Positions 1 to 64,000 of a stretch of 64,000 nucleotides of DNA are shown here, one piece after another. The notes below the pieces were generated by a model. It ran no database searches and was not told where the DNA came from. It was given only the letters and a program-made list of their open reading frames with translations. The stretch's first letter is position 1. The number at the start of each line of letters is the position of its first letter. Location: NCBI GenBank assembly GCA_016124845.1, contig WGMW01000027.1, positions 1-64,000 on the forward strand. Reading direction: 5' to 3'. Both the position numbers and the translations under genes were made by a program. Source of the DNA: Flavobacteriales bacterium (GTDB lineage: Bacteria > Bacteroidota > Bacteroidia > UBA10329).

Positions 1-81
1 ACAGATGAAATGGTGAATGAATATCTGGAGCATCACAGAAGGAGTGATGACAATGGCGGAAGCAATTTCATCATTGAGTGA
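1..81 (+). CDS. C-terminal tail of an IS200/IS605-like (REP-associated) transposase, partial
   Basis: The frame is open from the window edge and encodes 26 residues ending in a TGA at 79-81; the tail reads YLEHHRR...NFIIE. Bacteroidota IS200-type and REP-associated tyrosine transposases often finish with a YLEHH...NFI(I/L)E tail, which I recall rather than having searched. Three nucleotides after the stop come two hairpins with a common core, as expected for the right end of such an element or for REP sequences beside their transposase. Only the end of the gene is visible, so its integrity cannot be judged. The family call is moderate. Confidence 0.45.
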   Translation, partial: TDEMVNEYLEHHRRSDDNGGSNFIIE

Positions 82-83
82 AA

Positions 84-129
84 GACGACTTTCAGTCGTC
101 AATCAAACCTATGGACTTCCAGTCCATAG
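84..129. repeat. Two REP-like hairpins sharing a GACTTYCAGTC core
   Basis: Hairpin 1 (84-100) has 7-bp perfect arms (GACGACT/AGTCGTC) and a TTC loop. Hairpin 2 (109-129) has 9-bp perfect arms (CTATGGACT/AGTCCATAG) and a TCC loop. Both contain GACTT(T/C)CAGTC. They lie between the transposase tail and the convergent oxygenase gene, with no T-run, so they look more like REP or element-end hairpins than intrinsic terminators. Confidence 0.6.
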
Positions 130-133
130 TGGT

Positions 134-1138
134 TTAGTTGTTATCGTCCGGATTCGAAATTCCTCGAAACAGTTCGGGAAACACCTTGGAAACTTTCACA
201 ACCACATAATCGCCATATTTTCCTTTGAAGTCGTAAGCATTCTGGCCATCCCAACGTGAAGCGTGGTCGGCCACACTTTTTTCAAAACCGGGAATTGGTT
301 TGACGACCGCATCAAAATTGGGGTCGAAGAAGAGCGGAAAAGAGAGTCTGTTCTTACCGGATGTGTTCTTGACGCGATGAGGCGTTGATACATAAAGACC
401 ACCTGTCATGAGATCAAGCATGTCGCCAATGTTGCAAACGAATGTGTTTGCAATGGGCGGGGCAGCGATCCATTCTCCGTTCGATCTCACTTCCAATCCA
501 CCACAGTCATCTTGTTTTAAGATCGTAAGCAATCCGTAATCGGTATGTTCGCCAACGCCCCCCCAGTTCTCATCTTGCACTTCAACTTTCGGGTAGTGGA
601 AAACACGAAGGAGAATAAATGGATCTTTTGTGATGGATGATTCGAAATGATTGTGAGGAAGTTGCAAACTGAGCGCGATTCCACGAAGAACGGCATGCCC
701 AACTTTGGTCACTTCATGCATATAGGCCAGAACGGTTTCTCTCAATTCTTTTGGATCCTGTGGGAACAGATTGCCTCCATGCATCGGGGTTTTCGAGGTC
801 ACTTTAGGATGCTCGGAAGTAAGTTCGGTTCCGAAATAGAGTCCTTCTTTCTGGTCTGGTTTTCCGGAAGTGAATTCATTCCCGACAGGGAAATAACCCC
901 GCCAAGCAGAACCGCCTTTCTGCATGGCAATTTCCATCTTCTCCTTTTCAGACAGGGAGAAAAATTCTTTACTGAATTGTTCCAATTTCTCCTGTAGTGA
1001 TTCGGAGATACCATGATTCTGGATGTAAAAGAATCCATGTTCGCGACATGCTTGACGAATGCGCTTGGCCGTTTCCATGGCGCTTGCATGGTCATTCATC
1101 TCAATAAGTGGCGAAATATCGATAACCGGAATCTTCAT
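134..1138 (-). CDS. Isopenicillin N synthase-like 2-oxoglutarate/Fe(II) oxygenase
   Basis: This is a 334-residue soluble enzyme of the non-haem iron, 2-oxoglutarate-dependent oxygenase family. The N-terminal DIOX_N region (about 1-120) contains the typical REHGFFYIQNHGI stretch. The double-stranded beta-helix domain carries the iron ligands H198 and D200 (GEHTDYG) and H254 (STPHRV), and the 2-oxoglutarate-binding RLS at 264-266. The start is set at the ATG giving MKIPVIDISPL, because the longer frame adds 15 residues without family resemblance. Length is normal. The substrate cannot be read from the sequence; relatives act on small metabolites. It is divergent from the T9SS cargo gene, with about 100 bp between the starts. 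Confidence 0.85.
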   Translation of the reverse strand: MKIPVIDISPLIEMNDHASAMETAKRIRQACREHGFFYIQNHGISESLQEKLEQFSKEFFSLSEKEKMEIAMQKGGSAWRGYFPVGNEFTSGKPDQKEGLYFGTELTSEHPKVTSKTPMHGGNLFPQDPKELRETVLAYMHEVTKVGHAVLRGIALSLQLPHNHFESSITKDPFILLRVFHYPKVEVQDENWGGVGEHTDYGLLTILKQDDCGGLEVRSNGEWIAAPPIANTFVCNIGDMLDLMTGGLYVSTPHRVKNTSGKNRLSFPLFFDPNFDAVVKPIPGFEKSVADHASRWDGQNAYDFKGKYGDYVVVKVSKVFPELFRGISNPDDNN

Positions 1139-1236
1139 GTCCATCAACAAATTTGTCTCAAATGTGAACTTGGCAAAGATCAAATTTCAATGTTAGAAAT
1201 AGGATTAGTTTTACCGACAATTCTAATTCATCAACT

Positions 1237-2175
1237 ATGAAACGACACTTACTTTTCTCATTCTTCTTGCTGGCATCAGTTGAACTGTTTGCTCAATGCG
1301 TTCCTGCAACTGATTTCTCTGGTTCCGGAATCGCTTTCAGACCAACTGCGTTGCCTCCTGTTTTTGCGTGTACCGATTGCGGGGACAAAGAGGTGGTTCT
1401 CAGTCTACAGACATTTGCCGATACCACGCTGACGATCGAACTCTCGCCAGGAAATCCGTTGGATGTAACGGTATTTGCTGATCGCTTTCGTTTGGATTCG
1501 ATCGCTGGCCTGCCAGCTGGATTGAGCTACACGACAGATGCTGCTTTCGATACCACGTATGATGCGGTAGAGAATCCGTTCGGTTATTGGATAAATCCCG
1601 GTGACACGACAACTGGTTTTCAGCAGACCACAGGTTGCATCAGCATCACAGGTTCGGCTGCTGCTTGGACTGCAGCCGCAGGCGGAGGCCCGAACAGCGA
1701 TGGACTTTATCCTCTGACTGTTTTCTTGGATGCACGTGCAGCTAATTTCTCACCATCTGCCATTGGTGGATATGTGGGTTATGATGTATGGTTGACCGAT
1801 ATGGGCGTGCTTCTGGATGCCTTTGGCGATACCAATTTTACGGTTCATGGAATCCGTTTGGATGGGAACACACTTGATGTGCGCGCCAGCGGAGTAGGAA
1901 TTGACGAAGCGGATTCGGAAGGGTTTACGAAGGTTATGAATCAACCCAATCCATTTGGCTTAAGCACGGTCATCACTTTCAATTCTTCAAAAGCCAAGGC
2001 TGTTGAGTTTGCAGTATTCAACATTTTGGGAGATCAACTGGCTGCAAAAAGAATTCAGGCCAATCAAGGTGTCAACCGATTTGAGTTCGATAGAAATGGC
2101 CTACCTGCCGGTGTTTACTTCTATTCCATTTCGGATGGAAATGCGGTGATCACCAAGAAAATGGTCATTGAATAG
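1237..2175 (+). CDS. Secreted protein with T9SS type A C-terminal sorting domain
   Basis: The 312-residue product starts with a signal peptide (MKRHLLFSFFLLASVELFA-Q) and ends in a type IX secretion sorting domain (about 235-312): NQPNPFGLSTVITF, then VFNILGDQL, then the terminal LPAGVYFYSISDG...KKMVIE. These features predict export through the type IX system and attachment to, or release from, the cell surface. The central 200 residues are acidic and rich in D, T and G, with no recognised catalytic domain and CxxC-type cysteines near the N-terminus (CTDCGDK). It stands alone, ahead of a terminator. The cargo function is unknown. Confidence 0.85.
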   Translation: MKRHLLFSFFLLASVELFAQCVPATDFSGSGIAFRPTALPPVFACTDCGDKEVVLSLQTFADTTLTIELSPGNPLDVTVFADRFRLDSIAGLPAGLSYTTDAAFDTTYDAVENPFGYWINPGDTTTGFQQTTGCISITGSAAAWTAAAGGGPNSDGLYPLTVFLDARAANFSPSAIGGYVGYDVWLTDMGVLLDAFGDTNFTVHGIRLDGNTLDVRASGVGIDEADSEGFTKVMNQPNPFGLSTVITFNSSKAKAVEFAVFNILGDQLAAKRIQANQGVNRFEFDRNGLPAGVYFYSISDGNAVITKKMVIE

Positions 2176-2197
2176 GGACAATTACCGTTCATAAGGA

Positions 2198-2224
2198 AGC
2201 CTCGAGAAATCGGGGCTTTTTTTA
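2198..2224 (+). terminator. Rho-independent terminator of the T9SS cargo gene
   Basis: AGCCTCG and CGGGGCT form a 7-bp stem with one G-U wobble and an AGAAAT loop, followed by a run of seven T. It lies 22 bp after the stop and its tail touches the stop codon of the convergent transporter gene. Confidence 0.75.
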
Positions 2225-3067
2225 TGCGTTGAAATCTGCTTTCGGCTTCAAGGTTACATTCAGGATAACGCCTGCCAATACCAGTAGAATTCCTAAAAGA
2301 CCGAAAAGATCATAGCTTTCACCGAACAGGAAGTAGCCGTATGCTAATGCATAAATGGATCCCAGGTACTTCATGCTTGTTACAAGATTGGCCTTTTCCA
2401 ATTGAAGTGCTTTTGTCATAAACACCTGGCCGATCTGTGTGAAAATCCCCAACAGCAACAGTAGTAACCAATCCCAACCTATCGGGGTTACCCAGTTGAA
2501 ATAGGACAGAACCAGCATGATGGGCGTGGCCACCAAAGGAAAATATAGAACAACCACCAGCGGATGATCGGTGTCTTTTACAATTCGGATGCAATTGTAG
2601 GCCGCACCAGCAAAGAGGGCAGAGCCCAATCCGAGAAGCAGATAGAACAAAGAGACCCTTTCGTCAAACCCTTTCATAAACGCTACTCCAACAAAAGCCA
2701 ACCCGAAAAACAGCCATTGCACGGGACGCATTTTTTCGTCCAGCATGAAGATGGCGATGATGGCGGTGAAGACGGGTGAGAGGTATTGAATGGTCACGGC
2801 ACTCGCCAACGGTATATGTTGCAAAGTGATGAAGAACAGACTCAATGCCGTTACTCCGAAAACACCCCGCAACAGCAAGAATTTCCGATTGACGCCAAGC
2901 GGATTTATCTTCTTGGGAAGCAGGTAGCTCAAACTAAGAATGAGTGAAATAGCGCTTCTGAAAAGAATGAGTTCGTGTGTTGGGAGGTGATGCAGATACT
3001 TGACGCAGAGTTGCATCAACGAGAATGCAAATGTGCTGATGAGCATGAAACCGATACCGCGCGACAT
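2222..3067 (-). CDS. EamA/DMT-family permease
   Basis: The 281-residue protein has about ten hydrophobic segments in two halves of five, the layout of drug/metabolite transporters (EamA). It starts with FMLISTFAFSLMQLCVKYL, and the first half shows the RSAISLILSL and PLASAVTIQYLSPVFTAIIA stretches typical of the fold. The longest frame opens at TTG; the ATG three codons in (MSRGIGFML) is preferred. Family members export small metabolites or amino-acid derivatives across the inner membrane; the substrate cannot be inferred. It is divergent from the WD40 gene and convergent with the T9SS cargo gene. Confidence 0.85.
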   Translation of the reverse strand: MSRGIGFMLISTFAFSLMQLCVKYLHHLPTHELILFRSAISLILSLSYLLPKKINPLGVNRKFLLLRGVFGVTALSLFFITLQHIPLASAVTIQYLSPVFTAIIAIFMLDEKMRPVQWLFFGLAFVGVAFMKGFDERVSLFYLLLGLGSALFAGAAYNCIRIVKDTDHPLVVVLYFPLVATPIMLVLSYFNWVTPIGWDWLLLLLLGIFTQIGQVFMTKALQLEKANLVTSMKYLGSIYALAYGYFLFGESYDLFGLLGILLVLAGVILNVTLKPKADFNA

Positions 3068-3225
3068 GTGCCGCAAAAGTGCATATTTTCAAGTTCCACA
3101 TGCGTATTCAGGAGCAACCTTGCTTACATACCGTGCAACGAGAATTGTATTTCTCAAACTGGTTGAGCGCAGATATTTGCGGCAGATCAAAAAAATGCCT
3201 AACTATGGCTTGGTTGGTCGGGAAA

Positions 3226-4812
3226 ATGAAAAGGTACGTCTGTCTCAGTCTTTTGTTGATTTCTTCTGTGCTGAACGTTGGACAGGCTCAGAACTTAAAA
3301 CTGGAGCATATCCGTACCTTCAACGGTCATGAGCATGGCGTCAGACGCGTCATCTTTTCGCCAGACGGCATTCATTTTGCGAGTGGTGGAACGCGCGGTG
3401 AGGTATTCATCTGGACCATTGATGGCGAAAGCGGCAGAAAGAAATTGGAGGGGCATTATGGATCCATCAACGATCTCCACTACTCTGAGGATGGAAAATA
3501 TCTGGTGTCTGCGGGAGAGGATGGACAGGTGAAGGTCTGGGATGCCATTACAGGTTATTGCCTACAGCGGATCGTGAGTCCAACGCCCCCTGAGAGTCCC
3601 GTGAACAAGGTCAATTTTGCGCTGGTCTCTTCTGGAATGGGAATGGTGTATTTCGGAGGCACGAACAAGTTCCTGAGTAAAGTTGCGCTGAAAAGTGAGG
3701 AAGATCCTGAGGTGATCTATAAAGACCCCAAGGAGTCGATCAGATGTGGAATTCTGAGCCCAGACGGCAAGGAACTGATCTTTGCTGCCGGACAATATCT
3801 GATGGCTTTGGATCTGAGATCCGGAGAAGTACAAAGAGAGTACAATACCGGTTCGTGTCTCATCAACGCATTGGAGTTTTCTGATGACGGAGAGCGTTTA
3901 TTGACCTGGTGCGATAATTCGCGGGTCGATATGCGCGACCCTTCCAATTTTTATCTCATTACAAGTTTCCGGTCTGGAAGCAGCGGAAGGAAATTCAGCA
4001 ATTTGGCATTTACAGAAGATGGCAAGTACGTGGTCACGGGAGACCATGCCTCACGCTTCAATGTTTGGGATCTGAGTAAGAAACAATTGGTACTTGACCA
4101 AGGAGCTGAGCAAGGGACAATCCTTTCGTTCGACCTTGACAATGGCCCGAATTACATCCTGTCAGGTAGTTTGGACAAAAGCATAAAGCTTTGGAGGATC
4201 GTGGAAGATGTTCCGGAAGAAGAACCCAAGAAGAAAGGAAAGAAGGTAGAACCTGTTGAAGAACAAGTGGAGCCGGAAGTAGAGATCGTTCAGTATGCAG
4301 AACCTGTGGAGGACGTTCCTCAGGATGTGAAAAAAGGTCCTACCAACATCAACGTGGTGCTGAAAGAACCGGAAAAGATTGAAACATACGAACCAGTGAA
4401 ACCAGAAGACCGCGTGGACCTGGAAGTGGAATCGGTCAAAAACAATCGGAGGGTGAAACCTATACGCAAGGAGCATCGGCTTGTGATGAGCGGACACCAG
4501 CTGACCTTCAATATCTGGGATGCGCAGGTGGTCGATGGTGATATTGTCTCCATTTATGTTGGTGACGAGTGCATTGTAAAGGAGTACAGCATTACGGCAG
4601 AGAAGAAAACGGTGACCTACGATGCTTCGCGATTCAATAAGATCTACATCTATTTGCACGCGCACAACTTGGGAACGCAGCCGCCCAATACGGTTACAAT
4701 GACCATTTCTGATGGCATTTCAACGCATTCCGTAGAGCTTCGGTCCGACCTTTCAGGCTCTTCGGCTTTGGAGATCGTTTTCCAAGACCCTGTGGAGAGC
4801 GAAGAGAAGTGA
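3226..4812 (+). CDS. Exported WD40-repeat protein with a C-terminal beta-sandwich-like domain
   Basis: The 528-residue protein has a signal peptide (MKRYVCLSLLLISSVLNVGQA), about seven WD40 repeats in residues 30-340 (for example HEHGVRRVIFSPDG, LVSAGEDGQVKVWD, ILSGSLDKSIKLWR), a charged Pro/Glu/Lys linker, and a C-terminal domain of about 110 residues (WDAQVVDGDIVSIYVG...LHAHNLGTQPPNTVTMTI). I know that last domain from other Bacteroidota envelope proteins, where it is of unknown function. The ATG at 3226 is chosen because it opens the signal peptide; 3205 is an in-frame alternative. GATATTTG at 3172-3179 is a likely -7 element. The gene abuts the OmpA gene tail to tail with no intervening base, suggesting a shared envelope role. 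WD40 propellers are protein-interaction scaffolds. Confidence 0.8.
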   Translation: MKRYVCLSLLLISSVLNVGQAQNLKLEHIRTFNGHEHGVRRVIFSPDGIHFASGGTRGEVFIWTIDGESGRKKLEGHYGSINDLHYSEDGKYLVSAGEDGQVKVWDAITGYCLQRIVSPTPPESPVNKVNFALVSSGMGMVYFGGTNKFLSKVALKSEEDPEVIYKDPKESIRCGILSPDGKELIFAAGQYLMALDLRSGEVQREYNTGSCLINALEFSDDGERLLTWCDNSRVDMRDPSNFYLITSFRSGSSGRKFSNLAFTEDGKYVVTGDHASRFNVWDLSKKQLVLDQGAEQGTILSFDLDNGPNYILSGSLDKSIKLWRIVEDVPEEEPKKKGKKVEPVEEQVEPEVEIVQYAEPVEDVPQDVKKGPTNINVVLKEPEKIETYEPVKPEDRVDLEVESVKNNRRVKPIRKEHRLVMSGHQLTFNIWDAQVVDGDIVSIYVGDECIVKEYSITAEKKTVTYDASRFNKIYIYLHAHNLGTQPPNTVTMTISDGISTHSVELRSDLSGSSALEIVFQDPVESEEK

Positions 4813-5676
4813 TCACTTTTTCAAGATCTTTATCTCTACCCTTCGGTTGCGCTGACGGTCGGTTTCGGTCATTTCAGGTTTCACCAACGGACGGCCTCCC
4901 GCAAAACCCCGATAACTCATTCTTTCAGGCTCAATGCCTGCCAGCACCAACTGATTGAAGATGTATTCGGAACGGTTGAATGAAAGGCTGTAAGTTCCCG
5001 TGTTCACATCCAAGCCGTCCAATGTGTCGAGTTTGCAACAGATGTGACCTTGGATCTCAATTTCCATGGTCGGATTCTCTTTCAGTATCTGCGCAAGCCG
5101 CTCCAGTTCGGGCAATGCCGCTGGAATGAGATAATGTCTTCCAGGAAAGAAGTTCAGGTTGCGCAGCACAACTGTCTGTCCGACCTCTGCACGGACCAAG
5201 AGGTCCGAATCTGTCTTTAGAGCATCCGATTGCGGTTCTTCTATTGCAATCGGTTCTGTTTTTTCTATAGGTTTTGCGGTTGGTTTTGGCTTTATCGAAA
5301 CCATCACATCCACGCGCCTGTCTTTTGGGTTTCTTCTTGCATCCTCAAATTGTTCTGCTTCCGACTCGCCTTTTGCATCAGTAATACTCATTCTATAGTG
5401 GAACTTGCCCTGTCTTTCCAGCAGGTCGGCTACCGTTTTCGCACGTTCTTCAGAGAGTTTCTGATTGTAACCATTGGAACCCAGATGGTCGGTAAAACCG
5501 ATGACCTCTACTTTGGTGGCGGTGTCTGAAAATGTATTCAGCCATGTCATCAGTTCTTCTTCCTGTGCGTTCGAAACCTCATAGCTGTCATGCTCAAAAA
5601 ACACCGAATGCTTCTTGGGTTGTGCAAGAAGATTCAAGCAGAGAAATAGGAGGGAAGCGGTGGGTAGAAGTTTCAT
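4813..5676 (-). CDS. Periplasmic protein with two OmpA-like peptidoglycan-binding domains
   Basis: The 287-residue protein has a signal peptide (MKLLPTASLLFLCLNLLA) and two OmpA C-terminal-type domains: one at about 25-130 (VFFEHDSYEVSN...VIGFTDHLGSNGYNQKLSEERAKTV...RRVDVMV) and one at about 165-287 (LRNLNFFPGRHYLI...IEIQGHICC...NRSEYIFNQLVLAGI...RNRRVEIKI). A Pro/Glu-rich linker joins them. Such domains bind diaminopimelate in peptidoglycan. The second domain has a CC pair where the usual motif is HTD, so its binding may be altered. Tandem OmpA domains with no barrel imply a soluble periplasmic tether. It is convergent with the WD40 protein. Confidence 0.85.
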   Translation of the reverse strand: MKLLPTASLLFLCLNLLAQPKKHSVFFEHDSYEVSNAQEEELMTWLNTFSDTATKVEVIGFTDHLGSNGYNQKLSEERAKTVADLLERQGKFHYRMSITDAKGESEAEQFEDARRNPKDRRVDVMVSIKPKPTAKPIEKTEPIAIEEPQSDALKTDSDLLVRAEVGQTVVLRNLNFFPGRHYLIPAALPELERLAQILKENPTMEIEIQGHICCKLDTLDGLDVNTGTYSLSFNRSEYIFNQLVLAGIEPERMSYRGFAGGRPLVKPEMTETDRQRNRRVEIKILKK

Positions 5677-5716
5677 CAGATAGCAGAACGGGAAATTGAA
5701 GTGAAAATTATTTCTG

Positions 5717-7132
5717 CTACTTCCCGCGTCCCATCATAACCGTTTGGACGGTGTAAATCAGGATTTTGATGTCCACCAAAAGACTCATGTTCTCAATGTA
5801 AAGCAGATCGAATTTCATCCGTCTGATCATCTGATCTACATTTTCTGCGTAGCCGTATTTTACCATTCCCCAAGAGGTGATTCCGGGTTTTACTTTCAGC
5901 AGATGCTTGTAATGTGGAGCTTTCAGCACGATCTGATCGATGAAGTGCTGCCTTTCTGGCCGCGGGCCGACAAGGCTCATGTCTCCAATAAGCACATTGT
6001 AGAACTGTGGAATTTCATCCAAACGAACTTTCCGCATAAACCGACCGAATGATGTAATGCGTGGGTCGTGATCGCTGGAAAGCGCTGGCCCCATTTTTTC
6101 GGCATCCACCACCATGGATCGAAACTTGTAGATCATGAACGGTTTTCCTCCTTTCCCGATGCGTTCCTGTGCATAGAAAATCGGGCCGGGGCTGCTCAGT
6201 TTTACGAACAATGACGTAGCCAGATAAACTGGGCTGAGCACGATCAAGGCAAGTGATGACAGAACGATGTCTCCAGCGCGTTTGGTCACCTGCTGCCATG
6301 GCGCCATGATGTCTTGCGTGACCTGGATCAATGGCGTGCCGTAAATGGAATCCATTCTTACAGAACCCGAAAGGATGTCGTACATGTCGGGAATCACTTT
6401 GACAATGACATCCGTTCCTTCCAATTCGTTGAGAATATGCTGCAGGTCTTGATGCTCGCTCGATTCCAATGCAATGATCACCTCTTCGATGCGGTGTTCT
6501 TGGATCACTTCTTGCAATTTGTCCTGATCACCCAGAAATGGTAGGTGATCTTCCAGCGGATAGCTTTCGCGCTTCTTCACGCGGATAAAACCTTTGAAAA
6601 GGTTGCCCGATGCCTGCTGCTGATTTTCCAGTTCCTGAAAGAGTTCCACGGCATTGGCATCGCTTCCTATCATCAGCGTTGGGAAACCTATCTCTCTGCG
6701 ATGGATCTTTCCTGCCGTGATGGAGGAGAGCATGAAACGGACCAGAAACGTTAGTGTAAAATGAAGCCCGAACAGCACCGCATACGATTGATAATACGTG
6801 CGATGGTTCAGCACCACATCATCCAAAATAAGGGCAAAAAACAGGAAGGTGACACCGATGACCGTACTGAGAATTGTCTGGAAAAACTCCTTCAGTCTGG
6901 ATTTGCGATAAACCTTGCGATAGGTGCCAAGAACGGTATAGAAAAGCAGCCAGAATATCGGTATCAGCACCAGCCCCTGAATGAACCGCTGATCCATTTC
7001 CACCAAGATCTGAATGCCGTATTTGCTGCTTTCTACAAATGCTTTTCGGTAGTAGAAGAAAAGGCTCCAAGCCACCGAAGCGGCAATCCAATCAAAAAGG
7101 ATGTATTTGAACGTCTGTAGCCTTCGGTTCAT
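5717..7132 (-). CDS. Undecaprenyl-phosphate sugar phosphotransferase (exopolysaccharide initiation)
   Basis: The 471-residue protein has four to five N-terminal membrane helices (about 10-150), a central nucleotide-binding-like CoA_binding_3 region (about 150-260) and a C-terminal Bac_transf catalytic domain (about 280-471). The signature blocks are present: KRAGDIVLSSLALI, FYAQERIGKGGKPF, YKFRSM, RLDEIPQFYNVLIGDMSLVG and GPRPE. Enzymes of the WbaP/WcaJ type move a sugar-1-phosphate from a UDP-sugar to undecaprenyl phosphate, the first membrane step of capsule or exopolysaccharide synthesis. The start is the ATG at 7130-7132, overlapping the stop of the upstream lipoprotein gene as TGATG, so translation is probably coupled. 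Which sugar is used is not readable. Confidence 0.9.
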   Translation of the reverse strand: MNRRLQTFKYILFDWIAASVAWSLFFYYRKAFVESSKYGIQILVEMDQRFIQGLVLIPIFWLLFYTVLGTYRKVYRKSRLKEFFQTILSTVIGVTFLFFALILDDVVLNHRTYYQSYAVLFGLHFTLTFLVRFMLSSITAGKIHRREIGFPTLMIGSDANAVELFQELENQQQASGNLFKGFIRVKKRESYPLEDHLPFLGDQDKLQEVIQEHRIEEVIIALESSEHQDLQHILNELEGTDVIVKVIPDMYDILSGSVRMDSIYGTPLIQVTQDIMAPWQQVTKRAGDIVLSSLALIVLSPVYLATSLFVKLSSPGPIFYAQERIGKGGKPFMIYKFRSMVVDAEKMGPALSSDHDPRITSFGRFMRKVRLDEIPQFYNVLIGDMSLVGPRPERQHFIDQIVLKAPHYKHLLKVKPGITSWGMVKYGYAENVDQMIRRMKFDLLYIENMSLLVDIKILIYTVQTVMMGRGK

Positions 7133-8001
7133 CAATGCACCAATCGGATGTTATCGATGTATACGTACGCTTCACCCTCCAAACCATCATCGCGGAAAAA
7201 ACCGAAATACGGCCGATGCTCGTAAAAGTTTGGATTGTTACCCTTAGCATCCGTTAGATTTATGTAAATATGGTTCCATTCTTCCTTTGGGTTTAGAAAA
7301 ATGATGGGTTGTTGAGTTATGTTCCCTGGTGATGTACTGTAAAGTCCGAACGCAAAGGAATTATTGCAGCGGTAGGTGAATTCGATCATGGCAGGTGTAC
7401 TCACGTCACCCAAACTCAACGGATCGCCACCTTTTTTACACTCTATAAAAGTTTCGTCTGCGCCAAGTGAAAGTTTGATGGATTGGCCATCGTAAGCTTC
7501 TGACCCTGAAACACGTGTCAATGTTCCTTGGCTGTTGGGACTGTTCAATGTCAATGTCAGTCCGCCATTGTCAAAATCCTCCAGCCAATCGAAGGTTACC
7601 CAATCCTTGAATTTGAGCGTTGGGTTGATGTGTATGACGCTGTCTGGGAAAAGTTCCACATCATGCAGATAATCTTCGGTATAGAAGTAAGGAATGCGTG
7701 TGGCCACCTGTCCGTTCAGTTTTACACCGCCTTGGATGCGGATACTGGTAACGCCATCTTTCAGTATCGGAAACGTGGCAGGCAGTTCGTAGATGCCCAC
7801 CATCTTTTCCTCTTCAAAAAGCCAAGCATCGGTAAAATTCTGAACTGGATTGCCTTGTCCGGCACTCACCTGCAAGCGAATGGAATCTACGCGAATAAAG
7901 GATGGGATCTTTTCTTTCGGGTTGATGATATCGCAGGATGATGAGCTCAATATCACCATCGAAAAGAATAAAACGAAGAAAAGAGACGATCGGGTATTCA
8001 T
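7132..8001 (-). CDS. Lipoprotein with carbohydrate-binding-like beta-sandwich
   Basis: The 289-residue protein has a lipoprotein signal (MNTRSSLFFVLFFSMVILSSSSC), so it is anchored in the envelope by Cys23. The C-terminal half is beta-rich (DWLEDFDNGGLTLTLNSP...SEAYDGQSIKLSL...YIDNIRLVH) and resembles the jelly-roll layout of carbohydrate-binding or discoidin-like modules, although I cannot name a family. Its stop codon overlaps the start of the sugar-transferase gene, so it is probably made in the same operon and may work in exopolysaccharide export or surface attachment. That role is inference. Confidence 0.65.
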   Translation of the reverse strand: MNTRSSLFFVLFFSMVILSSSSCDIINPKEKIPSFIRVDSIRLQVSAGQGNPVQNFTDAWLFEEEKMVGIYELPATFPILKDGVTSIRIQGGVKLNGQVATRIPYFYTEDYLHDVELFPDSVIHINPTLKFKDWVTFDWLEDFDNGGLTLTLNSPNSQGTLTRVSGSEAYDGQSIKLSLGADETFIECKKGGDPLSLGDVSTPAMIEFTYRCNNSFAFGLYSTSPGNITQQPIIFLNPKEEWNHIYINLTDAKGNNPNFYEHRPYFGFFRDDGLEGEAYVYIDNIRLVH

Positions 8002-8040
8002 ACCGTGCATGCTGGTGGCAACGGACGCGAAGTTAACTTA

Positions 8041-9039
8041 TTATATACTGGAGGTAAGAAGGTTGGCATCGAGGTTCAGTTTCGATACGATCTGATGCGC
8101 CACTTGCAAGGCGTTGTAACCGTCCTGAATTGTTACGGCCGGCCGTGCATCATTCTCAATACATTCTCTAAAAGCGCGCAGCTCTTCTTGAATGGCGTTG
8201 TTTTCTTCCACCTGTGGAAATTCGAAATTGATCCTACGTTTGGTCTTGTCGGCCAACTCAATGTACATGTCGTTGGTGCTGGTCGCCACTTCTGCATCAT
8301 CAATTCGCACCACTTCGGCCTTCTTTTTCAGAAAGTCGATGGCGATATAGGCATCGCGCTGAAAGATGCGCGTTTTGCGCATGTTCTTGAGTGAAATGCG
8401 ACTGGCCGTGATGTTGGCCACGCAACCATTTCCGAATTCGATGCGGGCATTGGCAATGTCGGGCGTGTCGCTCACCACCGAAACTCCGCTGGCACTGATG
8501 CGCTTGATGTTGGAGTTGACAATGCTGAGAATGATGTCGATGTCATGGATCATCAGATCCATCACTACTGGAACATCGGTGCCACGTGGATTGAACTGTG
8601 CCAACCGGTGGCTCTCAATGAACATGGGATGATCGATGTACGGTCTGCCTGAGATGAACGCAGGGTTGAAGCGCTCCACATGACCGATCTGCACTTTCAC
8701 TTTCGCCTCTTCGGCCAGTTTCATCAAGCTTTCAGCTTCTTCCAATGTGTTGGTCACGGGTTTTTCGATGAACACATGTTTCGATCTTCGCAAAGCCAAC
8801 GAAGCACATTCAAAATGCGAAAGAGTGGGAGTGACCACGTCTACCACATCCACTGCGTCTATCAATTCTTCAATACTCTCAAATGCTGGTATTTCGAACT
8901 GTTCTTTGGCAATGTCGGCCTGTCCATTATCGGGGTCGTAAAATCCCACGAGATCGTAGCCTTCGGTTTCCTTCAGTAACTTCAGATGAATCTTACCGAG
9001 GTGCCCCGCTCCCAACACACCGACCTTCAGGTTTTTCAT
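8041..9039 (-). CDS. Gfo/Idh/MocA-family NAD(P)-dependent oxidoreductase
   Basis: The 332-residue protein has the N-terminal Rossmann motif GVLGAGHLGKIHLKLL, a central EKPVTNTLEEAESL block containing the conserved EKP lysine, and the C-terminal alpha/beta domain beginning with HVERFNPAF. These are family hallmarks. Members oxidise or reduce sugars, inositols and nucleotide sugars. The 39-bp gap to the downstream lipoprotein and sugar-transferase genes suggests a nucleotide-sugar dehydrogenase acting in surface-glycan synthesis (inference). The start is the ATG giving MKNLKVGVLGAG; the 13-residue extension of the longer frame is not family-like. Confidence 0.85.
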   Translation of the reverse strand: MKNLKVGVLGAGHLGKIHLKLLKETEGYDLVGFYDPDNGQADIAKEQFEIPAFESIEELIDAVDVVDVVTPTLSHFECASLALRRSKHVFIEKPVTNTLEEAESLMKLAEEAKVKVQIGHVERFNPAFISGRPYIDHPMFIESHRLAQFNPRGTDVPVVMDLMIHDIDIILSIVNSNIKRISASGVSVVSDTPDIANARIEFGNGCVANITASRISLKNMRKTRIFQRDAYIAIDFLKKKAEVVRIDDAEVATSTNDMYIELADKTKRRINFEFPQVEENNAIQEELRAFRECIENDARPAVTIQDGYNALQVAHQIVSKLNLDANLLTSSI

Positions 9040-9152
9040 GGATAAATGCTCTTGTTCTTCGTCCTCAACGCTTCGCAAATTATTACATTTAGCCGCCTCG
9101 ATCTTGGCATCGGCATTCTCTTTTCAACACTCAGAATTTAACATCTCCGAAG

Positions 9153-9797
9153 GTGAAGGACACGCACAAGCAGCAGGGTAGCAGAAGGAAACTGGTAGAG
9201 CATCTGAGAGAAAAGGGCATCAAAGATGAGAATGTGCTGAAAGCGATCGGGAAAGTTCCGCGCCATCTATTTCTCGATAGTGCCTTTGAACGCTTTGCGT
9301 ATGAGGACCGCCCCTTCAGCATCGGTGCGGGACAGACCATTTCGCAACCATATACGGTGGCCATTCAGAGTGAGCTTTTGCAGGTGAAACGGGGAATGAA
9401 GGTGCTCGAGATCGGCACAGGAAGCGGTTATCAGGCATCGGTGCTCTACGAGATGGGTGCCAAGGTTTTCACCATCGAACGCATCAAAGAACTTTACGAC
9501 CGCACCAGCAAATTGCTGCCGAAGCTCGGCTACTTGGTAAAGACCTTTTTCGGTGATGGCAATCTGGGCGTTCCTGTTTGGGCACCTTACGACCGCATCA
9601 TCATTACCGCTGGTGCTCCAATTGTTCCCGAAGGTTTGCTGGGGCAACTGAAGCCTGGCGGCATCATGGTCATTCCTGTATCAAATGGCGATGAGGAGAT
9701 CATGAAGACCATCACCAAAAAGGAGAACGGGGAATTCGTCATCGCTGAGCACGGCTCATTCCGCTTTGTGCCGCTGTTGGAGGATAAGGATCAGTAG
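9153..9797 (+). CDS. pcm: Protein-L-isoaspartate O-methyltransferase
   Basis: The 214-residue protein is a class I methyltransferase of the PCMT family. It shows the N-terminal helix region LVEHLREKGIKDENVLKAIG, the PRHLFLDSAFERFAYEDRP segment, the substrate-loop motif GAGQTISQPYTVA and SAM motif I (VLEIGTGSGYQA, about 84-95), then ITAGAPIVPEGLLGQLKPGG. It repairs isoaspartyl residues in aged proteins using S-adenosylmethionine in the cytoplasm. The start codon is GTG (9153); no in-frame ATG lies upstream. TACATTTA at 9084-9091 is a one-mismatch -7 element. It is convergent with the STAS-like gene, one base separating the stops. Confidence 0.92.
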   Translation: MKDTHKQQGSRRKLVEHLREKGIKDENVLKAIGKVPRHLFLDSAFERFAYEDRPFSIGAGQTISQPYTVAIQSELLQVKRGMKVLEIGTGSGYQASVLYEMGAKVFTIERIKELYDRTSKLLPKLGYLVKTFFGDGNLGVPVWAPYDRIIITAGAPIVPEGLLGQLKPGGIMVIPVSNGDEEIMKTITKKENGEFVIAEHGSFRFVPLLEDKDQ

Positions 9798-9798
9798 T

Positions 9799-10239
9799 TT
9801 AGGCCACCTTCTTCTTAGAGGAGTCATTCTCTTCTCTTGCAATTCGCATAAGTGTCCGTACCCAATGTTCTGCCCTAATTGGGGAATCGAAATATTGGAC
9901 CGGAAACCTTTCACAGATGCCACTCAAATTAATGAACATATTTCCTATGGTTCTTCCAAGAAACGATGTGGAAACCAGCGCAATGCCAACGGTAATGCCG
10001 TTGGCATCCTCACCACTTGAAAGATAGTTTCGAGCTTCCGCATTCACGTATGTCAACCCTGTTATATCAAATACTCCGCCTCGGAAAATATCATCGTTGT
10101 CAAGTTGAGAATTGATCGTACGGACAAGATTCCTTGCCTGTTCAAGTTCCACCTCAGCACCATTCTTCATGGTAACATGTATCAGGTTTCCTAAAAGGAT
10201 TTCAATTTGAGCGACCTCGGTATAAGCTGATCGTACCAT
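9799..10239 (-). CDS. STAS/SEC14-like small protein (first of a tandem pair)
   Basis: The product is 146 residues. It aligns along its full length with the next gene upstream (10464-10874): VRSAYTEV against VRSSIGEV, DITGLTYVNAEARNYL against DLTGISYMSAEARAYI, and STSFLGRTIGNMF against TSSFTSKMIGNFF. The D(I/L)TG...AEAR...IGN(M/F)F pattern matches small Bacteroidota proteins generally annotated as STAS/SEC14-like (SpoIIAA fold). The ATG at 10239 aligns with the paralogue; the longer frame begins with TTG. The function is unknown; a regulatory or protein-binding role is only inferred from the fold. Confidence 0.65.
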   Translation of the reverse strand: MVRSAYTEVAQIEILLGNLIHVTMKNGAEVELEQARNLVRTINSQLDNDDIFRGGVFDITGLTYVNAEARNYLSSGEDANGITVGIALVSTSFLGRTIGNMFINLSGICERFPVQYFDSPIRAEHWVRTLMRIAREENDSSKKKVA

Positions 10240-10241
10240 GC

Positions 10242-10465
10242 ACAAACGGATTTCTGATTGAAACGCGGGTTGAACTGCCGGGTTTCATGTAGAGCCTCTC
10301 AATCGACCATCGACTGGAAAATGCCGTTCAGTAACCTGTCTGTTTCATTTATCCATCCATCTACAAACGGATTTCAACACGCCTTTGGGAGGATTTCATT
10401 AGACCTGCTCTGTCAGTTGGAACTTGATGTCAGGCCAAAATCGCACTTTGTCCAGAACGGATTTT
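10242..10465. repeat. Three dispersed copies of an ACAAACGGATTTC motif between the paired STAS-like genes
   Basis: ACAAACGGATTTC occurs exactly at 10242-10254 and 10363-10375, and a variant AGAACGGATTTT at 10454-10465 overlaps the end of the upstream STAS-like gene. The 224-bp gap holds no convincing coding frame. The copies could be operator sites for the downstream STAS-like gene or remnants of the duplication that created the pair. Confidence 0.4.
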
Positions 10466-10874
10466 AAGAAGCTAACTTGGAATGAAAACGGTCCAATTCG
10501 CTTTTTGCCCATTGGTGGGCCAATAGCATTTCGGAAAACAGCTTTATCGGAAAGCTGGGTTTATTTGATGTGAGAAAGAAGTTACCTATCATTTTAGAGG
10601 TAAAGCTGCTGGTTACGATGGCTACTGCAATTGTTTTTGCAAGTTCCGAACTTCGTTCCTGAATATAGGCTCGGGCTTCTGCTGACATGTAAGATATTCC
10701 TGTCAGATCCATGATTGTACAGTGAGGCTTATTATCTGACAAATACTCTATCAGAGAGTAAAAGTCCTTGGCATCATCCAGGTTGATCTCAGAGCCCGCA
10801 AACACTTTTCCCAAAATAATTCCATCTTCTCTTACAGAGACTTCACCAATACTTGACCTTACGGTTCTTTTCAT
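10464..10874 (-). CDS. STAS/SEC14-like small protein (second of a tandem pair)
   Basis: The 136-residue protein is a paralogue of the gene at 9799-10239 (see the shared DLTGISYMSAEAR and MIGNFF blocks). The central segment CTIMDLTGISYMSAEARAYI has the beta-strand/helix alternation of a STAS or SpoIIAA-like fold. There is no signal peptide or membrane segment, so it is probably cytoplasmic. It has its own promoter (TACATTTG) with a Crp-like near-palindrome directly upstream. No function is known to me. Confidence 0.65.
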   Translation of the reverse strand: MKRTVRSSIGEVSVREDGIILGKVFAGSEINLDDAKDFYSLIEYLSDNKPHCTIMDLTGISYMSAEARAYIQERSSELAKTIAVAIVTSSFTSKMIGNFFLTSNKPSFPIKLFSEMLLAHQWAKSELDRFHSKLAS

Positions 10875-10893
10875 TACACATGCGAATATTTCG

Positions 10894-10918
10894 CAAATGT
10901 ACTAAGTGAAACACGTAA
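10894..10918 (-). promoter_or_regulatory. Promoter of the STAS-like gene with a Crp/Fnr-like near-palindrome
   Basis: Read on the minus strand, TACATTTG (10894-10901) is a perfect TAnnTTTG -7 element, 19 bp upstream of the start codon. Immediately upstream is TTACGTGTTTCACTTAG (10902-10918), which matches 15 of 17 bases of the perfect palindrome at 34877-34893 in front of a Crp/Fnr gene. No -33 TTTG is seen, suggesting factor-dependent transcription. A second short inverted repeat (TGCGA/TCGCA) lies at 10881-10895. Confidence 0.55.
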
Positions 10919-10993
10919 AAATGGTATTCATGGTGACACGAATTGTCTCCTTAACGATAAACAATGGGGCATAATTAAGATTCCATGAGCCGA

Positions 10994-11683
10994 CTACCGT
11001 TTCAGGTCATCGTATTTCATTGAAGCATCGGTGATCTGATCGGGCGTATACTTTAAGTTCTTACCCATGGTTCCGGCAAATCTTTTCCAGAATCCTTCGC
11101 GTTCAGGAAGCGCCACAAAATTGTCAACCTCAGCCCAAGTGGGGTCGATGGTGGCGGTAACGTCAGCGTAATATGCATGGATGGTATCGAAGATGGCAGG
11201 AACATAGGCAATGTCCAGTTTCTTCTTTTTAGCAAACGACTTCACCATTTTGGTCTGAAAAGGGTCGGTTGCCAGGGCAATATTCCTGAACCCCAGATCT
11301 TTGGCCATGTAATAGGAATAAAACACGTTCTCGGTACTGTGTTCAGCACGTTCTTCCGTAAAAATATGTTCAGCAGGTATACCCAGTTTCTCTGCATATT
11401 CTGCCATTATCCGCGATTCAATGTAAGGCGTGTAAACAGCGCTGCCAGAGAAAATGATATTCTTGGTGTAACCTCGATTGTACAGATAGTAACTCCAAAG
11501 CACGCGCATACGCATCACATCACTCCAAGCGGTGTCGAAAGGAACCCCAGGTACGATCACCACATCAAATGGCATTTGAGGCTCCGCATTTCGAAAAGCT
11601 CTTTGCGTACTTCCGCAAGAGGCAACCGAAACTACCATGACAACCACGATATTGAAATATACAAATCTTACGAACGCTTTCAT
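10994..11683 (-). CDS. YdcF-like (DUF218) lipoprotein
   Basis: The 229-residue protein has a lipoprotein signal ending in SVASC (Cys23) and a DUF218/YdcF domain: DVVIVPGVPFD, RMRVLWSYYLYNRGYTKNIIFSG, AEHSTENVFYSYYMAKDLGF and ALATDPFQTKMV. The family includes ElyC/SanA-type envelope proteins with a SAM-binding-like Rossmann fold, implicated in envelope maintenance. It is a tandem paralogue of the next gene, 26 bp away. Its exact biochemical role is not established. Confidence 0.8.
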   Translation of the reverse strand: MKAFVRFVYFNIVVVMVVSVASCGSTQRAFRNAEPQMPFDVVIVPGVPFDTAWSDVMRMRVLWSYYLYNRGYTKNIIFSGSAVYTPYIESRIMAEYAEKLGIPAEHIFTEERAEHSTENVFYSYYMAKDLGFRNIALATDPFQTKMVKSFAKKKKLDIAYVPAIFDTIHAYYADVTATIDPTWAEVDNFVALPEREGFWKRFAGTMGKNLKYTPDQITDASMKYDDLKR

Positions 11684-11709
11684 GTTCTGAGAACTAATAC
11701 CAGAGCAAG

Positions 11710-12381
11710 TTATTGCTTATTCAGTTCGGTAGCGAAGCATATCTCCACATTTTCGGACGGCTTCCATAGCAGTCCGTGAGTACCCAACTTCCGTTGTTGT
11801 TTAGTTTCACGACTAACGAGTGGAACAAATTCCGATTCATACGCCATTTGGTGATCAATTTCAAATTCGAAAGACTTCCAGTAACGGTTCACAATGCTGA
11901 ATTTGGCGGGAACGAAATCCACTTTGCTCAGGTCGTGGCCTTCCAGTTTACCAAGAAACTGAATCATGCCCGACTGCCACCAATCGGTGGCTACCGCAAC
12001 ATGCTCAAAACCGTATTTTTCAGCAATTTCCATCGAATAGAAAACGTTTTCCAAACTGTGTTCAGCCTGCCGTTCGAGTATAAGCGCCTCTGCCGGAATT
12101 CCCATTTTCATAAGATAAAGCGCAAAGATCTCGGATTCAACATAGGGTGTATGAACTGCTCCTCCAGACAAGATGATATGACCCGTTCTACCTTGTTGAT
12201 AGAGTTCATAGGCCCAGGCCAAGCGCATGCGATACACGGCATTCATCTTTCCGTCAGGTTCAAAAGGAAAACCGGGTACAATGATCGCATCGTACTTCTT
12301 CTCCACATTCTTGGCCTGCGTTAGGCCAGCAGAAGAAAACAGTAGTAAAAGCATCAGGAACAGTTCAGCAAATCGTTTCAT
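11710..12381 (-). CDS. YdcF-like (DUF218) exported protein
   Basis: The 223-residue protein has a cleavable signal peptide (MKRFAELFLMLLLLFSSAGLTQA) with no lipobox, unlike its neighbour. The DUF218 blocks are all present: DAIIVPGFPFEPDG, RMRLAWAYELYQQGRTGHIILSGG, AEHSLENVFYSMEIAEKYGF and VAVATDWWQSGMI. The gene pair therefore encodes one lipid-anchored and one soluble or periplasmic version of the same fold. An 8-bp-arm inverted repeat sits in the leader. Confidence 0.8.
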   Translation of the reverse strand: MKRFAELFLMLLLLFSSAGLTQAKNVEKKYDAIIVPGFPFEPDGKMNAVYRMRLAWAYELYQQGRTGHIILSGGAVHTPYVESEIFALYLMKMGIPAEALILERQAEHSLENVFYSMEIAEKYGFEHVAVATDWWQSGMIQFLGKLEGHDLSKVDFVPAKFSIVNRYWKSFEFEIDHQMAYESEFVPLVSRETKQQRKLGTHGLLWKPSENVEICFATELNKQ

Positions 12382-12389
12382 GACTCATT

Positions 12390-12413
12390 TATTGGTTCCG
12401 TTATAAACCAATA
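12390..12413. promoter_or_regulatory. Inverted repeat in the leader of the YdcF-like gene
   Basis: TATTGGTT (12390-12397) and AACCAATA (12406-12413) are perfect 8-bp arms with an 8-nt spacer, beginning 8 bp upstream of the start codon of the minus-strand gene. It could be an operator or an mRNA hairpin; nothing more can be said. Confidence 0.4.
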
Positions 12414-12500
12414 GCTCATGTAATTGTTCGGAAAGAAAAAGGGAGGGGCAAGGCTTTTGCAGGTTGCCCGTAGCCACCTGTCCTCAACCCCTTCCCAAGA

Positions 12501-13133
12501 TCACTTCTTCTTTATCGTGTTCACGTTCAGTCCCAGACCAAAGGCAATTCTAAATTCATCGAGCCCATAATTGCTGCCCCATTCAGTAGGATGATTTGCA
12601 TGTACATAGGTCACTTTTCCGAGGAAGTGAAAGAACTTCCATATATAAAAGTTGAAACCGGTAGTGACTGAAATGGCAGGAGATACCTTCATGACCGATT
12701 CCGCGTATGCCACTGGCAGTTCCAGCGATCCGGCATTCGGATTTCGCATCTGTATAAGGCTTGCGCCCGGATGAAGCCCTATGTATGGGTCGAACCGTTT
12801 GTAAGGGAAGTGGTAGTTTGCCCCGAAGAAAAGGCTGTGGTCCATTTTCAGGTTTCCGCTTCCCTGTGTGTCCAGAAAATAGGCCATGTCTCCCTTGATG
12901 CTGATCTTGCGGGTCACGTAATATTCCAGATCGCCCTGTAGGAAGATGTTGGTGTTATTCTGTCCGATCATCCATCCCGGAGAAATGGTCAGTTGTGAAC
13001 GGACAAGCCCTTTTCGAATGATGTCATCACCTTCCGGTTCGGGTCTGTTCCAGTTTTTCTGGGCGAACACGCTGGTGCTCAAAAGCAGCAGAATTGCTGT
13101 CAGAATCTTATTTCGGGAGTTGCTGGTTACCAT
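12501..13133 (-). CDS. Outer-membrane beta-barrel protein
   Basis: The 210-residue protein has a signal peptide ending in STSVFA-Q and repeated amphipathic strands with aromatic ends (SQLTISPGWMIGQ, LFFGANYHFPYKRFDPYIG, FRIAFGLGLNV), compatible with a small 8-strand barrel. It overlaps the stop of the upstream barrel gene by 7 bp, so the two are translationally linked. No family more specific than an OmpW/porin-like barrel can be justified. Confidence 0.7.
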   Translation of the reverse strand: MVTSNSRNKILTAILLLLSTSVFAQKNWNRPEPEGDDIIRKGLVRSQLTISPGWMIGQNNTNIFLQGDLEYYVTRKISIKGDMAYFLDTQGSGNLKMDHSLFFGANYHFPYKRFDPYIGLHPGASLIQMRNPNAGSLELPVAYAESVMKVSPAISVTTGFNFYIWKFFHFLGKVTYVHANHPTEWGSNYGLDEFRIAFGLGLNVNTIKKK

Positions 13134-13756
13134 AGGTCTGCGATCTTGTAGTTAATACCAACTGTGAATAGGAGATGACCTTCCAAACTCAGGCCTCCAT
13201 GCTCATGAATCTCGAACATTCCCTCTTCTTCATGCGCCTCTACATGTTTACCCAAATGGATCATGTACTGCGCAATAAATGTGAGGTCGAAGTGCTCGGT
13301 CAGATTGAAGTGGTTGCCGATACCGCCTTGTATCGCTGAACTCCATCTGGCCATCCGATTGTTCGGATTCACGTTCTCCTGCACCTTCGTGTAATCGAAG
13401 CAATGCCCCATGACGATGTATGGCTTCATCAGCTTTTTGAACGTTTTATCCTTCAGGGGATAATACATTACCGACCATCCGATGTGCGCATCTCTACGAT
13501 TGCCCGTGGAACCTATGGATGAGGTGAGATAATCGGCAAACCACTCGGTATTGATGCGATCATGCAGTTGCAGACGGAATTGGCCACCTGCACCGGTTCC
13601 AACGCTTTGCCAATCGCCATGATTGAATGTGCTGATGGTGGTGCGCATCCCAAGCGAAAAAAGTCCGCCATGGTGATTTTTGATCTTGAGTTCCTGCTGT
13701 GCCGCGGCCAGAATTGGCATGCCAAGCAATAGGATAATGGGGATTTTCCGAAGCAT
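13127..13756 (-). CDS. Outer-membrane beta-barrel protein
   Basis: The 209-residue protein has a signal peptide (MLRKIPIILLLGMPILAAA) and alternating hydrophobic strands through to the C-terminus (HLLFTVGINYKI). The features IGWSVMYYPL, KPYIVMGHCFDY and DLTFIAQYMIHLG are typical of small Bacteroidota barrels. The region around residues 170-195 is His/Glu-rich (HLGKHVEAHEEEGMFEIHEHGG), which could bind metal (inference). It is first in a two-gene operon with the next barrel gene. Confidence 0.7.
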   Translation of the reverse strand: MLRKIPIILLLGMPILAAAQQELKIKNHHGGLFSLGMRTTISTFNHGDWQSVGTGAGGQFRLQLHDRINTEWFADYLTSSIGSTGNRRDAHIGWSVMYYPLKDKTFKKLMKPYIVMGHCFDYTKVQENVNPNNRMARWSSAIQGGIGNHFNLTEHFDLTFIAQYMIHLGKHVEAHEEEGMFEIHEHGGLSLEGHLLFTVGINYKIADLW

Positions 13757-13855
13757 GGTTGTGTGTGGTTGGTTTGCTGCTTAAACTCGACCTATGAGCT
13801 GGAAATTGCGTCTGTTAACGAATGTTAAAGAATTTGCAACGCGGTATGATTCCAG

Positions 13856-13873
13856 TTTGGTCACTTGACCAAA
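13856..13873. promoter_or_regulatory. Palindrome upstream of the acyltransferase-like gene
   Basis: TTTGGTCA and TGACCAAA are perfect 8-bp arms separated by two bases, 40 bp upstream of the start at 13913 and about 100 bp from the divergent barrel start. It has the size of a dimeric regulator site. Confidence 0.45.
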
Positions 13874-13912
13874 TCGTAGGCGACTTTTCATGAACCATTA
13901 TATTCTTGTTCC

Positions 13913-15094
13913 ATGTATTTGGAAGAAGTACTTTCAGAAGAACAGGAGAGTTTATGGATCGCATTTCCATCCGAGCTTTATGCCAATGATCCCAATTACA
14001 TCCGATCTATCGACCAAGAAGTTCGGGATGTGTTCGATCCGAAGGTGAACAGAGTTTTTCAAGAGGAGGGAAGTACGGCCATCCGTTGGCTTCTGAAGCG
14101 TGGTGGAAAGGTGGTCGGTCGAATAGCTGCTTTTGTCAATGGCCGTACTGCTTCCAAGGAAAAACAGCCCACGGGTGGTTGCGGTTTTTTTGATTGCATA
14201 GATGATCAAGAGGCGGCAGACATACTCTTTCATGCTGCTAAAGACTGGTTGCAAGAGCATGGCATGGAAGCCATGGACGGTCCTGTGAATTTTGGTGAGC
14301 GTGATAAATTCTGGGGCGTGCTTATTGATGGCTTTGAGCAACAGAATTATGGCATGTTCTATAATGCGCCATACTATCAGCGGCTTTTTGAGAACTACGG
14401 TTTTCAGTTGTACTTCAAGCAGTTCACTTACGCACGCGACATCCGAAAAACCAAGGATTTCGAACCGCGTTTCTATGAGCGTGCTCAGCAAAGTCTGGAC
14501 AATCCGGATCTGACTTTCCGCCATCTCACCAAGAAGGATCTTCCAAAAGCAGCGGCCTACTTCCACGAAGTGTACAACAAGGCCTGGGGTGGGCATTCGG
14601 GGGTAAAACCCATGACGATGGAACAATGCGAGAAGCTCTTCAAGAAGTTGAAACCCATTTTAGACCTGCGTCTACTTTACTTCGGATTCTATAAGGAACA
14701 GCCCATTGCCTTTTTCATTTCCATACCAGAATTGAACCAGTTGTTCAAGCATGTCAATGGAAAAATGAATCTCGTTGGTAAACTGAAGTTCCTTTATCAC
14801 AAGACCATGGGAACATGCAATAAGGCATTGGGGCTGGTATTCGGTGTGGTGCCTGAATGGCACGGAAAAGGAGTAGAGGCCGCCATCGTTATTGCGTTCA
14901 GTAAACTGGCGTGGGGCAAAGGGCTGCCGTATGAGACGATTGAAATGAACTGGTGTGGCGATTTCAACCCGAAGATGATGCGGGTGTGCGAGCAATTGGG
15001 GGGCGAGGTGATCAAGACGCATGCAACATACCGCTATCTCTTCGATCGGAATGCTCCATTCGAACGCTGTCCTGTGATCGGAGAGAAGGCATAG
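13913..15094 (+). CDS. GNAT-like N-acetyltransferase, large form
   Basis: The 393-residue protein has two GNAT-like halves. The N-terminal half contains GGKVVGRIAAFVNGR and GFFDCIDDQEAADILFHAAKDWLQEHG; the C-terminal half contains a VVPEWHGKGVEAAIV stretch resembling the acetyl-CoA pyrophosphate loop, then MNWCGDFNPKMMRVCEQLGG. It belongs to a Bacteroidota family usually annotated as GNAT or hypothetical; the acceptor is unknown. It is soluble and monocistronic. A perfect palindrome lies just upstream. Confidence 0.65.
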   Translation: MYLEEVLSEEQESLWIAFPSELYANDPNYIRSIDQEVRDVFDPKVNRVFQEEGSTAIRWLLKRGGKVVGRIAAFVNGRTASKEKQPTGGCGFFDCIDDQEAADILFHAAKDWLQEHGMEAMDGPVNFGERDKFWGVLIDGFEQQNYGMFYNAPYYQRLFENYGFQLYFKQFTYARDIRKTKDFEPRFYERAQQSLDNPDLTFRHLTKKDLPKAAAYFHEVYNKAWGGHSGVKPMTMEQCEKLFKKLKPILDLRLLYFGFYKEQPIAFFISIPELNQLFKHVNGKMNLVGKLKFLYHKTMGTCNKALGLVFGVVPEWHGKGVEAAIVIAFSKLAWGKGLPYETIEMNWCGDFNPKMMRVCEQLGGEVIKTHATYRYLFDRNAPFERCPVIGEKA

Positions 15095-15168
15095 TCGAAA
15101 TCGACCTGTGCTATTAGGAGGTTGGGATGTTCTAACTATCTCGACAAAAAATCTTTAGCTTAACCCCA

Positions 15169-15903
15169 ATGAAAAAGTCGGTTTTGTTTACGCTACTATT
15201 GCTCTTTCTGTCATCGGCATGGGCACAGGATAGCACCAAGGTAAAACGCAATGGTCCGTTCCTGAGCATCGAAATGGGAGTGATCTTCAATCCCAGCTAC
15301 AGTTTCAGAAGCTTGACGTATCAAGGGAATTGGGGAGCGGAGAACTATCCGAACATTTCTACCATCCAAAGTGGCGATGTTGGCATTTTTGCACCCAATG
15401 TAGGACTACGAATAAGTCTTATTCTACATCAGAACATGGGCGTGGAGTTCGGGCTGGGATACTCCAAAAAAGGATATGTGTATGATGCGATAAGATCTGG
15501 CTACGCTTCATCGAGACTGTACGACCGCTACGATTTTCTGTACCGAATGCAATATGTAGAAGCCCCGCTCAAATTCATTGTCAGAACTGGAGGTTCAAGA
15601 GTACGTTTCCGTGCCGGAATTGGTCTCGTAACGCAAGTTTTGGTTCAAGCAGATAAGATCCGGACCGTTGATCCTGCGGTTGGCGAAACGTATGTTAGAG
15701 TGGAGCCGCTGACCAAGAATCCGATCAATCTGGCACCAACGGTTTCTGCTGGTATTGATGTCTCGGTAACTGACAAGTTCGGTCTGAGAGTGGAACCGAA
15801 TTTCCAGCATCAGCTTTTCAGAAACAGTGGCGACCCGCTGGAAATACGCTACTGGTCGGCAGGAGTGTCTCTTACCGCATACTTTAATCGTGTAAGCAAA
15901 TAG
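15169..15903 (+). CDS. PorT-family outer-membrane beta-barrel protein
   Basis: The 244-residue protein has a signal peptide (MKKSVLFTLLLLFLSSAWA) and the order of strands seen in the PorT/OMP_b-brl_2 family: VGLRISLILHQNMGVEFGLGYSKKG, then MQYVEAPLKFIVR, then FRAGIGLVTQVLV, ending WSAGVSLTAYFN. This supports an outer-membrane barrel; many such genes exist per genome, so it need not be the PorT of the type IX system. A small lipoprotein gene follows 7 bp later. Confidence 0.8.
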   Translation: MKKSVLFTLLLLFLSSAWAQDSTKVKRNGPFLSIEMGVIFNPSYSFRSLTYQGNWGAENYPNISTIQSGDVGIFAPNVGLRISLILHQNMGVEFGLGYSKKGYVYDAIRSGYASSRLYDRYDFLYRMQYVEAPLKFIVRTGGSRVRFRAGIGLVTQVLVQADKIRTVDPAVGETYVRVEPLTKNPINLAPTVSAGIDVSVTDKFGLRVEPNFQHQLFRNSGDPLEIRYWSAGVSLTAYFNRVSK

Positions 15904-15910
15904 ACTTTTT

Positions 15911-16114
15911 ATGAAGATCTTCGGTTCGATCATATTGCTTTTCGCTTCAATGGCCACGCTTAGTTCCTGCAAGAAAGACTGCTACGATAAAGCACTTGAA
16001 GAACAGTTCTATACGATTGATTGTACAGCCGATTGTCCTGGAGTGGTCGGATGCGATGGCAAGACCTACTGCAACGAATGCATCGCCAATTCACATGGCA
16101 TTCGGGTAGAGTAG
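15911..16114 (+). CDS. Small Kazal-like cysteine-rich lipoprotein
   Basis: The 67-residue protein has a lipoprotein signal ending in LSSC (Cys20), followed by a mature part with exactly six further cysteines (24, 38, 42, 48, 54, 57). The block GCDGKTYCNECIA matches the Kazal serine-protease-inhibitor core (CGxDGxTYxNxC) closely. The domain is short after the last cysteine. The likely role is a surface-anchored protease inhibitor or a small disulfide-bonded domain. It lies 7 bp after the PorT-type barrel gene, so probably the same transcript. Confidence 0.7.
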   Translation: MKIFGSIILLFASMATLSSCKKDCYDKALEEQFYTIDCTADCPGVVGCDGKTYCNECIANSHGIRVE

Positions 16115-16130
16115 TGGGAGAGTGGTTCGG

Positions 16131-17618
16131 TCAGACATAACGTATTTTCAGGTATTCCACCTCAGATAATCCTTCCGCTTTTGATTGAAACCAGTTGAAT
16201 GGATCGAAGATGGTGAAGCATGAACGCAACTGATATTTCATCGGTTCCAATTCTGATAGTAGTTCGGTGAATTGCTTTTTCTGTTCCTCTATGTTCTTGC
16301 CAAACGATTTGTTCAATCTATTGATGATCATGGCTTCCCAGACAAAACCGGAATTGTTCTTTTTCAAGATACGCTTTAATGCCCGCACCTTGGCCTCATA
16401 GAGTAAACGGTCTTCAAGCATGAATGAGGCGAAGACTTCCAACCATCGTAGTGACCAGATCATCTTGTTGTCCAAGCTGTCCTCCTGTTCCACCAAAAGT
16501 TTATTGATCGATGCAAGAACCTTCCCGTACTCTTCCATCATGAAGAAAACATACGTCTTTTCGCATTCAAGTTCAGATCGGTTCAGGAACGGGTTTTGGT
16601 TCTCGATCAGCTCATCAAATGCAGCAACCGCTTTTTCCAGTTCGCCTGCTCGGGCCAAATGTCCTACCTCGTGCAGGCGCATTCGTTGAGAGGTGAACTC
16701 AGGTAATTTCATTCCGCGATCAGCGAATGCTTTGCGCAATTCGTCCATTGCTTGCAAGAACATGGTTCGCTTATCCAGAACCTTAGATATGTTGAGGATG
16801 TTGCGCATGTGACCTGACCATGCAAGAAAAACACGTTCAGGCAATTGTTTCGGGTGCCCAAGAGCATCAACAGCATCATTGCAAGCTTTCAGAGCCCCTT
16901 CCCAATTTCCGAGTACGAAATCCGTGGCCGATCTCAGTAGAAACAAGCGCGAGGCGGTCAAAAGGTTTCCATTCGCTAAAAATCCTTGTGCATCGAGTCT
17001 CAGGAAGATCTCAGACTCGTCATTGAAGCGTTGCCAGTTCTCAAGGGTCATCACAGGCCAGGCCTGAATCCACATTAATCGGAGGCGCTGAAAATCGATC
17101 TCTGCAGATACCTTCAACCTGTCTGTAGATTCGATCATTTGTGTCTTGTTCAACCTGAAATACTCGAGGTTGGATGTGGTCAGCTCAATTCTGGGGACCA
17201 TGCTCAATTCCAGAAACATGAATCGATAGGATTCCAGGTCATTCTCCTCAGCCATTTTAAAACCACGCTTCACAAGTTTTTCGAACGTTGGAATAAGCTT
17301 TCGCTCCAAGGCCACCCGCGCCTGAGTAAGCAGCATATTGAGTTCAATTTCTTTCCAGAGTTTCTGATTGAACTGCCCAAGTGTCCGAAGACCTGTAGAG
17401 ATGATCTGGTTATAGGCAGCGGTCGTGTCAGAATAGTTTTTCCTCACCGTCTCATTCAGTTTTTGCTGATCAAAGTGTTCCATGCCATTGATGATGTCGA
17501 ACACCTTCTTCAGCTTACCGTCCGAGCGGTCAACGAGAGACCGCTTAAAGTATTTCTTCTCGGCAGCCGACATGGTCTTAACCAGATTGTATGCTTCCTC
17601 TGCCAATGTCTTTTTCAT
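16131..17618 (-). CDS. Helical-repeat (TPR-like) protein, fibre-locus partner A
   Basis: The 495-residue cytoplasmic protein has no signal peptide or membrane segment and is almost entirely alpha-helical, with helix pairs like those of TPR proteins (for example LDKRTMFLQAMDELRKAF, AGELEKAVAAFDELIE). It is a clear paralogue of the gene at 51620-53134: the N-termini LAEEAYNLVKTMSAAEKKYFKR and LAEEVFGLIKGLSRTEKAYIKK align, as do FDIINGMEHFD and FDIINSFDDFD. Both paralogues stand divergent from giant fibre genes. I do not recognise a named family. Regulation or assembly of the fibre is a guess from position alone. Confidence 0.7.
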   Translation of the reverse strand: MKKTLAEEAYNLVKTMSAAEKKYFKRSLVDRSDGKLKKVFDIINGMEHFDQQKLNETVRKNYSDTTAAYNQIISTGLRTLGQFNQKLWKEIELNMLLTQARVALERKLIPTFEKLVKRGFKMAEENDLESYRFMFLELSMVPRIELTTSNLEYFRLNKTQMIESTDRLKVSAEIDFQRLRLMWIQAWPVMTLENWQRFNDESEIFLRLDAQGFLANGNLLTASRLFLLRSATDFVLGNWEGALKACNDAVDALGHPKQLPERVFLAWSGHMRNILNISKVLDKRTMFLQAMDELRKAFADRGMKLPEFTSQRMRLHEVGHLARAGELEKAVAAFDELIENQNPFLNRSELECEKTYVFFMMEEYGKVLASINKLLVEQEDSLDNKMIWSLRWLEVFASFMLEDRLLYEAKVRALKRILKKNNSGFVWEAMIINRLNKSFGKNIEEQKKQFTELLSELEPMKYQLRSCFTIFDPFNWFQSKAEGLSEVEYLKIRYV

Positions 17619-17946
17619 GGCAATGAAATTAGTGCGAACCTTGGATAGATGGATAATTGTACATTCTTTGGAACTTCTGGTCTTTCGGAGAATATTGTCT
17701 TATATATGCTTGAAAATCAATTGTTTGTACTTTTATGCAAGGTTCATAATCAGCTAAGAACATTGGTCTTTACTAAAATCTTGTTTGCATTTACTGCTTT
17801 TGCGAAGCTAACTTTGATCTATATTAAAATGACCAAGAGTCAATATGAGCCTGCGGACTTCTTTATCATTCGTTTATTCTCTACCATTGGACAGGACGCA
17901 CGGCAATCTGACCAACCTTTCATTTAACCACCAACCCTAATTTAGC
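17619..17946. promoter_or_regulatory. Divergent intergenic region with the fibre A promoter
   Basis: These 328 bp are AT-rich and separate partner A from fibre A. On the plus strand TTTG (17784-17787), a 21-nt spacer and TAACTTTG (17809-17816) form a good Bacteroidota promoter, leaving a leader of about 125 nt before fibre A. No matching -7 element was seen for the minus strand. The 92-codon plus-strand frame inside is not convincing as a gene. Confidence 0.55.
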
Positions 17947-20900
17947 ATGAAGCCCATCCGTATTCTTCCTCTTCTTTTTCTATTGTCTTTCGTCCACCAT
18001 CGGTCCATTGCGCAACAGGGAATGGGAGTTGGTACCAACAATCCACTTGAGATGCTTCAGGTGGAAGGTGCTATCAAGGTCGGCACCGACTTTAACAACT
18101 CCAATGCTGCGCCTACCGGTGGCGCTGGAACCATCCGCTGGAACGGAACTGATTTCCAAGGTTGGGATGGTACGCAATGGATCACCTTCTCTGGCAGTGG
18201 CGCAGCAGGTTGGGAATTGACGGGTAACGCTGGAACAACACCTGGAACCAATTTTATCGGAACAACTGATGATCAGGATATTGTGATCAAAAGATTCAAT
18301 GAAGAAGGACTTCGCCTGTCTACAGGAGGTGCGTTATGGGCAAGTGGCAACAGTTCCACAGGAATCACTCCTGCAAGTGGTGCCGGTTCGCGTTTAATGT
18401 GGATTCCCGCAAAACACTCTTTCAGAGCAGGGTCGGTTACAGGAACTCAGTGGGACAACGGGAGCATTGGTGTCGGATCGGTTGCCTTTGGAGAGGACAA
18501 CACCGTATCAGGGGCACAGGGCTTTTCATCAGGTAGACAGAACACGTCAAGCGGTGCAGGAGCCGTAACCATGGGTTGGACCAATACGGCCAGTGGAACT
18601 TTATCTGCTGCCCTTGGAGGTCAGCAGAACACGGCCAGTGGTTATGGTAGTCATGCCATAAACGGAGGCACTGTCGCAAGTGGGCAGTGGTCATTTGCCT
18701 CTGGACAACAAACTACTGCAAGTGGCGGCAGTTCATCTTCATTTGGGCGCGGAACTACGGCACCGTCTTATGCTGAGGTAGTGGTAGGAATGTATTCGAC
18801 CAACTATAGCCCTGCCAATACCACAGGCTATGATGCCTCCGACCGTATTTTCAATATAGGTAATGGCGCTTCCAACGCTGCCAGATCAGATGCATTTACA
18901 GTTTTGAAAGGAGGTAATGTGGGTATTGGCGTCAACAATCCTCAGGACGAATTGCATGTGCAAGGCTCTGTAAGAATGGTTGACGGCAACCAACAAGCAG
19001 GTTATATTCCTGTTTCGGATGCCAATGGAACGATGACATGGAGCGACCCGAGTACTGTGGTTGGGGCGCAGGCTTGGAGTCTCACGGGAAATGCTGGTAT
19101 TGATCAAACCAACAACTTCATCGGTACAACGGATAATAATAACGTTCGATTCCTGACAAATAACGTTGAGCGAATGGTGATTACAACCGCAGGAAGAGTT
19201 GGTGTAGGCACTGTAGCCCCCGTATCTACTTTTCATGTTGCTGGAATTACCACACTTGGAGACCCTTCATCAACTGGAGCGACTTTCTTCAACATGGTCA
19301 GATCGGGGTCAGCAGGACGAATCTATCTGGGAAGCGGTGGATCGACACCTCACATGATCATCAATGCTCAAACTGCAAATGGTGCTATCGTTCTTAATAC
19401 AAGTACTGGAGAGGTAATGCGCGCGGCAGACAGTGGTAATGTCGGTATCGGAACAACCAATCCACAAAGCAAACTTCACGTAGCCGGGGCAATGCGAATG
19501 GTAGATGGCAACCAAGCTGCTGGATTCATTCCTGTTTCCGATGCCAACGGAACGATGATCTGGACAGACCCAGCAACAATTGCCACTGCCGATGATGGCG
19601 ATTGGACCGTCAGTGGCAACAACATTTACAACTCAAATAGCGGCTTCGTTGGTGTTGGAACAACTACTCCGAACAGAAAACTGACTGTTGGTGCACCATA
19701 CAGCATCAACATGACACCGATAATGAGTGTAAATACCACAGGGAATCAACCGCTTCTCATTGGAGAAACAACCACTCCGAAAGCCGTTATGATCGGATAC
19801 GATGGAAATGACATTCAAGGAAGGTCAGGAACAAACCTTATCACTAATAGCGATCTGGTACTTAACAAGTATGGAGGTAATGTTGGTGTTGGTTCGGCAA
19901 CCCCTATCTCCAAAATTGACGTAAGCGGAAGTGGTTGGTTCCGCTCCAGTGGCGGTGGTGGTTTGGCCTCTTCGGCTGGAACGGGGCTTAGAGTATTCTA
20001 CGATTCGCCCTCAAATATTGGACAATTGTTCGCATACGATTACACGAACGCAGTGGCCAAAGACCTTGCATTTCAGCTTCCTGGGGGTAACGTTGGAGTT
20101 GGAACAAATGGACCCACTCAGAAAGTTGATGTCAATGGTAAGATAAGAATGCGAACTGGGGCTACAACGGGATATGTTCCCGTTTCAGATGCAAACGGAA
20201 CCATGACCTGGACCGATCCAGCCACGATCACCACAGCAGATGATGGTGATTGGACCATCAGCGGAAACAATCAATATTCTGCGGTATCAGGAAACGTTGG
20301 TATCGGTACAACAGCGCCAGCCACTAAACTTCATTTGGAAGGAAGCGCCATCGTCAATGCAAATGGTGTTTCTGGCGAAGGCATCACACTGAGGGCTGGT
20401 TATCAGGGTCGTTACTATCAGAGCATCCTTGCATATGACCACAGTGGAAATGGTACTGGTTTTGCCGATGGGTTGGCCATTTCGGGTTTTGACGGAATCG
20501 GCTTCATAACTAATAAGACCGACAATACTTATGGAAACGTTCGGATGTTCGTTTCCCAAGCAGGAAATGTCGGTATCGGCAATTTAACCCCGAACACACC
20601 TCTGTTTGTCGAGGGAAATACGACCATCAACGCAAATGGCGTTTCGGGTGTAGGTCTTACGCTTAGAAGTGGTTACGCTGGCCGCTATCATGTCGGTCTC
20701 AACGCGTACGACCATAGTGGAGGAGGAACCGGTTATGCTGACGGTCTTGCGGTTTCAGGTTATGATGGAATCAGCTTTATTACTGCAAAGACGGATGCTA
20801 CTTATGGAAACGTGAGAATGCTTATTTCCCAAGCAGGAAACGTAGGTATTGGAACAACCACACCAGCTGATGAATTACATGTGGTTGGTAGCGTACGAAT

Positions 20901-23514
20901 GGTTGACGGCAACCAAGCGGCCGGATACATCCCTGTTTCAGATGCCAGCGGAACCATGACATGGACGGCCGCTTCCGCTATTTCAGGAGTTAACCACTTG
21001 GTCGATGCTGATGGTGATACCAAAGTTCAAGTGGAGGAAAGTTCCGATGAGGACATCATCCGCTTTGATCTTGCAGGTACAGAAAGATGGGTGATGACCG
21101 GCACGCGTCTGGAACCGAGTAATTCAGGCAACTCTGTATTCATTGGTCCGAATGCGGGCAGTAGCGATGATCTTACTGCAAATGCCAACGTTTTCATCGG
21201 CAACAACGCTGGCCGCGATAACACAACGGGTTCAGCAAACGTGGCCATTGGAGCAAGTCCTCTACGCTCCAATAATTCAAATTATAACGTTGCCATTGGG
21301 AACTCATTGATGAACAGTACAACTGCGTATGGGACCATATCCATCGGACATAATAGCATGAATAACTCCAATGGATCATACAACGTGGTTCTCGGGGTTC
21401 AGGCCGGCATCAACCATACCTCTGGTACTCAGAATGTTTTTATCGGCTCCATCAATGTGGCCCAGGCCAATGTTTCAGGATCGAACAATATCATGTTGGG
21501 TGCGGGTTCTGGTCAAAGCAATACCGGTTCCACAAACGTGTTCATAGGGGTAGGTACCGGATCGAACAACACGGGTTCAGGAAGCGTGTTTCTTGGCCAT
21601 AATGCAGGAAAAAATGAACTGTCCGGCAATCGACTTTATATCGAGAACTCGAACTCCAGCACACCACTTGTTTACGGAGAGTTTGACAATGACATACTGG
21701 CCGTGAACGGCAAATTGGGAGTGGGAACGCAAGCTCCGCAAGATGAATTACATGTGGTTGGCAACATCCGTATGGTGGATGGCAACCAAGCTGCTGGCTA
21801 CATTCCTGTTTCCGATGCCAGCGGAACCATGACGTGGACAGACCCAACAACCATTACCACAGCTGATGATGGGGATTGGACTCTGAATGGAAATGACATG
21901 AGCAATGCCAATAGCGGGAATGTGGGTATTGGAACGACATCTCCCGACCGTCTTCTGAATATCGAATCTGCAACTGGCCCTCAAATGCTATTCACCAGAA
22001 ACGACAACAATACCACCGATGGCGAGGTGATGGGCGAGCTCCTTTTTGACAATAATGATGATACCGCACCTTCAAGCGTTGATGCTGCCGCTGTTATTCG
22101 CGCCACCGCGGCTGGCAACCAAGGAAATAGCAACAAGGGAGGCAATATCCTTTTCCTTACCAAGAATAGTCAGGCAAGTGGAGCAACTGCTACGGAAAGA
22201 GTGCGCATTTCCGCCAACGGCAATGTTGGTTTTGGCGTGTCAGCTCCGATCTCATCGGTGGATGTAAGCGGTACGGGATGGTTCCGGTCAAGTGCTGGAG
22301 GTGGTCTGGGCTCAACGGCCGGAACAGGAATCCGAGTATTCTATGATTCGCCATCCGATGCAGGACATCTTTATGCGTATGATTATGCGTCCTCAGCCTC
22401 GAAAAACCTTGTGTTGCAGCAACCTGGTGGAAATGTCGGAATCGGTGTTGTTTCACCAGCTCAGAAACTTCACATGCTTGGAACTGCAAGGGTGGAAAAT
22501 GGAACCTTGCAGTTGTACAGTAGCGATAGTTACGAAAAAATACATTTGACCAATGCAGGTACGAATGGCTCAAAGATCAATCATTCAACTGGATGGTCTG
22601 TCGATTATTATGCAGGTCCAGGTAGTTCAGGAAATACTGGTTTGCATCGATTTTTCACCACAGATAATGGATATTCTGAAAAAATGCGGATCGCGAGTAA
22701 TGGTAGCGTAGGAATTGGCACTACATCACCAACACAAAAACTGCATGTTTTTGATTCTTCGCAAGCTGGTCTGCAGATCGAAAACAGTACGACCAATTCA
22801 AATCAGATCAATTTGACGAACAATAACGGTTTTTGGCACATGAGTGGACCGCGAGCGTCAAGTAACGATTTGAATTTCTATTGGAATAACGGGAGTTACA
22901 ATCTCGCCATGAGCCTTGGAAGTGATGGAAATGTTGGAATTGGAAATGAGACGCCTGCCGCAAAGTTGCATGTAAGCGGAACTGGACGCTTTTCGGCCGA
23001 TCTTTATATGGATAACGGCACACGTATAATGCCCACGCCTGGTGGAAACTATGTCCGTTTGGGTGCCAGCGGGAACGCATTTCAGGATGTTTACACACGC
23101 TATAGCTATGTCAGCACCGCTTATTCGGTCAGCGATCAGAACATGAAGAAGGACATCATGCCTGTCAAGGACCGGATCGATGCAATCGCTGCATTGAAGA
23201 GTATCCAGCCGAAAGCATTCAAGTGGGATCTGAACAAACTCTATGGCGAAGGAGCGAAGCCCGTCTGCGCGGCTGATACTGCTTGGAGATATGGTTTCGT
23301 GGCGCAGGATATCGAGCAAGTGATGCCTGAAACCGTTCATAGAATGGAAGAGACGGGTACGCTGGTTATGAACTACGATGCGGTTGTGTCGGTTCTTTTC
23401 GAGGCAACCAGACAGCAGCAGGAGATCATAGAGCAGGAGCGCGAAGCACGTCAGGAGCTACAGGCCAAATTAGATGAATTGCTTCTTCGGTTGGAACAAT
23501 TGGAATCGAAGTAA
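17947..23514 (+). CDS. Giant exported tail-fibre-like adhesin A with S74 chaperone domain
   Basis: The 1855-residue protein has a signal peptide (MKPIRILPLLFLLSFVHHRSIA-QQ). An N-terminal cap (LEMLQVEGAIKVGTD...GGAGTIRWNGT) is followed by about sixteen copies of a GNVGIGTTxPxxKLHV motif, many joined to an MVDGNQAAGYIPVSDANGTM module. Stretches of YadA-head-like repeats (NTVSGAQGFSSG, NVFIGNNAGRDNTTG, NIMLGAGSGQSN) lie between. The last 110 residues are a peptidase S74/endosialidase-chaperone domain (DQNMKKDIMPVKDRIDAI...YGFVAQDIEQVMPE) ending in a coiled coil; in phage fibres this domain helps trimerise and then cleaves itself off. The predicted role is a trimeric surface fibre or adhesin; the ligand is unknown. 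No phage genes are nearby. Confidence 0.85.
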   Translation: MKPIRILPLLFLLSFVHHRSIAQQGMGVGTNNPLEMLQVEGAIKVGTDFNNSNAAPTGGAGTIRWNGTDFQGWDGTQWITFSGSGAAGWELTGNAGTTPGTNFIGTTDDQDIVIKRFNEEGLRLSTGGALWASGNSSTGITPASGAGSRLMWIPAKHSFRAGSVTGTQWDNGSIGVGSVAFGEDNTVSGAQGFSSGRQNTSSGAGAVTMGWTNTASGTLSAALGGQQNTASGYGSHAINGGTVASGQWSFASGQQTTASGGSSSSFGRGTTAPSYAEVVVGMYSTNYSPANTTGYDASDRIFNIGNGASNAARSDAFTVLKGGNVGIGVNNPQDELHVQGSVRMVDGNQQAGYIPVSDANGTMTWSDPSTVVGAQAWSLTGNAGIDQTNNFIGTTDNNNVRFLTNNVERMVITTAGRVGVGTVAPVSTFHVAGITTLGDPSSTGATFFNMVRSGSAGRIYLGSGGSTPHMIINAQTANGAIVLNTSTGEVMRAADSGNVGIGTTNPQSKLHVAGAMRMVDGNQAAGFIPVSDANGTMIWTDPATIATADDGDWTVSGNNIYNSNSGFVGVGTTTPNRKLTVGAPYSINMTPIMSVNTTGNQPLLIGETTTPKAVMIGYDGNDIQGRSGTNLITNSDLVLNKYGGNVGVGSATPISKIDVSGSGWFRSSGGGGLASSAGTGLRVFYDSPSNIGQLFAYDYTNAVAKDLAFQLPGGNVGVGTNGPTQKVDVNGKIRMRTGATTGYVPVSDANGTMTWTDPATITTADDGDWTISGNNQYSAVSGNVGIGTTAPATKLHLEGSAIVNANGVSGEGITLRAGYQGRYYQSILAYDHSGNGTGFADGLAISGFDGIGFITNKTDNTYGNVRMFVSQAGNVGIGNLTPNTPLFVEGNTTINANGVSGVGLTLRSGYAGRYHVGLNAYDHSGGGTGYADGLAVSGYDGISFITAKTDATYGNVRMLISQAGNVGIGTTTPADELHVVGSVRMVDGNQAAGYIPVSDASGTMTWTAASAISGVNHLVDADGDTKVQVEESSDEDIIRFDLAGTERWVMTGTRLEPSNSGNSVFIGPNAGSSDDLTANANVFIGNNAGRDNTTGSANVAIGASPLRSNNSNYNVAIGNSLMNSTTAYGTISIGHNSMNNSNGSYNVVLGVQAGINHTSGTQNVFIGSINVAQANVSGSNNIMLGAGSGQSNTGSTNVFIGVGTGSNNTGSGSVFLGHNAGKNELSGNRLYIENSNSSTPLVYGEFDNDILAVNGKLGVGTQAPQDELHVVGNIRMVDGNQAAGYIPVSDASGTMTWTDPTTITTADDGDWTLNGNDMSNANSGNVGIGTTSPDRLLNIESATGPQMLFTRNDNNTTDGEVMGELLFDNNDDTAPSSVDAAAVIRATAAGNQGNSNKGGNILFLTKNSQASGATATERVRISANGNVGFGVSAPISSVDVSGTGWFRSSAGGGLGSTAGTGIRVFYDSPSDAGHLYAYDYASSASKNLVLQQPGGNVGIGVVSPAQKLHMLGTARVENGTLQLYSSDSYEKIHLTNAGTNGSKINHSTGWSVDYYAGPGSSGNTGLHRFFTTDNGYSEKMRIASNGSVGIGTTSPTQKLHVFDSSQAGLQIENSTTNSNQINLTNNNGFWHMSGPRASSNDLNFYWNNGSYNLAMSLGSDGNVGIGNETPAAKLHVSGTGRFSADLYMDNGTRIMPTPGGNYVRLGASGNAFQDVYTRYSYVSTAYSVSDQNMKKDIMPVKDRIDAIAALKSIQPKAFKWDLNKLYGEGAKPVCAADTAWRYGFVAQDIEQVMPETVHRMEETGTLVMNYDAVVSVLFEATRQQQEIIEQEREARQELQAKLDELLLRLEQLESK

Positions 23515-23547
23515 GTCTGATAGCGAGAATGCTTGGAGGTCTTTTTG

Positions 23548-24375
23548 CTACTCTGGCCTGAACTCGGTCAAGCTCAGATTGGCCAACAACAGACCGTGAG
23601 AATCACCGATGTCGTAACGTTCTCCATTTAGCTTTACACCGTTCAGGCCATCGCAGATCAGCAGTGATTGCATGGCGTCCGTTAGTTGTATCTCATTCAG
23701 TACGCCAGGTGCTGTTGCTTCCAAATGGTCGAACAGAGCGGGGGTGAACACATATCTCGCGCAGAAAGCAAGATTCGAATCCGTCTGGCTTGGGTCAGGT
23801 TTTTCTATCACCTGTTTTCCGTGGTAGATTCCATCTTCAAATTCAGCGCCTTCCAGAATTCCATAACGTGATACCAAGCACTCGTCCACTTCGGTTACAC
23901 CAACCACAGAGCGTTCATATCTATCAAAAGCTTCAACCAGCATTTTTGTGAATGAGATGTTGTCGTCTGTATGAATGATGCTGTCGCCAAGTAGAACGGC
24001 AAATGGTTCATTTCTTACCGCTTCTTTGGCACACAGGACAGCATGCCCCAATCCTTTTTGTTCTCGCTGATAGACCACGGTCACTTTCACCATGTTCCAA
24101 ATACGTTCCAACTCTTCAAGTTGCTGGTGCTTTCCGCTCATCAGAAGCTGTTGTTCCAAGCGTTTGTTTGGACGGAAATACTCTGCCAGCGCTTCTTTTC
24201 CCTCGCTGATCACAAGGATCACTTCTTCAATACCGGCCTCAACCGCTTCGCTTACCACGTGTTCGATCACAGGTCGTCCGCAAACTGGTAACAGTTCTTT
24301 GGGAACGATGGATGTGATAGGTAACATGCGGGTACCGAAACCCGCTGCAGGAATAACCGCTTTTCGCACTCTCAT
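23548..24375 (-). CDS. galU: UTP--sugar-1-phosphate uridylyltransferase (GalU family)
   Basis: The 275-residue protein shows the nucleotidyltransferase signature AAGFGTRMLPITSIVPKELLPV, then VISEGKEALAEYF, YQREQKGLGHAVLCA and FAVLLGDSIIH, in GalU order and at GalU length. GalU makes UDP-glucose from UTP and glucose-1-phosphate. Here its start overlaps the stop of a glucuronokinase-like gene (ATGA), so the physiological substrate may be glucuronate-1-phosphate, giving UDP-glucuronate; this is inference from context. The product would feed surface-polysaccharide synthesis. Confidence 0.85.
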   Translation of the reverse strand: MRVRKAVIPAAGFGTRMLPITSIVPKELLPVCGRPVIEHVVSEAVEAGIEEVILVISEGKEALAEYFRPNKRLEQQLLMSGKHQQLEELERIWNMVKVTVVYQREQKGLGHAVLCAKEAVRNEPFAVLLGDSIIHTDDNISFTKMLVEAFDRYERSVVGVTEVDECLVSRYGILEGAEFEDGIYHGKQVIEKPDPSQTDSNLAFCARYVFTPALFDHLEATAPGVLNEIQLTDAMQSLLICDGLNGVKLNGERYDIGDSHGLLLANLSLTEFRPE

Positions 24376-25379
24376 TCCTCGTAAACGATTTCGGGTAGAA
24401 GGATGTTCACGCCTGCTGATGCAAGATCTCGTTTCAACTGTTGAAGCATTTTTTCATTGCGGTACATGCCAATAATGGCTCCGCCAGAACCACAGAACTT
24501 AGCGCTCGCTCCACTTTTTCGTGCCAGCATGACCAATTCTACTTGCTTCAGATGCAGCTGCGTCAAACGGTTTCGAGCATCAAAATTTGCATTGATGCAA
24601 TCATTCATCACATCAAAATCACCTTCTTCCAAAGCACTTTTGAACTTAAGGGTGAGTTTTTTCCATGTTTCCACGGCCTCTAACATCTCCGTGTCGCCTT
24701 TATTGAAACGGTCGCGAAGACTGCTATGGGTCTTCTCGGATCCTTCTGCCAAAACATCAGAATAAGCGATGTAAATGTTCTTCAACGGACGTTTACAGCG
24801 TTCATATTTCCCGTGTGGATTAGTATTGAAATGGCTTTCGTCAAAATCCATAAAGACGGGATAATTGTAGGCCTGGGCCACGCGATCTTGAAGGCCTGCG
24901 GGTATGCCCAATTCAACCGTTTCTACCTGCCATGCCAAGTTTGCCAGTAGCCAAGGCTGCATTTTTACACCATACCAACCGCCCAAGGCGCGCAAACAGG
25001 CCGAAATAATGGCACTTGAACCAGAAAGTCCGAGCAATACAGGAATATCGGTCGTGTAACTTAAACGAAAGCCGCGGTCATGCAATGGAAGGTTGTTCTC
25101 CTCGCAATATCGGATGAAGGTGAGCAGCGTTGCTTTCAGCAATCGAAGGCCACCGTAATAGCCCATGTTACCTACAGAACGCTCAAATGCACCGAGATCT
25201 TCCCATTCCAGCAGATCCACTTTTCCAGGCATTACCTGAATTCGGTCATGTTCCTCCAAACGTACTTCTGCATGAAAGTCGCTGAACACGAAGGCAATCG
25301 TCATTCCCCCAAAACCGTCCGATGGGTTTCCGATCAGCGCTGCGCGCGGATATGCAATACCTATAACGCCAGATGCCAT
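24372..25379 (-). CDS. GHMP-family kinase, glucuronokinase-like
   Basis: The 335-residue GHMP kinase has the N-terminal YPRAALIGNPSDGFGG block, which resembles the ARVGLLGNPSD start of plant glucuronokinases. It also has the phosphate-binding loop GLSGSSAII (about 117-125) and a C-terminal GHMP_kinases_C region (SGASAKFCGSGGAIIGMY). Glucuronokinase phosphorylates glucuronate at C1. Its stop overlaps the start of the GalU-type gene by four bases, strongly suggesting one pathway. TAAATTTG at 25384-25391 ends only four bases before the ATG, so the mRNA may be leaderless. It could instead be another sugar-1-kinase. Confidence 0.7.
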   Translation of the reverse strand: MASGVIGIAYPRAALIGNPSDGFGGMTIAFVFSDFHAEVRLEEHDRIQVMPGKVDLLEWEDLGAFERSVGNMGYYGGLRLLKATLLTFIRYCEENNLPLHDRGFRLSYTTDIPVLLGLSGSSAIISACLRALGGWYGVKMQPWLLANLAWQVETVELGIPAGLQDRVAQAYNYPVFMDFDESHFNTNPHGKYERCKRPLKNIYIAYSDVLAEGSEKTHSSLRDRFNKGDTEMLEAVETWKKLTLKFKSALEEGDFDVMNDCINANFDARNRLTQLHLKQVELVMLARKSGASAKFCGSGGAIIGMYRNEKMLQQLKRDLASAGVNILLPEIVYEE

Positions 25380-25383
25380 GTGG

Positions 25384-25391
25384 CAAATTTA
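25384..25391 (-). promoter_or_regulatory. -7 element of the kinase-uridylyltransferase operon, likely leaderless
   Basis: On the minus strand TAAATTTG is a perfect TAnnTTTG element followed by CCAC and the ATG, so transcription would begin at or next to the start codon. No -33 TTTG was found at the usual distance. Confidence 0.5.
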
Positions 25392-25436
25392 ATTGTTAGG
25401 CTGACCTGAGACGTGAAACAGAAAACTACAATGACC

Positions 25437-25444
25437 TACATTTG
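25437..25444 (+). promoter_or_regulatory. -7 element upstream of the acyltransferase gene
   Basis: TACATTTG matches TAnnTTTG perfectly and lies 17 bp before the ATG at 25462. No -33 TTTG is evident. Confidence 0.5.
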
Positions 25445-25461
25445 GAGCAAACGAAAGAATT

Positions 25462-26031
25462 ATGGGACGTTTCTTTTATTGGCTGGCGCATTTTTTCTGG
25501 TACAGGATCGGTGGTTGGAAAGTGGTTTCCCCGCTTCCTAAAGATCTGAAGAAAGCGGTGATCGCTGCTGCCCCGCATACATCAAATGAGGATTTTCCAG
25601 TTGGTATTGGAGCATGGTATTCTGAACATCGTGATGCAAGTTTCATTGCTAAAAAAGAGCTTTTCGATGGTCCGATGGGATTCATGTTCCGTGCAACGGG
25701 CGGAATTCCTATCGATCGGGCCAAGAGCAAGAACATGGTGGAACAGGCTGCGGATTTCTTCAGGGAGCGGGACGAACTGATTTTGGTGATCGCACCTGAA
25801 GGAACGCGTGCTTGGAAGCCGAGATGGAAAACAGGTTTCTATTACATAGCCAAAACGGCAGGCGTTCCGATCATACTCGCTTATATGGATTTTGCGAAGA
25901 AGGAGGTGGGCATGGGCGAGCTTTTCTGGCCTACGGATGATGAAAAAGCCGACTTCAAATACATTGAAGACTTTTATGCTAAGGTCACGGCCAAACATCC
26001 TGAGAAGTACAACCCGAAACTGACAGAATAG
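25462..26031 (+). CDS. Lysophospholipid acyltransferase family protein (PlsC-like)
   Basis: The 189-residue protein has the acyltransferase motif I H39-x4-D44 (HTSNED), motif II FIAKKELFDGPMG, and motif III PEGTR (112-116), with an N-terminal hydrophobic helix for membrane association. It matches the short PlsC-like acyltransferases of Bacteroidota that acylate lysophosphatidate or related lipids at the inner membrane. It is followed 42 bp later by a DUF4112 membrane-protein gene on the same strand. Confidence 0.85.
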   Translation: MGRFFYWLAHFFWYRIGGWKVVSPLPKDLKKAVIAAAPHTSNEDFPVGIGAWYSEHRDASFIAKKELFDGPMGFMFRATGGIPIDRAKSKNMVEQAADFFRERDELILVIAPEGTRAWKPRWKTGFYYIAKTAGVPIILAYMDFAKKEVGMGELFWPTDDEKADFKYIEDFYAKVTAKHPEKYNPKLTE

Positions 26032-26073
26032 CAACAAACGCAATCTGGTACGGTTTAATACGTTTAGAGAACC

Positions 26074-26436
26074 ATGTACAGAATAGAAGCAGCCATACCA
26101 AAAGAACTGGAGTATGCTGAACGTTTGACACGTTTGATGGACGATCAGTTCAAAGTTCCTTTCATCAATTTCAGATTTGGTCTCGACCCCATTCTTGGCC
26201 TGATTCCGTGGGTGGGTGATCTTGTTTCATTCCTCATTTCCGCATTGATCGTTTCTGCCTTGGTGCGCAACGGAATGCCGCTTGGACTGATCTTGCGCAT
26301 GGTGGCCAATATCGTTTTCGACTTCCTGCTGGGCGGAATTCCCGTTATCGGTGGCATTTCTGACTTTTTCTTCAAAGCCAACCGTAAGAACTTGGTGTTG
26401 GCGAGGGAATATTTCGAAAACCCGATCAAAGCTTGA
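26074..26436 (+). CDS. DUF4112 membrane protein
   Basis: The 120-residue protein carries the DUF4112 pattern: LTRLMDDQFKVPFINFRFGLDP, then ILGLIPWVGDLVSFLISALIV, then DFLLGGIPVIGGISDFFFKANRKN. Two to three hydrophobic segments indicate a small inner-membrane protein. The function is unknown. TACGTTTA at 26059-26066 is a one-mismatch -7 element. Its 3' end overlaps the convergent HD gene by 11 bp. Confidence 0.85.
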   Translation: MYRIEAAIPKELEYAERLTRLMDDQFKVPFINFRFGLDPILGLIPWVGDLVSFLISALIVSALVRNGMPLGLILRMVANIVFDFLLGGIPVIGGISDFFFKANRKNLVLAREYFENPIKA

Positions 26437-26947
26437 CCATCGGAAAAGGTTTCCAAGGCTTTTTCTTGAGATGATGTTTGAAACTTTGGAAGAGAATTCC
26501 ATGAAATCCGAGCAATGGGAACTGTCTGGTCAGTTGGCTGTATTCCTTCTTGGAAATACCGAATCGGATCAGACCTCCTGAGAAATCTACCAGGTCAGCT
26601 TTTCGGAAGAGTTCCACGGAAGTTTCGAACGTTCCGTGGTAAGGCAGTAGTTTATGGTGCTGTTCTATCATCATCAGAATCTCGTCCGTCCAAGCTGATT
26701 TTCCGATTGCATCGAGATGCTCAGAACACAACTTTTCTGATGGTTCCAGATAGTTCCACGTGTTTTCCATCCAAATTCCGAGGTCGTGAAAAGCACAGGC
26801 GATGGCCAGTTTTTCATCATTCAGAGAATTATCGCTGTCCAACTTCTTGGCGAGAAAGAATACGCGTGTTGCGTGATTGAGATAAGGCTGTGCCGCTGAA
26901 CCGAGTTCGGGCAGAAAATCTTTCAGAATTTCCTCGATCCGATTCAT
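26426..26947 (-). CDS. HD-domain phosphohydrolase-like protein
   Basis: The 173-residue soluble protein has the HD-domain metal motifs: an early histidine in YLNHATRVFFLA, the HD pair in ACAFHDLGIW, and a later IEQHHKLLPYHG plus RKADLVDFSGG. The family hydrolyses phosphate esters, often of nucleotides. The substrate is not evident. It lies 3 bp downstream of the sulfatase gene on the same strand, so the two are probably co-transcribed. Confidence 0.8.
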   Translation of the reverse strand: MNRIEEILKDFLPELGSAAQPYLNHATRVFFLAKKLDSDNSLNDEKLAIACAFHDLGIWMENTWNYLEPSEKLCSEHLDAIGKSAWTDEILMMIEQHHKLLPYHGTFETSVELFRKADLVDFSGGLIRFGISKKEYSQLTRQFPLLGFHGILFQSFKHHLKKKPWKPFPMVKL

Positions 26948-26950
26948 CGT

Positions 26951-28555
26951 TTACAATGGAAAGAAATACGGTTCGTTACCGTCCCACCAGCGGTAATCCA
27001 TCACACGCGGCCATTTCGGATCCATCATTTCCGATTCCCATTTGGCATGTTCTTCCATCAGTTGCTTCACAATTTCAGGGTGCGAATCGTAAAGATTTGT
27101 TCGTTCTTCCTTGTCTTCCGTCACGTTGTAAAGCGCATGGTTGCCGCTCATTCCGTCCGTTATCAGTTTCCAATCTCCCATTCGGATGGCACGGTTGTAA
27201 CCCGACCGCCAGCAGAGTTTGTCGTGCAATTTTTCTGTTGACGAATCGACCAGAACGGGCAGGAGGGAAGTGCCGTCTGTAACTCGGTTTGCATCGTAAT
27301 CAATTCCGACCAATTCCAGCGCAGTTGAGAAGATGTCCATGGAAATAACAGGGTTGCCGTAGTTGGTGCCTTGAGCCACATGTCCATCCCAGCGGATCAT
27401 GAACGGAACATTCAGACCGCCTTCAAAATTGGTGAACTTACCACCCTTCAGCGGAGCATTATCTGTTGCTCCTGTATAAGTTGCACCACCATTATCGCTC
27501 AGAAAGAAAACGATGGTGTTCTCCATCAATCCGAGTTCTTCCAGATGACCGATGATGCTTCCGACCGCGTCATCCAGTTGCCAGATCATGGCGTTGTAAA
27601 CCCGCTTGTTGCGGTCGGTGATGTGTTCCAACTTGTCGTAATACGGTTTGGTGGCCTGAAATGGTGTGTGTGGCGCCAAGAACGGAACATAGAGGAAAAA
27701 CGGTTCATCCTTGTGCTTGTCAACAAATCCGTTGGCTTCCTCCGCAATTCGGTCTGTGAGGTAGAACTTCTCATCGATCACATCGTCATTTCTTCGGATG
27801 GCGCAATTTCCTGTTCTGCCTTTTCCCCAGATGAAAGGGTCTGAAAAATCCTTGTGGTGTTGGTTGACAATGTTCGGGTCGCTCGTATCGGCCATATATA
27901 AGGAATAGGCTTCGTAGAAACCGTACTGATAATCGAATCCGCGATTGATAGGGATGGCGTGTTCGCCAGCACCCAAGTGCCATTTTCCCGCAATTCCTGT
28001 TCTGTAACCTGCTTTCTGAAGAATTTCTGAGAGCATGATCTCAGAGGGCGGCATGCCGTTTTTCATCATATCCTGAAATCGTGGAAACTCGATCTGATCG
28101 GCAACAAGCCAATCTCCCGTGGCAATGAAATTCTTGTAAACGAACATCTCGATCCGATTTTTCGGATAGCGGTCATGTGGCTGATACTCGAAACCGAAAC
28201 GCTGCTGGTAGCGTCCTGTCAACATTCCAGCCCTTGAAGGCGCACAGATGGGCGAAGTGATGTAACCTTCGGTAAAGGTCATGCCTTTCAGGCCAATGGA
28301 ATCGATATTGGGGGTTTGGATGGGCGGATGGCCGTAAAGAGAGATGTCAGTTTTCCCGAGGTCATCAGCAATGATGATGACGATGTTCGGTTTTCTGACC
28401 GAATCTGGATGAATCGTACTCAGAAACTCCTGTTTCTCGTGGATTTTCTCCTGATCGAACGTGATCTCAAAACGCTTCGATGTCAACGGCCAAAAACCGT
28501 ATGCAAGCAAAACAACAATTACAAGAAGAGAAGAAATGAGAATGGTGCGCTTCAT
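26951..28555 (-). CDS. Sulfatase family protein
   Basis: The 534-residue protein has an N-terminal hydrophobic anchor or signal (ILISSLLVIVVLLAYGFWPL), the metal-binding ADD (63-65) of NIVIIIADDLG, and the sulfatase signature C104-A-P-S-R108, where the cysteine is converted to formylglycine. The following block GMLTGRYQQRFGFE and the later WQLDDAVGSII and FLSDNGG blocks are typical of arylsulfatases. It probably removes sulfate from polysaccharides in the periplasm, as marine Bacteroidota do on algal glycans. No anaerobic maturase (AtsB) is in the window. Confidence 0.9.
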   Translation of the reverse strand: MKRTILISSLLVIVVLLAYGFWPLTSKRFEITFDQEKIHEKQEFLSTIHPDSVRKPNIVIIIADDLGKTDISLYGHPPIQTPNIDSIGLKGMTFTEGYITSPICAPSRAGMLTGRYQQRFGFEYQPHDRYPKNRIEMFVYKNFIATGDWLVADQIEFPRFQDMMKNGMPPSEIMLSEILQKAGYRTGIAGKWHLGAGEHAIPINRGFDYQYGFYEAYSLYMADTSDPNIVNQHHKDFSDPFIWGKGRTGNCAIRRNDDVIDEKFYLTDRIAEEANGFVDKHKDEPFFLYVPFLAPHTPFQATKPYYDKLEHITDRNKRVYNAMIWQLDDAVGSIIGHLEELGLMENTIVFFLSDNGGATYTGATDNAPLKGGKFTNFEGGLNVPFMIRWDGHVAQGTNYGNPVISMDIFSTALELVGIDYDANRVTDGTSLLPVLVDSSTEKLHDKLCWRSGYNRAIRMGDWKLITDGMSGNHALYNVTEDKEERTNLYDSHPEIVKQLMEEHAKWESEMMDPKWPRVMDYRWWDGNEPYFFPL

Positions 28556-28580
28556 GCGCCAAACATAACCGTATTACAGG

Positions 28581-29255
28581 TTATTTCAGTTGATCCACAT
28601 CACGGATGAGAATGCTCGAACGGTCGAAATTGATGAGATTCTCTTTTTTGAGTTCATTGAGTACGATGGTCACCAATTGGCGCGAAGTACCTGTGATGTT
28701 GGCCATGTCTTGATGCGTAAAACCGTGTTTAATAAGCGTTTCGTCCGCGAATTTGATTCCGTTCTTGGTTGCCTGCTCCTTAAGAAAGGCAATGATGCGC
28801 GTGCGAGCATCGTCAAAAACCAACTGTTCCAAACGTTTTTCTGACCGTGTAATGCGCTCACCGAGTTTCTCGATCATCCGTAAACCAACTTCGGGACTCT
28901 TGTTGATGAGTTCTTTCAGCGCATGAACAGGAATTCTCAGTACCTCAACTCCTGATTTGAGGGTAGCTGCGAAATCAGGGCGTTCAATCATGCCCGACAG
29001 CCCCAATTCACCGAACATTTCGCCTGGATAAAAGATGTTTTTAATGACCTCTTTTCCTTCGTCATTGATGGTTCCGGTTTTTACCATGCCATCGACAACA
29101 AAATAGACCCAGTCGGCCATCTCTCCAGGGTTGTAGATGAATGCATTTTTCGGAAAACTCTTGAACTGTACAAATCGATTCAGGAAATCCTGATGTTCAG
29201 CAGGAAGATCTCGCAACACAGGCACACTCTCAAAGACGTCAGCTTCCACTATCAT
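28581..29255 (-). CDS. Crp/Fnr-family transcriptional regulator 1
   Basis: The 224-residue protein has an N-terminal cyclic-nucleotide-binding-type jelly roll (about 15-130; NPGEMADWVYFVVDGMVKT, PGEMFGELGLSGM), a dimerisation helix, and a C-terminal Crp winged helix (FTHQDMANITGTSRQLVTIVLNELKKENLI). It lacks the Fnr-type cysteine cluster. The effector is unknown. It resembles regulator 2 (34909-35613) along its length. No palindrome like the one in front of regulator 2 is seen here. Confidence 0.88.
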   Translation of the reverse strand: MIVEADVFESVPVLRDLPAEHQDFLNRFVQFKSFPKNAFIYNPGEMADWVYFVVDGMVKTGTINDEGKEVIKNIFYPGEMFGELGLSGMIERPDFAATLKSGVEVLRIPVHALKELINKSPEVGLRMIEKLGERITRSEKRLEQLVFDDARTRIIAFLKEQATKNGIKFADETLIKHGFTHQDMANITGTSRQLVTIVLNELKKENLINFDRSSILIRDVDQLK

Positions 29256-29429
29256 ATGTCGTTAATTGTACATTCATCCAAATTTCCGCATCATATCAAC
29301 AAACGGTTACACACTTGTTTCAACCGCTTTCAATCATGTCTCCAACTGTATTTTTTTGACAAACTACTTTCCAAGACACAATAATGGAACAGCCGATTAG
29401 GTTTCGATGTTTACTTTCCACTTCCTCAC

Positions 29430-29437
29430 TATTTTTG
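29430..29437 (+). promoter_or_regulatory. -7 element upstream of the SRPBCC/GyrI-like gene
   Basis: TATTTTTG is a perfect TAnnTTTG match 29 bp before the ATG at 29467. No -33 TTTG at the usual spacing. Confidence 0.45.
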
Positions 29438-29466
29438 GGAAATTGTTTTTCGAATTTTGGTAGGTT

Positions 29467-30474
29467 ATGAGATCTTCAAGAATCTTACTTACGTTGCTTA
29501 TCGTTTTGTCGGTTGGATACCTTGCACTTGCCTTAATTTCACCATCACATGTGCAGGTTGAAAAATCGATTACGGTAAATAAATCTGTTGCGACAGTATT
29601 TGCGGAACTAAATTGTTTCGACCAATGGCAATACTGGTGCCCGATGGATTCAATGTTGGATCATAGTATCAGGACCTATTCCGATAATCCGTGTGGAAAG
29701 GGTGCTTGGGTTTCATGGAATGGTGGCGATAAAGGTGAAGTAAAATGTGTTTTGAGGTCATTAGAAGAAGATGAGCTCCTCGGTTTGGAGCTTACGGGTT
29801 TTAACCACAGGAGTCATCATGCCATTGATATCGGGTTGAAACCACTGAATGGGTTGGCAACGGTTACTTGGAAAATGAAGTGCGAAGAAGAACCACTATT
29901 AAGAAGACCACTTAATCTTGTTTACCGACATCAACTCAACGAATTTGTTGCGAACGCCCTTACTGCGCTAAAAAACCGTACCGAAGCACTCCCTAAGGTG
30001 GTTAATGACTACGAAATCTTCATCAGAAGTATTTCCAATAAAAACTGTCTGTTCATCAGACGCATGGTGAATAAAGGAGAGCTTGACTATTTTCTCCGCT
30101 CGGCTTTCGTGGATTTGGAGAATTATGTTTCGGAAAAACGAGCATCGGTTACACAGGTCCCAATTGCGGTGTTTTACGGTTGGTCAGATTCGGTAGTTGA
30201 TGTTGCTGCCTTAGTGATAACTGACCGAAAGATTAAGACCGAAGGAGAGCTTCAAATGGTAGATGTCAACTATCCCGAAGCAATTATTGTAACTCATAAC
30301 GGAGGGTTGTCAAATGTTGGAGATGGCCACTACGTAGTGGAGAATTATATGAGGGAAAACGGTTTGGAATCCGTTGGATTGTTTTATGAAGCGTATAAGG
30401 TGGGCTATTACAACGAAACAGATTCAAATAAGTGGCAGACAGACCTGGTCTATCCTGTAAAGGGTAAAGAATAG
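29467..30474 (+). CDS. SRPBCC plus GyrI-like two-domain protein
   Basis: The 335-residue protein has an N-terminal membrane anchor (ILLTLLIVLSVGYLALALI), an SRPBCC/polyketide-cyclase-like domain (about 30-170; VEKSITVNKSVATVFAELNCFDQWQYWCP), and a C-terminal GyrI/AraC effector-binding-like domain (about 190-335; GWSDSVVDVAALVI...YEAYKVGYYNETD...TDLVYPVKGKE). This architecture is common in Bacteroidota and binds small hydrophobic ligands; no reaction is known. Confidence 0.8.
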   Translation: MRSSRILLTLLIVLSVGYLALALISPSHVQVEKSITVNKSVATVFAELNCFDQWQYWCPMDSMLDHSIRTYSDNPCGKGAWVSWNGGDKGEVKCVLRSLEEDELLGLELTGFNHRSHHAIDIGLKPLNGLATVTWKMKCEEEPLLRRPLNLVYRHQLNEFVANALTALKNRTEALPKVVNDYEIFIRSISNKNCLFIRRMVNKGELDYFLRSAFVDLENYVSEKRASVTQVPIAVFYGWSDSVVDVAALVITDRKIKTEGELQMVDVNYPEAIIVTHNGGLSNVGDGHYVVENYMRENGLESVGLFYEAYKVGYYNETDSNKWQTDLVYPVKGKE

Positions 30475-30541
30475 TTTTTCGATTCAGATATTATACCGTC
30501 TGCGATTCATTCAGACCTGATATATTCATGGGTATTGCAAC

Positions 30542-30549
30542 TACTTTTG
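30542..30549 (+). promoter_or_regulatory. -7 element of the TonB-receptor operon
   Basis: TACTTTTG is a perfect TAnnTTTG element ending 9 bp before the ATG at 30559. It argues against an upstream TTG start at 30535. Confidence 0.5.
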
Positions 30550-30558
30550 CAGATTCTG

Positions 30559-32919
30559 ATGTGTCGCTCCGTTTTCAAATGCTTACCGATGTGCTGGTTG
30601 CTGGTTGCAATCCTGTTCGATATGCGTTCGGCAAGTGCCCAGGAACTTACCCGGCAGGTTCGTGGATCCGTTGTGGATCAAGACACGAAAATTCCCCTTA
30701 TCGGTGCAACTGTTCTTGTGGTTGACTCGGATCCGCTGATCGGAGCTTCTACAGATGTTGACGGTCGATTTACACTTTTGAATGTTCCTATCGGGAGGCA
30801 TGATCTGCAGGTTCAGTATCTCGGTTACGAACCTAAGAACATCAACCAAGTAGATATAGGTAGTGGGAAAGAAGTGGTTTTGACCATCGAAATGATGGAA
30901 TCGACCGCAGAGTTGCAGGAAGTGGTTGTGAAGGCTGAGAAAGATCCTTCGAAACCGAACAATGAGATGGCCGTGGTAAGTACGCGTTCGTTCTCTCTGG
31001 AGCAGTCGGAGCGATTTGCCGCCAGCATGAACGACCCCGGACGGATGGCACTTTCCTTTGCGGGGGTCAATCTTACCAATGACATTACCAATGCTATATC
31101 AATTAGGGGAAATGCACCGAAAGGACTGCTTTGGAGATTGGAAGGGGTGGAAGTTCCGGTTCCCAATCATTTCAGTATCGATGGACTTTACGCGGGAAAT
31201 GTTTCCATCCTCTCCAATAATCTCTTATCCACCAGTGATTTTTCTACGGGAGCTTTCCCTGCGGAATATGGTAACGCACTTTCTGGCGTTTACGACCTGC
31301 GCCTACGTTCCGGAAATGACCAAAAAAGGGAATACACGGTTCAGGCCGGATTCCTTGGTCTGGAGGCTTCGGTCGAAGGCCCATTCATAAAAGGAAAGAG
31401 GTCATCTTATCTCATCAATTACCGATACTCGACCCTTGGTCTGTTCAAAGCCGCTGGCGTTAAGTTGCAGGGCGATCTGAATACCGCATTTCAGGACATT
31501 AACATGAAATTGAATTTTCCGACCAAAAAGTTCGGGGTCATTTCAGCGTTCTTGGTTGGAGGTCTCAGCGATGCTGGTTTTGCGGCTGAACGCGATACGA
31601 CCAAATGGAGAAAGGGGTGGGATCAAAGCCGTATCAATCAGGATTCGAAGAATAATTACATCGCTACCGGGGTCGGACATCGTTTCATCATCAACGAACG
31701 GAATTACATTCAGACCACCATTGCTTACACCCAATCGGGGAACAACCTTCAGAACAGTTACCTCACTGATTCGCTGACCTTACAAGACTATTGGTGGTAC
31801 AACGTTTATAATCGCGCAATCCGTACTGCAACGCAGGTCAATACCAAGCTCAGTTCAAAACATCATCTGCGTTATGGCTTCAACTACAGTCGGCTTATTT
31901 TTTCAATGGAAGACCGATGGTTGGAAGGTTGGGGAAAGTCTTATTTCGCTAACGGAATTGCCAATTTTTACCAAACGTATGTGCAGCATCGCTATCGGGT
32001 CACATCTGATTTTACGATTTACACGGGCATGCACATCAGCTACTTTGATGTGAACGCCAAGTTTGCGTTTGAACCAAGATTTGCCTTGGATTGGAAATTT
32101 GCTCCTAAACACAAGCTCTCTTTCGGTGCTGGAATGCATAGTCGTCAAGAGAGTCTTGCATTCTATTTCATTGAGTCAGGATCGAGTACCACTCCCGTGA
32201 ACCGCTACTTGGATTTCAGTCGGGCGGTGCATGCTGTACTTGCGTACGATTTCCAGATTCTCAGGAATTTGAATCTTCATGCGGAAGCTTACTATCAGTA
32301 CTTGTACGGAATTCCGGTGAAGAAAAAACCGAACGATTACTCGACCATTAACGATATGGATTCGTACAGCAAACGTGCGCTGGTTAATAACGGGCTTGGT
32401 ATGAATTACGGGTTGGAATTGACCATTGACAAGAGTTTCTCGAAGAACTACTACGTGCTGGTCACAGGGTCGCTTTATAATTCACGTTATCAGGGTTCCG
32501 ATCATATTTGGAGAAATACCAGATACAATGGCAACTATATAACCAGCCTTACAGCGGGTAAGGATTTTCGGGTTGGTAAGAACGGTAAGAACATTATCGG
32601 TGTGAACATTAAACTGTTTTATGCAGGTGGAAGACGCATTACACCGATCGATCTTCAGGCCTCCATTGCCCAAGGGTCGGAAGTGAAGGATGAGACCCGA
32701 ATACTGGAAGGTCGTATTGCAGATTATTTCCGGCTGGATATGCGTTTGCGCTTCAAGCAGAATTTGAAGAAGATAGCTTGGCAGGTTTCGCTCGATGTTC
32801 AGAACGTGACCAATAGACTGAACGAGATTAACCGCAAATACAACCCAGCCCAACAAAAAGTTGTTGCCAAGTATCAGCAGGGAATCATTCCGGTACTCAA
32901 GTTCAGGGTTGAATTCTGA
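30559..32919 (+). CDS. TonB-dependent receptor with carboxypeptidase-regulatory-like N-terminus
   Basis: The 786-residue protein has a signal peptide (MCWLLVAILFDMRSASA region), then a CarboxypepD_reg-like domain (about 35-115; VRGSVVDQDTKIPLIGATVLV...DVDGRFTLLNVPIGRHDLQVQYLGYE). A plug domain follows (about 140-240; RMALSFAGV...AISIRGNAPKGLLWRLEGVEVP), then a long beta-barrel rich in aromatic strand ends. It is an outer-membrane importer driven by TonB; the substrate is not evident, and there is no SusD partner next to it. A TPR-HTH regulator follows 32 bp later, probably in the same operon. Confidence 0.88.
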   Translation: MCRSVFKCLPMCWLLVAILFDMRSASAQELTRQVRGSVVDQDTKIPLIGATVLVVDSDPLIGASTDVDGRFTLLNVPIGRHDLQVQYLGYEPKNINQVDIGSGKEVVLTIEMMESTAELQEVVVKAEKDPSKPNNEMAVVSTRSFSLEQSERFAASMNDPGRMALSFAGVNLTNDITNAISIRGNAPKGLLWRLEGVEVPVPNHFSIDGLYAGNVSILSNNLLSTSDFSTGAFPAEYGNALSGVYDLRLRSGNDQKREYTVQAGFLGLEASVEGPFIKGKRSSYLINYRYSTLGLFKAAGVKLQGDLNTAFQDINMKLNFPTKKFGVISAFLVGGLSDAGFAAERDTTKWRKGWDQSRINQDSKNNYIATGVGHRFIINERNYIQTTIAYTQSGNNLQNSYLTDSLTLQDYWWYNVYNRAIRTATQVNTKLSSKHHLRYGFNYSRLIFSMEDRWLEGWGKSYFANGIANFYQTYVQHRYRVTSDFTIYTGMHISYFDVNAKFAFEPRFALDWKFAPKHKLSFGAGMHSRQESLAFYFIESGSSTTPVNRYLDFSRAVHAVLAYDFQILRNLNLHAEAYYQYLYGIPVKKKPNDYSTINDMDSYSKRALVNNGLGMNYGLELTIDKSFSKNYYVLVTGSLYNSRYQGSDHIWRNTRYNGNYITSLTAGKDFRVGKNGKNIIGVNIKLFYAGGRRITPIDLQASIAQGSEVKDETRILEGRIADYFRLDMRLRFKQNLKKIAWQVSLDVQNVTNRLNEINRKYNPAQQKVVAKYQQGIIPVLKFRVEF

Positions 32920-32951
32920 TTTCCGTTCGGGATCGTGTTTCTTTGAGACCG

Positions 32952-34802
32952 ATGAAAGGTTTGCGTTTTGTAGCTGTCATTATCACCGTATTTAGCTGTT
33001 CCAGCATTTCTGCGGCCGAGCTTGTTCCTTTTTACGAAGGTTTGGCTCCAAATACAGAACAATTGTTCGAGAAGATGCAGAAGGAACATCGGGTCGGCTC
33101 GTCCAATTCGTGTTTGTACGCGAATGAGCTTGTTCGTTCTACAGCAGATTCAGATTTCGAACTCAGACTTTGGTCAAAGTTGACTTACGCTTATCTGCTC
33201 CTCGAAAACGATAGCATCTTAAAGGCTGAACAACTTCTTTCCGATAGTTCGATCCTTGCAGATAATGACCTGAACGGTTGGCTGAAAGGGTTTTATGATC
33301 TGGATAGAAGTCTTGTTTATTCGTACAAAGGAGATTATTTCAAGGCCGATCGGCTACTTAGAGACGCGATTAAAAATACGGGGACTGAATATCGAGAACT
33401 GTATGCGAAGCTGAATGCGCTTCTGGCAGACAATCTTCGGTATCAGGGAAAACTTGAGCAAAGTCTCGTCAAATGGTTCGAAACCTTGAACTTGAGTGAG
33501 GAACTGAATGATTCTGCCCTCATTGCCGATGTTTTTGTGGGAAGGGGCACAGTACGTTTTCTACAGGAAGACCTGGACAGGGCCGAGCAGGATATTCAAG
33601 TTTTTTTCAACTACAACAAGCGTATTGGGAATAAGAAGAATGTTGCATACGGCTGGTCGCTGCTTGGTTTGATAGAATATCAGCGTGGCAATTATCAAAA
33701 GTCGATCGAATACAACATTACAGGATACGAACTTCGAAAGGATATCCATGACCTGAAAGGGCAGGGCGAGAGCCTGAACAACCTTGCCCTTGGATACATG
33801 GGGTTGAAAAACTGGACACAGGCTTTGCGGTACCTACAAGAAGCCATTGAAGTGAAAACCCGTGCCAACGATCTTACACAGACCACAGTGATCCTCAACA
33901 ACATCGGTCATTGCTTTGCGAAGTTGGGCGATAAAGACGAAGCACTTCGATATTTCGAACTGGCGCTGGAAAAAGGAGTTCAAAATGGACAGATGCGGGA
34001 TGTCGTCCGTTCGTACGAGAACATTATTCGCATTCACAGCAAAGAGGAAAACTATAGGGCTGCATTTGATATGCAGACCAAATTACTTGCCTTGAAAGAC
34101 AGCTTGAACACCGCAGAACGCAATGAGGCCATCAATGAATTGGAAGTACGCTACGGAACAGAGACGAAGGAGCAAGAGATACAATTGCTGCAACAGGAAA
34201 AAACGATCGTGGCCAATCGATGGCTCACCTTGGCAATGGGACTATTTCTGGCAATCATTTTCGGTATTCTCTTCATCGACAATCAGAAACGAAAGCACCG
34301 ACAGGAAACACAATTGCTTGTGGCACAGGATGAATTGCGGAGATTGGAATTGAAGAACATGGCCGACCAATTGGGACACAATCAAAAGAAACTGGCACTT
34401 TACACAGAGAATCTTATCAAAAAGAATGAGCTGGTAGGGCAGTTGGAAAACCGATTGAAGGAAACGGTTGAAACCGCGATTTCAGAACCTTCTCAAGGCA
34501 AGAAGATCATGGACGATTTTTCCAGCGTTAGAATTCTTACCGAAGATGATTGGAACGAATTCAAAGAACTTTTTGATGGTGTGCACCGTGGACTTCTCGA
34601 TCGGTTATTGGAAACATATAACGGTCTAACACTTGCCGATCAGCGACTGTTTCTGCTAATGAAACTCAACCTGTCTACCATACAGATTGCCAATATCCTC
34701 GGTGTTTCACCTGATTCTATAAAGAAAGGTCGCTATAGATTGAAGAAGAAACTTTCGTTGGAAAATGAAATGTCATTGCAGGATTTCGTGACTTCATTTT
34801 AG
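32952..34802 (+). CDS. Membrane-bound TPR protein with LuxR-type HTH
   Basis: The 616-residue protein has a signal peptide (to about residue 23), six or more TPRs (about 130-400; for example YQRGNYQKSIEYNITGYELRK), a single membrane helix (WLTLAMGLFLAIIFGILFI), a coiled coil, and a C-terminal LuxR-like helix-turn-helix (LTLADQRLFLLMKLNLSTIQIANILGVSPDSIKKGRYRLKKKL). This is the classic Bacteroidota layout in which a periplasmic TPR sensor is coupled to a cytoplasmic DNA-binding domain. It probably regulates the TonB receptor or another surface system; the target is unknown. The start is the ATG at 32952 rather than the TTG nine bases earlier. Confidence 0.82.
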   Translation: MKGLRFVAVIITVFSCSSISAAELVPFYEGLAPNTEQLFEKMQKEHRVGSSNSCLYANELVRSTADSDFELRLWSKLTYAYLLLENDSILKAEQLLSDSSILADNDLNGWLKGFYDLDRSLVYSYKGDYFKADRLLRDAIKNTGTEYRELYAKLNALLADNLRYQGKLEQSLVKWFETLNLSEELNDSALIADVFVGRGTVRFLQEDLDRAEQDIQVFFNYNKRIGNKKNVAYGWSLLGLIEYQRGNYQKSIEYNITGYELRKDIHDLKGQGESLNNLALGYMGLKNWTQALRYLQEAIEVKTRANDLTQTTVILNNIGHCFAKLGDKDEALRYFELALEKGVQNGQMRDVVRSYENIIRIHSKEENYRAAFDMQTKLLALKDSLNTAERNEAINELEVRYGTETKEQEIQLLQQEKTIVANRWLTLAMGLFLAIIFGILFIDNQKRKHRQETQLLVAQDELRRLELKNMADQLGHNQKKLALYTENLIKKNELVGQLENRLKETVETAISEPSQGKKIMDDFSSVRILTEDDWNEFKELFDGVHRGLLDRLLETYNGLTLADQRLFLLMKLNLSTIQIANILGVSPDSIKKGRYRLKKKLSLENEMSLQDFVTSF

Positions 34803-34815
34803 GTGCGTAAAGTCC

Positions 34816-34839
34816 TTTGTCCACCTGTTTGTCCACCTG
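34816..34839. repeat. Perfect tandem duplication of a 12-mer
   Basis: TTTGTCCACCTG occurs twice back to back, 14 bp after the regulator stop and 70 bp before the next start. It may be a regulator site or slippage; it is short and could be chance. Confidence 0.5.
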
Positions 34840-34868
34840 AATATTGAGGATTAGTGAAAATATTATGC

Positions 34869-34893
34869 GATATTTGTTACGTGTTTCACGTAA
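34869..34893 (+). promoter_or_regulatory. Promoter of Crp/Fnr regulator 2 with a palindromic operator
   Basis: GATATTTG (34869-34876) is a one-mismatch -7 element. Directly after it TTACGTGTTTCACGTAA (34877-34893) is a perfect palindrome with 7-bp arms and a 3-nt centre, ending 15 bp before the ATG. The site would cover the transcription start, which suggests autorepression by a Crp/Fnr-type dimer. A 15-of-17 match lies upstream of the STAS-like gene at 10902-10918. Confidence 0.65.
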
Positions 34894-34908
34894 TAATAAT
34901 TGCAGATT

Positions 34909-35613
34909 ATGGACATACAGGCTAACTATATTCACTTAGAGCAGTTCAATTTGTTCGACAATATTCCTCGTTCGGTCTTAGAGGAAGTTTCAAATTTCAC
35001 TACGCTGAGAAGTAGACCTAAAAACTCGTATGTCTACCATCCCGGAGATCCAAGCGAAGTGCTTTTCATTTTAAAAGAAGGCCGCATCAAGGTTGGTAAT
35101 TACTCTGATGATGGAAGAGAGGTGATCAAGGCGATCATACAGCCCGGTGAGCTTTTCGGAGAAATGGGATTGGCCGGTGAGGAGAAGCGAAATGAATTCG
35201 CAATTACCATGAAAGAAGAATGTTCTTTCTATATGATATATGTGGCCGACCTTAAAATGGTCATGAAGGATAATCCGGAGTTGAGCCTTCGACTTATAGA
35301 CCGCATCGGCTCGCGTATAAGAAGGACCGAAAGCAGGTTGGAGTCTATCATTTTTAAGGATTCGCGAACAAGGGTTGTTGAGTTCATTAAAGGTATGGTG
35401 GACAAGGTTGGAAGAACGTATGGTGACGAGGTGCTTTTGGAACATTTTCTCACCCATCAGGATATTGCAAATCTCACAGGAACATCACGTCAGTTTGTAA
35501 CGAGCGTGTTGAATGACCTGAAGAGAGATAAGATCATCAAGTTTGATCGGAATACGATTTTGGTGTCTGACACTAAGGGGTTGGCGTCATTGACATCAAC
35601 AGGTCTGGCTTAA
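34909..35613 (+). CDS. Crp/Fnr-family transcriptional regulator 2
   Basis: The 234-residue protein has a cNMP-binding jelly roll (about 15-130; YHPGDPSEVLFILKEGRIKV, PGELFGEMGLAGEE), a central dimer helix and a winged helix (FLTHQDIANLTGTSRQFVTSVLNDLKRDKII). It is a paralogue of regulator 1 (28581-29255). There are no Fnr cysteines. The start is the ATG at 34909; the TTG nine bases earlier is rejected. The palindrome at its promoter points to autoregulation. A strong terminator follows. Confidence 0.88.
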   Translation: MDIQANYIHLEQFNLFDNIPRSVLEEVSNFTTLRSRPKNSYVYHPGDPSEVLFILKEGRIKVGNYSDDGREVIKAIIQPGELFGEMGLAGEEKRNEFAITMKEECSFYMIYVADLKMVMKDNPELSLRLIDRIGSRIRRTESRLESIIFKDSRTRVVEFIKGMVDKVGRTYGDEVLLEHFLTHQDIANLTGTSRQFVTSVLNDLKRDKIIKFDRNTILVSDTKGLASLTSTGLA

Positions 35614-35670
35614 CGGATAAAATTAGGGGTTGGATTCGTTTTAGAGATTCTCAGTCTCAGCCAGACCAAA

Positions 35671-35701
35671 ACCGCGAGCAGTACTGCTCGCGGTTTTTTT
35701 A
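35671..35701 (+). terminator. Strong terminator of Crp/Fnr regulator 2
   Basis: ACCGCGAGCA and TGCTCGCGGT form a perfect 10-bp stem around a GTAC loop, followed by seven T. Confidence 0.88.
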
Positions 35702-35720
35702 TTGAATTTGGTCAAAAGAA

Positions 35721-35745
35721 AAAGGAGCGCAATTTGCGCTCCTTT
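35721..35745 (-). terminator. Terminator for the minus-strand small peptide transcript
   Basis: AAAGGAGCGC and GCGCTCCTTT form a 10-bp stem with a 5-nt loop. On the minus strand it is followed by CTTTTTCTTTT-type T-rich sequence, which fits termination of the 55-residue peptide transcript coming from 36056. Confidence 0.6.
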
Positions 35746-35758
35746 ACCAACAAACCGG

Positions 35759-35830
35759 ATTCTTATAAGAATTGAGGAAAACCTAAAACCTCAACTTACT
35801 TCGACCTAAGGAGAAAACCTAAAAACTCCT
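35759..35830. other. Three short inverted repeats, two with the same AAAACCTAAAA loop
   Basis: ATTCTTATAAGAAT (35759-35772) is a perfect 14-nt palindrome. Hairpin A (35772-35794) has arms TTGAGG/CCTCAA and hairpin B (35809-35830) arms AGGAG/CTCCT; both enclose AAAACCTAAAA (B has one extra A). Different arms around the same loop suggest selection on the loop or recent duplication. They lie in the 3' untranslated region of the small peptide gene. Confidence 0.5.
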
Positions 35831-35888
35831 GTTTCGGGGACCAATCCGAATGCTGCGGTCGAAGGTTTGAATCCTATTAGCGTTTGTA

Positions 35889-36056
35889 TTAATAATCTGT
35901 TTCCTCAAGACCGATGATCTTTGCTTCTGCATCGATCTGACTTTGAGTGATGTTGTTCTCTTTGATTAATTTGTCAATGGTAGCTTGGTCAATGTTTGAA
36001 GTATCTCGTGTTGTTATTACTCCGAATGCGACCAATACAGCGATTAAAAGTTCCAT
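35889..36056 (-). CDS. 55-residue membrane-anchored peptide
   Basis: An ATG-initiated frame of 55 codons encodes a hydrophobic N-terminal helix (MELLIAVLVAFGVI) followed by a charged, helical tail (IDQATIDKLIKENN...AEAKIIGLEE). It could be a single-pass inner-membrane peptide. No family is recognised. Support is the open frame, the sensible hydrophobic start, the structured 3' region and a terminator downstream. It is divergent from helical-repeat protein C. Confidence 0.5.
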   Translation of the reverse strand: MELLIAVLVAFGVITTRDTSNIDQATIDKLIKENNITQSQIDAEAKIIGLEETDY

Positions 36057-36161
36057 AATTCCTTATTTTTAATTGGTTAGACTGAGTCCTTTTATGTGAA
36101 AGGCGTTGTATTCGTTTGGTCGTTTATCGATACTTTTATTTTTTATCGACAAACGACACAA

Positions 36162-37724
36162 TTGACCTTGAAAGGGCTGGAACAACTGCGCAGTATCCAC
36201 TTCATGATGGACAGGAATGAGAAGGTTGCATTGCGCAACTATCTCAATTGCTTCGAATCGAGAAAGAAGGGGCATAAACCCCGATCGGTCATTCTCCTCG
36301 ACCTTCTTGAGAAATATGAGGACGACAAAAAGGTTCTCCTTCTGCTCAAAAAGAAGATTCCTTCGGAAGATGCAAGGAGGATGGTCATCATGCGACTCAG
36401 AGAGAAGATGCTCGCTTCCCTCAGTCTGGACATCAATGTTTCAAGAGAAGAGAATTATGATGAACAGGCACGTGTTAGGGCAACGGTGGTTCTCGGAAAG
36501 TTGCAATCAGGGCTACTTCTTGGAAGAGGTCAGCGAAAATTCGGCTTCTTCGTATTGGATCGGGCCATTGAGAATGCTGTTCAATATGAGTTTTATGATG
36601 ATCTGGTGGAAATGCTTTCCATGAAGCGGCAGCTTGTCAAGGCCTATACTGGTTCAGATCAGGCTTTCTATGATCTGGTCTCAGAAATTGAAGAATACGC
36701 GAAGAAAAGAGATGCAGCCAACTTGGCGAAGCAGTATTTCGAGGAGATCACGATGCGGTATGGTTTCAAGGGGCTGAGCCGTCTGCCGGCCGATCCGAAG
36801 CAGCTTGAATTCTTAAAGGAAAGAATAGACAACCTTCAGGATGCATTTGAAAAGACCGGTTCGGCAACGGTCGGGTATTACTATTTCTTCCTTTTGGTTG
36901 AATATCATCAACTACAGAATAATCTGGCAGAATCGTCTGAATCGCTTTCCAACCTGGCGCAGATCCTTGAGAATAATCCAGCTATAAGAAGAAAGGTGCG
37001 CTTGGCGAGTGTACACCTCAACCTTGGGGCCAATGAACTTTGGCGGCATCATTTCGCAGAGGCAAAGAAGGAGTTTGAGACCAGTTTGACCTACATCCGC
37101 GAGAATACCCGCAACCATGCGGTGATCACAGAACTGCTTTTCTATTCTTTATTTTATGCTGGCAAGATGGCAGAGGCCGAGCAAGTACTTGAAACCATTG
37201 TAGAAAGCAAGCATGTCGATCAGAGTGAGTTCCGCAAGGCGGTGAGAAGTTACCTACTTGCTTGCGTGTCGTTTGCCAAGGGCGAGTTCCGAAAAGTGAA
37301 CCTGCGGCTGGCAAACAGCCATCACATAGGTAAGGATAAGGAAGGGTGGAACATTGGTTCACGTGTGCTGAGCATTATGCTTGCCATTGAACGCGAGAAG
37401 CATGATTATGCCGATTCGCAGATTGTCAATCTTCGCCAATTTATGCGTGAGGGGCTTAAAGGCATTGAAGTAAGACAACGCGATAAGCTGATATTGGAAC
37501 TACTGGTGGAATTGCGTAAAAAGAGCTACGATTTTCAAGAGGTTGCGGAGGCTAAAAAGGAAATTCTCCAACAACTATATCTTGATAATATTGAAACAGG
37601 TTGGCTGCTGCAAACTCCCGAAATGATCTGTTTCCATACATGGTTTACAGACAAGTTGGAAGAGCGCGCCTACGAGCCAAATTATAGCCGCCAGTATATT
37701 TTCCGCGAAGCTGTTCTACAGTAA
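36162..37724 (+). CDS. Helical-repeat (TPR-like) protein C
   Basis: The 520-residue soluble helical protein is a distant paralogue of the fibre-locus partners at 16131-17618 and 51620-53134: DRNEKVALRNYLNCFE aligns with SRTEKAYIKKRG, and the helix-pair pattern and length agree. The longest frame opens with GTG at 36096; I prefer TTG at 36162 (or 36168), because TACTTTTA at 36131-36138 looks like the -7 element. The ATG at 36204 would cut into the conserved N-terminus. Unlike its paralogues it is not next to a fibre gene. The function is unknown. Confidence 0.65.
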   Translation: MTLKGLEQLRSIHFMMDRNEKVALRNYLNCFESRKKGHKPRSVILLDLLEKYEDDKKVLLLLKKKIPSEDARRMVIMRLREKMLASLSLDINVSREENYDEQARVRATVVLGKLQSGLLLGRGQRKFGFFVLDRAIENAVQYEFYDDLVEMLSMKRQLVKAYTGSDQAFYDLVSEIEEYAKKRDAANLAKQYFEEITMRYGFKGLSRLPADPKQLEFLKERIDNLQDAFEKTGSATVGYYYFFLLVEYHQLQNNLAESSESLSNLAQILENNPAIRRKVRLASVHLNLGANELWRHHFAEAKKEFETSLTYIRENTRNHAVITELLFYSLFYAGKMAEAEQVLETIVESKHVDQSEFRKAVRSYLLACVSFAKGEFRKVNLRLANSHHIGKDKEGWNIGSRVLSIMLAIEREKHDYADSQIVNLRQFMREGLKGIEVRQRDKLILELLVELRKKSYDFQEVAEAKKEILQQLYLDNIETGWLLQTPEMICFHTWFTDKLEERAYEPNYSRQYIFREAVLQ

Positions 37725-38089
37725 TTCCCACTCTCCAATTCTTGATTTTTCGTGCTTTACCGATGAGGCATGTCGTTGGTCTATCAGTCGGTCATAACAA
37801 ACGATTTTGTCGATCATTTTCTCCTTTTATCGAAAGGTTACAGTTGTTTGTCCATTTTTTGATGATTTAATTAACACTTATTTAGGATGCTCTGTAATCC
37901 TTAATTCACAGGCATTTCCTGCGTTTTAATTGGTTTCTGACTGTTCAGAATTACCCGAACTCTTGACAACCATATTATATAAGCAGCTCACCTTTGGGTC
38001 AACAAATCGAAACAACTGACCAAAAACAAAACGATTTAAAAACCCCCGCTGATCGGCCTGACCACCGAGAGGCATAAAACCTAAAGATT
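37725..38089. other. 365-bp AT-rich intergenic region upstream of panB
   Basis: Stops are frequent in all frames and no gene is evident. A weak promoter candidate is TTG (37963-37965) with CACCTTTG (37989-37996), 93 bp before panB. No terminator or RNA structure stands out. Confidence 0.4.
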
Positions 38090-38917
38090 ATGAGTGTTCT
38101 AAAAAACTTTAAAAAACTGAAGGCCGAAGGCAAAAAGATCGTAGTGGTGACCTCATACGATTACTGGAGTGCCAAGATCCTTAACGAGACTGACGTAAAC
38201 GGTATTTTAATTGGTGACTGTTCAAGCATGGTGATGCATGGGCATGAAGACACGTTGAATTCTGACGTGGACATGATTGCCATGCACACCAGAGCTGTGA
38301 GAAAAGGCGCGAAAGACAAATTCCTTATCGCTGCCATGCCGTTTATGAGCAACCGCAAGGGATTGAAAGATGCAATGGATAATGTGGAAACCCTGATCCG
38401 TGCCGGAGCAAATGCGGTAAAGATTGAAGGAGTGGAGGGCAACGAAGAGCTTTATGCTCACCTGTCTGAGTCTGGCATCCCAGCCATCGGCCACATTGGC
38501 CTTACACCATCGCACCACAACATGATCGGAGGATTCAAAGTTCAAGGGAAAGACCTGGAAAGTGAGTTGCAGATCGTGGAAGACGCGAAGAAACTGGAAG
38601 AGCTCGGTTGTATTGCTGTTGTTCTGGAGGCGGTTCCTCAACATGTTGGAGCTGCTGTAAGAGATGCGGTCTCCATCCCAGTAGTAGGAGTGGGAGCGGG
38701 CATCGAGGTGGATGGCCAGGCACTTGTTCTTCAGGACATGCTCGGTTTCTCAACCGACTTCAAGCCAAAGTTCGTAAGGACCTACATGTACGGAGCTGAC
38801 CTCATCAAAGATGCAGTGAATCAGTTTGCAGCCGATGTGCATGCAGAGGCTTTCCCATCTGCGAAAGAGACCTATGCTCCTGCCAAAGAGCAGTTGCAAC
38901 TACTTAAGGTAGCGTAA
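38090..38917 (+). CDS. panB: 3-methyl-2-oxobutanoate hydroxymethyltransferase
   Basis: The 275-residue protein shows the PanB landmarks: VTSYDYWSAKILNE, GILIGDCSSMVMHGHEDTL, FLIAAMPF, AVKIEG, GHIGLTPSHHNMIGGFKVQGK and GVGAGIEVDGQALVLQDMLG. It transfers a hydroxymethyl group from methylene-tetrahydrofolate to 2-oxoisovalerate in pantothenate synthesis, in the cytoplasm. No other pantothenate gene lies nearby. A transposase-domain relic follows 32 bp later. Confidence 0.93.
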   Translation: MSVLKNFKKLKAEGKKIVVVTSYDYWSAKILNETDVNGILIGDCSSMVMHGHEDTLNSDVDMIAMHTRAVRKGAKDKFLIAAMPFMSNRKGLKDAMDNVETLIRAGANAVKIEGVEGNEELYAHLSESGIPAIGHIGLTPSHHNMIGGFKVQGKDLESELQIVEDAKKLEELGCIAVVLEAVPQHVGAAVRDAVSIPVVGVGAGIEVDGQALVLQDMLGFSTDFKPKFVRTYMYGADLIKDAVNQFAADVHAEAFPSAKETYAPAKEQLQLLKVA

Positions 38918-38949
38918 TCCAAGTCGAACCGACCAAAAACCTACGACCC

Positions 38950-39441
38950 ATGGAAACGTCTTACCTGAAAATTGCAAAGAGTCTTTCTCCAGGCTTCTCT
39001 TACCCGAACTTCGATGCATTCATCGATAACCTCAACAATCAGGAAATGGAATGGTACGCCACCTTCCGCAACCACGTAACTGATAAGATCGAGGACTACG
39101 ATTTCGAGGAGTTGACCGAGGAAGGCATCAGAACGCTGCTTCCTGTAAGAACCCTTGCTGCAATGATCATTATGCAAGAAGGTTTCGGTTGGGGAGATGC
39201 ACAACTGATCAACGAGTGCAAAAATGACCTACGTGTCCGTCATGCTTTGGCCATAAGCGAAGCTGGAACTGTGCCTACGGCCGAGATGATGGATAAGTTC
39301 AAAACACTTTTGGCTGAGTTCAGCAGAAATACCGGAGTTGATCTAATGGCAGAATTGACCGAAAAGTTGACTGCCGATAAGGGTCCGGTAATGAAACTCG
39401 GAAGTGGAAGAATAATGCTTTGGGCTATGCGGGTGGCCTGA
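38950..39441 (+). CDS. Stand-alone IS1182-like transposase N-terminal domain
   Basis: The 163-residue protein resembles the DUF772-type N-terminal domain of IS1182/IS5-like transposases: LLPVRTLAAMIIMQEGFGW, then AQLINECKNDLRVRHAL, then EAGTVPTAEMMDKFKTLLAE. Intact transposases continue for another 250-350 residues with a DDE core, absent here and downstream. It may be a truncated relic or a domesticated domain; the frame is clean and ATG-initiated. It is transcribed with panB. The family call is from memory of motifs. Confidence 0.5.
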   Translation: METSYLKIAKSLSPGFSYPNFDAFIDNLNNQEMEWYATFRNHVTDKIEDYDFEELTEEGIRTLLPVRTLAAMIIMQEGFGWGDAQLINECKNDLRVRHALAISEAGTVPTAEMMDKFKTLLAEFSRNTGVDLMAELTEKLTADKGPVMKLGSGRIMLWAMRVA

Positions 39442-39483
39442 CAGGAAAAAGAGATCCGCAAACCAACAAACCTGGAACTGGAA

Positions 39484-39521
39484 CACCGAAGGCTTCTCAC
39501 GAAAGTGGGGAGCCTTCGGTG
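39484..39521 (+). terminator. Long hairpin after the transposase-domain gene
   Basis: CACCGAAGGCT and AGCCTTCGGTG form an 11-bp perfect stem, extended by TCTCAC/GTGGGG around a GAAA loop. There is no T-run, so termination is only probable. Confidence 0.55.
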
Positions 39522-39674
39522 CATTCAGCTATGTTAAAACATTTGCCTTTAAGTATTGCCTTGCAATTCCGGATGACGTGAAGGTCATGCTTTGTAGAGT
39601 ATCATTCCATCTGTATGCTCCTCCGTCAATCGAACACGCGCGCTGCACGATAAATCATCTGACCTGATGATGGC

Positions 39675-39691
39675 CGTCATTCTCAATGACG
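39675..39691. promoter_or_regulatory. Inverted repeat upstream of the FISUMP gene
   Basis: CGTCATT and AATGACG are perfect 7-bp arms around CTC, 44 bp before the ATG. GATCTTTG (39704-39711) is a one-mismatch -7 element just downstream, so the repeat overlaps the promoter region. Confidence 0.45.
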
Positions 39692-39735
39692 CCTTCGCAA
39701 AGAGATCTTTGAGTTAACATTTTAAAAGAAAAATC

Positions 39736-40479
39736 ATGTTATCCAGAAAAACACAAACCACAGTTTTGGGCATTATTGCCCTTTCCGTTGTTGTATCCTT
39801 CAGCTCCTGTAAAAAGGATGATGACCCTGATGACAGCGGCACAACTTCCATTGTCTTTAACCAGAACCTTACCTATGGAACGATGACCGATGTGGAGGGA
39901 AATTCCTACAAGACCATCCAGATCGGCAATCAGACCTGGATGGCCGAAAACCTACGGACCACGAAATACAATGATGGCAGCAACATCCATCTGGGTGTTG
40001 CCGACTCGGTGGGGTGGTATGTTTCGGGGGAAGGCATCTATTACACCTACAACGACACGCGCAATACGGATACCACCCGCATCATGGGCATGCTCTATTC
40101 GTGGTATGCTGTGAACACCGACAAATTGGCGCCTGCCGGATGGCATGTTCCGACCCAAGCTGAATGGGACGAGCTGGTGACCTACTTGGGAGGAACGAAC
40201 ACGGCCGGTGGTAAGATGAAGGAGACCGGATTCACCCATTGGGGCGATCCCAACTTGGATGCCACCAATGAGAGTGGCTTTACGGCCCTGCCTGCTGGAC
40301 GGATGTATCCGATCGGGCCGACCTACACCCACTATTCCTTCGCTGCTTGGTTCTGGAGCACTACTTCATATAGTGCAGGCGAGGCCATTTATTGTGGCCT
40401 TGACCACAATAATGCTGTTGCGGCCAGATACCATTCGCAGAAAATTTATGGCTACTCGGTCCGGTGTGTCAAAGACTGA
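39736..40479 (+). CDS. FISUMP-domain lipoprotein
   Basis: The 247-residue protein has a lipoprotein signal ending in SFSSC and a FISUMP domain (Fibrobacter succinogenes major paralogous domain, TIGR02145): GTMTDVEGNSYKTIQIGNQTWMAENL, then YSWYAVNTDKLAPAGWHVPTQAEWDEL, then SGFTALPAGRM, ending YGYSVRCVKD. Such proteins are surface-exposed and of unknown function. A Ser/Asp-rich linker follows the anchor. Confidence 0.88.
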   Translation: MLSRKTQTTVLGIIALSVVVSFSSCKKDDDPDDSGTTSIVFNQNLTYGTMTDVEGNSYKTIQIGNQTWMAENLRTTKYNDGSNIHLGVADSVGWYVSGEGIYYTYNDTRNTDTTRIMGMLYSWYAVNTDKLAPAGWHVPTQAEWDELVTYLGGTNTAGGKMKETGFTHWGDPNLDATNESGFTALPAGRMYPIGPTYTHYSFAAWFWSTTSYSAGEAIYCGLDHNNAVAARYHSQKIYGYSVRCVKD

Positions 40480-40500
40480 ATTCCAATGCGGTAGATTGTA

Positions 40501-40540
40501 AAACATCCCCGGGCAAGCCATTCGCCCGGGGATGTTTCTT
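40501..40540 (+). terminator. Terminator between convergent FISUMP and Cys-rich lipoprotein genes
   Basis: AAACATCCCCGGGC and GCCCGGGGATGTTT form a perfect 14-bp stem around a 9-nt loop; its tail has TTTCTTTC. It probably works in both directions. Confidence 0.8.
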
Positions 40541-40557
40541 TCAGAGGATTACGTTGA

Positions 40558-40767
40558 TCATTTTGTCTTCAGTTTTTCCTTGCAGTCGCATCCGAGTGCT
40601 TTGGCATTGGCCACAGCCGCATTGTAATCGTCTTTTGAACTGTAATCATCCACACAGAATTCAGGTGAAGCTCCTAATGGGCAATTGCTGCACTCTGCAC
40701 ATTTCTTACATGAGTTGAATCCCGCAACAGCTGAGAACATTGCAAGCATTAGTACGATCTTTTTCAT
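40558..40767 (-). CDS. Small cysteine-rich lipoprotein
   Basis: The 69-residue protein has a signal peptide with a lipobox-like FNSC (Cys20) and six further cysteines (Cys23, 26, 29, 38, 60 and 62) in CKKCAECSNCP, EFCVDD and GCDCKEK. The paired spacing suggests disulfides or metal binding in a surface-anchored mini-domain. It has no recognised family. It lies directly downstream of the fibre pseudogene. Confidence 0.6.
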   Translation of the reverse strand: MKKIVLMLAMFSAVAGFNSCKKCAECSNCPLGASPEFCVDDYSSKDDYNAAVANAKALGCDCKEKLKTK

Positions 40768-40784
40768 GGTCGGTGTTTTTGGTT

Positions 40785-41282
40785 TGATGCAAGATAGTCA
40801 ACCTATTGGGAAGTCCCGTCTTATCCTCATTTGCACTTTCTTCCACTTGGACCTTGGTGTCATTAGCTGCATCTGCAACGGTATCAGTAGCCAACGATGC
40901 AACGGACGTTCAACTTGCATTACCATCTGTGTCAGAGGTAAGCACATACCATCTGCTTGGTTACCATCCTAATACTTGATATGTACCACCACATGCAGGG
41001 TGGTATCAGGTATACTGGTACCAATGCCGATCCCTCCACTTTTGAGTACCACCATGGCATTGGAATTTTTCAGGTAGATTCCATTTCAGATCACAAATGG
41101 TCGGTCGTCATTATCCCAGCCGGTTGTGTTGTTCGGTCTTTGTTGGAGTTGTAACTTCCGATCCTGAAATTCATACTTCCTCAGCTTCCCGAACCTTTCA
41201 CGCCTACGCAAACATGGTCGGTCTGCGAATGGGCGGAGGAAAGCAGGAAGATGAGGGCTGTAGTGAAACTGAATGTTCTCAT
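40785..41282 (-). pseudogene. Decayed tail-fibre-like gene
   Basis: A signal peptide (MRTFSFTTALIFLLSSAHS-Q) opens at 41282 but a stop follows after 33 residues. Further on, scattered over all three frames, are recognisable pieces of the neighbouring fibre gene: WDNDDRPFVI (intact WDLADRLFTI), NAMVVLKSGGIGIGTS (DAMVVLKSGEIGVGTS), IPDTTLHVV, DGNQADG and DTKVQVEESANED (DTKIQVEESADED). Several stops and frameshifts separate them. The copy is therefore a dead, shorter relative of fibre B. It lies 18 bp downstream of that gene in the same direction. Confidence 0.8.
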
Positions 41283-41300
41283 GTGTTCATTCTTTTGATG

Positions 41301-44300
41301 TTATTTGGAAATGGTTGATTCCAATCCCAATTGTGCTTCAATTCTTTCGAGGCGGGATGAATTCGATGCTTTTTCAGCAGAAAGCTCTGCTTTCAACGCA
41401 TCATTCTCCGCTTTCAACTCCTTCACCGCATTGATCAGCATATAGGTCATGGCCGAATTGTCCACGTTCAGGTATTCTGTGCCATCCTTTTCGAAGTTGC
41501 CCACCATGTAAGGGGCAATTTCCTGCAATTCCTGCGCGATCACACCCACGTATTCCGGTTCGGTATCGTAGCCTGATTTCTCATTGTAGTGATAAGTAAC
41601 GGGGCGTATCTGCATCAATGCCTCCAAGCCATCGCTGTACTCGTTGATGTCCTGCTTCAGTCTGCGGTCTGAGGTGGCGGTCCAACTGCCACCGCCTGTT
41701 TTGGCGGCCGTGCCGTTCACCTGTAGCGCATAGGTTGGGCTGGTTGCAAAAATTCCAACGTTACCATTCTGATTGATGGTCAAGGCATCGCTGGCATCTA
41801 CCCTGAAAAGAAATGAGTTTCCTGTTTTGAAAACGAAAGGGGAGTTGAGGTCAGCCGTGTCGGGTGTAAGGATGTCGAAGTTTCTGCCTGTGGCTGTCAG
41901 CAAACTCAGCAGTTTGGTTTCGGTGGTGCCATCAGTGGTGTTCACCTCAAGGCCGTTCGTGACGTTCAGTTCGCCATTCACCAGCAACAGATCATTGTCA
42001 AACTCTCCATAGATCAGGGGAGTTGATGTATTTGAGTTGGCGATATACAACTTGTTCGAACCTGTCTCATTGTAGCCAGCGTTTTTTCCGATGAATATGT
42101 TGTGGGTTCCATTCGCACACTCCCGTCCTGCTCCGTTGCCAATGTAAACGTTAGAAGCGCCATTTGTGGCGTTGAAGCCAGATTGGTATCCGATATAAAC
42201 ATTAGCTCCTCCGGAACTTGCATTGTACCCAGATGAACTTCCTATGAACGTATTCTCTGTTTCCGTGGTCTGATATCGTCCTGCGATGTTGCCTACAAAT
42301 GTGTTGTTCGAGCCAGTGGTGTTTGATGAACCGGCCTTTCTTCCAATGAAGGTATTGGCTCCTCCGGACGTATTCATTTCGCCTGCCAGTCCTCCTAGAA
42401 AGACATTAAGTGTACCGCTACTGTTTGAGATTCCGGCCGCGCGACCGATGAACGTGTTGTCATCCGGGTCGTTGGCGAAAGCAATATTGGTGTAACCGTA
42501 AGCATTTGTTCCAATCGTCAATCGTTCACTCCCCGCAATATCAAATCGGATGATGTCCTCATCCGCGCTTTCCTCAACCTGAATCTTAGTGTCACCGTCA
42601 GCATCTGTTAATTCGGCAGATGTGGCCACCGACTGCCAACTGGCGTTTCCATCGGCATCGCTGGTCAGCACGTAGCCATCGGCCTGGTTGCCATCCTCAT
42701 ATTTTATCTGCCCCACCACATGCAGGGTGGTATCGGGTGTGCTGGTACCAACGCCTATTTCTCCGCTTTTCAGAACTACCATTGCATCTGAACGATTGGA
42801 TGAGCCTGTTCCATTACCGATTGTAAAGAGGCGGTCTGCTAGATCCCAGTCGCTACTGTTGCTAGGGGTGTAATTCGTACTGTATCTGCCTATGGTGACC
42901 TCATAAGCAGAAGGTGCCTTTGTGTAGTGTCCAATGGACGTGGCCGAATATCCACTTGCAGTTGAGAACAATCCCATGGTAGTGGAATATCCTCCGCTGG
43001 CAGTTGTATTGAACCCCATGGCAGTAGCGTTTACTCCGCTGGCCACGGTGGAAGTTCCCATGGCGGTTGAGACGTCACCACTGGCGGTGGTCTGTGATCC
43101 CAGTGCTGTGGCCTTGACACCGCTGGCGTCCGTCAGATAGCCTAACGCGGTAGCAGATATGCCTTTGGCCGTGGTGCCGTATCCGCTGGCAAACGAGTAG
43201 TTTCCAATGTTGGATGCGTCCCATTCATTGAGATTGACCAGACCCGCGCGGAACGCACCTTTACCTTTGTCAAAGAAGAAGCGGCTGTCATGGTCAGTGT
43301 TCCCATCATCATCCAATTGGGGGGAGCCGAACACGAAGTCGTCTGCGGTCTCATCCACCATACTGCCTGGAAGAACAACCCCATTCAGTGTATCGAAAAC
43401 GGAAGTGACTGGCAGGGAAGAGGCGGCTGTCCAATTGGCATTTCCCACGGAATCACTTGTCAGTACATAGCCATCGGCCTGCGTTCCGTTATTGATGCGC
43501 AGCGTTCCGTTTACGGCAAGGAAATCATTGTCGAATTCACCATAGATCAACGCGGCCGAGGAATCAGCATTTGAGTTTTCAATATAAAGTTTGTTGTCGC
43601 CAACCATGCTTTCTCCGGCATGTGCTCCCAACAATACACTATTACTGCCTTCAAAACCATACCCCGCCTTGTAGCCTAATGCCGTGTTCTCATCTCCAAC
43701 GTTACCGGGAAAAGACTGTTGCCTTAAACTCCAGTAACCCACAGCGGTATTATTGTTTACGTTACCACGTTGCAATGCTTGGGATCCAACAACCACATTA
43801 TAAGCCCCCGTCTCGTTCTCATTGAGCGTAAGGTATCCCAATGCGGTATTGGAATTGTAGTCAAGGTCGTCACTTGCTCCAGCTAATTCTCCAAGGAATA
43901 CGGAGCTTCCAGTATTTAGTACTTCCAACCGTCCGCTGTCCATTCTGAAGAATTCGGTACCTGCCATGTCAAAGCGGATGATGTCCTCATCGGCACTTTC
44001 CTCCACCTGTATCTTGGTGTCCCCGTCAGCATCCGCAATCTCAATGGCCGTGGCGGTTGCTTGCCAACTGGCATTGCCGCTGGCATCGCTGGTAAGCACA
44101 TAGCCATCGGCCTGATTGCCATCAACCAATTTCATGGTTCCCTCCACATGCAGCTTGGCGGATGGGGCAGAAGTTCCGATACCCACATTGGCACTGCTGC
44201 CCAACACGAGCGAATTGCTCTGAGTTACTGTTGCCCCCGCACCGATGGCCGTGGCGTTGGATAGGGTAGGGCTGCCATCGGCATTGGCCCCTATGTATGT

Positions 44301-45461
44301 GTTGCTGCTGCCTGTGGTGTTGCCATCTCCGGCATTGGTTCCCAGAAACGTGTTGCCTGCACCCGTGGTGGTGGCAAAACCCGTCCGATAGCCCAAAAAG
44401 GTGTTGGATGAACCTGTGGCATACCGACCACTTGATGTTCCGAAGTAGCTGTTGGCTGTGCCTATCAGATTCTCACGTCCTGCCTGAAAACCGACATACG
44501 AGTTGTTGCCGCCCGTGGTGGTGTTGTAACCGGCCTGGAAGCCGATGTAAATGTTGTTGCTCACATCCACCGCATTGTAGCCCGACTGGAAACCGATGTT
44601 GGTATTGTTGCTACCTGACTGATTCTTGTAACCTGCGGCATTCCCGATGGCGATGTTGTTGTTTCCCGTGGTGGTGTTATAACCTGCATAATAACCGATA
44701 AATGCATTTCGACTTCCGCTGGTTACCTTGCTACCTGCATGGTCGCCAATAAATGCATTGCGTTCTCCAGAACCTCCAGCGGCAATGCCATCGCCCGCAC
44801 CGGGACCAATGGACACGTTCAGGTCGCCCAGCATGTGAAGCGCGTTCTCTCCCCCGAAGGTGATGCGTGCATCAGCGTCCATGTCCAGCTCACCATCGGT
44901 GGTGAAACGGGCAACTTCCATATCGTTTGTTCTGATGGTCAGATCTTGCGCATCCAGCGTGCCGATGAAGTTGACCGAATCATCAGTACCAGCGTTTCCA
45001 TTGATGGTCCAATCATTTGGGTCGTTCCGCGAGCCGCCATCATTGCCTGAACCGCTTCTTTCTGCATAAAGTGCATAAGGAACGCTGAGCAGTTGAGAGG
45101 TTCCCATCTGCTGAAAATGGCCGTAGCCTTCCGCATCCATTTCCACGCTCAGATAATGCGAATCAGCTCCCCAATCGATTGTGCTGAATTCGCCTTCGAG
45201 AATCTCACCTGCTCCAATTGCCAGATTGAACAGACCGAGTTTGTTGGTCGTCACGGTGTGTTCCTCAGAATAGACCGGCCGGTCGAGGTCGTTTCCGCTC
45301 ATGATGGCGATCCGAAGAATTACTTCCGAATCGGATAGGGCTTTTCCATCAGCATCGCGGGCCACAGCTTGGTAGTTGAACTTCTGCGGGGCCTGCTGCG
45401 CGAGTGCGGGCAAAAGGAAAAAGGAAAAAGGAAAAAGGAGAGAAAGGAGGAGCTTTTTCAT
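41301..45461 (-). CDS. Giant exported tail-fibre-like adhesin B with S74 chaperone domain
   Basis: The 1386-residue protein has a signal peptide (MKKLLLSLLFPFSFFLLPALA) whose coding sequence contains a 7-nt tandem repeat. An N-terminal Bacteroidota cap domain (FNYQAVARDADGKALSDSEV...LLSVPYALYAE) follows. Then come YadA-head-like repeats (NNNIAIGNAAGYKNQSGSNN, NIYIGFQAGYNTTTG) and several NVGIGTSAPSAKLHVEG-type units with a DADGDTKIQVEESADEDIIRFD module. It ends in an S74 domain (SDRRLKQDINEYSDGLEAL, VGVIAQELQEIAPYM) and a coiled coil. The start is the ATG at 45461 that opens the signal peptide. It is probably a trimeric surface fibre co-transcribed with fibre C, 93 bp upstream. Confidence 0.85.
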   Translation of the reverse strand: MKKLLLSLLFPFSFFLLPALAQQAPQKFNYQAVARDADGKALSDSEVILRIAIMSGNDLDRPVYSEEHTVTTNKLGLFNLAIGAGEILEGEFSTIDWGADSHYLSVEMDAEGYGHFQQMGTSQLLSVPYALYAERSGSGNDGGSRNDPNDWTINGNAGTDDSVNFIGTLDAQDLTIRTNDMEVARFTTDGELDMDADARITFGGENALHMLGDLNVSIGPGAGDGIAAGGSGERNAFIGDHAGSKVTSGSRNAFIGYYAGYNTTTGNNNIAIGNAAGYKNQSGSNNTNIGFQSGYNAVDVSNNIYIGFQAGYNTTTGGNNSYVGFQAGRENLIGTANSYFGTSSGRYATGSSNTFLGYRTGFATTTGAGNTFLGTNAGDGNTTGSSNTYIGANADGSPTLSNATAIGAGATVTQSNSLVLGSSANVGIGTSAPSAKLHVEGTMKLVDGNQADGYVLTSDASGNASWQATATAIEIADADGDTKIQVEESADEDIIRFDMAGTEFFRMDSGRLEVLNTGSSVFLGELAGASDDLDYNSNTALGYLTLNENETGAYNVVVGSQALQRGNVNNNTAVGYWSLRQQSFPGNVGDENTALGYKAGYGFEGSNSVLLGAHAGESMVGDNKLYIENSNADSSAALIYGEFDNDFLAVNGTLRINNGTQADGYVLTSDSVGNANWTAASSLPVTSVFDTLNGVVLPGSMVDETADDFVFGSPQLDDDGNTDHDSRFFFDKGKGAFRAGLVNLNEWDASNIGNYSFASGYGTTAKGISATALGYLTDASGVKATALGSQTTASGDVSTAMGTSTVASGVNATAMGFNTTASGGYSTTMGLFSTASGYSATSIGHYTKAPSAYEVTIGRYSTNYTPSNSSDWDLADRLFTIGNGTGSSNRSDAMVVLKSGEIGVGTSTPDTTLHVVGQIKYEDGNQADGYVLTSDADGNASWQSVATSAELTDADGDTKIQVEESADEDIIRFDIAGSERLTIGTNAYGYTNIAFANDPDDNTFIGRAAGISNSSGTLNVFLGGLAGEMNTSGGANTFIGRKAGSSNTTGSNNTFVGNIAGRYQTTETENTFIGSSSGYNASSGGANVYIGYQSGFNATNGASNVYIGNGAGRECANGTHNIFIGKNAGYNETGSNKLYIANSNTSTPLIYGEFDNDLLLVNGELNVTNGLEVNTTDGTTETKLLSLLTATGRNFDILTPDTADLNSPFVFKTGNSFLFRVDASDALTINQNGNVGIFATSPTYALQVNGTAAKTGGGSWTATSDRRLKQDINEYSDGLEALMQIRPVTYHYNEKSGYDTEPEYVGVIAQELQEIAPYMVGNFEKDGTEYLNVDNSAMTYMLINAVKELKAENDALKAELSAEKASNSSRLERIEAQLGLESTISK
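45412..45438. repeat. Heptanucleotide tandem repeat in the signal-peptide codons of fibre B
   Basis: On the coding strand CCTTTTT is repeated three full times plus six bases. It encodes part of the hydrophobic core of the signal peptide. Because 7 is not a multiple of 3, gain or loss of one unit shifts the frame and would abolish the protein. Confidence 0.85.
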
Positions 45462-45554
45462 GTTATTGGGAATATTGATTTTGTATTGGCGCACATGTTG
45501 ATGCTTAGGGTGTGGTTGTCTCATGACTTTAACGTTTGCCTTTGGGATCTTTTA

Positions 45555-48500
45555 TTACAGACTACCAATGACCATGAACTGCAATGATTCTGAAGTACCA
45601 CTTACATTATCATCTCTATTGTAGATGAAGGATGTGGTGTTGTAAAAACCTATTCGACCGGATGAATCATCAACAGTTATTACCTGAGCATCAATATGAT
45701 ATACGGCTGACATGGTAGGCCAGGAACTTGGGTAAGTAACAAGTTGGTTTCCATCGGTTGTGGAATTGACGCGCCCCCAGGCAATGACCATGTTTCCGAT
45801 GACCTGATAGCCGGTGTTGCCCATGCTCTGATACATGGCCAAACCCCAACTTGCATTTCCACTACCGTCAGACTGAAGTACCTTATTGGCGCCCTGTGTG
45901 CCATCCACCAGTTGAAAGTCTCCTTCAACATCCAGAGTCGCACTTGGACTCACAGTTCCAACTCCTATATTCCCATCCACCACAAGGTTATTGTTTCCTG
46001 GATCAGACGTGCCACCAACGTGAAGGCTGTTCAGATCCATGTCCAACCATTTCATGTTGGCGGTAGAAACGAGAGCTCCCCAGCCATCTTGGTTCTTGAT
46101 GGCAAGACCGCCACCATTTCCGTTGAAATGACCGTCTCCGGCCTCGCCCGTATTGTAGTAGTTCTCATCAAAGAAAAGAACACCGTTGGCATCAGTGGTG
46201 TTGGATATTTCGGAGTTGGTCAACTGAATACCTCCAGTATTTGTAAGGTGAAGCGGTTCGCCTGATGAAACACCACCGATGCCTACATGTTTGGAGTTGT
46301 CAATGACCATGGCCTCAACACCACCAGCGTCAAATCGGATATAGTCCTCATCTGTGCTTTCTTCCACTTGGATCTTAGTATCACCATCGGCATCCACCAG
46401 TTCGTTTATTCCGGTTATCGAGGCTGGTGCTGTCCAGACCATGGTCCCGTTCGCATCCGAAACAGGGATATATCCCGCACTCTGGTTGCCATCCACCATT
46501 CTGATGGATCCTATCACATGCAGTTCATCTTGGGGCGAAGAGGCACCGATACCTACATTTCCGTTGGCGGCTATGCGCATTCGTTCTGTCGCGGATGCAC
46601 TACTCGTCTGATTGTTTTTGGTCATGAACAGGATATTTCCGCTCTTGTTGCTGTTTCCTTGATTTCCAGAAGCTGTAGCACGTATAACGGCTGCCGCATC
46701 CACACTTGATGGTGCGGTGTCATCGTTATTGTCAAAAAGCAGTTCGCCCATCACTTCACCATCGTTCGTGTTGTTGTCATTTCTGGTGAAAAGCATCTGT
46801 GGTCCTGTGGCCGATTCAATATTCAGTTGGCGGTCTGGAGTGGCTGTTCCAATTCCGATATTTCCTGTATTGCTGTTGTACATATCGTTTCCGTTCACGG
46901 TCCAATCGCCATCGTCTGCTGTAGTTATTGTTGTGGGGTCGGTCCAGACCACGTTGCCCAAACCATCTGTGGTCATCAGATAACCGCTGCTCCCATCCAC
47001 AGTAGGTAGGCTATAGGCATTATTAATATTCAGTATTCCATTTATTCGGAGAAGATCATTGTCAAACTCACCATATATAAGAGGCGAAGTTGAGTTGGTG
47101 TTCTCTATGTATAGTTTATTGTCACCAGTTTCTTGCCATCCGGCAGAATAACCTAAAAAAACGTTGTTGCTTCCGGTACTTCCATAGCCTGCGGAATAGC
47201 CCAGATATGTGTTGTTTGACCCCGAGATGTTGTTCCGTCCCGACCAATTTCCAATGCTTACATTGTATTGGCCGGTTGTATTATTTTCCAAGCTATTGTA
47301 TCCCATGGCAATATTGCCGTTGCCAGTGGTGTTGCTGTTAAGAGTGTTTCTGCCAACGGCAGTGTTGAATATTCCTGTGGTATTTGTGTGCAAGGCATCT
47401 TTACCAAAGGCGGAGTTGGAATGTGCTGTGGTATTCGAGCTCAGAGCGCCATCTCCAACTGCCGAATTGCTATCTCCAGTTGTATTGCTTGTCAAAGCAT
47501 TGCCAATGGCCGTATTGTAATTTCCGTTGGTATTGGCCCCTAAAGTTCCTTTGCCTATGGCAGTATTGTTGCGTCCAGACGTGTTCGAAGCCAATGCCTG
47601 ATACCCGAAGGCTGCGTTGTTTATCCCCGTATTCACGTTCAGTGCCTGATATCCGAATGAAGTACTGAAAGGGGTTCCAAGATCCAAGTATCCAGCCTTT
47701 TCTCCATTTACTCTGATCATAAGTGGCTGCGCGTCCGTTGTCCCGATGAAATTGGAGGATGGTGTGGTTGCCGAGTTTCCTGTCAAACTCCATCCTTGGT
47801 TTGAAACAATGGTGCTTGGGTCGGTCCATGTCATGGTTCCGTTGGCATCTGAAACCGGGATATACCCCACAGCTTGGTTCCCATCCACCATTCTTATAGA
47901 GCCTGCCACATGAAGTCGGTCTCCAGGGGTATTGGTTCCTAACCCAACGTATCCCGTGTTTCCAACGCCTACAACGGTCATCACCTCTGTTTGCGCGTTG
48001 GTCTGATCCTCAAATATGAAATGCAGATCGTTCGTTGTGGCTCCATAATCCTTATAAATGATGCTTGAACCCGTGGTGCCAAGATCTACGCTGAAGCCAC
48101 TTTGTATTCCATTATTGTCCAATTGAAGTTTATGCTGAGGAGCAGTAGTTCCCATTCCCACATTCCCATCGCTAAGCAGTACCATGTCCGGTGCTTCTGA
48201 TGCGGTGGACTGCGCATGGAACTGAAGCGCATTGGAACTCACTCCCAATCCGTAGAAGTCAGTTCCCGCTGCATTGTTGTAAATGGCCAGCTTCTTACCG
48301 GCCACATCAGTTATCGAACTTCCTAAACCTGAACCCAAACTCAGCAGGTTCGTTGGAGTTGTTGTGCCGATGCCCACATTGCCACTTACTGCGGAGTATT
48401 GATCGTTTCCGCTTATGGTCCAATCTCCGTCATCAGCGGTTGAAATAGTTGTAGGATCGGTCCAGGTCATGGTTCCGTTGGCATCGGAAACAGGAATGTA

Positions 48501-51287
48501 ACCGGCAGCAGCACCTGTTTCCATCTGGATATGTCCTGCTACATCCAATTTCGTATCCGGTGTCTCATCGCCAATGCCCACATTTCCGTTCACATCGATA
48601 TTGAAGCGCTGGGAAGCGGTTGAGTTTTGATAGATGGCAAAGTCTTTTAGACCCGTACCTGTTCTGTCCTGTAAAATACCCCAATCGTCTATCCGTACTG
48701 TTGCTCTTTCACTGGTTGGATGTGTAGAAGGGGTGATGACCAATGATGACGGATACTGGTTGCTTCCTGTTTCAATGGTAACGGTCGGTCCGCTTGCGCT
48801 GGTTGGAATAACATGGAGGGCGGTGGAGGGCGAAGTGGTGCCAATACCCACGTTACCATCCGGTTGAATGGTCACTCGGTCGTAGGTGTTCGAGTTATCG
48901 TTGAATGCGAAATGCAATCCTCCAGCGGGCGCGGCATTGAACCGCATGAACCAACCGTAATTGTAGGTTGGCTCGGCCAAACGGATTCCAGCATAACCGG
49001 AATTGACCGATGCCGCATCAACTCGAATATAATTGTCAGAACCGTCTTTTCTGAGATGAAGCAATTCTGAGGGTGTGGTAGCACCGATTCCCACATTGCC
49101 CGATACGGCCGAATATTGGTCGTTTCCGTTAATGGTCCAATCTCCATCATCAGCGGTTGATATGGTTGTGGGGTCGGTCCACGAAACGACTCCCGAACCA
49201 TTGGTGGTCATCAAATAGCCGCCAGCTCCATCAGCGTTTGGAAGGTCGTATGCATCATTGATATTGAGCGTTCCATTCTTGTAAACGGTAAGTGCATTGC
49301 TTCTATTGGCTGAATTGATGCCATTTCCGACCACAAAACTCCGGTCATTTGCATTGTATCCGTTGGTACTTGTTGGAACGTATTCGGTAGCATTTGCTCC
49401 CACAACAAATTCACTATAGGAAAAAGCCGTGTTATTCTGTCCGAATGCAGCACCATTGTTTGCAGAAACGCTATTGCTGTTTCCCGCTCCAATAAAGCCA
49501 CCTCTCGAAGTAACGGAATTGGAAATTCCACCACCGATGAACGCCTCATCAGCCGAAATGGTATTACTCTCACCACCGGCAATGGCAGATTGGCTTCCAG
49601 ATAGGGTGTCTCTGTATCCCCAAACAAAGGATTGAGAATTATTGCCCTGAGCCATATGGCTGAATTGACCACCGACCATCGACTTCTGACCACCCACCGA
49701 ATTATTCTGGCCAAACGCGGCTGAGTAAACATTTGAAACCGTGTTGCCAGAACCGGCAACGATGCTTCTACCGCTTGTTACCGAGTTTCCTTGACCAAAA
49801 GCTGCTGAGTAGGGTGCAGAAACATCATTGGTAGCACCGCCACCAATAAAACTGTGGTCGCCAGAAATAGTGTTGATTTCTCCTCCGGCAATTACGCTGT
49901 ATGAGGCTCCAGTTGTGACCGTGTCTTTCATTCCACCTATTACGGCTGAACTGGATGACCCGACAAATGCTTTGTCGCCACCACCTATAAAGGCTGCTCC
50001 TGCACTGGCCGTACTCTCTCTGCCAAATACTGCGGAGTAGGCGCCTCCTGAGGTGATCGTGTTCTGATAACCTGCCGCAAATCCGTTATTACCAGCAACT
50101 GAATTCTGATAACCGGCACCGATTGCGGCATTGCTTCCGGTAACCGTTTGCCCATCAAAACCTACAATGGATGAACCGACCACTTGGAACTTTGCATCAG
50201 GGGTTGATGTTCCAACACCCACGTTGCCTGAAACGGCTGAATATTCATCATTACCGCTGACCGTCCAATCACCATCATCGATCAACGAGTTTGGATCTGT
50301 CCAGGAAACCGAACCGGTGCCGTCCGTGGCCAAAACATAGCCATTGGTACCATCTACAGTTGGAAAACTATAAGTGTTGTTCACATTAAGCGTTCCATTC
50401 ACTCGCAGCAGAGCATTGTCAAACTCGCCATAGATCAGCGGACTGTTGGTATTGGAGTTTGCGATATAGAGCTTATTGGAACCGGATGAGTTCCGTCCAG
50501 CGGCATTGCCCAAAAAGACACTGTTGCTGCCTGTATTGGCATTTCCAGCCTCGACACCTATCGCCACATTCTGATCTCCATTGTTTTGGTACAAAGCATA
50601 GGAACCGATGGCGATATTTTGGGATCCAGATGTGTTGTTCCACATCACATCCCTTCCGAAAGCGATGTTGTGGTCGCCAGAAACCATATAATTCATGGTT
50701 CTTGAACCCATGCCCACATTATAGTTTCCCGTTGTTAGGTTGAGCAGCGGACGGTCACCAATGGCCGTGTTGTATTGTCCATTCACCAAACTTCGCAGTA
50801 CACCTGTTCCAAAGGCTGTGTTTCGTTGACCGGTCCCCGTCAATTCACCAGCGTCATCTCCATAGAAAACGTTCCAATTGGTGTTGGTTATGCGAACCCG
50901 TCCCGCTTCCATTCGGAAATACTCGGTACCGGCCACGTCAAACCTGATCAGGTCTTCATCAGGGCTTTCTTCAACCTGTACCTTGGTGTCCTGATCGGCA
51001 TCTTCGAGCAGGTTTGAAGAACCGCTTCCGAAAATGACCCATTGCGTGCCATCCCAACCCTCGAAGTTGGTACCGTTCCAACGGATGGTTCCAGCACCGC
51101 CCTGAGGCGCGCCTGTTGTATTGTTGTAGTCAGTGCCGACCTTGATGGCCCCGTTCACGTCAAGCATTTCCAACGGATTCGGTACTTCAATGCCCACACC
51201 GTTCTGAGCGTGTACCATTTGAAGGGATGAGGCCAGCAAAAGGATAAAACTGATAACCAGAATTTGAATGAGAGTTGACTTTTTCAT
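45555..51287 (-). CDS. Giant exported tail-fibre-like adhesin C with gp53-like tip
   Basis: The 1910-residue protein has a signal peptide (MKKSTLIQILVISFILLLASSLQMVHA) and an N-terminal cap homologous to fibre A (LEMLDVNGAIKVGTD...GGAGTIRWNGT...GWDGTQW). It continues with many NVGIGTTxP units and long YadA-head-like runs (NTAIGDRPLLNLTTGNYN, AFGQNNSVGGQKSMVGG, NTAVGRNTLNSNTTGNGN). Unlike A and B, it ends not in S74 but in about 85 residues resembling the phage tail-fibre gp53-like tip (GYQVIGNMVIAWGRVNS...VTYPSSWPTMSAVYHI). The ATG at 51287 opens the signal peptide. It is a predicted surface adhesin. Confidence 0.82.
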   Translation of the reverse strand: MKKSTLIQILVISFILLLASSLQMVHAQNGVGIEVPNPLEMLDVNGAIKVGTDYNNTTGAPQGGAGTIRWNGTNFEGWDGTQWVIFGSGSSNLLEDADQDTKVQVEESPDEDLIRFDVAGTEYFRMEAGRVRITNTNWNVFYGDDAGELTGTGQRNTAFGTGVLRSLVNGQYNTAIGDRPLLNLTTGNYNVGMGSRTMNYMVSGDHNIAFGRDVMWNNTSGSQNIAIGSYALYQNNGDQNVAIGVEAGNANTGSNSVFLGNAAGRNSSGSNKLYIANSNTNSPLIYGEFDNALLRVNGTLNVNNTYSFPTVDGTNGYVLATDGTGSVSWTDPNSLIDDGDWTVSGNDEYSAVSGNVGVGTSTPDAKFQVVGSSIVGFDGQTVTGSNAAIGAGYQNSVAGNNGFAAGYQNTITSGGAYSAVFGRESTASAGAAFIGGGDKAFVGSSSSAVIGGMKDTVTTGASYSVIAGGEINTISGDHSFIGGGATNDVSAPYSAAFGQGNSVTSGRSIVAGSGNTVSNVYSAAFGQNNSVGGQKSMVGGQFSHMAQGNNSQSFVWGYRDTLSGSQSAIAGGESNTISADEAFIGGGISNSVTSRGGFIGAGNSNSVSANNGAAFGQNNTAFSYSEFVVGANATEYVPTSTNGYNANDRSFVVGNGINSANRSNALTVYKNGTLNINDAYDLPNADGAGGYLMTTNGSGVVSWTDPTTISTADDGDWTINGNDQYSAVSGNVGIGATTPSELLHLRKDGSDNYIRVDAASVNSGYAGIRLAEPTYNYGWFMRFNAAPAGGLHFAFNDNSNTYDRVTIQPDGNVGIGTTSPSTALHVIPTSASGPTVTIETGSNQYPSSLVITPSTHPTSERATVRIDDWGILQDRTGTGLKDFAIYQNSTASQRFNIDVNGNVGIGDETPDTKLDVAGHIQMETGAAAGYIPVSDANGTMTWTDPTTISTADDGDWTISGNDQYSAVSGNVGIGTTTPTNLLSLGSGLGSSITDVAGKKLAIYNNAAGTDFYGLGVSSNALQFHAQSTASEAPDMVLLSDGNVGMGTTAPQHKLQLDNNGIQSGFSVDLGTTGSSIIYKDYGATTNDLHFIFEDQTNAQTEVMTVVGVGNTGYVGLGTNTPGDRLHVAGSIRMVDGNQAVGYIPVSDANGTMTWTDPSTIVSNQGWSLTGNSATTPSSNFIGTTDAQPLMIRVNGEKAGYLDLGTPFSTSFGYQALNVNTGINNAAFGYQALASNTSGRNNTAIGKGTLGANTNGNYNTAIGNALTSNTTGDSNSAVGDGALSSNTTAHSNSAFGKDALHTNTTGIFNTAVGRNTLNSNTTGNGNIAMGYNSLENNTTGQYNVSIGNWSGRNNISGSNNTYLGYSAGYGSTGSNNVFLGYSAGWQETGDNKLYIENTNSTSPLIYGEFDNDLLRINGILNINNAYSLPTVDGSSGYLMTTDGLGNVVWTDPTTITTADDGDWTVNGNDMYNSNTGNIGIGTATPDRQLNIESATGPQMLFTRNDNNTNDGEVMGELLFDNNDDTAPSSVDAAAVIRATASGNQGNSNKSGNILFMTKNNQTSSASATERMRIAANGNVGIGASSPQDELHVIGSIRMVDGNQSAGYIPVSDANGTMVWTAPASITGINELVDADGDTKIQVEESTDEDYIRFDAGGVEAMVIDNSKHVGIGGVSSGEPLHLTNTGGIQLTNSEISNTTDANGVLFFDENYYNTGEAGDGHFNGNGGGLAIKNQDGWGALVSTANMKWLDMDLNSLHVGGTSDPGNNNLVVDGNIGVGTVSPSATLDVEGDFQLVDGTQGANKVLQSDGSGNASWGLAMYQSMGNTGYQVIGNMVIAWGRVNSTTDGNQLVTYPSSWPTMSAVYHIDAQVITVDDSSGRIGFYNTTSFIYNRDDNVSGTSESLQFMVIGSL

Positions 51288-51619
51288 GATGGATGGTTTG
51301 ATGTTCCCAAAGGTCGATTGCGCTATTGCTGTTGCCATTACAGTTTTACATTTCTGTTTTACACTATTCTGAATTGGTCGTGTTCAAAAGGTCATTGTTC
51401 GGCACTTTTTGAACTTGATTTCAAAGTTCTGCCCCAAGCCAACGCTTACCCAAACAACTTTTTACATTTCGGGGTGGTTTAAAACGATTTTTTAACGATT
51501 GAATCGGTCTTTTTTGAACTTGGATAACCTTTCGTTTCCTTGGAATTAAGGGTGTTTCAAACAATTGATTTTGTTTGGTTGAATACGAGTTTGAAAGCTT
51601 GTGGCATCTACATTTGGGT
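51288..51619. promoter_or_regulatory. Divergent intergenic region between fibre C and partner B
   Basis: The 332 bp have no coding frame. TTTTTGAACTTG occurs twice (51406-51417 and 51511-51522), and the first copy also pairs with GTTCAAAA at 51382-51389 as an 8-bp inverted repeat. No perfect TAnnTTTG was found for either direction, suggesting factor-dependent or unusual promoters. Confidence 0.45.
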
Positions 51620-53134
51620 ATGCGAATAAAGTTGGCAGAAGAGGTTTTCGGACTGATAAAGGGGCTTTCGAGAACCGAAAAGGCCTACATCAAAAAGCGT
51701 GGTTTCGGCAAAACTGAAAGTAAGCTTGCCATTGGTTTCGACATCATCAACAGCTTTGACGATTTTGATGAGACCGCCATTACAGATAAGCTTCAGAATC
51801 AGAAGGTTAACCCGAAGGAGATCTACAAACGGCTTCTTCCCGTCATTTTGAGTTCGTTGAGACAATATCATGCTGGGAGCACGCCTGAGATTGAACTGAA
51901 TGAGATAATCGTTGCGGCCAGATTGCTTATCAGGCGGAAGCAAAGAACCCTCGGTCTCAGAGAAATTGAACGCGGTATTGAAATAGCTCGGTCGAACGAA
52001 CACTATCCGAGTTTGGTAGAGCTGAATGGTCTGAAGCAAATGGCGCTTCGCATAAGCCATCAGCCAACATCCGAGGATGATGCGGACAATTACTCCATTT
52101 CTTTGGATGCCGTGAAGAATCTCGAAAGAAGTATTCATCTGGATTATCTCTACCGAAGGATTTCCGGCATTTTACAGGAAGGCTTCGTTACAAAGAAAGT
52201 TAGGAATGAACTGGTTCAGGAGATTCTTGAGCATCCTGCTCTTCAGGAGGCAACGAAGAACTCCTATCGTACTTACGTACTTCGTTTGCGCATACAGGCG
52301 GCATGCTATTACTTCTCAGGCCAATGGGAGGAAGCAATTCGGACAGGGATCACGCAACTGGAAGGAATGCCTGCCTTCGAAGATGGGTCTGAGAGTAACA
52401 TTCGAAACAGAATGGTCATGCTTATGGATCTGGCCAATCTCTACCAGCTCATTTATGATCACGACAACTATTTGAAGACCAGAGAGGAGTTTGAAGCTGG
52501 CATGGTTTACAATTCGGCATTCTTCGATCTGACAGCCGCAAAAGTGAAAATGGGTCGTTCTTTGGCTGATATGAACAATGCTTTACTAAGCGGTCATCTT
52601 AACGAAGCGGTCATGGTCGGGGAGGGGTTGCTGGCGAGCACAGAACCACAACTTCTGGTAACGGTGATCAAGAAAAGAATCATGTCTGCCATCGCCTTGG
52701 CTTACTTTTATAAGGAAGAGTATTCCAAGGCCATCCATTACATCAATACCGAATATTCTATTTCCGATTCGAATGCGCTGAACGATTGCGTCCGTTGGAT
52801 CGAGTTGCTATGCTGGTTCCATTTAAACGATCAGTCGATGTTCGAATCGAGGTGGCTGTCTTGGAGTCGTCAATTGAAGAAGCTGGATTCGGGATATGAG
52901 TGGGAGGAATTGGTTATGAAAACGTTGAAGCAGGCTTACGGAAAACCGAAACATGAACTGATGTCGATAATGACGGAGCTGAACCAAAAACTGAAGCAGA
53001 TGGAATTGGAATTGCGGACTGCCCTGATGGGAGAGTTCGATTTTTTGGTTTGGACTGAAAGTCTATCGCTTGGAAGACCGATGATCCTTCTAATAAAGGA
53101 CATGTATCGAAACCATCGGCCTTCTTTACTGTAA
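51620..53134 (+). CDS. Helical-repeat (TPR-like) protein, fibre-locus partner B
   Basis: The 504-residue soluble, alpha-helical protein is a paralogue of partner A (16131-17618) and, more distantly, of protein C (36162-37724). LAEEVFGLIKGLSRTEKAYIKK aligns with LAEEAYNLVKTMSAAEKKYFKR. The ATG at 51620 matches the paralogue's start; the 15 residues upstream open with TTG. It is divergent from fibre C exactly as partner A is from fibre A. Its stop overlaps the convergent ferritin-like gene by 9 bp. The function is unknown. Confidence 0.72.
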   Translation: MRIKLAEEVFGLIKGLSRTEKAYIKKRGFGKTESKLAIGFDIINSFDDFDETAITDKLQNQKVNPKEIYKRLLPVILSSLRQYHAGSTPEIELNEIIVAARLLIRRKQRTLGLREIERGIEIARSNEHYPSLVELNGLKQMALRISHQPTSEDDADNYSISLDAVKNLERSIHLDYLYRRISGILQEGFVTKKVRNELVQEILEHPALQEATKNSYRTYVLRLRIQAACYYFSGQWEEAIRTGITQLEGMPAFEDGSESNIRNRMVMLMDLANLYQLIYDHDNYLKTREEFEAGMVYNSAFFDLTAAKVKMGRSLADMNNALLSGHLNEAVMVGEGLLASTEPQLLVTVIKKRIMSAIALAYFYKEEYSKAIHYINTEYSISDSNALNDCVRWIELLCWFHLNDQSMFESRWLSWSRQLKKLDSGYEWEELVMKTLKQAYGKPKHELMSIMTELNQKLKQMELELRTALMGEFDFLVWTESLSLGRPMILLIKDMYRNHRPSLL

Positions 53135-53869
53135 GGCTAAGATCGGTTGTTTTTCCGCTTGATGAATGAAATGAATGGTGCGGAAAAACTTGTAATACAT
53201 CTGACGCATGAACTCATCTCTGTTCACACCGCCAGCTCGGTGTGCTTTTGCGTGTCCGAACCAAACCGCGTGGATGGTGACGAAGAACAACAGGCAGTAC
53301 CAAGTGACGGCAAATGCCTTGGCATAGAAAGGCCTGTCTTTGAAAATGGTGTACAAACGTTCGTTCTGGAATTTAATGTGGTGTGCTTCATCGATAAGAA
53401 TGTCCTTGCAGATGCTTTGCAGTAGTTTGCATTCAGTGGCGTCATGCAATGCCTGATAGAACACTTGGGCTGCACTTTCCACAATAATTACGGTGATTGT
53501 CCAAAGTTCCATGCTCGTGTTGAAGTAGCGGATTCTTCGGAAGAGCCAATCGCCCCAGTCGCGCTGCGTCCTTTTCTCGCCAATAGAATCGATATATCTA
53601 CCGAGGTTTGCCCCGTGTTTCTGTTCTTCTTTAATGAAGAACCGTATCGCTTCCACGTACTCGGGGTCGTCCGTACGCTCAGCGTATTTGGCGGCAGCTG
53701 CTAATAGATGGCGGCCATCGCTGGTTTCGCCCAACTGCCATGCTTTAAGTGAGTATAGTATCTGTGCTTTTTCTTGGTCCGTTATGGTAGGCTGCTGCGT
53801 CCAATCCACGCGCTTTATCCTGAGATTTTCCTTGAAATGCTCTTTCCAATAAGTTGACGATTTGATCAT
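53126..53869 (-). CDS. Ferritin-like/diiron-fold membrane-associated protein
   Basis: The 247-residue helical protein has ferritin-like metal-ligand patterns: EEQKH (81-85), an isolated E131 in VESAAQVFYQ, and DEAHH (160-164). A hydrophobic stretch (AFAVTWYCLLFFVTIHAVWF) follows. This suggests a diiron oxidase or hydroxylase-type enzyme, but no named family is secure. The start is the ATG at 53869; a 46-residue upstream extension is arginine-rich and not family-like. Confidence 0.65.
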   Translation of the reverse strand: MIKSSTYWKEHFKENLRIKRVDWTQQPTITDQEKAQILYSLKAWQLGETSDGRHLLAAAAKYAERTDDPEYVEAIRFFIKEEQKHGANLGRYIDSIGEKRTQRDWGDWLFRRIRYFNTSMELWTITVIIVESAAQVFYQALHDATECKLLQSICKDILIDEAHHIKFQNERLYTIFKDRPFYAKAFAVTWYCLLFFVTIHAVWFGHAKAHRAGGVNRDEFMRQMYYKFFRTIHFIHQAEKQPILALQ

Positions 53870-54005
53870 GGTTCTGAAGTTTGGTTTTTCCCTTAACCAC
53901 GCTTGTAGGGACTTAGTATGGCATTGGCATTCTTTAACATTCGGTTGTGTTTTTCTCTGTAGTGATCCTCTTGCACCGATTGCCGAAAAAACTGATCTTG
54001 CCCTC

Positions 54006-54926
54006 ATGCATAAGATTCATTTAGTAATTGCTCTGATAGTGGTTTTTGCTCAAGTGCAGCGCGCTTTCGCGCAGAATGCTGAAGCATATCATCAAGCGGG
54101 AGCGGCCAAGGCAAGTATGGGAGACAGAGAAGGGGCTTTGGCAGATTTCGGAACAGCCATTGAGATGAATTCGGAGTTCAAAGAAGCCTATGTTGACCGT
54201 GCGGTGGTGCGTCAACAGCTGCGTGATGCAGAAGGGGCGTTGGCTGACCTGAACCAGGCCATTTCCATCGATTCAACATTCGGTATTGCTTATGCCAACC
54301 GAGGTGTGATCTTGGAGAAAACGGGCGATCATCAGGCTGCGCTGAATGACCTGAACCGTGCATTGCAACTCAACCCCGCAGATGCAACGGCTGTCTTGAA
54401 CAGGGGTTTGGTGCGTAGTCGCACGCAAGACCTCAAAGGTGCCATGGAAGATTATGATTTTGCTTTGCGGCTCAGTCCAGATTATGCCAGAGGCTATTAT
54501 CTGCGCGGACTTCTAAAAGCCAACAATAATGATCTGGATGGTGCGATAGCCGATCTTTCGGCTGCTATCAGTTTCGAACCGAAAAGTGCCTTGGCCTATT
54601 GCGATCGGGCTGTGGCCTACGAACAGAAAGGTGAGTTGGAAAAGGCCATTTCTGATTTCGATATGTCACTGAAATTGGAGCCTTCGAACCCACGCACGTT
54701 CCGCAATCGCGGAATTGCATTGGAAAAAGCGGGTAGAGTAAAGGATGCCATCGAAGATTACAGCAAGGCCATTTCGTTGGATGCTAACTATGCCACGGCC
54801 TATTTCGATAAAGGTGTGGCACTCTACAGAGAGAAAGATCATGAGGCTGCCTGCGAGAACATCAAGAAGGCCGCTGAACTTGGATACGAACAGGCCAAAC
54901 TGCTTTTGGATGGCCTTTGCAAATGA
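54006..54926 (+). CDS. Exported TPR-repeat protein
   Basis: The 306-residue protein has a signal peptide (MHKIHLVIALIVVFAQVQRAFA) and about eight consecutive 34-residue TPRs filling the mature part (for example DYARGYYLRGLLKANNNDLDGAIADLSAAISFEP). It is probably a periplasmic scaffold for protein complexes. The start is the ATG at 54006 opening the signal peptide. It is followed by two FKBP genes with their own promoter. Confidence 0.85.
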   Translation: MHKIHLVIALIVVFAQVQRAFAQNAEAYHQAGAAKASMGDREGALADFGTAIEMNSEFKEAYVDRAVVRQQLRDAEGALADLNQAISIDSTFGIAYANRGVILEKTGDHQAALNDLNRALQLNPADATAVLNRGLVRSRTQDLKGAMEDYDFALRLSPDYARGYYLRGLLKANNNDLDGAIADLSAAISFEPKSALAYCDRAVAYEQKGELEKAISDFDMSLKLEPSNPRTFRNRGIALEKAGRVKDAIEDYSKAISLDANYATAYFDKGVALYREKDHEAACENIKKAAELGYEQAKLLLDGLCK

Positions 54927-54938
54927 TAACAGTTCGGG

Positions 54939-54970
54939 TTTGCTTCTTGAACCTACGAGGACTAAGTTTG
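54939..54970 (+). promoter_or_regulatory. Promoter of the FKBP gene pair
   Basis: TTTG (54939-54942), a 20-nt spacer and TAAGTTTG (54963-54970) match the Bacteroidota consensus well; the leader would be about 40 nt. Confidence 0.72.
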
Positions 54971-55017
54971 CAGCCGCTTTCATGGTCGAATGATCGACAT
55001 CACACAAAATCAGAAGC

Positions 55018-55614
55018 ATGACGACAGAAAAGGAGCGGTTGGGTTACGCATTAGGGCTTAGCATTGCCAAAAATCTACAGGAACAAGGGTTTGAAGGGTT
55101 CGATTACGGAGCTTTCACCAATGCTTTGGAAGACCACTATGGTAAGAATGAGCTGAAACTTTCCGTGCCTGAAGTGAATGAAACATTGCAGTCGGCCATG
55201 GCAAAAATACAGGCCGAAAAACATGGTCCGGTATTAGAAGAAGGCAAGAAGTTTTTGGAGGAGAACGCGAAGCGCGATGATGTAACGGTGACTCCAAGCG
55301 GTCTTCAGTACCGCGTGATCAATTCTGGTTCGGGAGCTTCTCCAAAACCTACCGATCAAGTGACCACGCATTACCATGGCAGTTTGATCGATGGAAAAGT
55401 GTTCGATAGCTCAGTAAATAGAGGAACACCAGCAACGTTTCCTGTGAATGGCGTCATTCAGGGCTGGCAGGAAGCTTTGCCTATGATGAAAGAAGGCGAC
55501 AAGTGGGAATTGTTCATTCCTTACGATCTTGCTTATGGCGAAAACGGAGCAGGAGGAAGTATTCCACCGTTTGCCACATTGATTTTTGAAGTAGAACTCA
55601 TCAAAGTACACTAA
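55018..55614 (+). CDS. FKBP-type peptidyl-prolyl isomerase (cytoplasmic)
   Basis: The 198-residue protein has an FkpA_N-like dimerisation region (about 1-95; LGYALGLSIAKNLQEQGF...LEEGKKFLEENAK) and an FKBP_C domain (about 96-198; VTPSGLQYRVINSGSG, VTTHYHGSLIDGKVFDSS, GVIQGWQEALPMMKEGDKWELFIPYDLAYGE). It has no signal peptide, so it probably assists folding in the cytoplasm. The next gene, 2 bp downstream, encodes a lipid-anchored paralogue. Confidence 0.9.
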   Translation: MTTEKERLGYALGLSIAKNLQEQGFEGFDYGAFTNALEDHYGKNELKLSVPEVNETLQSAMAKIQAEKHGPVLEEGKKFLEENAKRDDVTVTPSGLQYRVINSGSGASPKPTDQVTTHYHGSLIDGKVFDSSVNRGTPATFPVNGVIQGWQEALPMMKEGDKWELFIPYDLAYGENGAGGSIPPFATLIFEVELIKVH

Positions 55615-55616
55615 AT

Positions 55617-56318
55617 ATGAAAAAGCTGATGCTGATTGCCGCTACTGGCGCGCTGTTCTCTGCCTGCAATACGGGTGTTGGACACAAAAAAGTTGAACTG
55701 AAGGATTTCAAGGATTCTGCGAGCTATGCCGTGGGAACTTCCATCGGTCTGAACCTGAACCGTGATTTCGAATCTCAGGGAGTCGATAGTACCTACAATC
55801 GTGAATTGATGATCGCGGCTCTGTCGGAAGCGTTGACGAGTGGTGAGACCATGCTCTCGGAAGATGACGCACGTGAGGTTGTGGATCGTTTCTTTCAGAA
55901 GATGAATGATGAAAAAGCGGAGAAGAACCTTGCTGCAGGTGAAGAGTTCCTTGTCAATAATGCAGGGAAACCTGGCGTTGTGACCACCGACAGCGGACTT
56001 CAATATATCGTTCTGAAAGAGGGTTCTGGCGATTCGCCAACACTTGCCGATCAGGTAATGGTGCATTACACAGGTAAGTTGCTGAACGGTGAGGTATTCG
56101 ATAGTTCGATCGAAAGAAATCAGCCTGTGACGTTCTACGTTCGCAGCGTTATTCCTGGTTGGACCGAAGCACTTCAGTTGATGAAGCCAGGAGCAGAATA
56201 CAAGCTGTTCATTCCTTCAGATCTCGCTTACGGTGAGAACGGAAACCCACGTGGTGGCATCGGACCGAACGAAGTGTTGGTATTCGATGTGAAACTGATC
56301 GAAGTGATCAAGGAGTAA
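55617..56318 (+). CDS. FKBP-type peptidyl-prolyl isomerase (lipoprotein)
   Basis: The 233-residue protein has a lipoprotein signal (MKKLMLIAATGALFSAC), an FkpA_N-like domain (SYAVGTSIGLNLNRDFESQGVD) and an FKBP_C domain (VMVHYTGKLLNGEVFDSSIE, VIPGWTEALQLMKPGAEYKLFIPSDLAYGE). It works in the periplasm as a proline isomerase or chaperone. It begins 2 bp after the cytoplasmic FKBP gene, and its stop overlaps the convergent DxDDTA-motif gene by 11 bp. Confidence 0.9.
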   Translation: MKKLMLIAATGALFSACNTGVGHKKVELKDFKDSASYAVGTSIGLNLNRDFESQGVDSTYNRELMIAALSEALTSGETMLSEDDAREVVDRFFQKMNDEKAEKNLAAGEEFLVNNAGKPGVVTTDSGLQYIVLKEGSGDSPTLADQVMVHYTGKLLNGEVFDSSIERNQPVTFYVRSVIPGWTEALQLMKPGAEYKLFIPSDLAYGENGNPRGGIGPNEVLVFDVKLIEVIKE

Positions 56319-57417
56319 GACTCCGTTTCCATACACGATTTTCAATTAGCAGGGCCCCATTGAGGGCCTTGCTTGCATATTGGAGGTGGAAAAACTTCCG
56401 ATCGGCCAGTTTCTGCGCCACAGAATTCTCGAATGCCGTGATCATCCCTGCATGGAAGAAGAAGAAGTTTCTGTCTTCAAGAGGAGTAAAAGAATCTTGC
56501 TTGTTCGGTTCGAAGGCCAGACCGAGTTTCATGGCGGCATTCTCCAGCAGAATCCGCTTCATTCCGTTCGAATCATTCAAGAACTCTTGAATGTCCGTTT
56601 TCAGTTTTGGTTCAATTTGCTTTCTGTAAGATTCGGGAAGCAATGGAATCAATCGCGCCACATGATAAAGGATCAACTCGGTGGTTGGATAGTTCGGAGC
56701 AGAGTAGAAGGGAAGTGACCGATGTTCATCATTCATGATCACTTCAGTTATGAATTGCAACGTGTAGCGGTCGTATTCGTTCAGTTCATCCTCCTTGAAA
56801 TGTTTCAGAATCACTCGTATCAGGTTGCTCAGCACACAGATGTCGAATTCGATGTACATCTGCTTGCCAAAGAAGGTCGAATAGCATTTCAGGTCGCGGT
56901 ACTTTGGCAATGGATTGAACGCCCGTTTGTATGCCAAATTCGCGTGGGATTTCAATTTTTCGCGAAGCTGAGCCACGCGTTCCTTCGATGCGTTTTCGGT
57001 GAGAAATACCAAAGCAGTGTCATCCACATCATCTGGAATCTGAAAATGCTTGAAACGATGCATGAACATTCCGTTCGGGAAATGTCGGCTCGGTCTGGTC
57101 TGCCAGAAATTATAGGTGTCCAGTCCGTCCTTGTTCTTGAAAAGCGAGTAGGCCGAAATTCCGTTTTGGATGATGTCATCAGCAATTGTACGTTCAGCAG
57201 CCGAAAGTCGGTTTTGAAGTTGTTGAAGAATATGAACGACCGAAGCAGTGAAGAAAAGGTTGTCATCCTCTCTGCTGTAAGGAAGAAATGGGTGGAATCG
57301 CTGCGATGGAAAAATGCCTCTCGGATAAACGGAATCTCCTTTCGACTGAAGTTCTTGCAGCATCAGCAGCAATCCTTCCACAGAATCCGAATTCACCGAT
57401 TTTTCCGACAACGACAT
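56308..57417 (-). CDS. Alpha-helical protein with a class II terpene-cyclase-like DxDDTA motif
   Basis: The 369-residue soluble helical protein contains DDVDDTALVFL (129-139). DxDDTA is the catalytic acid motif of squalene-hopene cyclase-type (class II) terpene cyclases. A Q/W pattern is not obvious, and the length is about half that of a hopene cyclase, so it could be a single alpha/alpha-barrel or an unrelated fold. It also shows PRGIFPSQRFHPFLPYSREDD near the N-terminus. No isoprenoid genes are nearby. The start is the ATG at 57417; the longer frame begins with TTG. Confidence 0.5.
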   Translation of the reverse strand: MSLSEKSVNSDSVEGLLLMLQELQSKGDSVYPRGIFPSQRFHPFLPYSREDDNLFFTASVVHILQQLQNRLSAAERTIADDIIQNGISAYSLFKNKDGLDTYNFWQTRPSRHFPNGMFMHRFKHFQIPDDVDDTALVFLTENASKERVAQLREKLKSHANLAYKRAFNPLPKYRDLKCYSTFFGKQMYIEFDICVLSNLIRVILKHFKEDELNEYDRYTLQFITEVIMNDEHRSLPFYSAPNYPTTELILYHVARLIPLLPESYRKQIEPKLKTDIQEFLNDSNGMKRILLENAAMKLGLAFEPNKQDSFTPLEDRNFFFFHAGMITAFENSVAQKLADRKFFHLQYASKALNGALLIENRVWKRSLTP

Positions 57418-57465
57418 CGGATGCAAGGTAATGCTAACGGCAATTAGCCAATAGCTGAAGGCAAT

Positions 57466-58536
57466 CTATTTGATGTATCGGAAGTCGTGTCCTTCTTTGA
57501 GTTGAATCAACATCTCGTAGATCAACTTGATCACATTGTCTATGTCATCCTTGTGAGCAGATTCCACGGTGGTGTGCATGTACTTCAAAGGAAGTGAGAT
57601 GAGTGCCGAGGCAACACCTTCACCCGAATAGGCAAATGCATCGGTATCTGTTCCCGTGGCACGCGTGGCCGATGCACGTTGGAATGGGACCTTTTTCTTC
57701 TCGGCCACATCCACGATCATGTCCAAAAGGTTGTTCTGTACCGCAGGTCCGTAGGTCAGCACGGGGCCTTTCCCAGAGGTAAGATCGCCCTGTAATTTCT
57801 TCTCGTACATTGGAGTTTGCGTATCGTGGCAAACATCCGTGATAATGGCCACGTCAGGTTTGATCCTACGCGAAATCATTTCTGCGCCTCTGAGCCCGAT
57901 CTCTTCCTGAACCGAGTTCACGATGTACAATCCGAACGGAAGTTTCTTCTTTTTCTCTTTGATCAATCGCGCCACTTCAGCGATCATGAAACCACCGATG
58001 CGGTTATCCAATGCGCGACCCACCACATAGCGGTTGTTCAGTTCCATCATCTCATCTACAAATGTGACGACCGAACCAACATGAATCCCTTTTTCCTCAA
58101 CTTCTTCCTTGCTGTTGCAACCTGTGTCGATAAACAGATTGGTAAGGCTTGGCGCTTCTTCTTTCTGAGCGTTTCTCACGTGGATGGCAGGCCATCCGAA
58201 AACGCCTTTCACAATTCCCTTTTTGGTGTGGATGTTCACCCGCATGGAAGGAGCAATTTGGTGATCGGAACCACCATTGCGTCTCACATAGATCAAACCT
58301 TCCTTCGTGATGTAATTCACGAACCATGCGATCTCATCGGCATGCGCCTCGATAACTACTTTGTACTTGGCTTCTGGATTGATGACACCGACCGCAGAAC
58401 CGTACACATCGGTGAAGTAGGTGTCGATGTAAGGTTTCAGGTAATCCAGCCAGAGTTGCTGCCCCGAAGACTCGAAACCCGTTGGTGATGCATTATTAAT
58501 ATAGGTTCTGAGGAATTCGAGACTTTCGCTACGCAT
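57466..58536 (-). CDS. M42-family metallo-aminopeptidase
   Basis: The 356-residue protein shows the M42 landmarks: EAHADEIAWFVNYI (first metal His and Asp), GRALDNRIGGFMIAEV (bridging Asp), NSVQEEIGLRGAEM (catalytic Glu pair), IITDVCHDTQ and the C-terminal YMHTTVESAHKDDI. M42 enzymes form dodecameric tetrahedral peptidases that trim peptides in the cytoplasm. It lies downstream of the tRNA-Lys repeat array; a perfect -7 element (58566-58573) precedes it. Confidence 0.9.
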   Translation of the reverse strand: MRSESLEFLRTYINNASPTGFESSGQQLWLDYLKPYIDTYFTDVYGSAVGVINPEAKYKVVIEAHADEIAWFVNYITKEGLIYVRRNGGSDHQIAPSMRVNIHTKKGIVKGVFGWPAIHVRNAQKEEAPSLTNLFIDTGCNSKEEVEEKGIHVGSVVTFVDEMMELNNRYVVGRALDNRIGGFMIAEVARLIKEKKKKLPFGLYIVNSVQEEIGLRGAEMISRRIKPDVAIITDVCHDTQTPMYEKKLQGDLTSGKGPVLTYGPAVQNNLLDMIVDVAEKKKVPFQRASATRATGTDTDAFAYSGEGVASALISLPLKYMHTTVESAHKDDIDNVIKLIYEMLIQLKEGHDFRYIK

Positions 58537-58565
58537 ATCTGTTAGTTTGTGCTAATGGTTTTCCG

Positions 58566-58573
58566 CAAATATA
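58566..58573 (-). promoter_or_regulatory. -7 element of the M42 peptidase gene
   Basis: TATATTTG on the minus strand is a perfect match, 29 bp upstream of the start codon. Confidence 0.5.
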
Positions 58574-58591
58574 ACGTGCGGTTAACAAAAT

Positions 58592-58623
58592 AAAAAAGCC
58601 TTCGCAGTAAAGGAGAAGGCTTT
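58592..58623 (-). terminator. Final terminator downstream of the tRNA-Lys repeat array
   Basis: AAAGCCTTC and GAAGGCTTT form a perfect 9-bp stem; on the minus strand it is followed by TTTTTATTTT. It could stop any read-through from tRNA-Lys before the M42 promoter. Confidence 0.75.
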
Positions 58624-58644
58624 CAAGTGGTTCAACCAGCGCCT

Positions 58645-59060
58645 CCTTCGGTTCGTTGCTCACTCAGGATGAACTTCTCGCCCCAGAAAAATGAAAAAGC
58701 CTCTCCGAAATTGGAAAGGCTTCTGTTCTTGTGACTCGACTGGGGCTTCCTTCGGTTCGTTCCTCACTCAGGATGAACTTCTCGCCCCAGATAAATGAAA
58801 AAGCCTCTCCGAAATTGGAAAGGCTTCTGTTCTCGTGACTCGACTGGGGCTTCCTTCGGTTCGTTCCTCACTCAGGATGAACTTCTCGCCCCAGATAAAT
58901 GAAAAAGCCTCTCCAAAAATGGAAAGGCTTCTGTTCTTGTGACTCGACTGGGGCTTCCTTCGATTCGTTCCTCACTCAGGATGAACTTCTCGCCCCAGAT
59001 AAATGAAAAAGCCTCTCCGAAATTGGAAAGGCTTCTGTTCTTGTGACTCGACTGGGGCTC
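58645..59060. repeat. Four exact-period 104-bp tandem repeats carrying tRNA-Lys 3' ends and terminators
   Basis: Units start at 58645, 58749, 58853 and 58957; the fifth boundary (59061) falls inside tRNA-Lys. Each holds a CCTTCGGTTCGTTCCTCACT element, CTCGCCCCAG, a hairpin of the type AAAAAGCCTCTCC...GGAAAGGCTT (a terminator when read on the minus strand) and the 16-nt tRNA 3' end GACTCGACTGGGGCT. Differences are a few point changes, so the array is recent. In transcript order it is tRNA, then four terminators in series. The unit boundary in the tRNA suggests amplification by slippage or unequal exchange at the tRNA end. Confidence 0.92.
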
Positions 59061-59116
59061 GAACCCAGGACCCTAACATTAAAAGTGTTATGCTCTACCA
59101 ACTGAGCTATCGAGTC
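59044..59116 (-). tRNA. tRNA-Lys(TTT)
   Basis: On the minus strand the acceptor arms GACTCGA/TCGAGTC pair, followed by D-arm TAGCTCAGTTGGTAGAGC, anticodon loop CTTTTAA (anticodon TTT) in a 5-bp stem, and T-arm with GGTTCGAGCC. The discriminator is A and CCA is not encoded. It is preceded by an excellent promoter and followed by the repeat array. Confidence 0.95.
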
Positions 59117-59136
59117 GTGCTTTTTTAAAGCGGTTG

Positions 59137-59167
59137 CAAATATATACCCTTGATCTTTGAAAACAAA
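59137..59167 (-). promoter_or_regulatory. Promoter of tRNA-Lys
   Basis: On the minus strand TTTG, exactly 19 nt and TATATTTG match the Bacteroidota housekeeping consensus perfectly, about 20 bp upstream of the mature tRNA. Confidence 0.8.
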
Positions 59168-59224
59168 CCTACGTTAAGGTTTTATGATTCAACGTTTCAA
59201 ACGTTTGATTTACAGTTGATTGAC

Positions 59225-60448
59225 TTACTTTTCAACCTTAATGGAATGCCCCATTTTGTCGCGTTTGGTCTGTAGGTAGAAGCGATTGTGCTCGTTTGCA
59301 TCTATTTCAATAGGCACGTTCTCAACGATTTCGAGGCCGTAACCGATCAGTCCGGTACGCTTCTTTGGGTTGTTGCTCATCAGGCGCATTTTGGTCACTC
59401 CAAGGTCGCGGAGTATCTGAGCACCAATGCCGTAATCGCGTTGATCCATTTCGAAGCCCAACGCAAGGTTGGCCTCTACGGTATCCATGCCTTTTTCTTG
59501 TAGCTCGTAAGCACGCAACTTATTCAGAAGCCCAATGCCACGGCCTTCCTGATTCATATACACGATAACACCTTTTCCTTCTTTTTCTACCATTTCCATG
59601 GCTGCATGCAACTGCGGACCGCAGTCGCAACGACATGAGCCGAAAATATCTCCCGTAACGCAAGAAGAATGCACGCGGACAAGTATTGGTTCATCATCAT
59701 CCCACGTTCCTTTTACCAAGGCGAGATGCGTTTGGTCGTTCGTGGTCTGCTTGTAGGCCATCATTTTGAAATCGCCCCACTCTGTAGGCATGTTCACATG
59801 GATCTGGCGCTCGATGAGTGATTCGTTCTTGACGCGGTACTCGATCAGATCCTTGATGGAAATGAGTTTCAGGTTGAACTTTTTGGCAATCTCCACCAAT
59901 TGGGGAAGTCGCGCCATGGTGCCATCCTCGTTCATGATCTCCACGATCACGCCCGCAGCTTCAAAGCCAGCCAAACGCGCCAGATCGATGGCGGCTTCGG
60001 TGTGTCCAGCTCTGCGCAACACGCCACCTTTTCTCGCTTTCAGCGGGAAGATGTGACCTGGTTTACCAAGCTCTTCTGCACGTGTATTTGGGTCGATGAG
60101 TGCTTTGACCGTTTTGGCGCGGTCGCTGGCCGAAATACCTGTTGTGCAGCCGTGGCCAATAAGGTCAACGGAAACGGTGAATGGTGTTTCGTAGGCTGCG
60201 TTATTGTTCTTCACCATCAGTTCGAGGCCAAGCTCATCGCAACGTTCTTCCACCAATGGCGCGCAGATAAGTCCGCGTCCGTGGGTGGCCATGAAATTGA
60301 TCATTTCGGGAGTGACGGAACGGGCGGCAGCCACAAAATCCCCTTCATTCTCACGATCGGCATCGTCAACAACAATAACGATCTTCCCGTCTTTTATCTC
60401 TTGAATGGCAGCTTCAATGCTGTCCAGTTGAAAGTCTTCCTCAGTCAT
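59225..60448 (-). CDS. ribBA: Bifunctional DHBP synthase / GTP cyclohydrolase II
   Basis: The 407-residue protein has an N-terminal RibB domain (about 1-205; [44 protein letters not shown]) and a C-terminal RibA domain (about 206-407; [21 protein letters not shown] with three zinc cysteines, [35 protein letters not shown]). It catalyses the two entry steps of riboflavin synthesis. TACCTTTG at 60465-60472 is its likely -7 element. No FMN riboswitch is seen in the 60-bp leader. Confidence 0.94.
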
Positions 60449-60464
60449 GTTTGAAATTGGGCCG

Positions 60465-60472
60465 CAAAGGTA
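60465..60472 (-). promoter_or_regulatory. -7 element of ribBA
   Basis: TACCTTTG on the minus strand is a perfect TAnnTTTG match, 16 bp upstream of the start codon. Confidence 0.5.
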
Positions 60473-60506
60473 CTCAATCCAAACGCCAAACCGTGCTAAC
60501 TGTTCA

Positions 60507-61205
60507 TCATTCGGTGGCTTTCGCCTCCTTGGCTTTGCCCTTTCCGAAATAATAGTTCAGTCCGAACCGAAGCGAAGTGAGGCCAAAGTTGAGTCGGAAG
60601 TTGGAGTTAACCCCATTGTTACTGGAGTTCCGTTCATCCTTGGTCATGATGTAATCGTAGCTGACCTGTCCAAAACTTGTTTCCAGCCCAAACTTCGGAG
60701 AGATGAAATAAACGACACCTGGGGTGATCACTACGGAAATATCATGACTGCGGCTATTTGTTTTAGTTGTAACAGAATTGTATCCCGTGATGCTTTTTGA
60801 ATTCTGCCCATAAGAGTAGCCAACATTTCCTGTTACAATCAAGGCAAATTTATCCCCAAAAAACTTGTAATAACGGCCGAATGCTGCTATACCGTAAACA
60901 TTCGAGAGTTGCTTTTGCTTGTAAGTGGGAGGAGCAAACGTATTACTTTCATATTTACTGGAATTGTAGCTGTAATTAAGCATAGCTCCAACTGCAAAAG
61001 ATCGGGAGACGAATACGCCATAATTGGGGGTGATGGAAAACCCGATGCTACTCGTTTTCGTGGAATCTATCGTGGAATTGGAAAGAGAAGTTATGCTCAA
61101 ATTCCCTCCAACAAACATTCTTCCCTTGTAGGTGGTCTGCGCTTGCGTTTCAAGAAATCCGAACAGGATGATGGTGCAAGCAATAATGATGGCTTTTGCT
61201 TTCAT
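60507..61205 (-). CDS. Outer-membrane beta-barrel protein
   Basis: The 232-residue protein has a signal peptide ([22 protein letters not shown]) and regular amphipathic strands ([44 protein letters not shown]), ending [19 protein letters not shown] with a short charged tail. It is a typical small barrel of unknown function. The start is the ATG at 61205; the longer frame adds 12 non-signal residues. Confidence 0.75.
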
Positions 61206-61317
61206 GACATTTCGTTTTACACGAAGTAAAACAAAATGCACCGGAAATTTGGCAACTTACAATCGTAATTGCTACAATTGTCAATTAGCCAACGGAAAAT
61301 ACCTTATTTGAACTCGA

Positions 61318-62589
61318 TCAGTTGTTCAGGTAAAGCTGCCCGTTGCTGACAATTCCCACAGGAAGTCCCGTGAGTTGCTGTCCGATAAGCGGTGAATTCT
61401 TTGAGTTGCTTTTGATGTCCTTCTTCTCGTAAACCCATGTGAGCGTAGGAGTGAAGATGGTCAGTTCTACTTCCGAGCCTTCTTTGATGGTTGGCGTTTC
61501 CAGATTCAGAACATTTCGCGGACCACTCGTGAACTTGGCGATGATGTCTTCCAATTTCATGTGCTTGGAAAGTGCTTCCAACGCAACCGAGAAGGCGGTT
61601 TCGAGTGCAATGATGCCAGGTTCGGCAATGCTGAACTCAGAGAATTTCGCTTCAATCTCATGCGGTTGGTGGTCGGAGATGATGGCATCGATGGTGCCGT
61701 CTGTCAAACCTTCTTTCAGCGCATCAATATGTTCGCTGTCCCTAAAAGGTGGAATTACCTTGAAGTTCGGTTCAAAATCTGCGATAGAGTCGTCCTTGAT
61801 GGAAAGGTGATGCGCGGGAACGCTTGCTGTTACCTTCAATCCTTTTGCCTTGGCCTGCCGAATCAGTTCCACTGAACCTTTGGTGGTAATGTGCGAGAAG
61901 TGAACGGGAACATCTGCGTATTCGGCCAAATAGATGTCGCGCGCAACGGCAATTTCCTCCGCCAAGGCGGGAATTCCTTTCATTCCGATGCTTGTGTTCA
62001 CCAAACCTTCGTGCATCTGGCCGCCAGCTGCCATTTTCCCATCCTGACAGAAACTGTAGATGGGCATATTCAGGTTCTTGCTGTAGAGGTAGGCGAGATG
62101 CTGCACTTTCGTATTGGAAACGGTGTGCTTTCCGTTGCTGATGCCAACCGCTCCTGAAGTTTGCATGTCAAACATTTCAGCGAGGTCTTCACCAAGCAGA
62201 CCTTTGGTCATTCCCGCAAGCGGAAGTGCGTGTACGGCATGGCCTTCTGCCTTTTTCAGAATGTAGCGGATGGCTGATTTGTCATCTACCGCAGGTTCCG
62301 CCTCTGGCGAGATGGCCACGCGGGTAAAACCACCTTGCGCAGCCGCGTTCAGACCAGATTCGATGTCTTCCTTGTACTCTCTGCCTGGATCACCGAATGT
62401 GGCGAACAGATCCACCCAACCTGTGGAAATGTGCAGGTCGTCTCCTTCGATCACTTCGTCAATTCCATACGAGTCAATGTCTTTCCCGATCTGGGTGATG
62501 ACTCCATCTGTGATGAGCACACCCGCCACCTTTCCATTGTGCTCGGATGTCGGGTCGATGATCTTGGCTTCGCGAATCAGTATCTGCAT
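61318..62589 (-). CDS. Dihydroorotase-like protein lacking the HxH metal site (probable pseudoenzyme)
   Basis: The 423-residue amidohydrolase fold has the dihydroorotase layout, but where the catalytic HxHxRxP motif should be it reads DLFATFGDPG (61-69): both His and the Arg are lost. Later landmarks remain (HFSHITTKGSVELI, HHLSI, SDHQPH at 305-310). Non-catalytic dihydroorotase-like partners of aspartate transcarbamoylase are known in some bacteria; this may be the same. It starts 2 bp after the BatA-type gene stop, so they form an operon. No other pyr gene is in the window. Confidence 0.8.
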   Translation of the reverse strand: MQILIREAKIIDPTSEHNGKVAGVLITDGVITQIGKDIDSYGIDEVIEGDDLHISTGWVDLFATFGDPGREYKEDIESGLNAAAQGGFTRVAISPEAEPAVDDKSAIRYILKKAEGHAVHALPLAGMTKGLLGEDLAEMFDMQTSGAVGISNGKHTVSNTKVQHLAYLYSKNLNMPIYSFCQDGKMAAGGQMHEGLVNTSIGMKGIPALAEEIAVARDIYLAEYADVPVHFSHITTKGSVELIRQAKAKGLKVTASVPAHHLSIKDDSIADFEPNFKVIPPFRDSEHIDALKEGLTDGTIDAIISDHQPHEIEAKFSEFSIAEPGIIALETAFSVALEALSKHMKLEDIIAKFTSGPRNVLNLETPTIKEGSEVELTIFTPTLTWVYEKKDIKSNSKNSPLIGQQLTGLPVGIVSNGQLYLNN

Positions 62590-62591
62590 GG

Positions 62592-64000
62592 TCAAAGTAT
62601 TCGTATCAGTATGGTTTCGGCCAGTAATGCCAGCAATGCGAGGATGAGGAAAAGCCTCCAAAGCTGCTTGCCGTCATGTAATTCCTTCACTTGGTTGGCA
62701 ATGTTCTCGGTGGTTCCATCCACAATTTGTAGGTTGGAAATGCCAAGTTCGGATGCCTTCTGTGCCAGTTCTTCGGTGGAGAGGAAATGCATGTCGCTTT
62801 CACTTCGGTCGTAGTTGAAACTTACAGGTTGCAACGTATCTCCAGCTCCCGTTTTCAGAACGAACTGTCCGTCATTACGAACCTGATCATGCACAAAGAT
62901 GCCATTGCCTTCCGTTCGTGCCACGCGCTCGGGGACAAATGATTCGTTGGTTCCGCTTCGCGTTACTTCCAATATCTCTGCATCGGTCAGTTTGGAATGA
63001 ACAGGAATGAAGCGGTCGGAACCGATGGTTTCGGCACTCATGCCGTTGTTCACGCTATTCAACGCCATGTTGTACAGTGCAGGCACGAACAAAGCATGGC
63101 GATGGAAGTTCGTCCAGCTGTCTTTGATGGCCGTGGTAAGCACGTAGCTGCGACCTTTCCCGCTTTGGTAACTGGTCAGAAGCGGTTGGCCGTTGGCCAA
63201 GGTCATCAACCGTTCGGAGGAACTGGTGGTTGAGGTGTTCGTTCCGTAATGCTTGCTCACCACAGGAAGGTCGATGCGGTCTTCCCATTGCGTAAAAACG
63301 TTCTTGAAGACCTCACTTTTCAGGTTCACACCTTCCACTTTCAGTTTGGCGCTGTCTGAAGCAGTCAATTGCTCAGCACCAAGCGCCAACAGCAGTTCGT
63401 TGGTAGAGCTGAGGTCGGCTTTTTCAGCAGGAATGAAAAGTAGGCTGCCGCCATCGTTCACGAATCGCATCAGTTCCTGCACCATGCCCGAAGAGAAGGA
63501 GGGGACACCGTTGCAGATAACGAGGTCGCTGCTGTTCAATGCTGAGTAATCCAGTCCCACGTTCGAAGCTTCGGTGATGTTGAAATTCGCTTCGGAATCG
63601 AACACTCGTGTAACTGCTTTGGAAGCCGATTCACCATTGATGCTCAGAATGTTTATCGTGTTCGCCAGATTGAATGACAGATAATAATGGTCATCATATG
63701 TGATCGGGTAATCTTGAATGGAAACCTCGGCAAACTGAATTCCTTGCTCCGCATTGGTGAAAGCCAGTTCAAGGTCTTCGTAGCTTTCAGGTGCAATGGT
63801 TGCTGTTCCAACGGCTCTTTGCACGCCATTCAAATTCAGTTTCACAGATAGATTCTCAACCTCTGAATTGCCTGTGTTGCGAACCCGAACCATGAGTTTA
63901 TCAGGCTGCATCGGTAGGCGAGAAGGCGAGTCGAACCAACAGCTGTCGATGAAAATATTTGATTCAACCTGTGTTTCTACTGGGATTACGTAAATACTTA
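62592..64000 (-). CDS. BatA-type membrane protein, C-terminal part (5' end outside window)
   Basis: The frame is open to the window edge, with 29 further codons upstream of the first internal ATG, so the gene begins outside. The visible 468 residues include a beta-sandwich linker (MVRVRNTGNSEVENLSVKLNLNG), a region with NILSINGESASKAVTRVF and a DUF4159/glutamine-amidotransferase-like stretch (LVICNGVPSFSSGMVQELMRFVNDGGSLLFIPA). The C-terminal membrane helix is LFLILALLALLAETILIRIL. This matches Bacteroidota BatA-domain proteins, whose N-terminal BatA part would lie upstream. The function is unknown. It is coupled to the dihydroorotase-like gene. Confidence 0.75.
   Translation of the reverse strand, partial: SIYVIPVETQVESNIFIDSCWFDSPSRLPMQPDKLMVRVRNTGNSEVENLSVKLNLNGVQRAVGTATIAPESYEDLELAFTNAEQGIQFAEVSIQDYPITYDDHYYLSFNLANTINILSINGESASKAVTRVFDSEANFNITEASNVGLDYSALNSSDLVICNGVPSFSSGMVQELMRFVNDGGSLLFIPAEKADLSSTNELLLALGAEQLTASDSAKLKVEGVNLKSEVFKNVFTQWEDRIDLPVVSKHYGTNTSTTSSSERLMTLANGQPLLTSYQSGKGRSYVLTTAIKDSWTNFHRHALFVPALYNMALNSVNNGMSAETIGSDRFIPVHSKLTDAEILEVTRSGTNESFVPERVARTEGNGIFVHDQVRNDGQFVLKTGAGDTLQPVSFNYDRSESDMHFLSTEELAQKASELGISNLQIVDGTTENIANQVKELHDGKQLWRLFLILALLALLAETILIRIL

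Follow-up and report, generated by a model that had tools for sequence, protein, structure and literature searches.

Within the 64,000-nucleotide stretch of Flavobacteriales DNA analyzed here (referred to as the window), a perfect heptanucleotide tandem array lies in the predicted signal peptide of a large surface-fiber-type protein, fiber B, and its periodicity goes beyond base composition and is not due to chance. We lean, with slightly better than even confidence, toward a microsatellite that arose by slippage in a tolerant signal-peptide core and that would form, at most, a low-rate, incipient switch of one surface fiber. In kind, the array is ordinary.

Results

The array spans positions 45412 to 45439 on the minus (coding) strand, and TRF resolved it into 4.0 perfect units over 28 nt (AAAAGGA on the plus strand, TCCTTTT/CCTTTTT on the coding strand; 100% matches), with a score of 56 that makes it the top short-period array of the window. 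The sequence-only reading had described a CCTTTTT repeat of 3.9 units in the fiber B signal peptide at 45412 to 45438; the repeat is indeed there and starts where it was placed, but that interval ends one base short. The fiber B frame begins with ATGAAAAAG at 45461, and the array, which reads TCCTTTTTCCTTTTTCCTTTTTCCTTTT on the coding strand, occupies codons 8 to 17 of the 1386-codon frame and encodes LFPFSFFLL of the signal-peptide core. The repeat itself is real; an assembly error is an unlikely source, as sequencing reads extend well beyond 28 bp.

The N-terminal peptide MKKLLLSLLFPFSFFLLPALAQ, encoded by ATGAAAAAGCTCCTCCTTTCTCTCCTTTTTCCTTTTTCCTTTTTCCTTTTGCCCGCACTCGCGCAG at 45396 to 45461 on the minus strand, is laid out like a signal peptide and is predicted to be one from its sequence features and family comparison: it shows a basic n-region, a hydrophobic core, and an ALA-Q end like the A-Q ends of the family. 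It is followed by QAPQKFNYQAVARDADGKAL; both this layout and the A-Q boundary recur in homologues from this genome and from related ones. Each 7-nt unit moves the reading frame by one position (7 mod 3 = 1), so that all three frames translate the repeat into one P-F-S-F-F-L-F cycle, and this frame-independent hydrophobic core is probably the reason why CCTTTTT DNA is tolerated in a signal peptide.

When units were added or removed in silico, changes of one or two units in either direction ended translation after 32 to 51 codons; changes of three units preserved the long frame and made the core longer or shorter by 7 residues. In the shifted versions, the main frame offers no ATG or GTG before the mature part begins; its sole alternative start is a TTG at the array end, which would lack the signal peptide. 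The earlier expectation that gain or loss of one 7-nt unit changes the frame is thus borne out in silico, and its placement of the array within the signal peptide of a surface adhesin agrees with a large surface-fiber-type protein whose signal peptide is predicted. The array has two features of a slipped-strand contingency locus of the coding SSR type, namely, perfect tandem repetition of a unit that is not a multiple of 3, inside a coding sequence near its start, and truncation of the in silico product on unit gain or loss.

The lag-7 identity run of the array is 21, compared with a longest run of 11 in an order-5 Markov simulation of 4.36 Mb. Because cores rich in F, S, and L are themselves T-rich, we also used a stricter null, in which the same peptide was recoded with the codon usage of 211 long open reading frames (ORFs) from the same genome; the longest run among 200,000 synonymous recodings of MKKLLLSLLFPFSFFLLPALAQ was 19, and none reached 21. 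With a periodicity above both nulls, a DNA-level process is indicated, most simply slippage. That the T-rich repeat merely follows from coding an F/L-rich signal peptide, with no DNA-level history, would fit a 75%-identical paralogue on contig C12 of the same genome, which encodes a similar core (LFFQFSFFIFP) with TTTTCC-rich DNA. This reading is already disfavored by the recodings and by the 34 family signal peptides listed, where a lag run above 8 occurs only in fiber B, and we regard it as very improbable.

Fiber B (1386 amino acids; 41301 to 45461, minus strand) was characterized with Pfam, PHROGs, NCBIfam, and a sequence motif. It combines an N-terminal FNYQAVARDADGKAL domain of ∼120 amino acids that weakly matches Bdello_MAT_N, YadA-head-like repeats (Pfam YadA_head), and a C-terminal Peptidase_S74 chaperone (PF13884; 59.9 bits against a cutoff of 22) carrying the SDxxxK motif of S74 trimeric-fiber domains as SDRRLK at residue 1264. 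Several tail-fiber and tail-spike families were matched in the PHROGs search, relatives with 27 to 49% identity are found on viral contigs, and the trimeric adhesin BpaC and Bdellovibrio Bd2133 are among the sequence relatives with a solved structure. A phage tail fiber or prophage was considered and rejected: among ten scanned neighbor ORFs, those identified were cellular (ketopantoate hydroxymethyltransferase, FKBP, riboflavin synthesis, and peptidase), apart from one short transposase-domain ORF, and the predicted signal peptide also argues against a phage fiber. Membership in the Bdellovibrio MAT superfamily was likewise set aside because the NCBIfam MAT_N score of 34.4 bits falls below the curated cutoff of 60.

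Directly upstream, fiber B is adjoined by fiber A, a 1927-amino-acid ORF (45555 to 51338, minus strand) whose repeats are homologous to fiber B; its likely start is the internal MKKSTLIQ, and it has no Pfam or NCBIfam match. The homologous A-B order recurs on contig C12, where three consecutive S74 fiber ORFs of 1610, 1705, and 673 amino acids lie at 76000 to 95900, the first two being homologous to fibers A and B and thus a duplicated pair. With 13 S74 matches in the genome, fibers of this type are redundant. Another S74 fiber-type gene is present in the window itself, a 1855-amino-acid ORF at 17947 to 23514 on the plus strand (S74 match at ∼23131 to 23340). TRF also reported four 104-bp tandem copies with 97% identity (TCCTTCGGTTCGTTCCTCACTCAGGATGAAC...) at 58644 to 59059, between the M42-peptidase and riboflavin-synthesis ORFs.

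The C12 paralogue has TTTTTTCAGTTTTCCTTTTTCATTTTCCC at the array position, similar in composition and with no array, and aligns gap-free from the array to the cleavage site. Given this alignment and its TTTTCC-rich core, the share of point mutation in the origin of the array could be as large as that of slippage. The array is absent from this paralogue and from the other 32 family signal peptides listed; rather than being retained at homologous loci, it has a counterpart in one family member with 3.3 units, in the sister genome G005. The best family match outside the genome shares 55% identity with the fiber B N terminus, too distant to serve as an orthologue for comparing unit number.

Across the class, at least three CCTTTTT units occur in 4 of 395 genomes, compared with 5 of 395 for a control heptamer with the same bases in scrambled order, showing no class-level enrichment of the motif over this control. 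Within the genus, four of nine genomes contain shorter matches (16 nt or more). G005, which a shared translated flank identifies with, or places very close to, the MAG “Flavobacteriales bacterium Tobar13m-G11,” has about a dozen CCTTTTT places, three of them in apparent signal peptides, with 2.6 to 3.3 units and in frame. These belong to a 906-amino-acid protein of the same N-terminal family as fiber B (3.3 units), a 787-amino-acid protein starting with MKHSIFFSFFLFPFFSVAQ (3.1 units), and a 358-amino-acid probable lipoprotein (two arrays, 2.9 and 2.6 units). On contig C11 of G005, at 7027, a TTTTTCC array sits inside FSFFLFSILITGC, which resembles a lipoprotein signal sequence; a short distance upstream, no start codon in frame is obvious, and this could be an OFF state or a misjudged start.

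Among 80 loci listed with at least 3.6 units in named genomes, most look intergenic or lie just upstream of starts, and two appear to fall in signal peptides, one in a Gemmataceae MAG (4.3 units) and one in an Omnitrophica genome (4.7 units). For other genomes, open frames rather than annotation served to assign placements; all signal-peptide arrays found are in frame, and out-of-frame arrays would hardly be recognized. The same heptamer reaches ∼20 units in two Bacteroidota genomes (one on contig C42 of G033, at 146897), with no long open frame running through, so that the motif can expand strongly.

In a sample of about 790 kb (18%) of the genome that carries fiber B, the only other 7-mer array of at least 25 nt was GACCGTG with 3.6 units, which looks intergenic, and no other non-triplet array of comparable length was found at a gene start. 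A genome-wide CCTTTTT repeat family was rejected, as the whole genome holds one such array only. Poly-G switches were rejected as well: the genome has three places with 9 to 12 G, and at none of them is there a clear long reading frame with the tract at its beginning. In the sample, the longest homopolymer consists of 12 C (on the opposite strand, 12 G) at 858 to 869 of a sampled stretch of contig C22. Contig C2 carries at 7224 an 8-mer pyrimidine repeat, TTTTCTCC with 2.5 units, in an apparent lipoprotein signal peptide of an 832-codon frame.

Discussion

In the explanation that we marginally favor, replication slippage would have created the array inside the hydrophobic core of the fiber B signal peptide, where it may persist because CCTTTTT is hydrophobic in all frames and would be tolerated provided that the overall length preserves the frame. 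The assembled genome would then represent the ON state. Adding or losing one or two units would yield a dead peptide of 32 to 51 amino acids and no fiber, so that an OFF switch would remove the fiber from the surface, reversibly, while a three-unit change would do no more than add 7 residues to the core or take 7 away. At four units, slippage would be expected above the background frameshift rate and well below that of opa-type loci. This explanation is supported by the frame logic, by the periodicity above both nulls, by the presence of the same motif in the signal peptides of three different proteins of G005 and in the apparent signal peptides of the Gemmataceae MAG and the Omnitrophica genome, and by the redundancy of fibers that 13 S74 proteins provide; it is weakened by the shortness of a four-unit array and by the gap-free, array-free paralogue.

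Somewhat less probable, but still to be taken seriously, is a neutral by-product: a generic pyrimidine-rich microsatellite, of a sort that can arise anywhere, would have become fixed in a tolerant core, and four-unit slippage would be too rare to matter, with no selected switching. The paralogues without the array, the similar frequency of the scrambled heptamer, and the predominance of intergenic and upstream positions among the 80 listed loci, with two in apparent signal peptides, all fit this reading. By itself, however, it leaves the three signal-peptide placements among the dozen or so places in G005 unexplained, and a change in unit number alters the frame regardless of selection. The sequence-only reading had gone further and seen a classic contingency locus, i.e., an opa-type locus evolved for high-rate on/off switching of an adhesive fiber. 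Parts of that layout hold: the array sits in the predicted signal peptide of a surface-fiber-type protein, its unit is not divisible by 3, truncation is reversible in silico, and opa uses CTCTT leader repeats (PMC3960869). Nevertheless, we consider selection for such switching improbable, ranking it behind both a weak, incipient switch and a neutral microsatellite, because of copy number and lack of conservation: there are only four units, compared with mostly 13 to 38 in known phase-variable heptamers of Haemophilus influenzae, although an (AACAACC)1-7 tract is listed as a candidate (PMC2651432); the array is not conserved in the family; and no further array of this motif exists in the genome.

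A broader proposal, which we regard as improbable, is that surface and secreted proteins of this Flavobacteriales genus are repeatedly controlled by CCTTTTT microsatellites in signal-peptide cores acting as frame-tolerant switches, a lineage-specific counterpart of the opa leader on phage-tail-like adhesive fibers. If so, slippage switching would operate in a phylum better known for DNA inversion. Slippage switching is documented mostly in host-adapted pathogens; were it real here, an environmental Bacteroidota lineage would toggle tail-fiber-like adhesins by signal-peptide slippage. If it is not real, the case shows that a low-copy signal-peptide repeat can mimic a contingency locus by sequence alone.

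The Bdellovibrio MAT fibers come from a different phylum, and no signal-peptide repeat is described for them in the available part of the source, which shows that they share with fiber B a signal peptide, a conserved domain of ∼130 amino acids, a phage-like fiber, and a C-terminal S74 domain with SDxxxK (PMC10769870). Among known switches, Neisseria opa encodes a surface adhesin and resembles fiber B in that a pyrimidine-rich repeat with a non-multiple-of-3 unit codes for part of the signal peptide, where copy number sets the frame (PMC3960869, PMC13183285). The opa repeat is a pentamer with known length variation and a measured rate of ∼1e-3 per generation (PMC3960869), whereas the fiber B array is a four-unit heptamer known from one assembly. 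The 5′ coding CT repeats of Helicobacter pylori oipA switch the frame of an outer membrane protein; as far as the available part of the source describes them, they differ in being dinucleotides, variable among isolates, and in an unrelated protein (PMC10564699). H. influenzae hmw1A and hmw2A are likewise adhesin genes with a seven-base repeat (PMC8262952, PMC2651432), but their repeats lie in the promoter, number about 13 to 38 units, and grade expression instead of setting the frame. With 4.0 units, the fiber B array reaches the threshold of at least three units for heptamer SSRs (PMC2651432) and stays below most proven cases. Few copies can nonetheless suffice for frequent frameshifts, since in Pseudomonas putida a CTGG tandem tract as short as that of lacI acts as a hot spot for insertions and deletions (PMC3485313).
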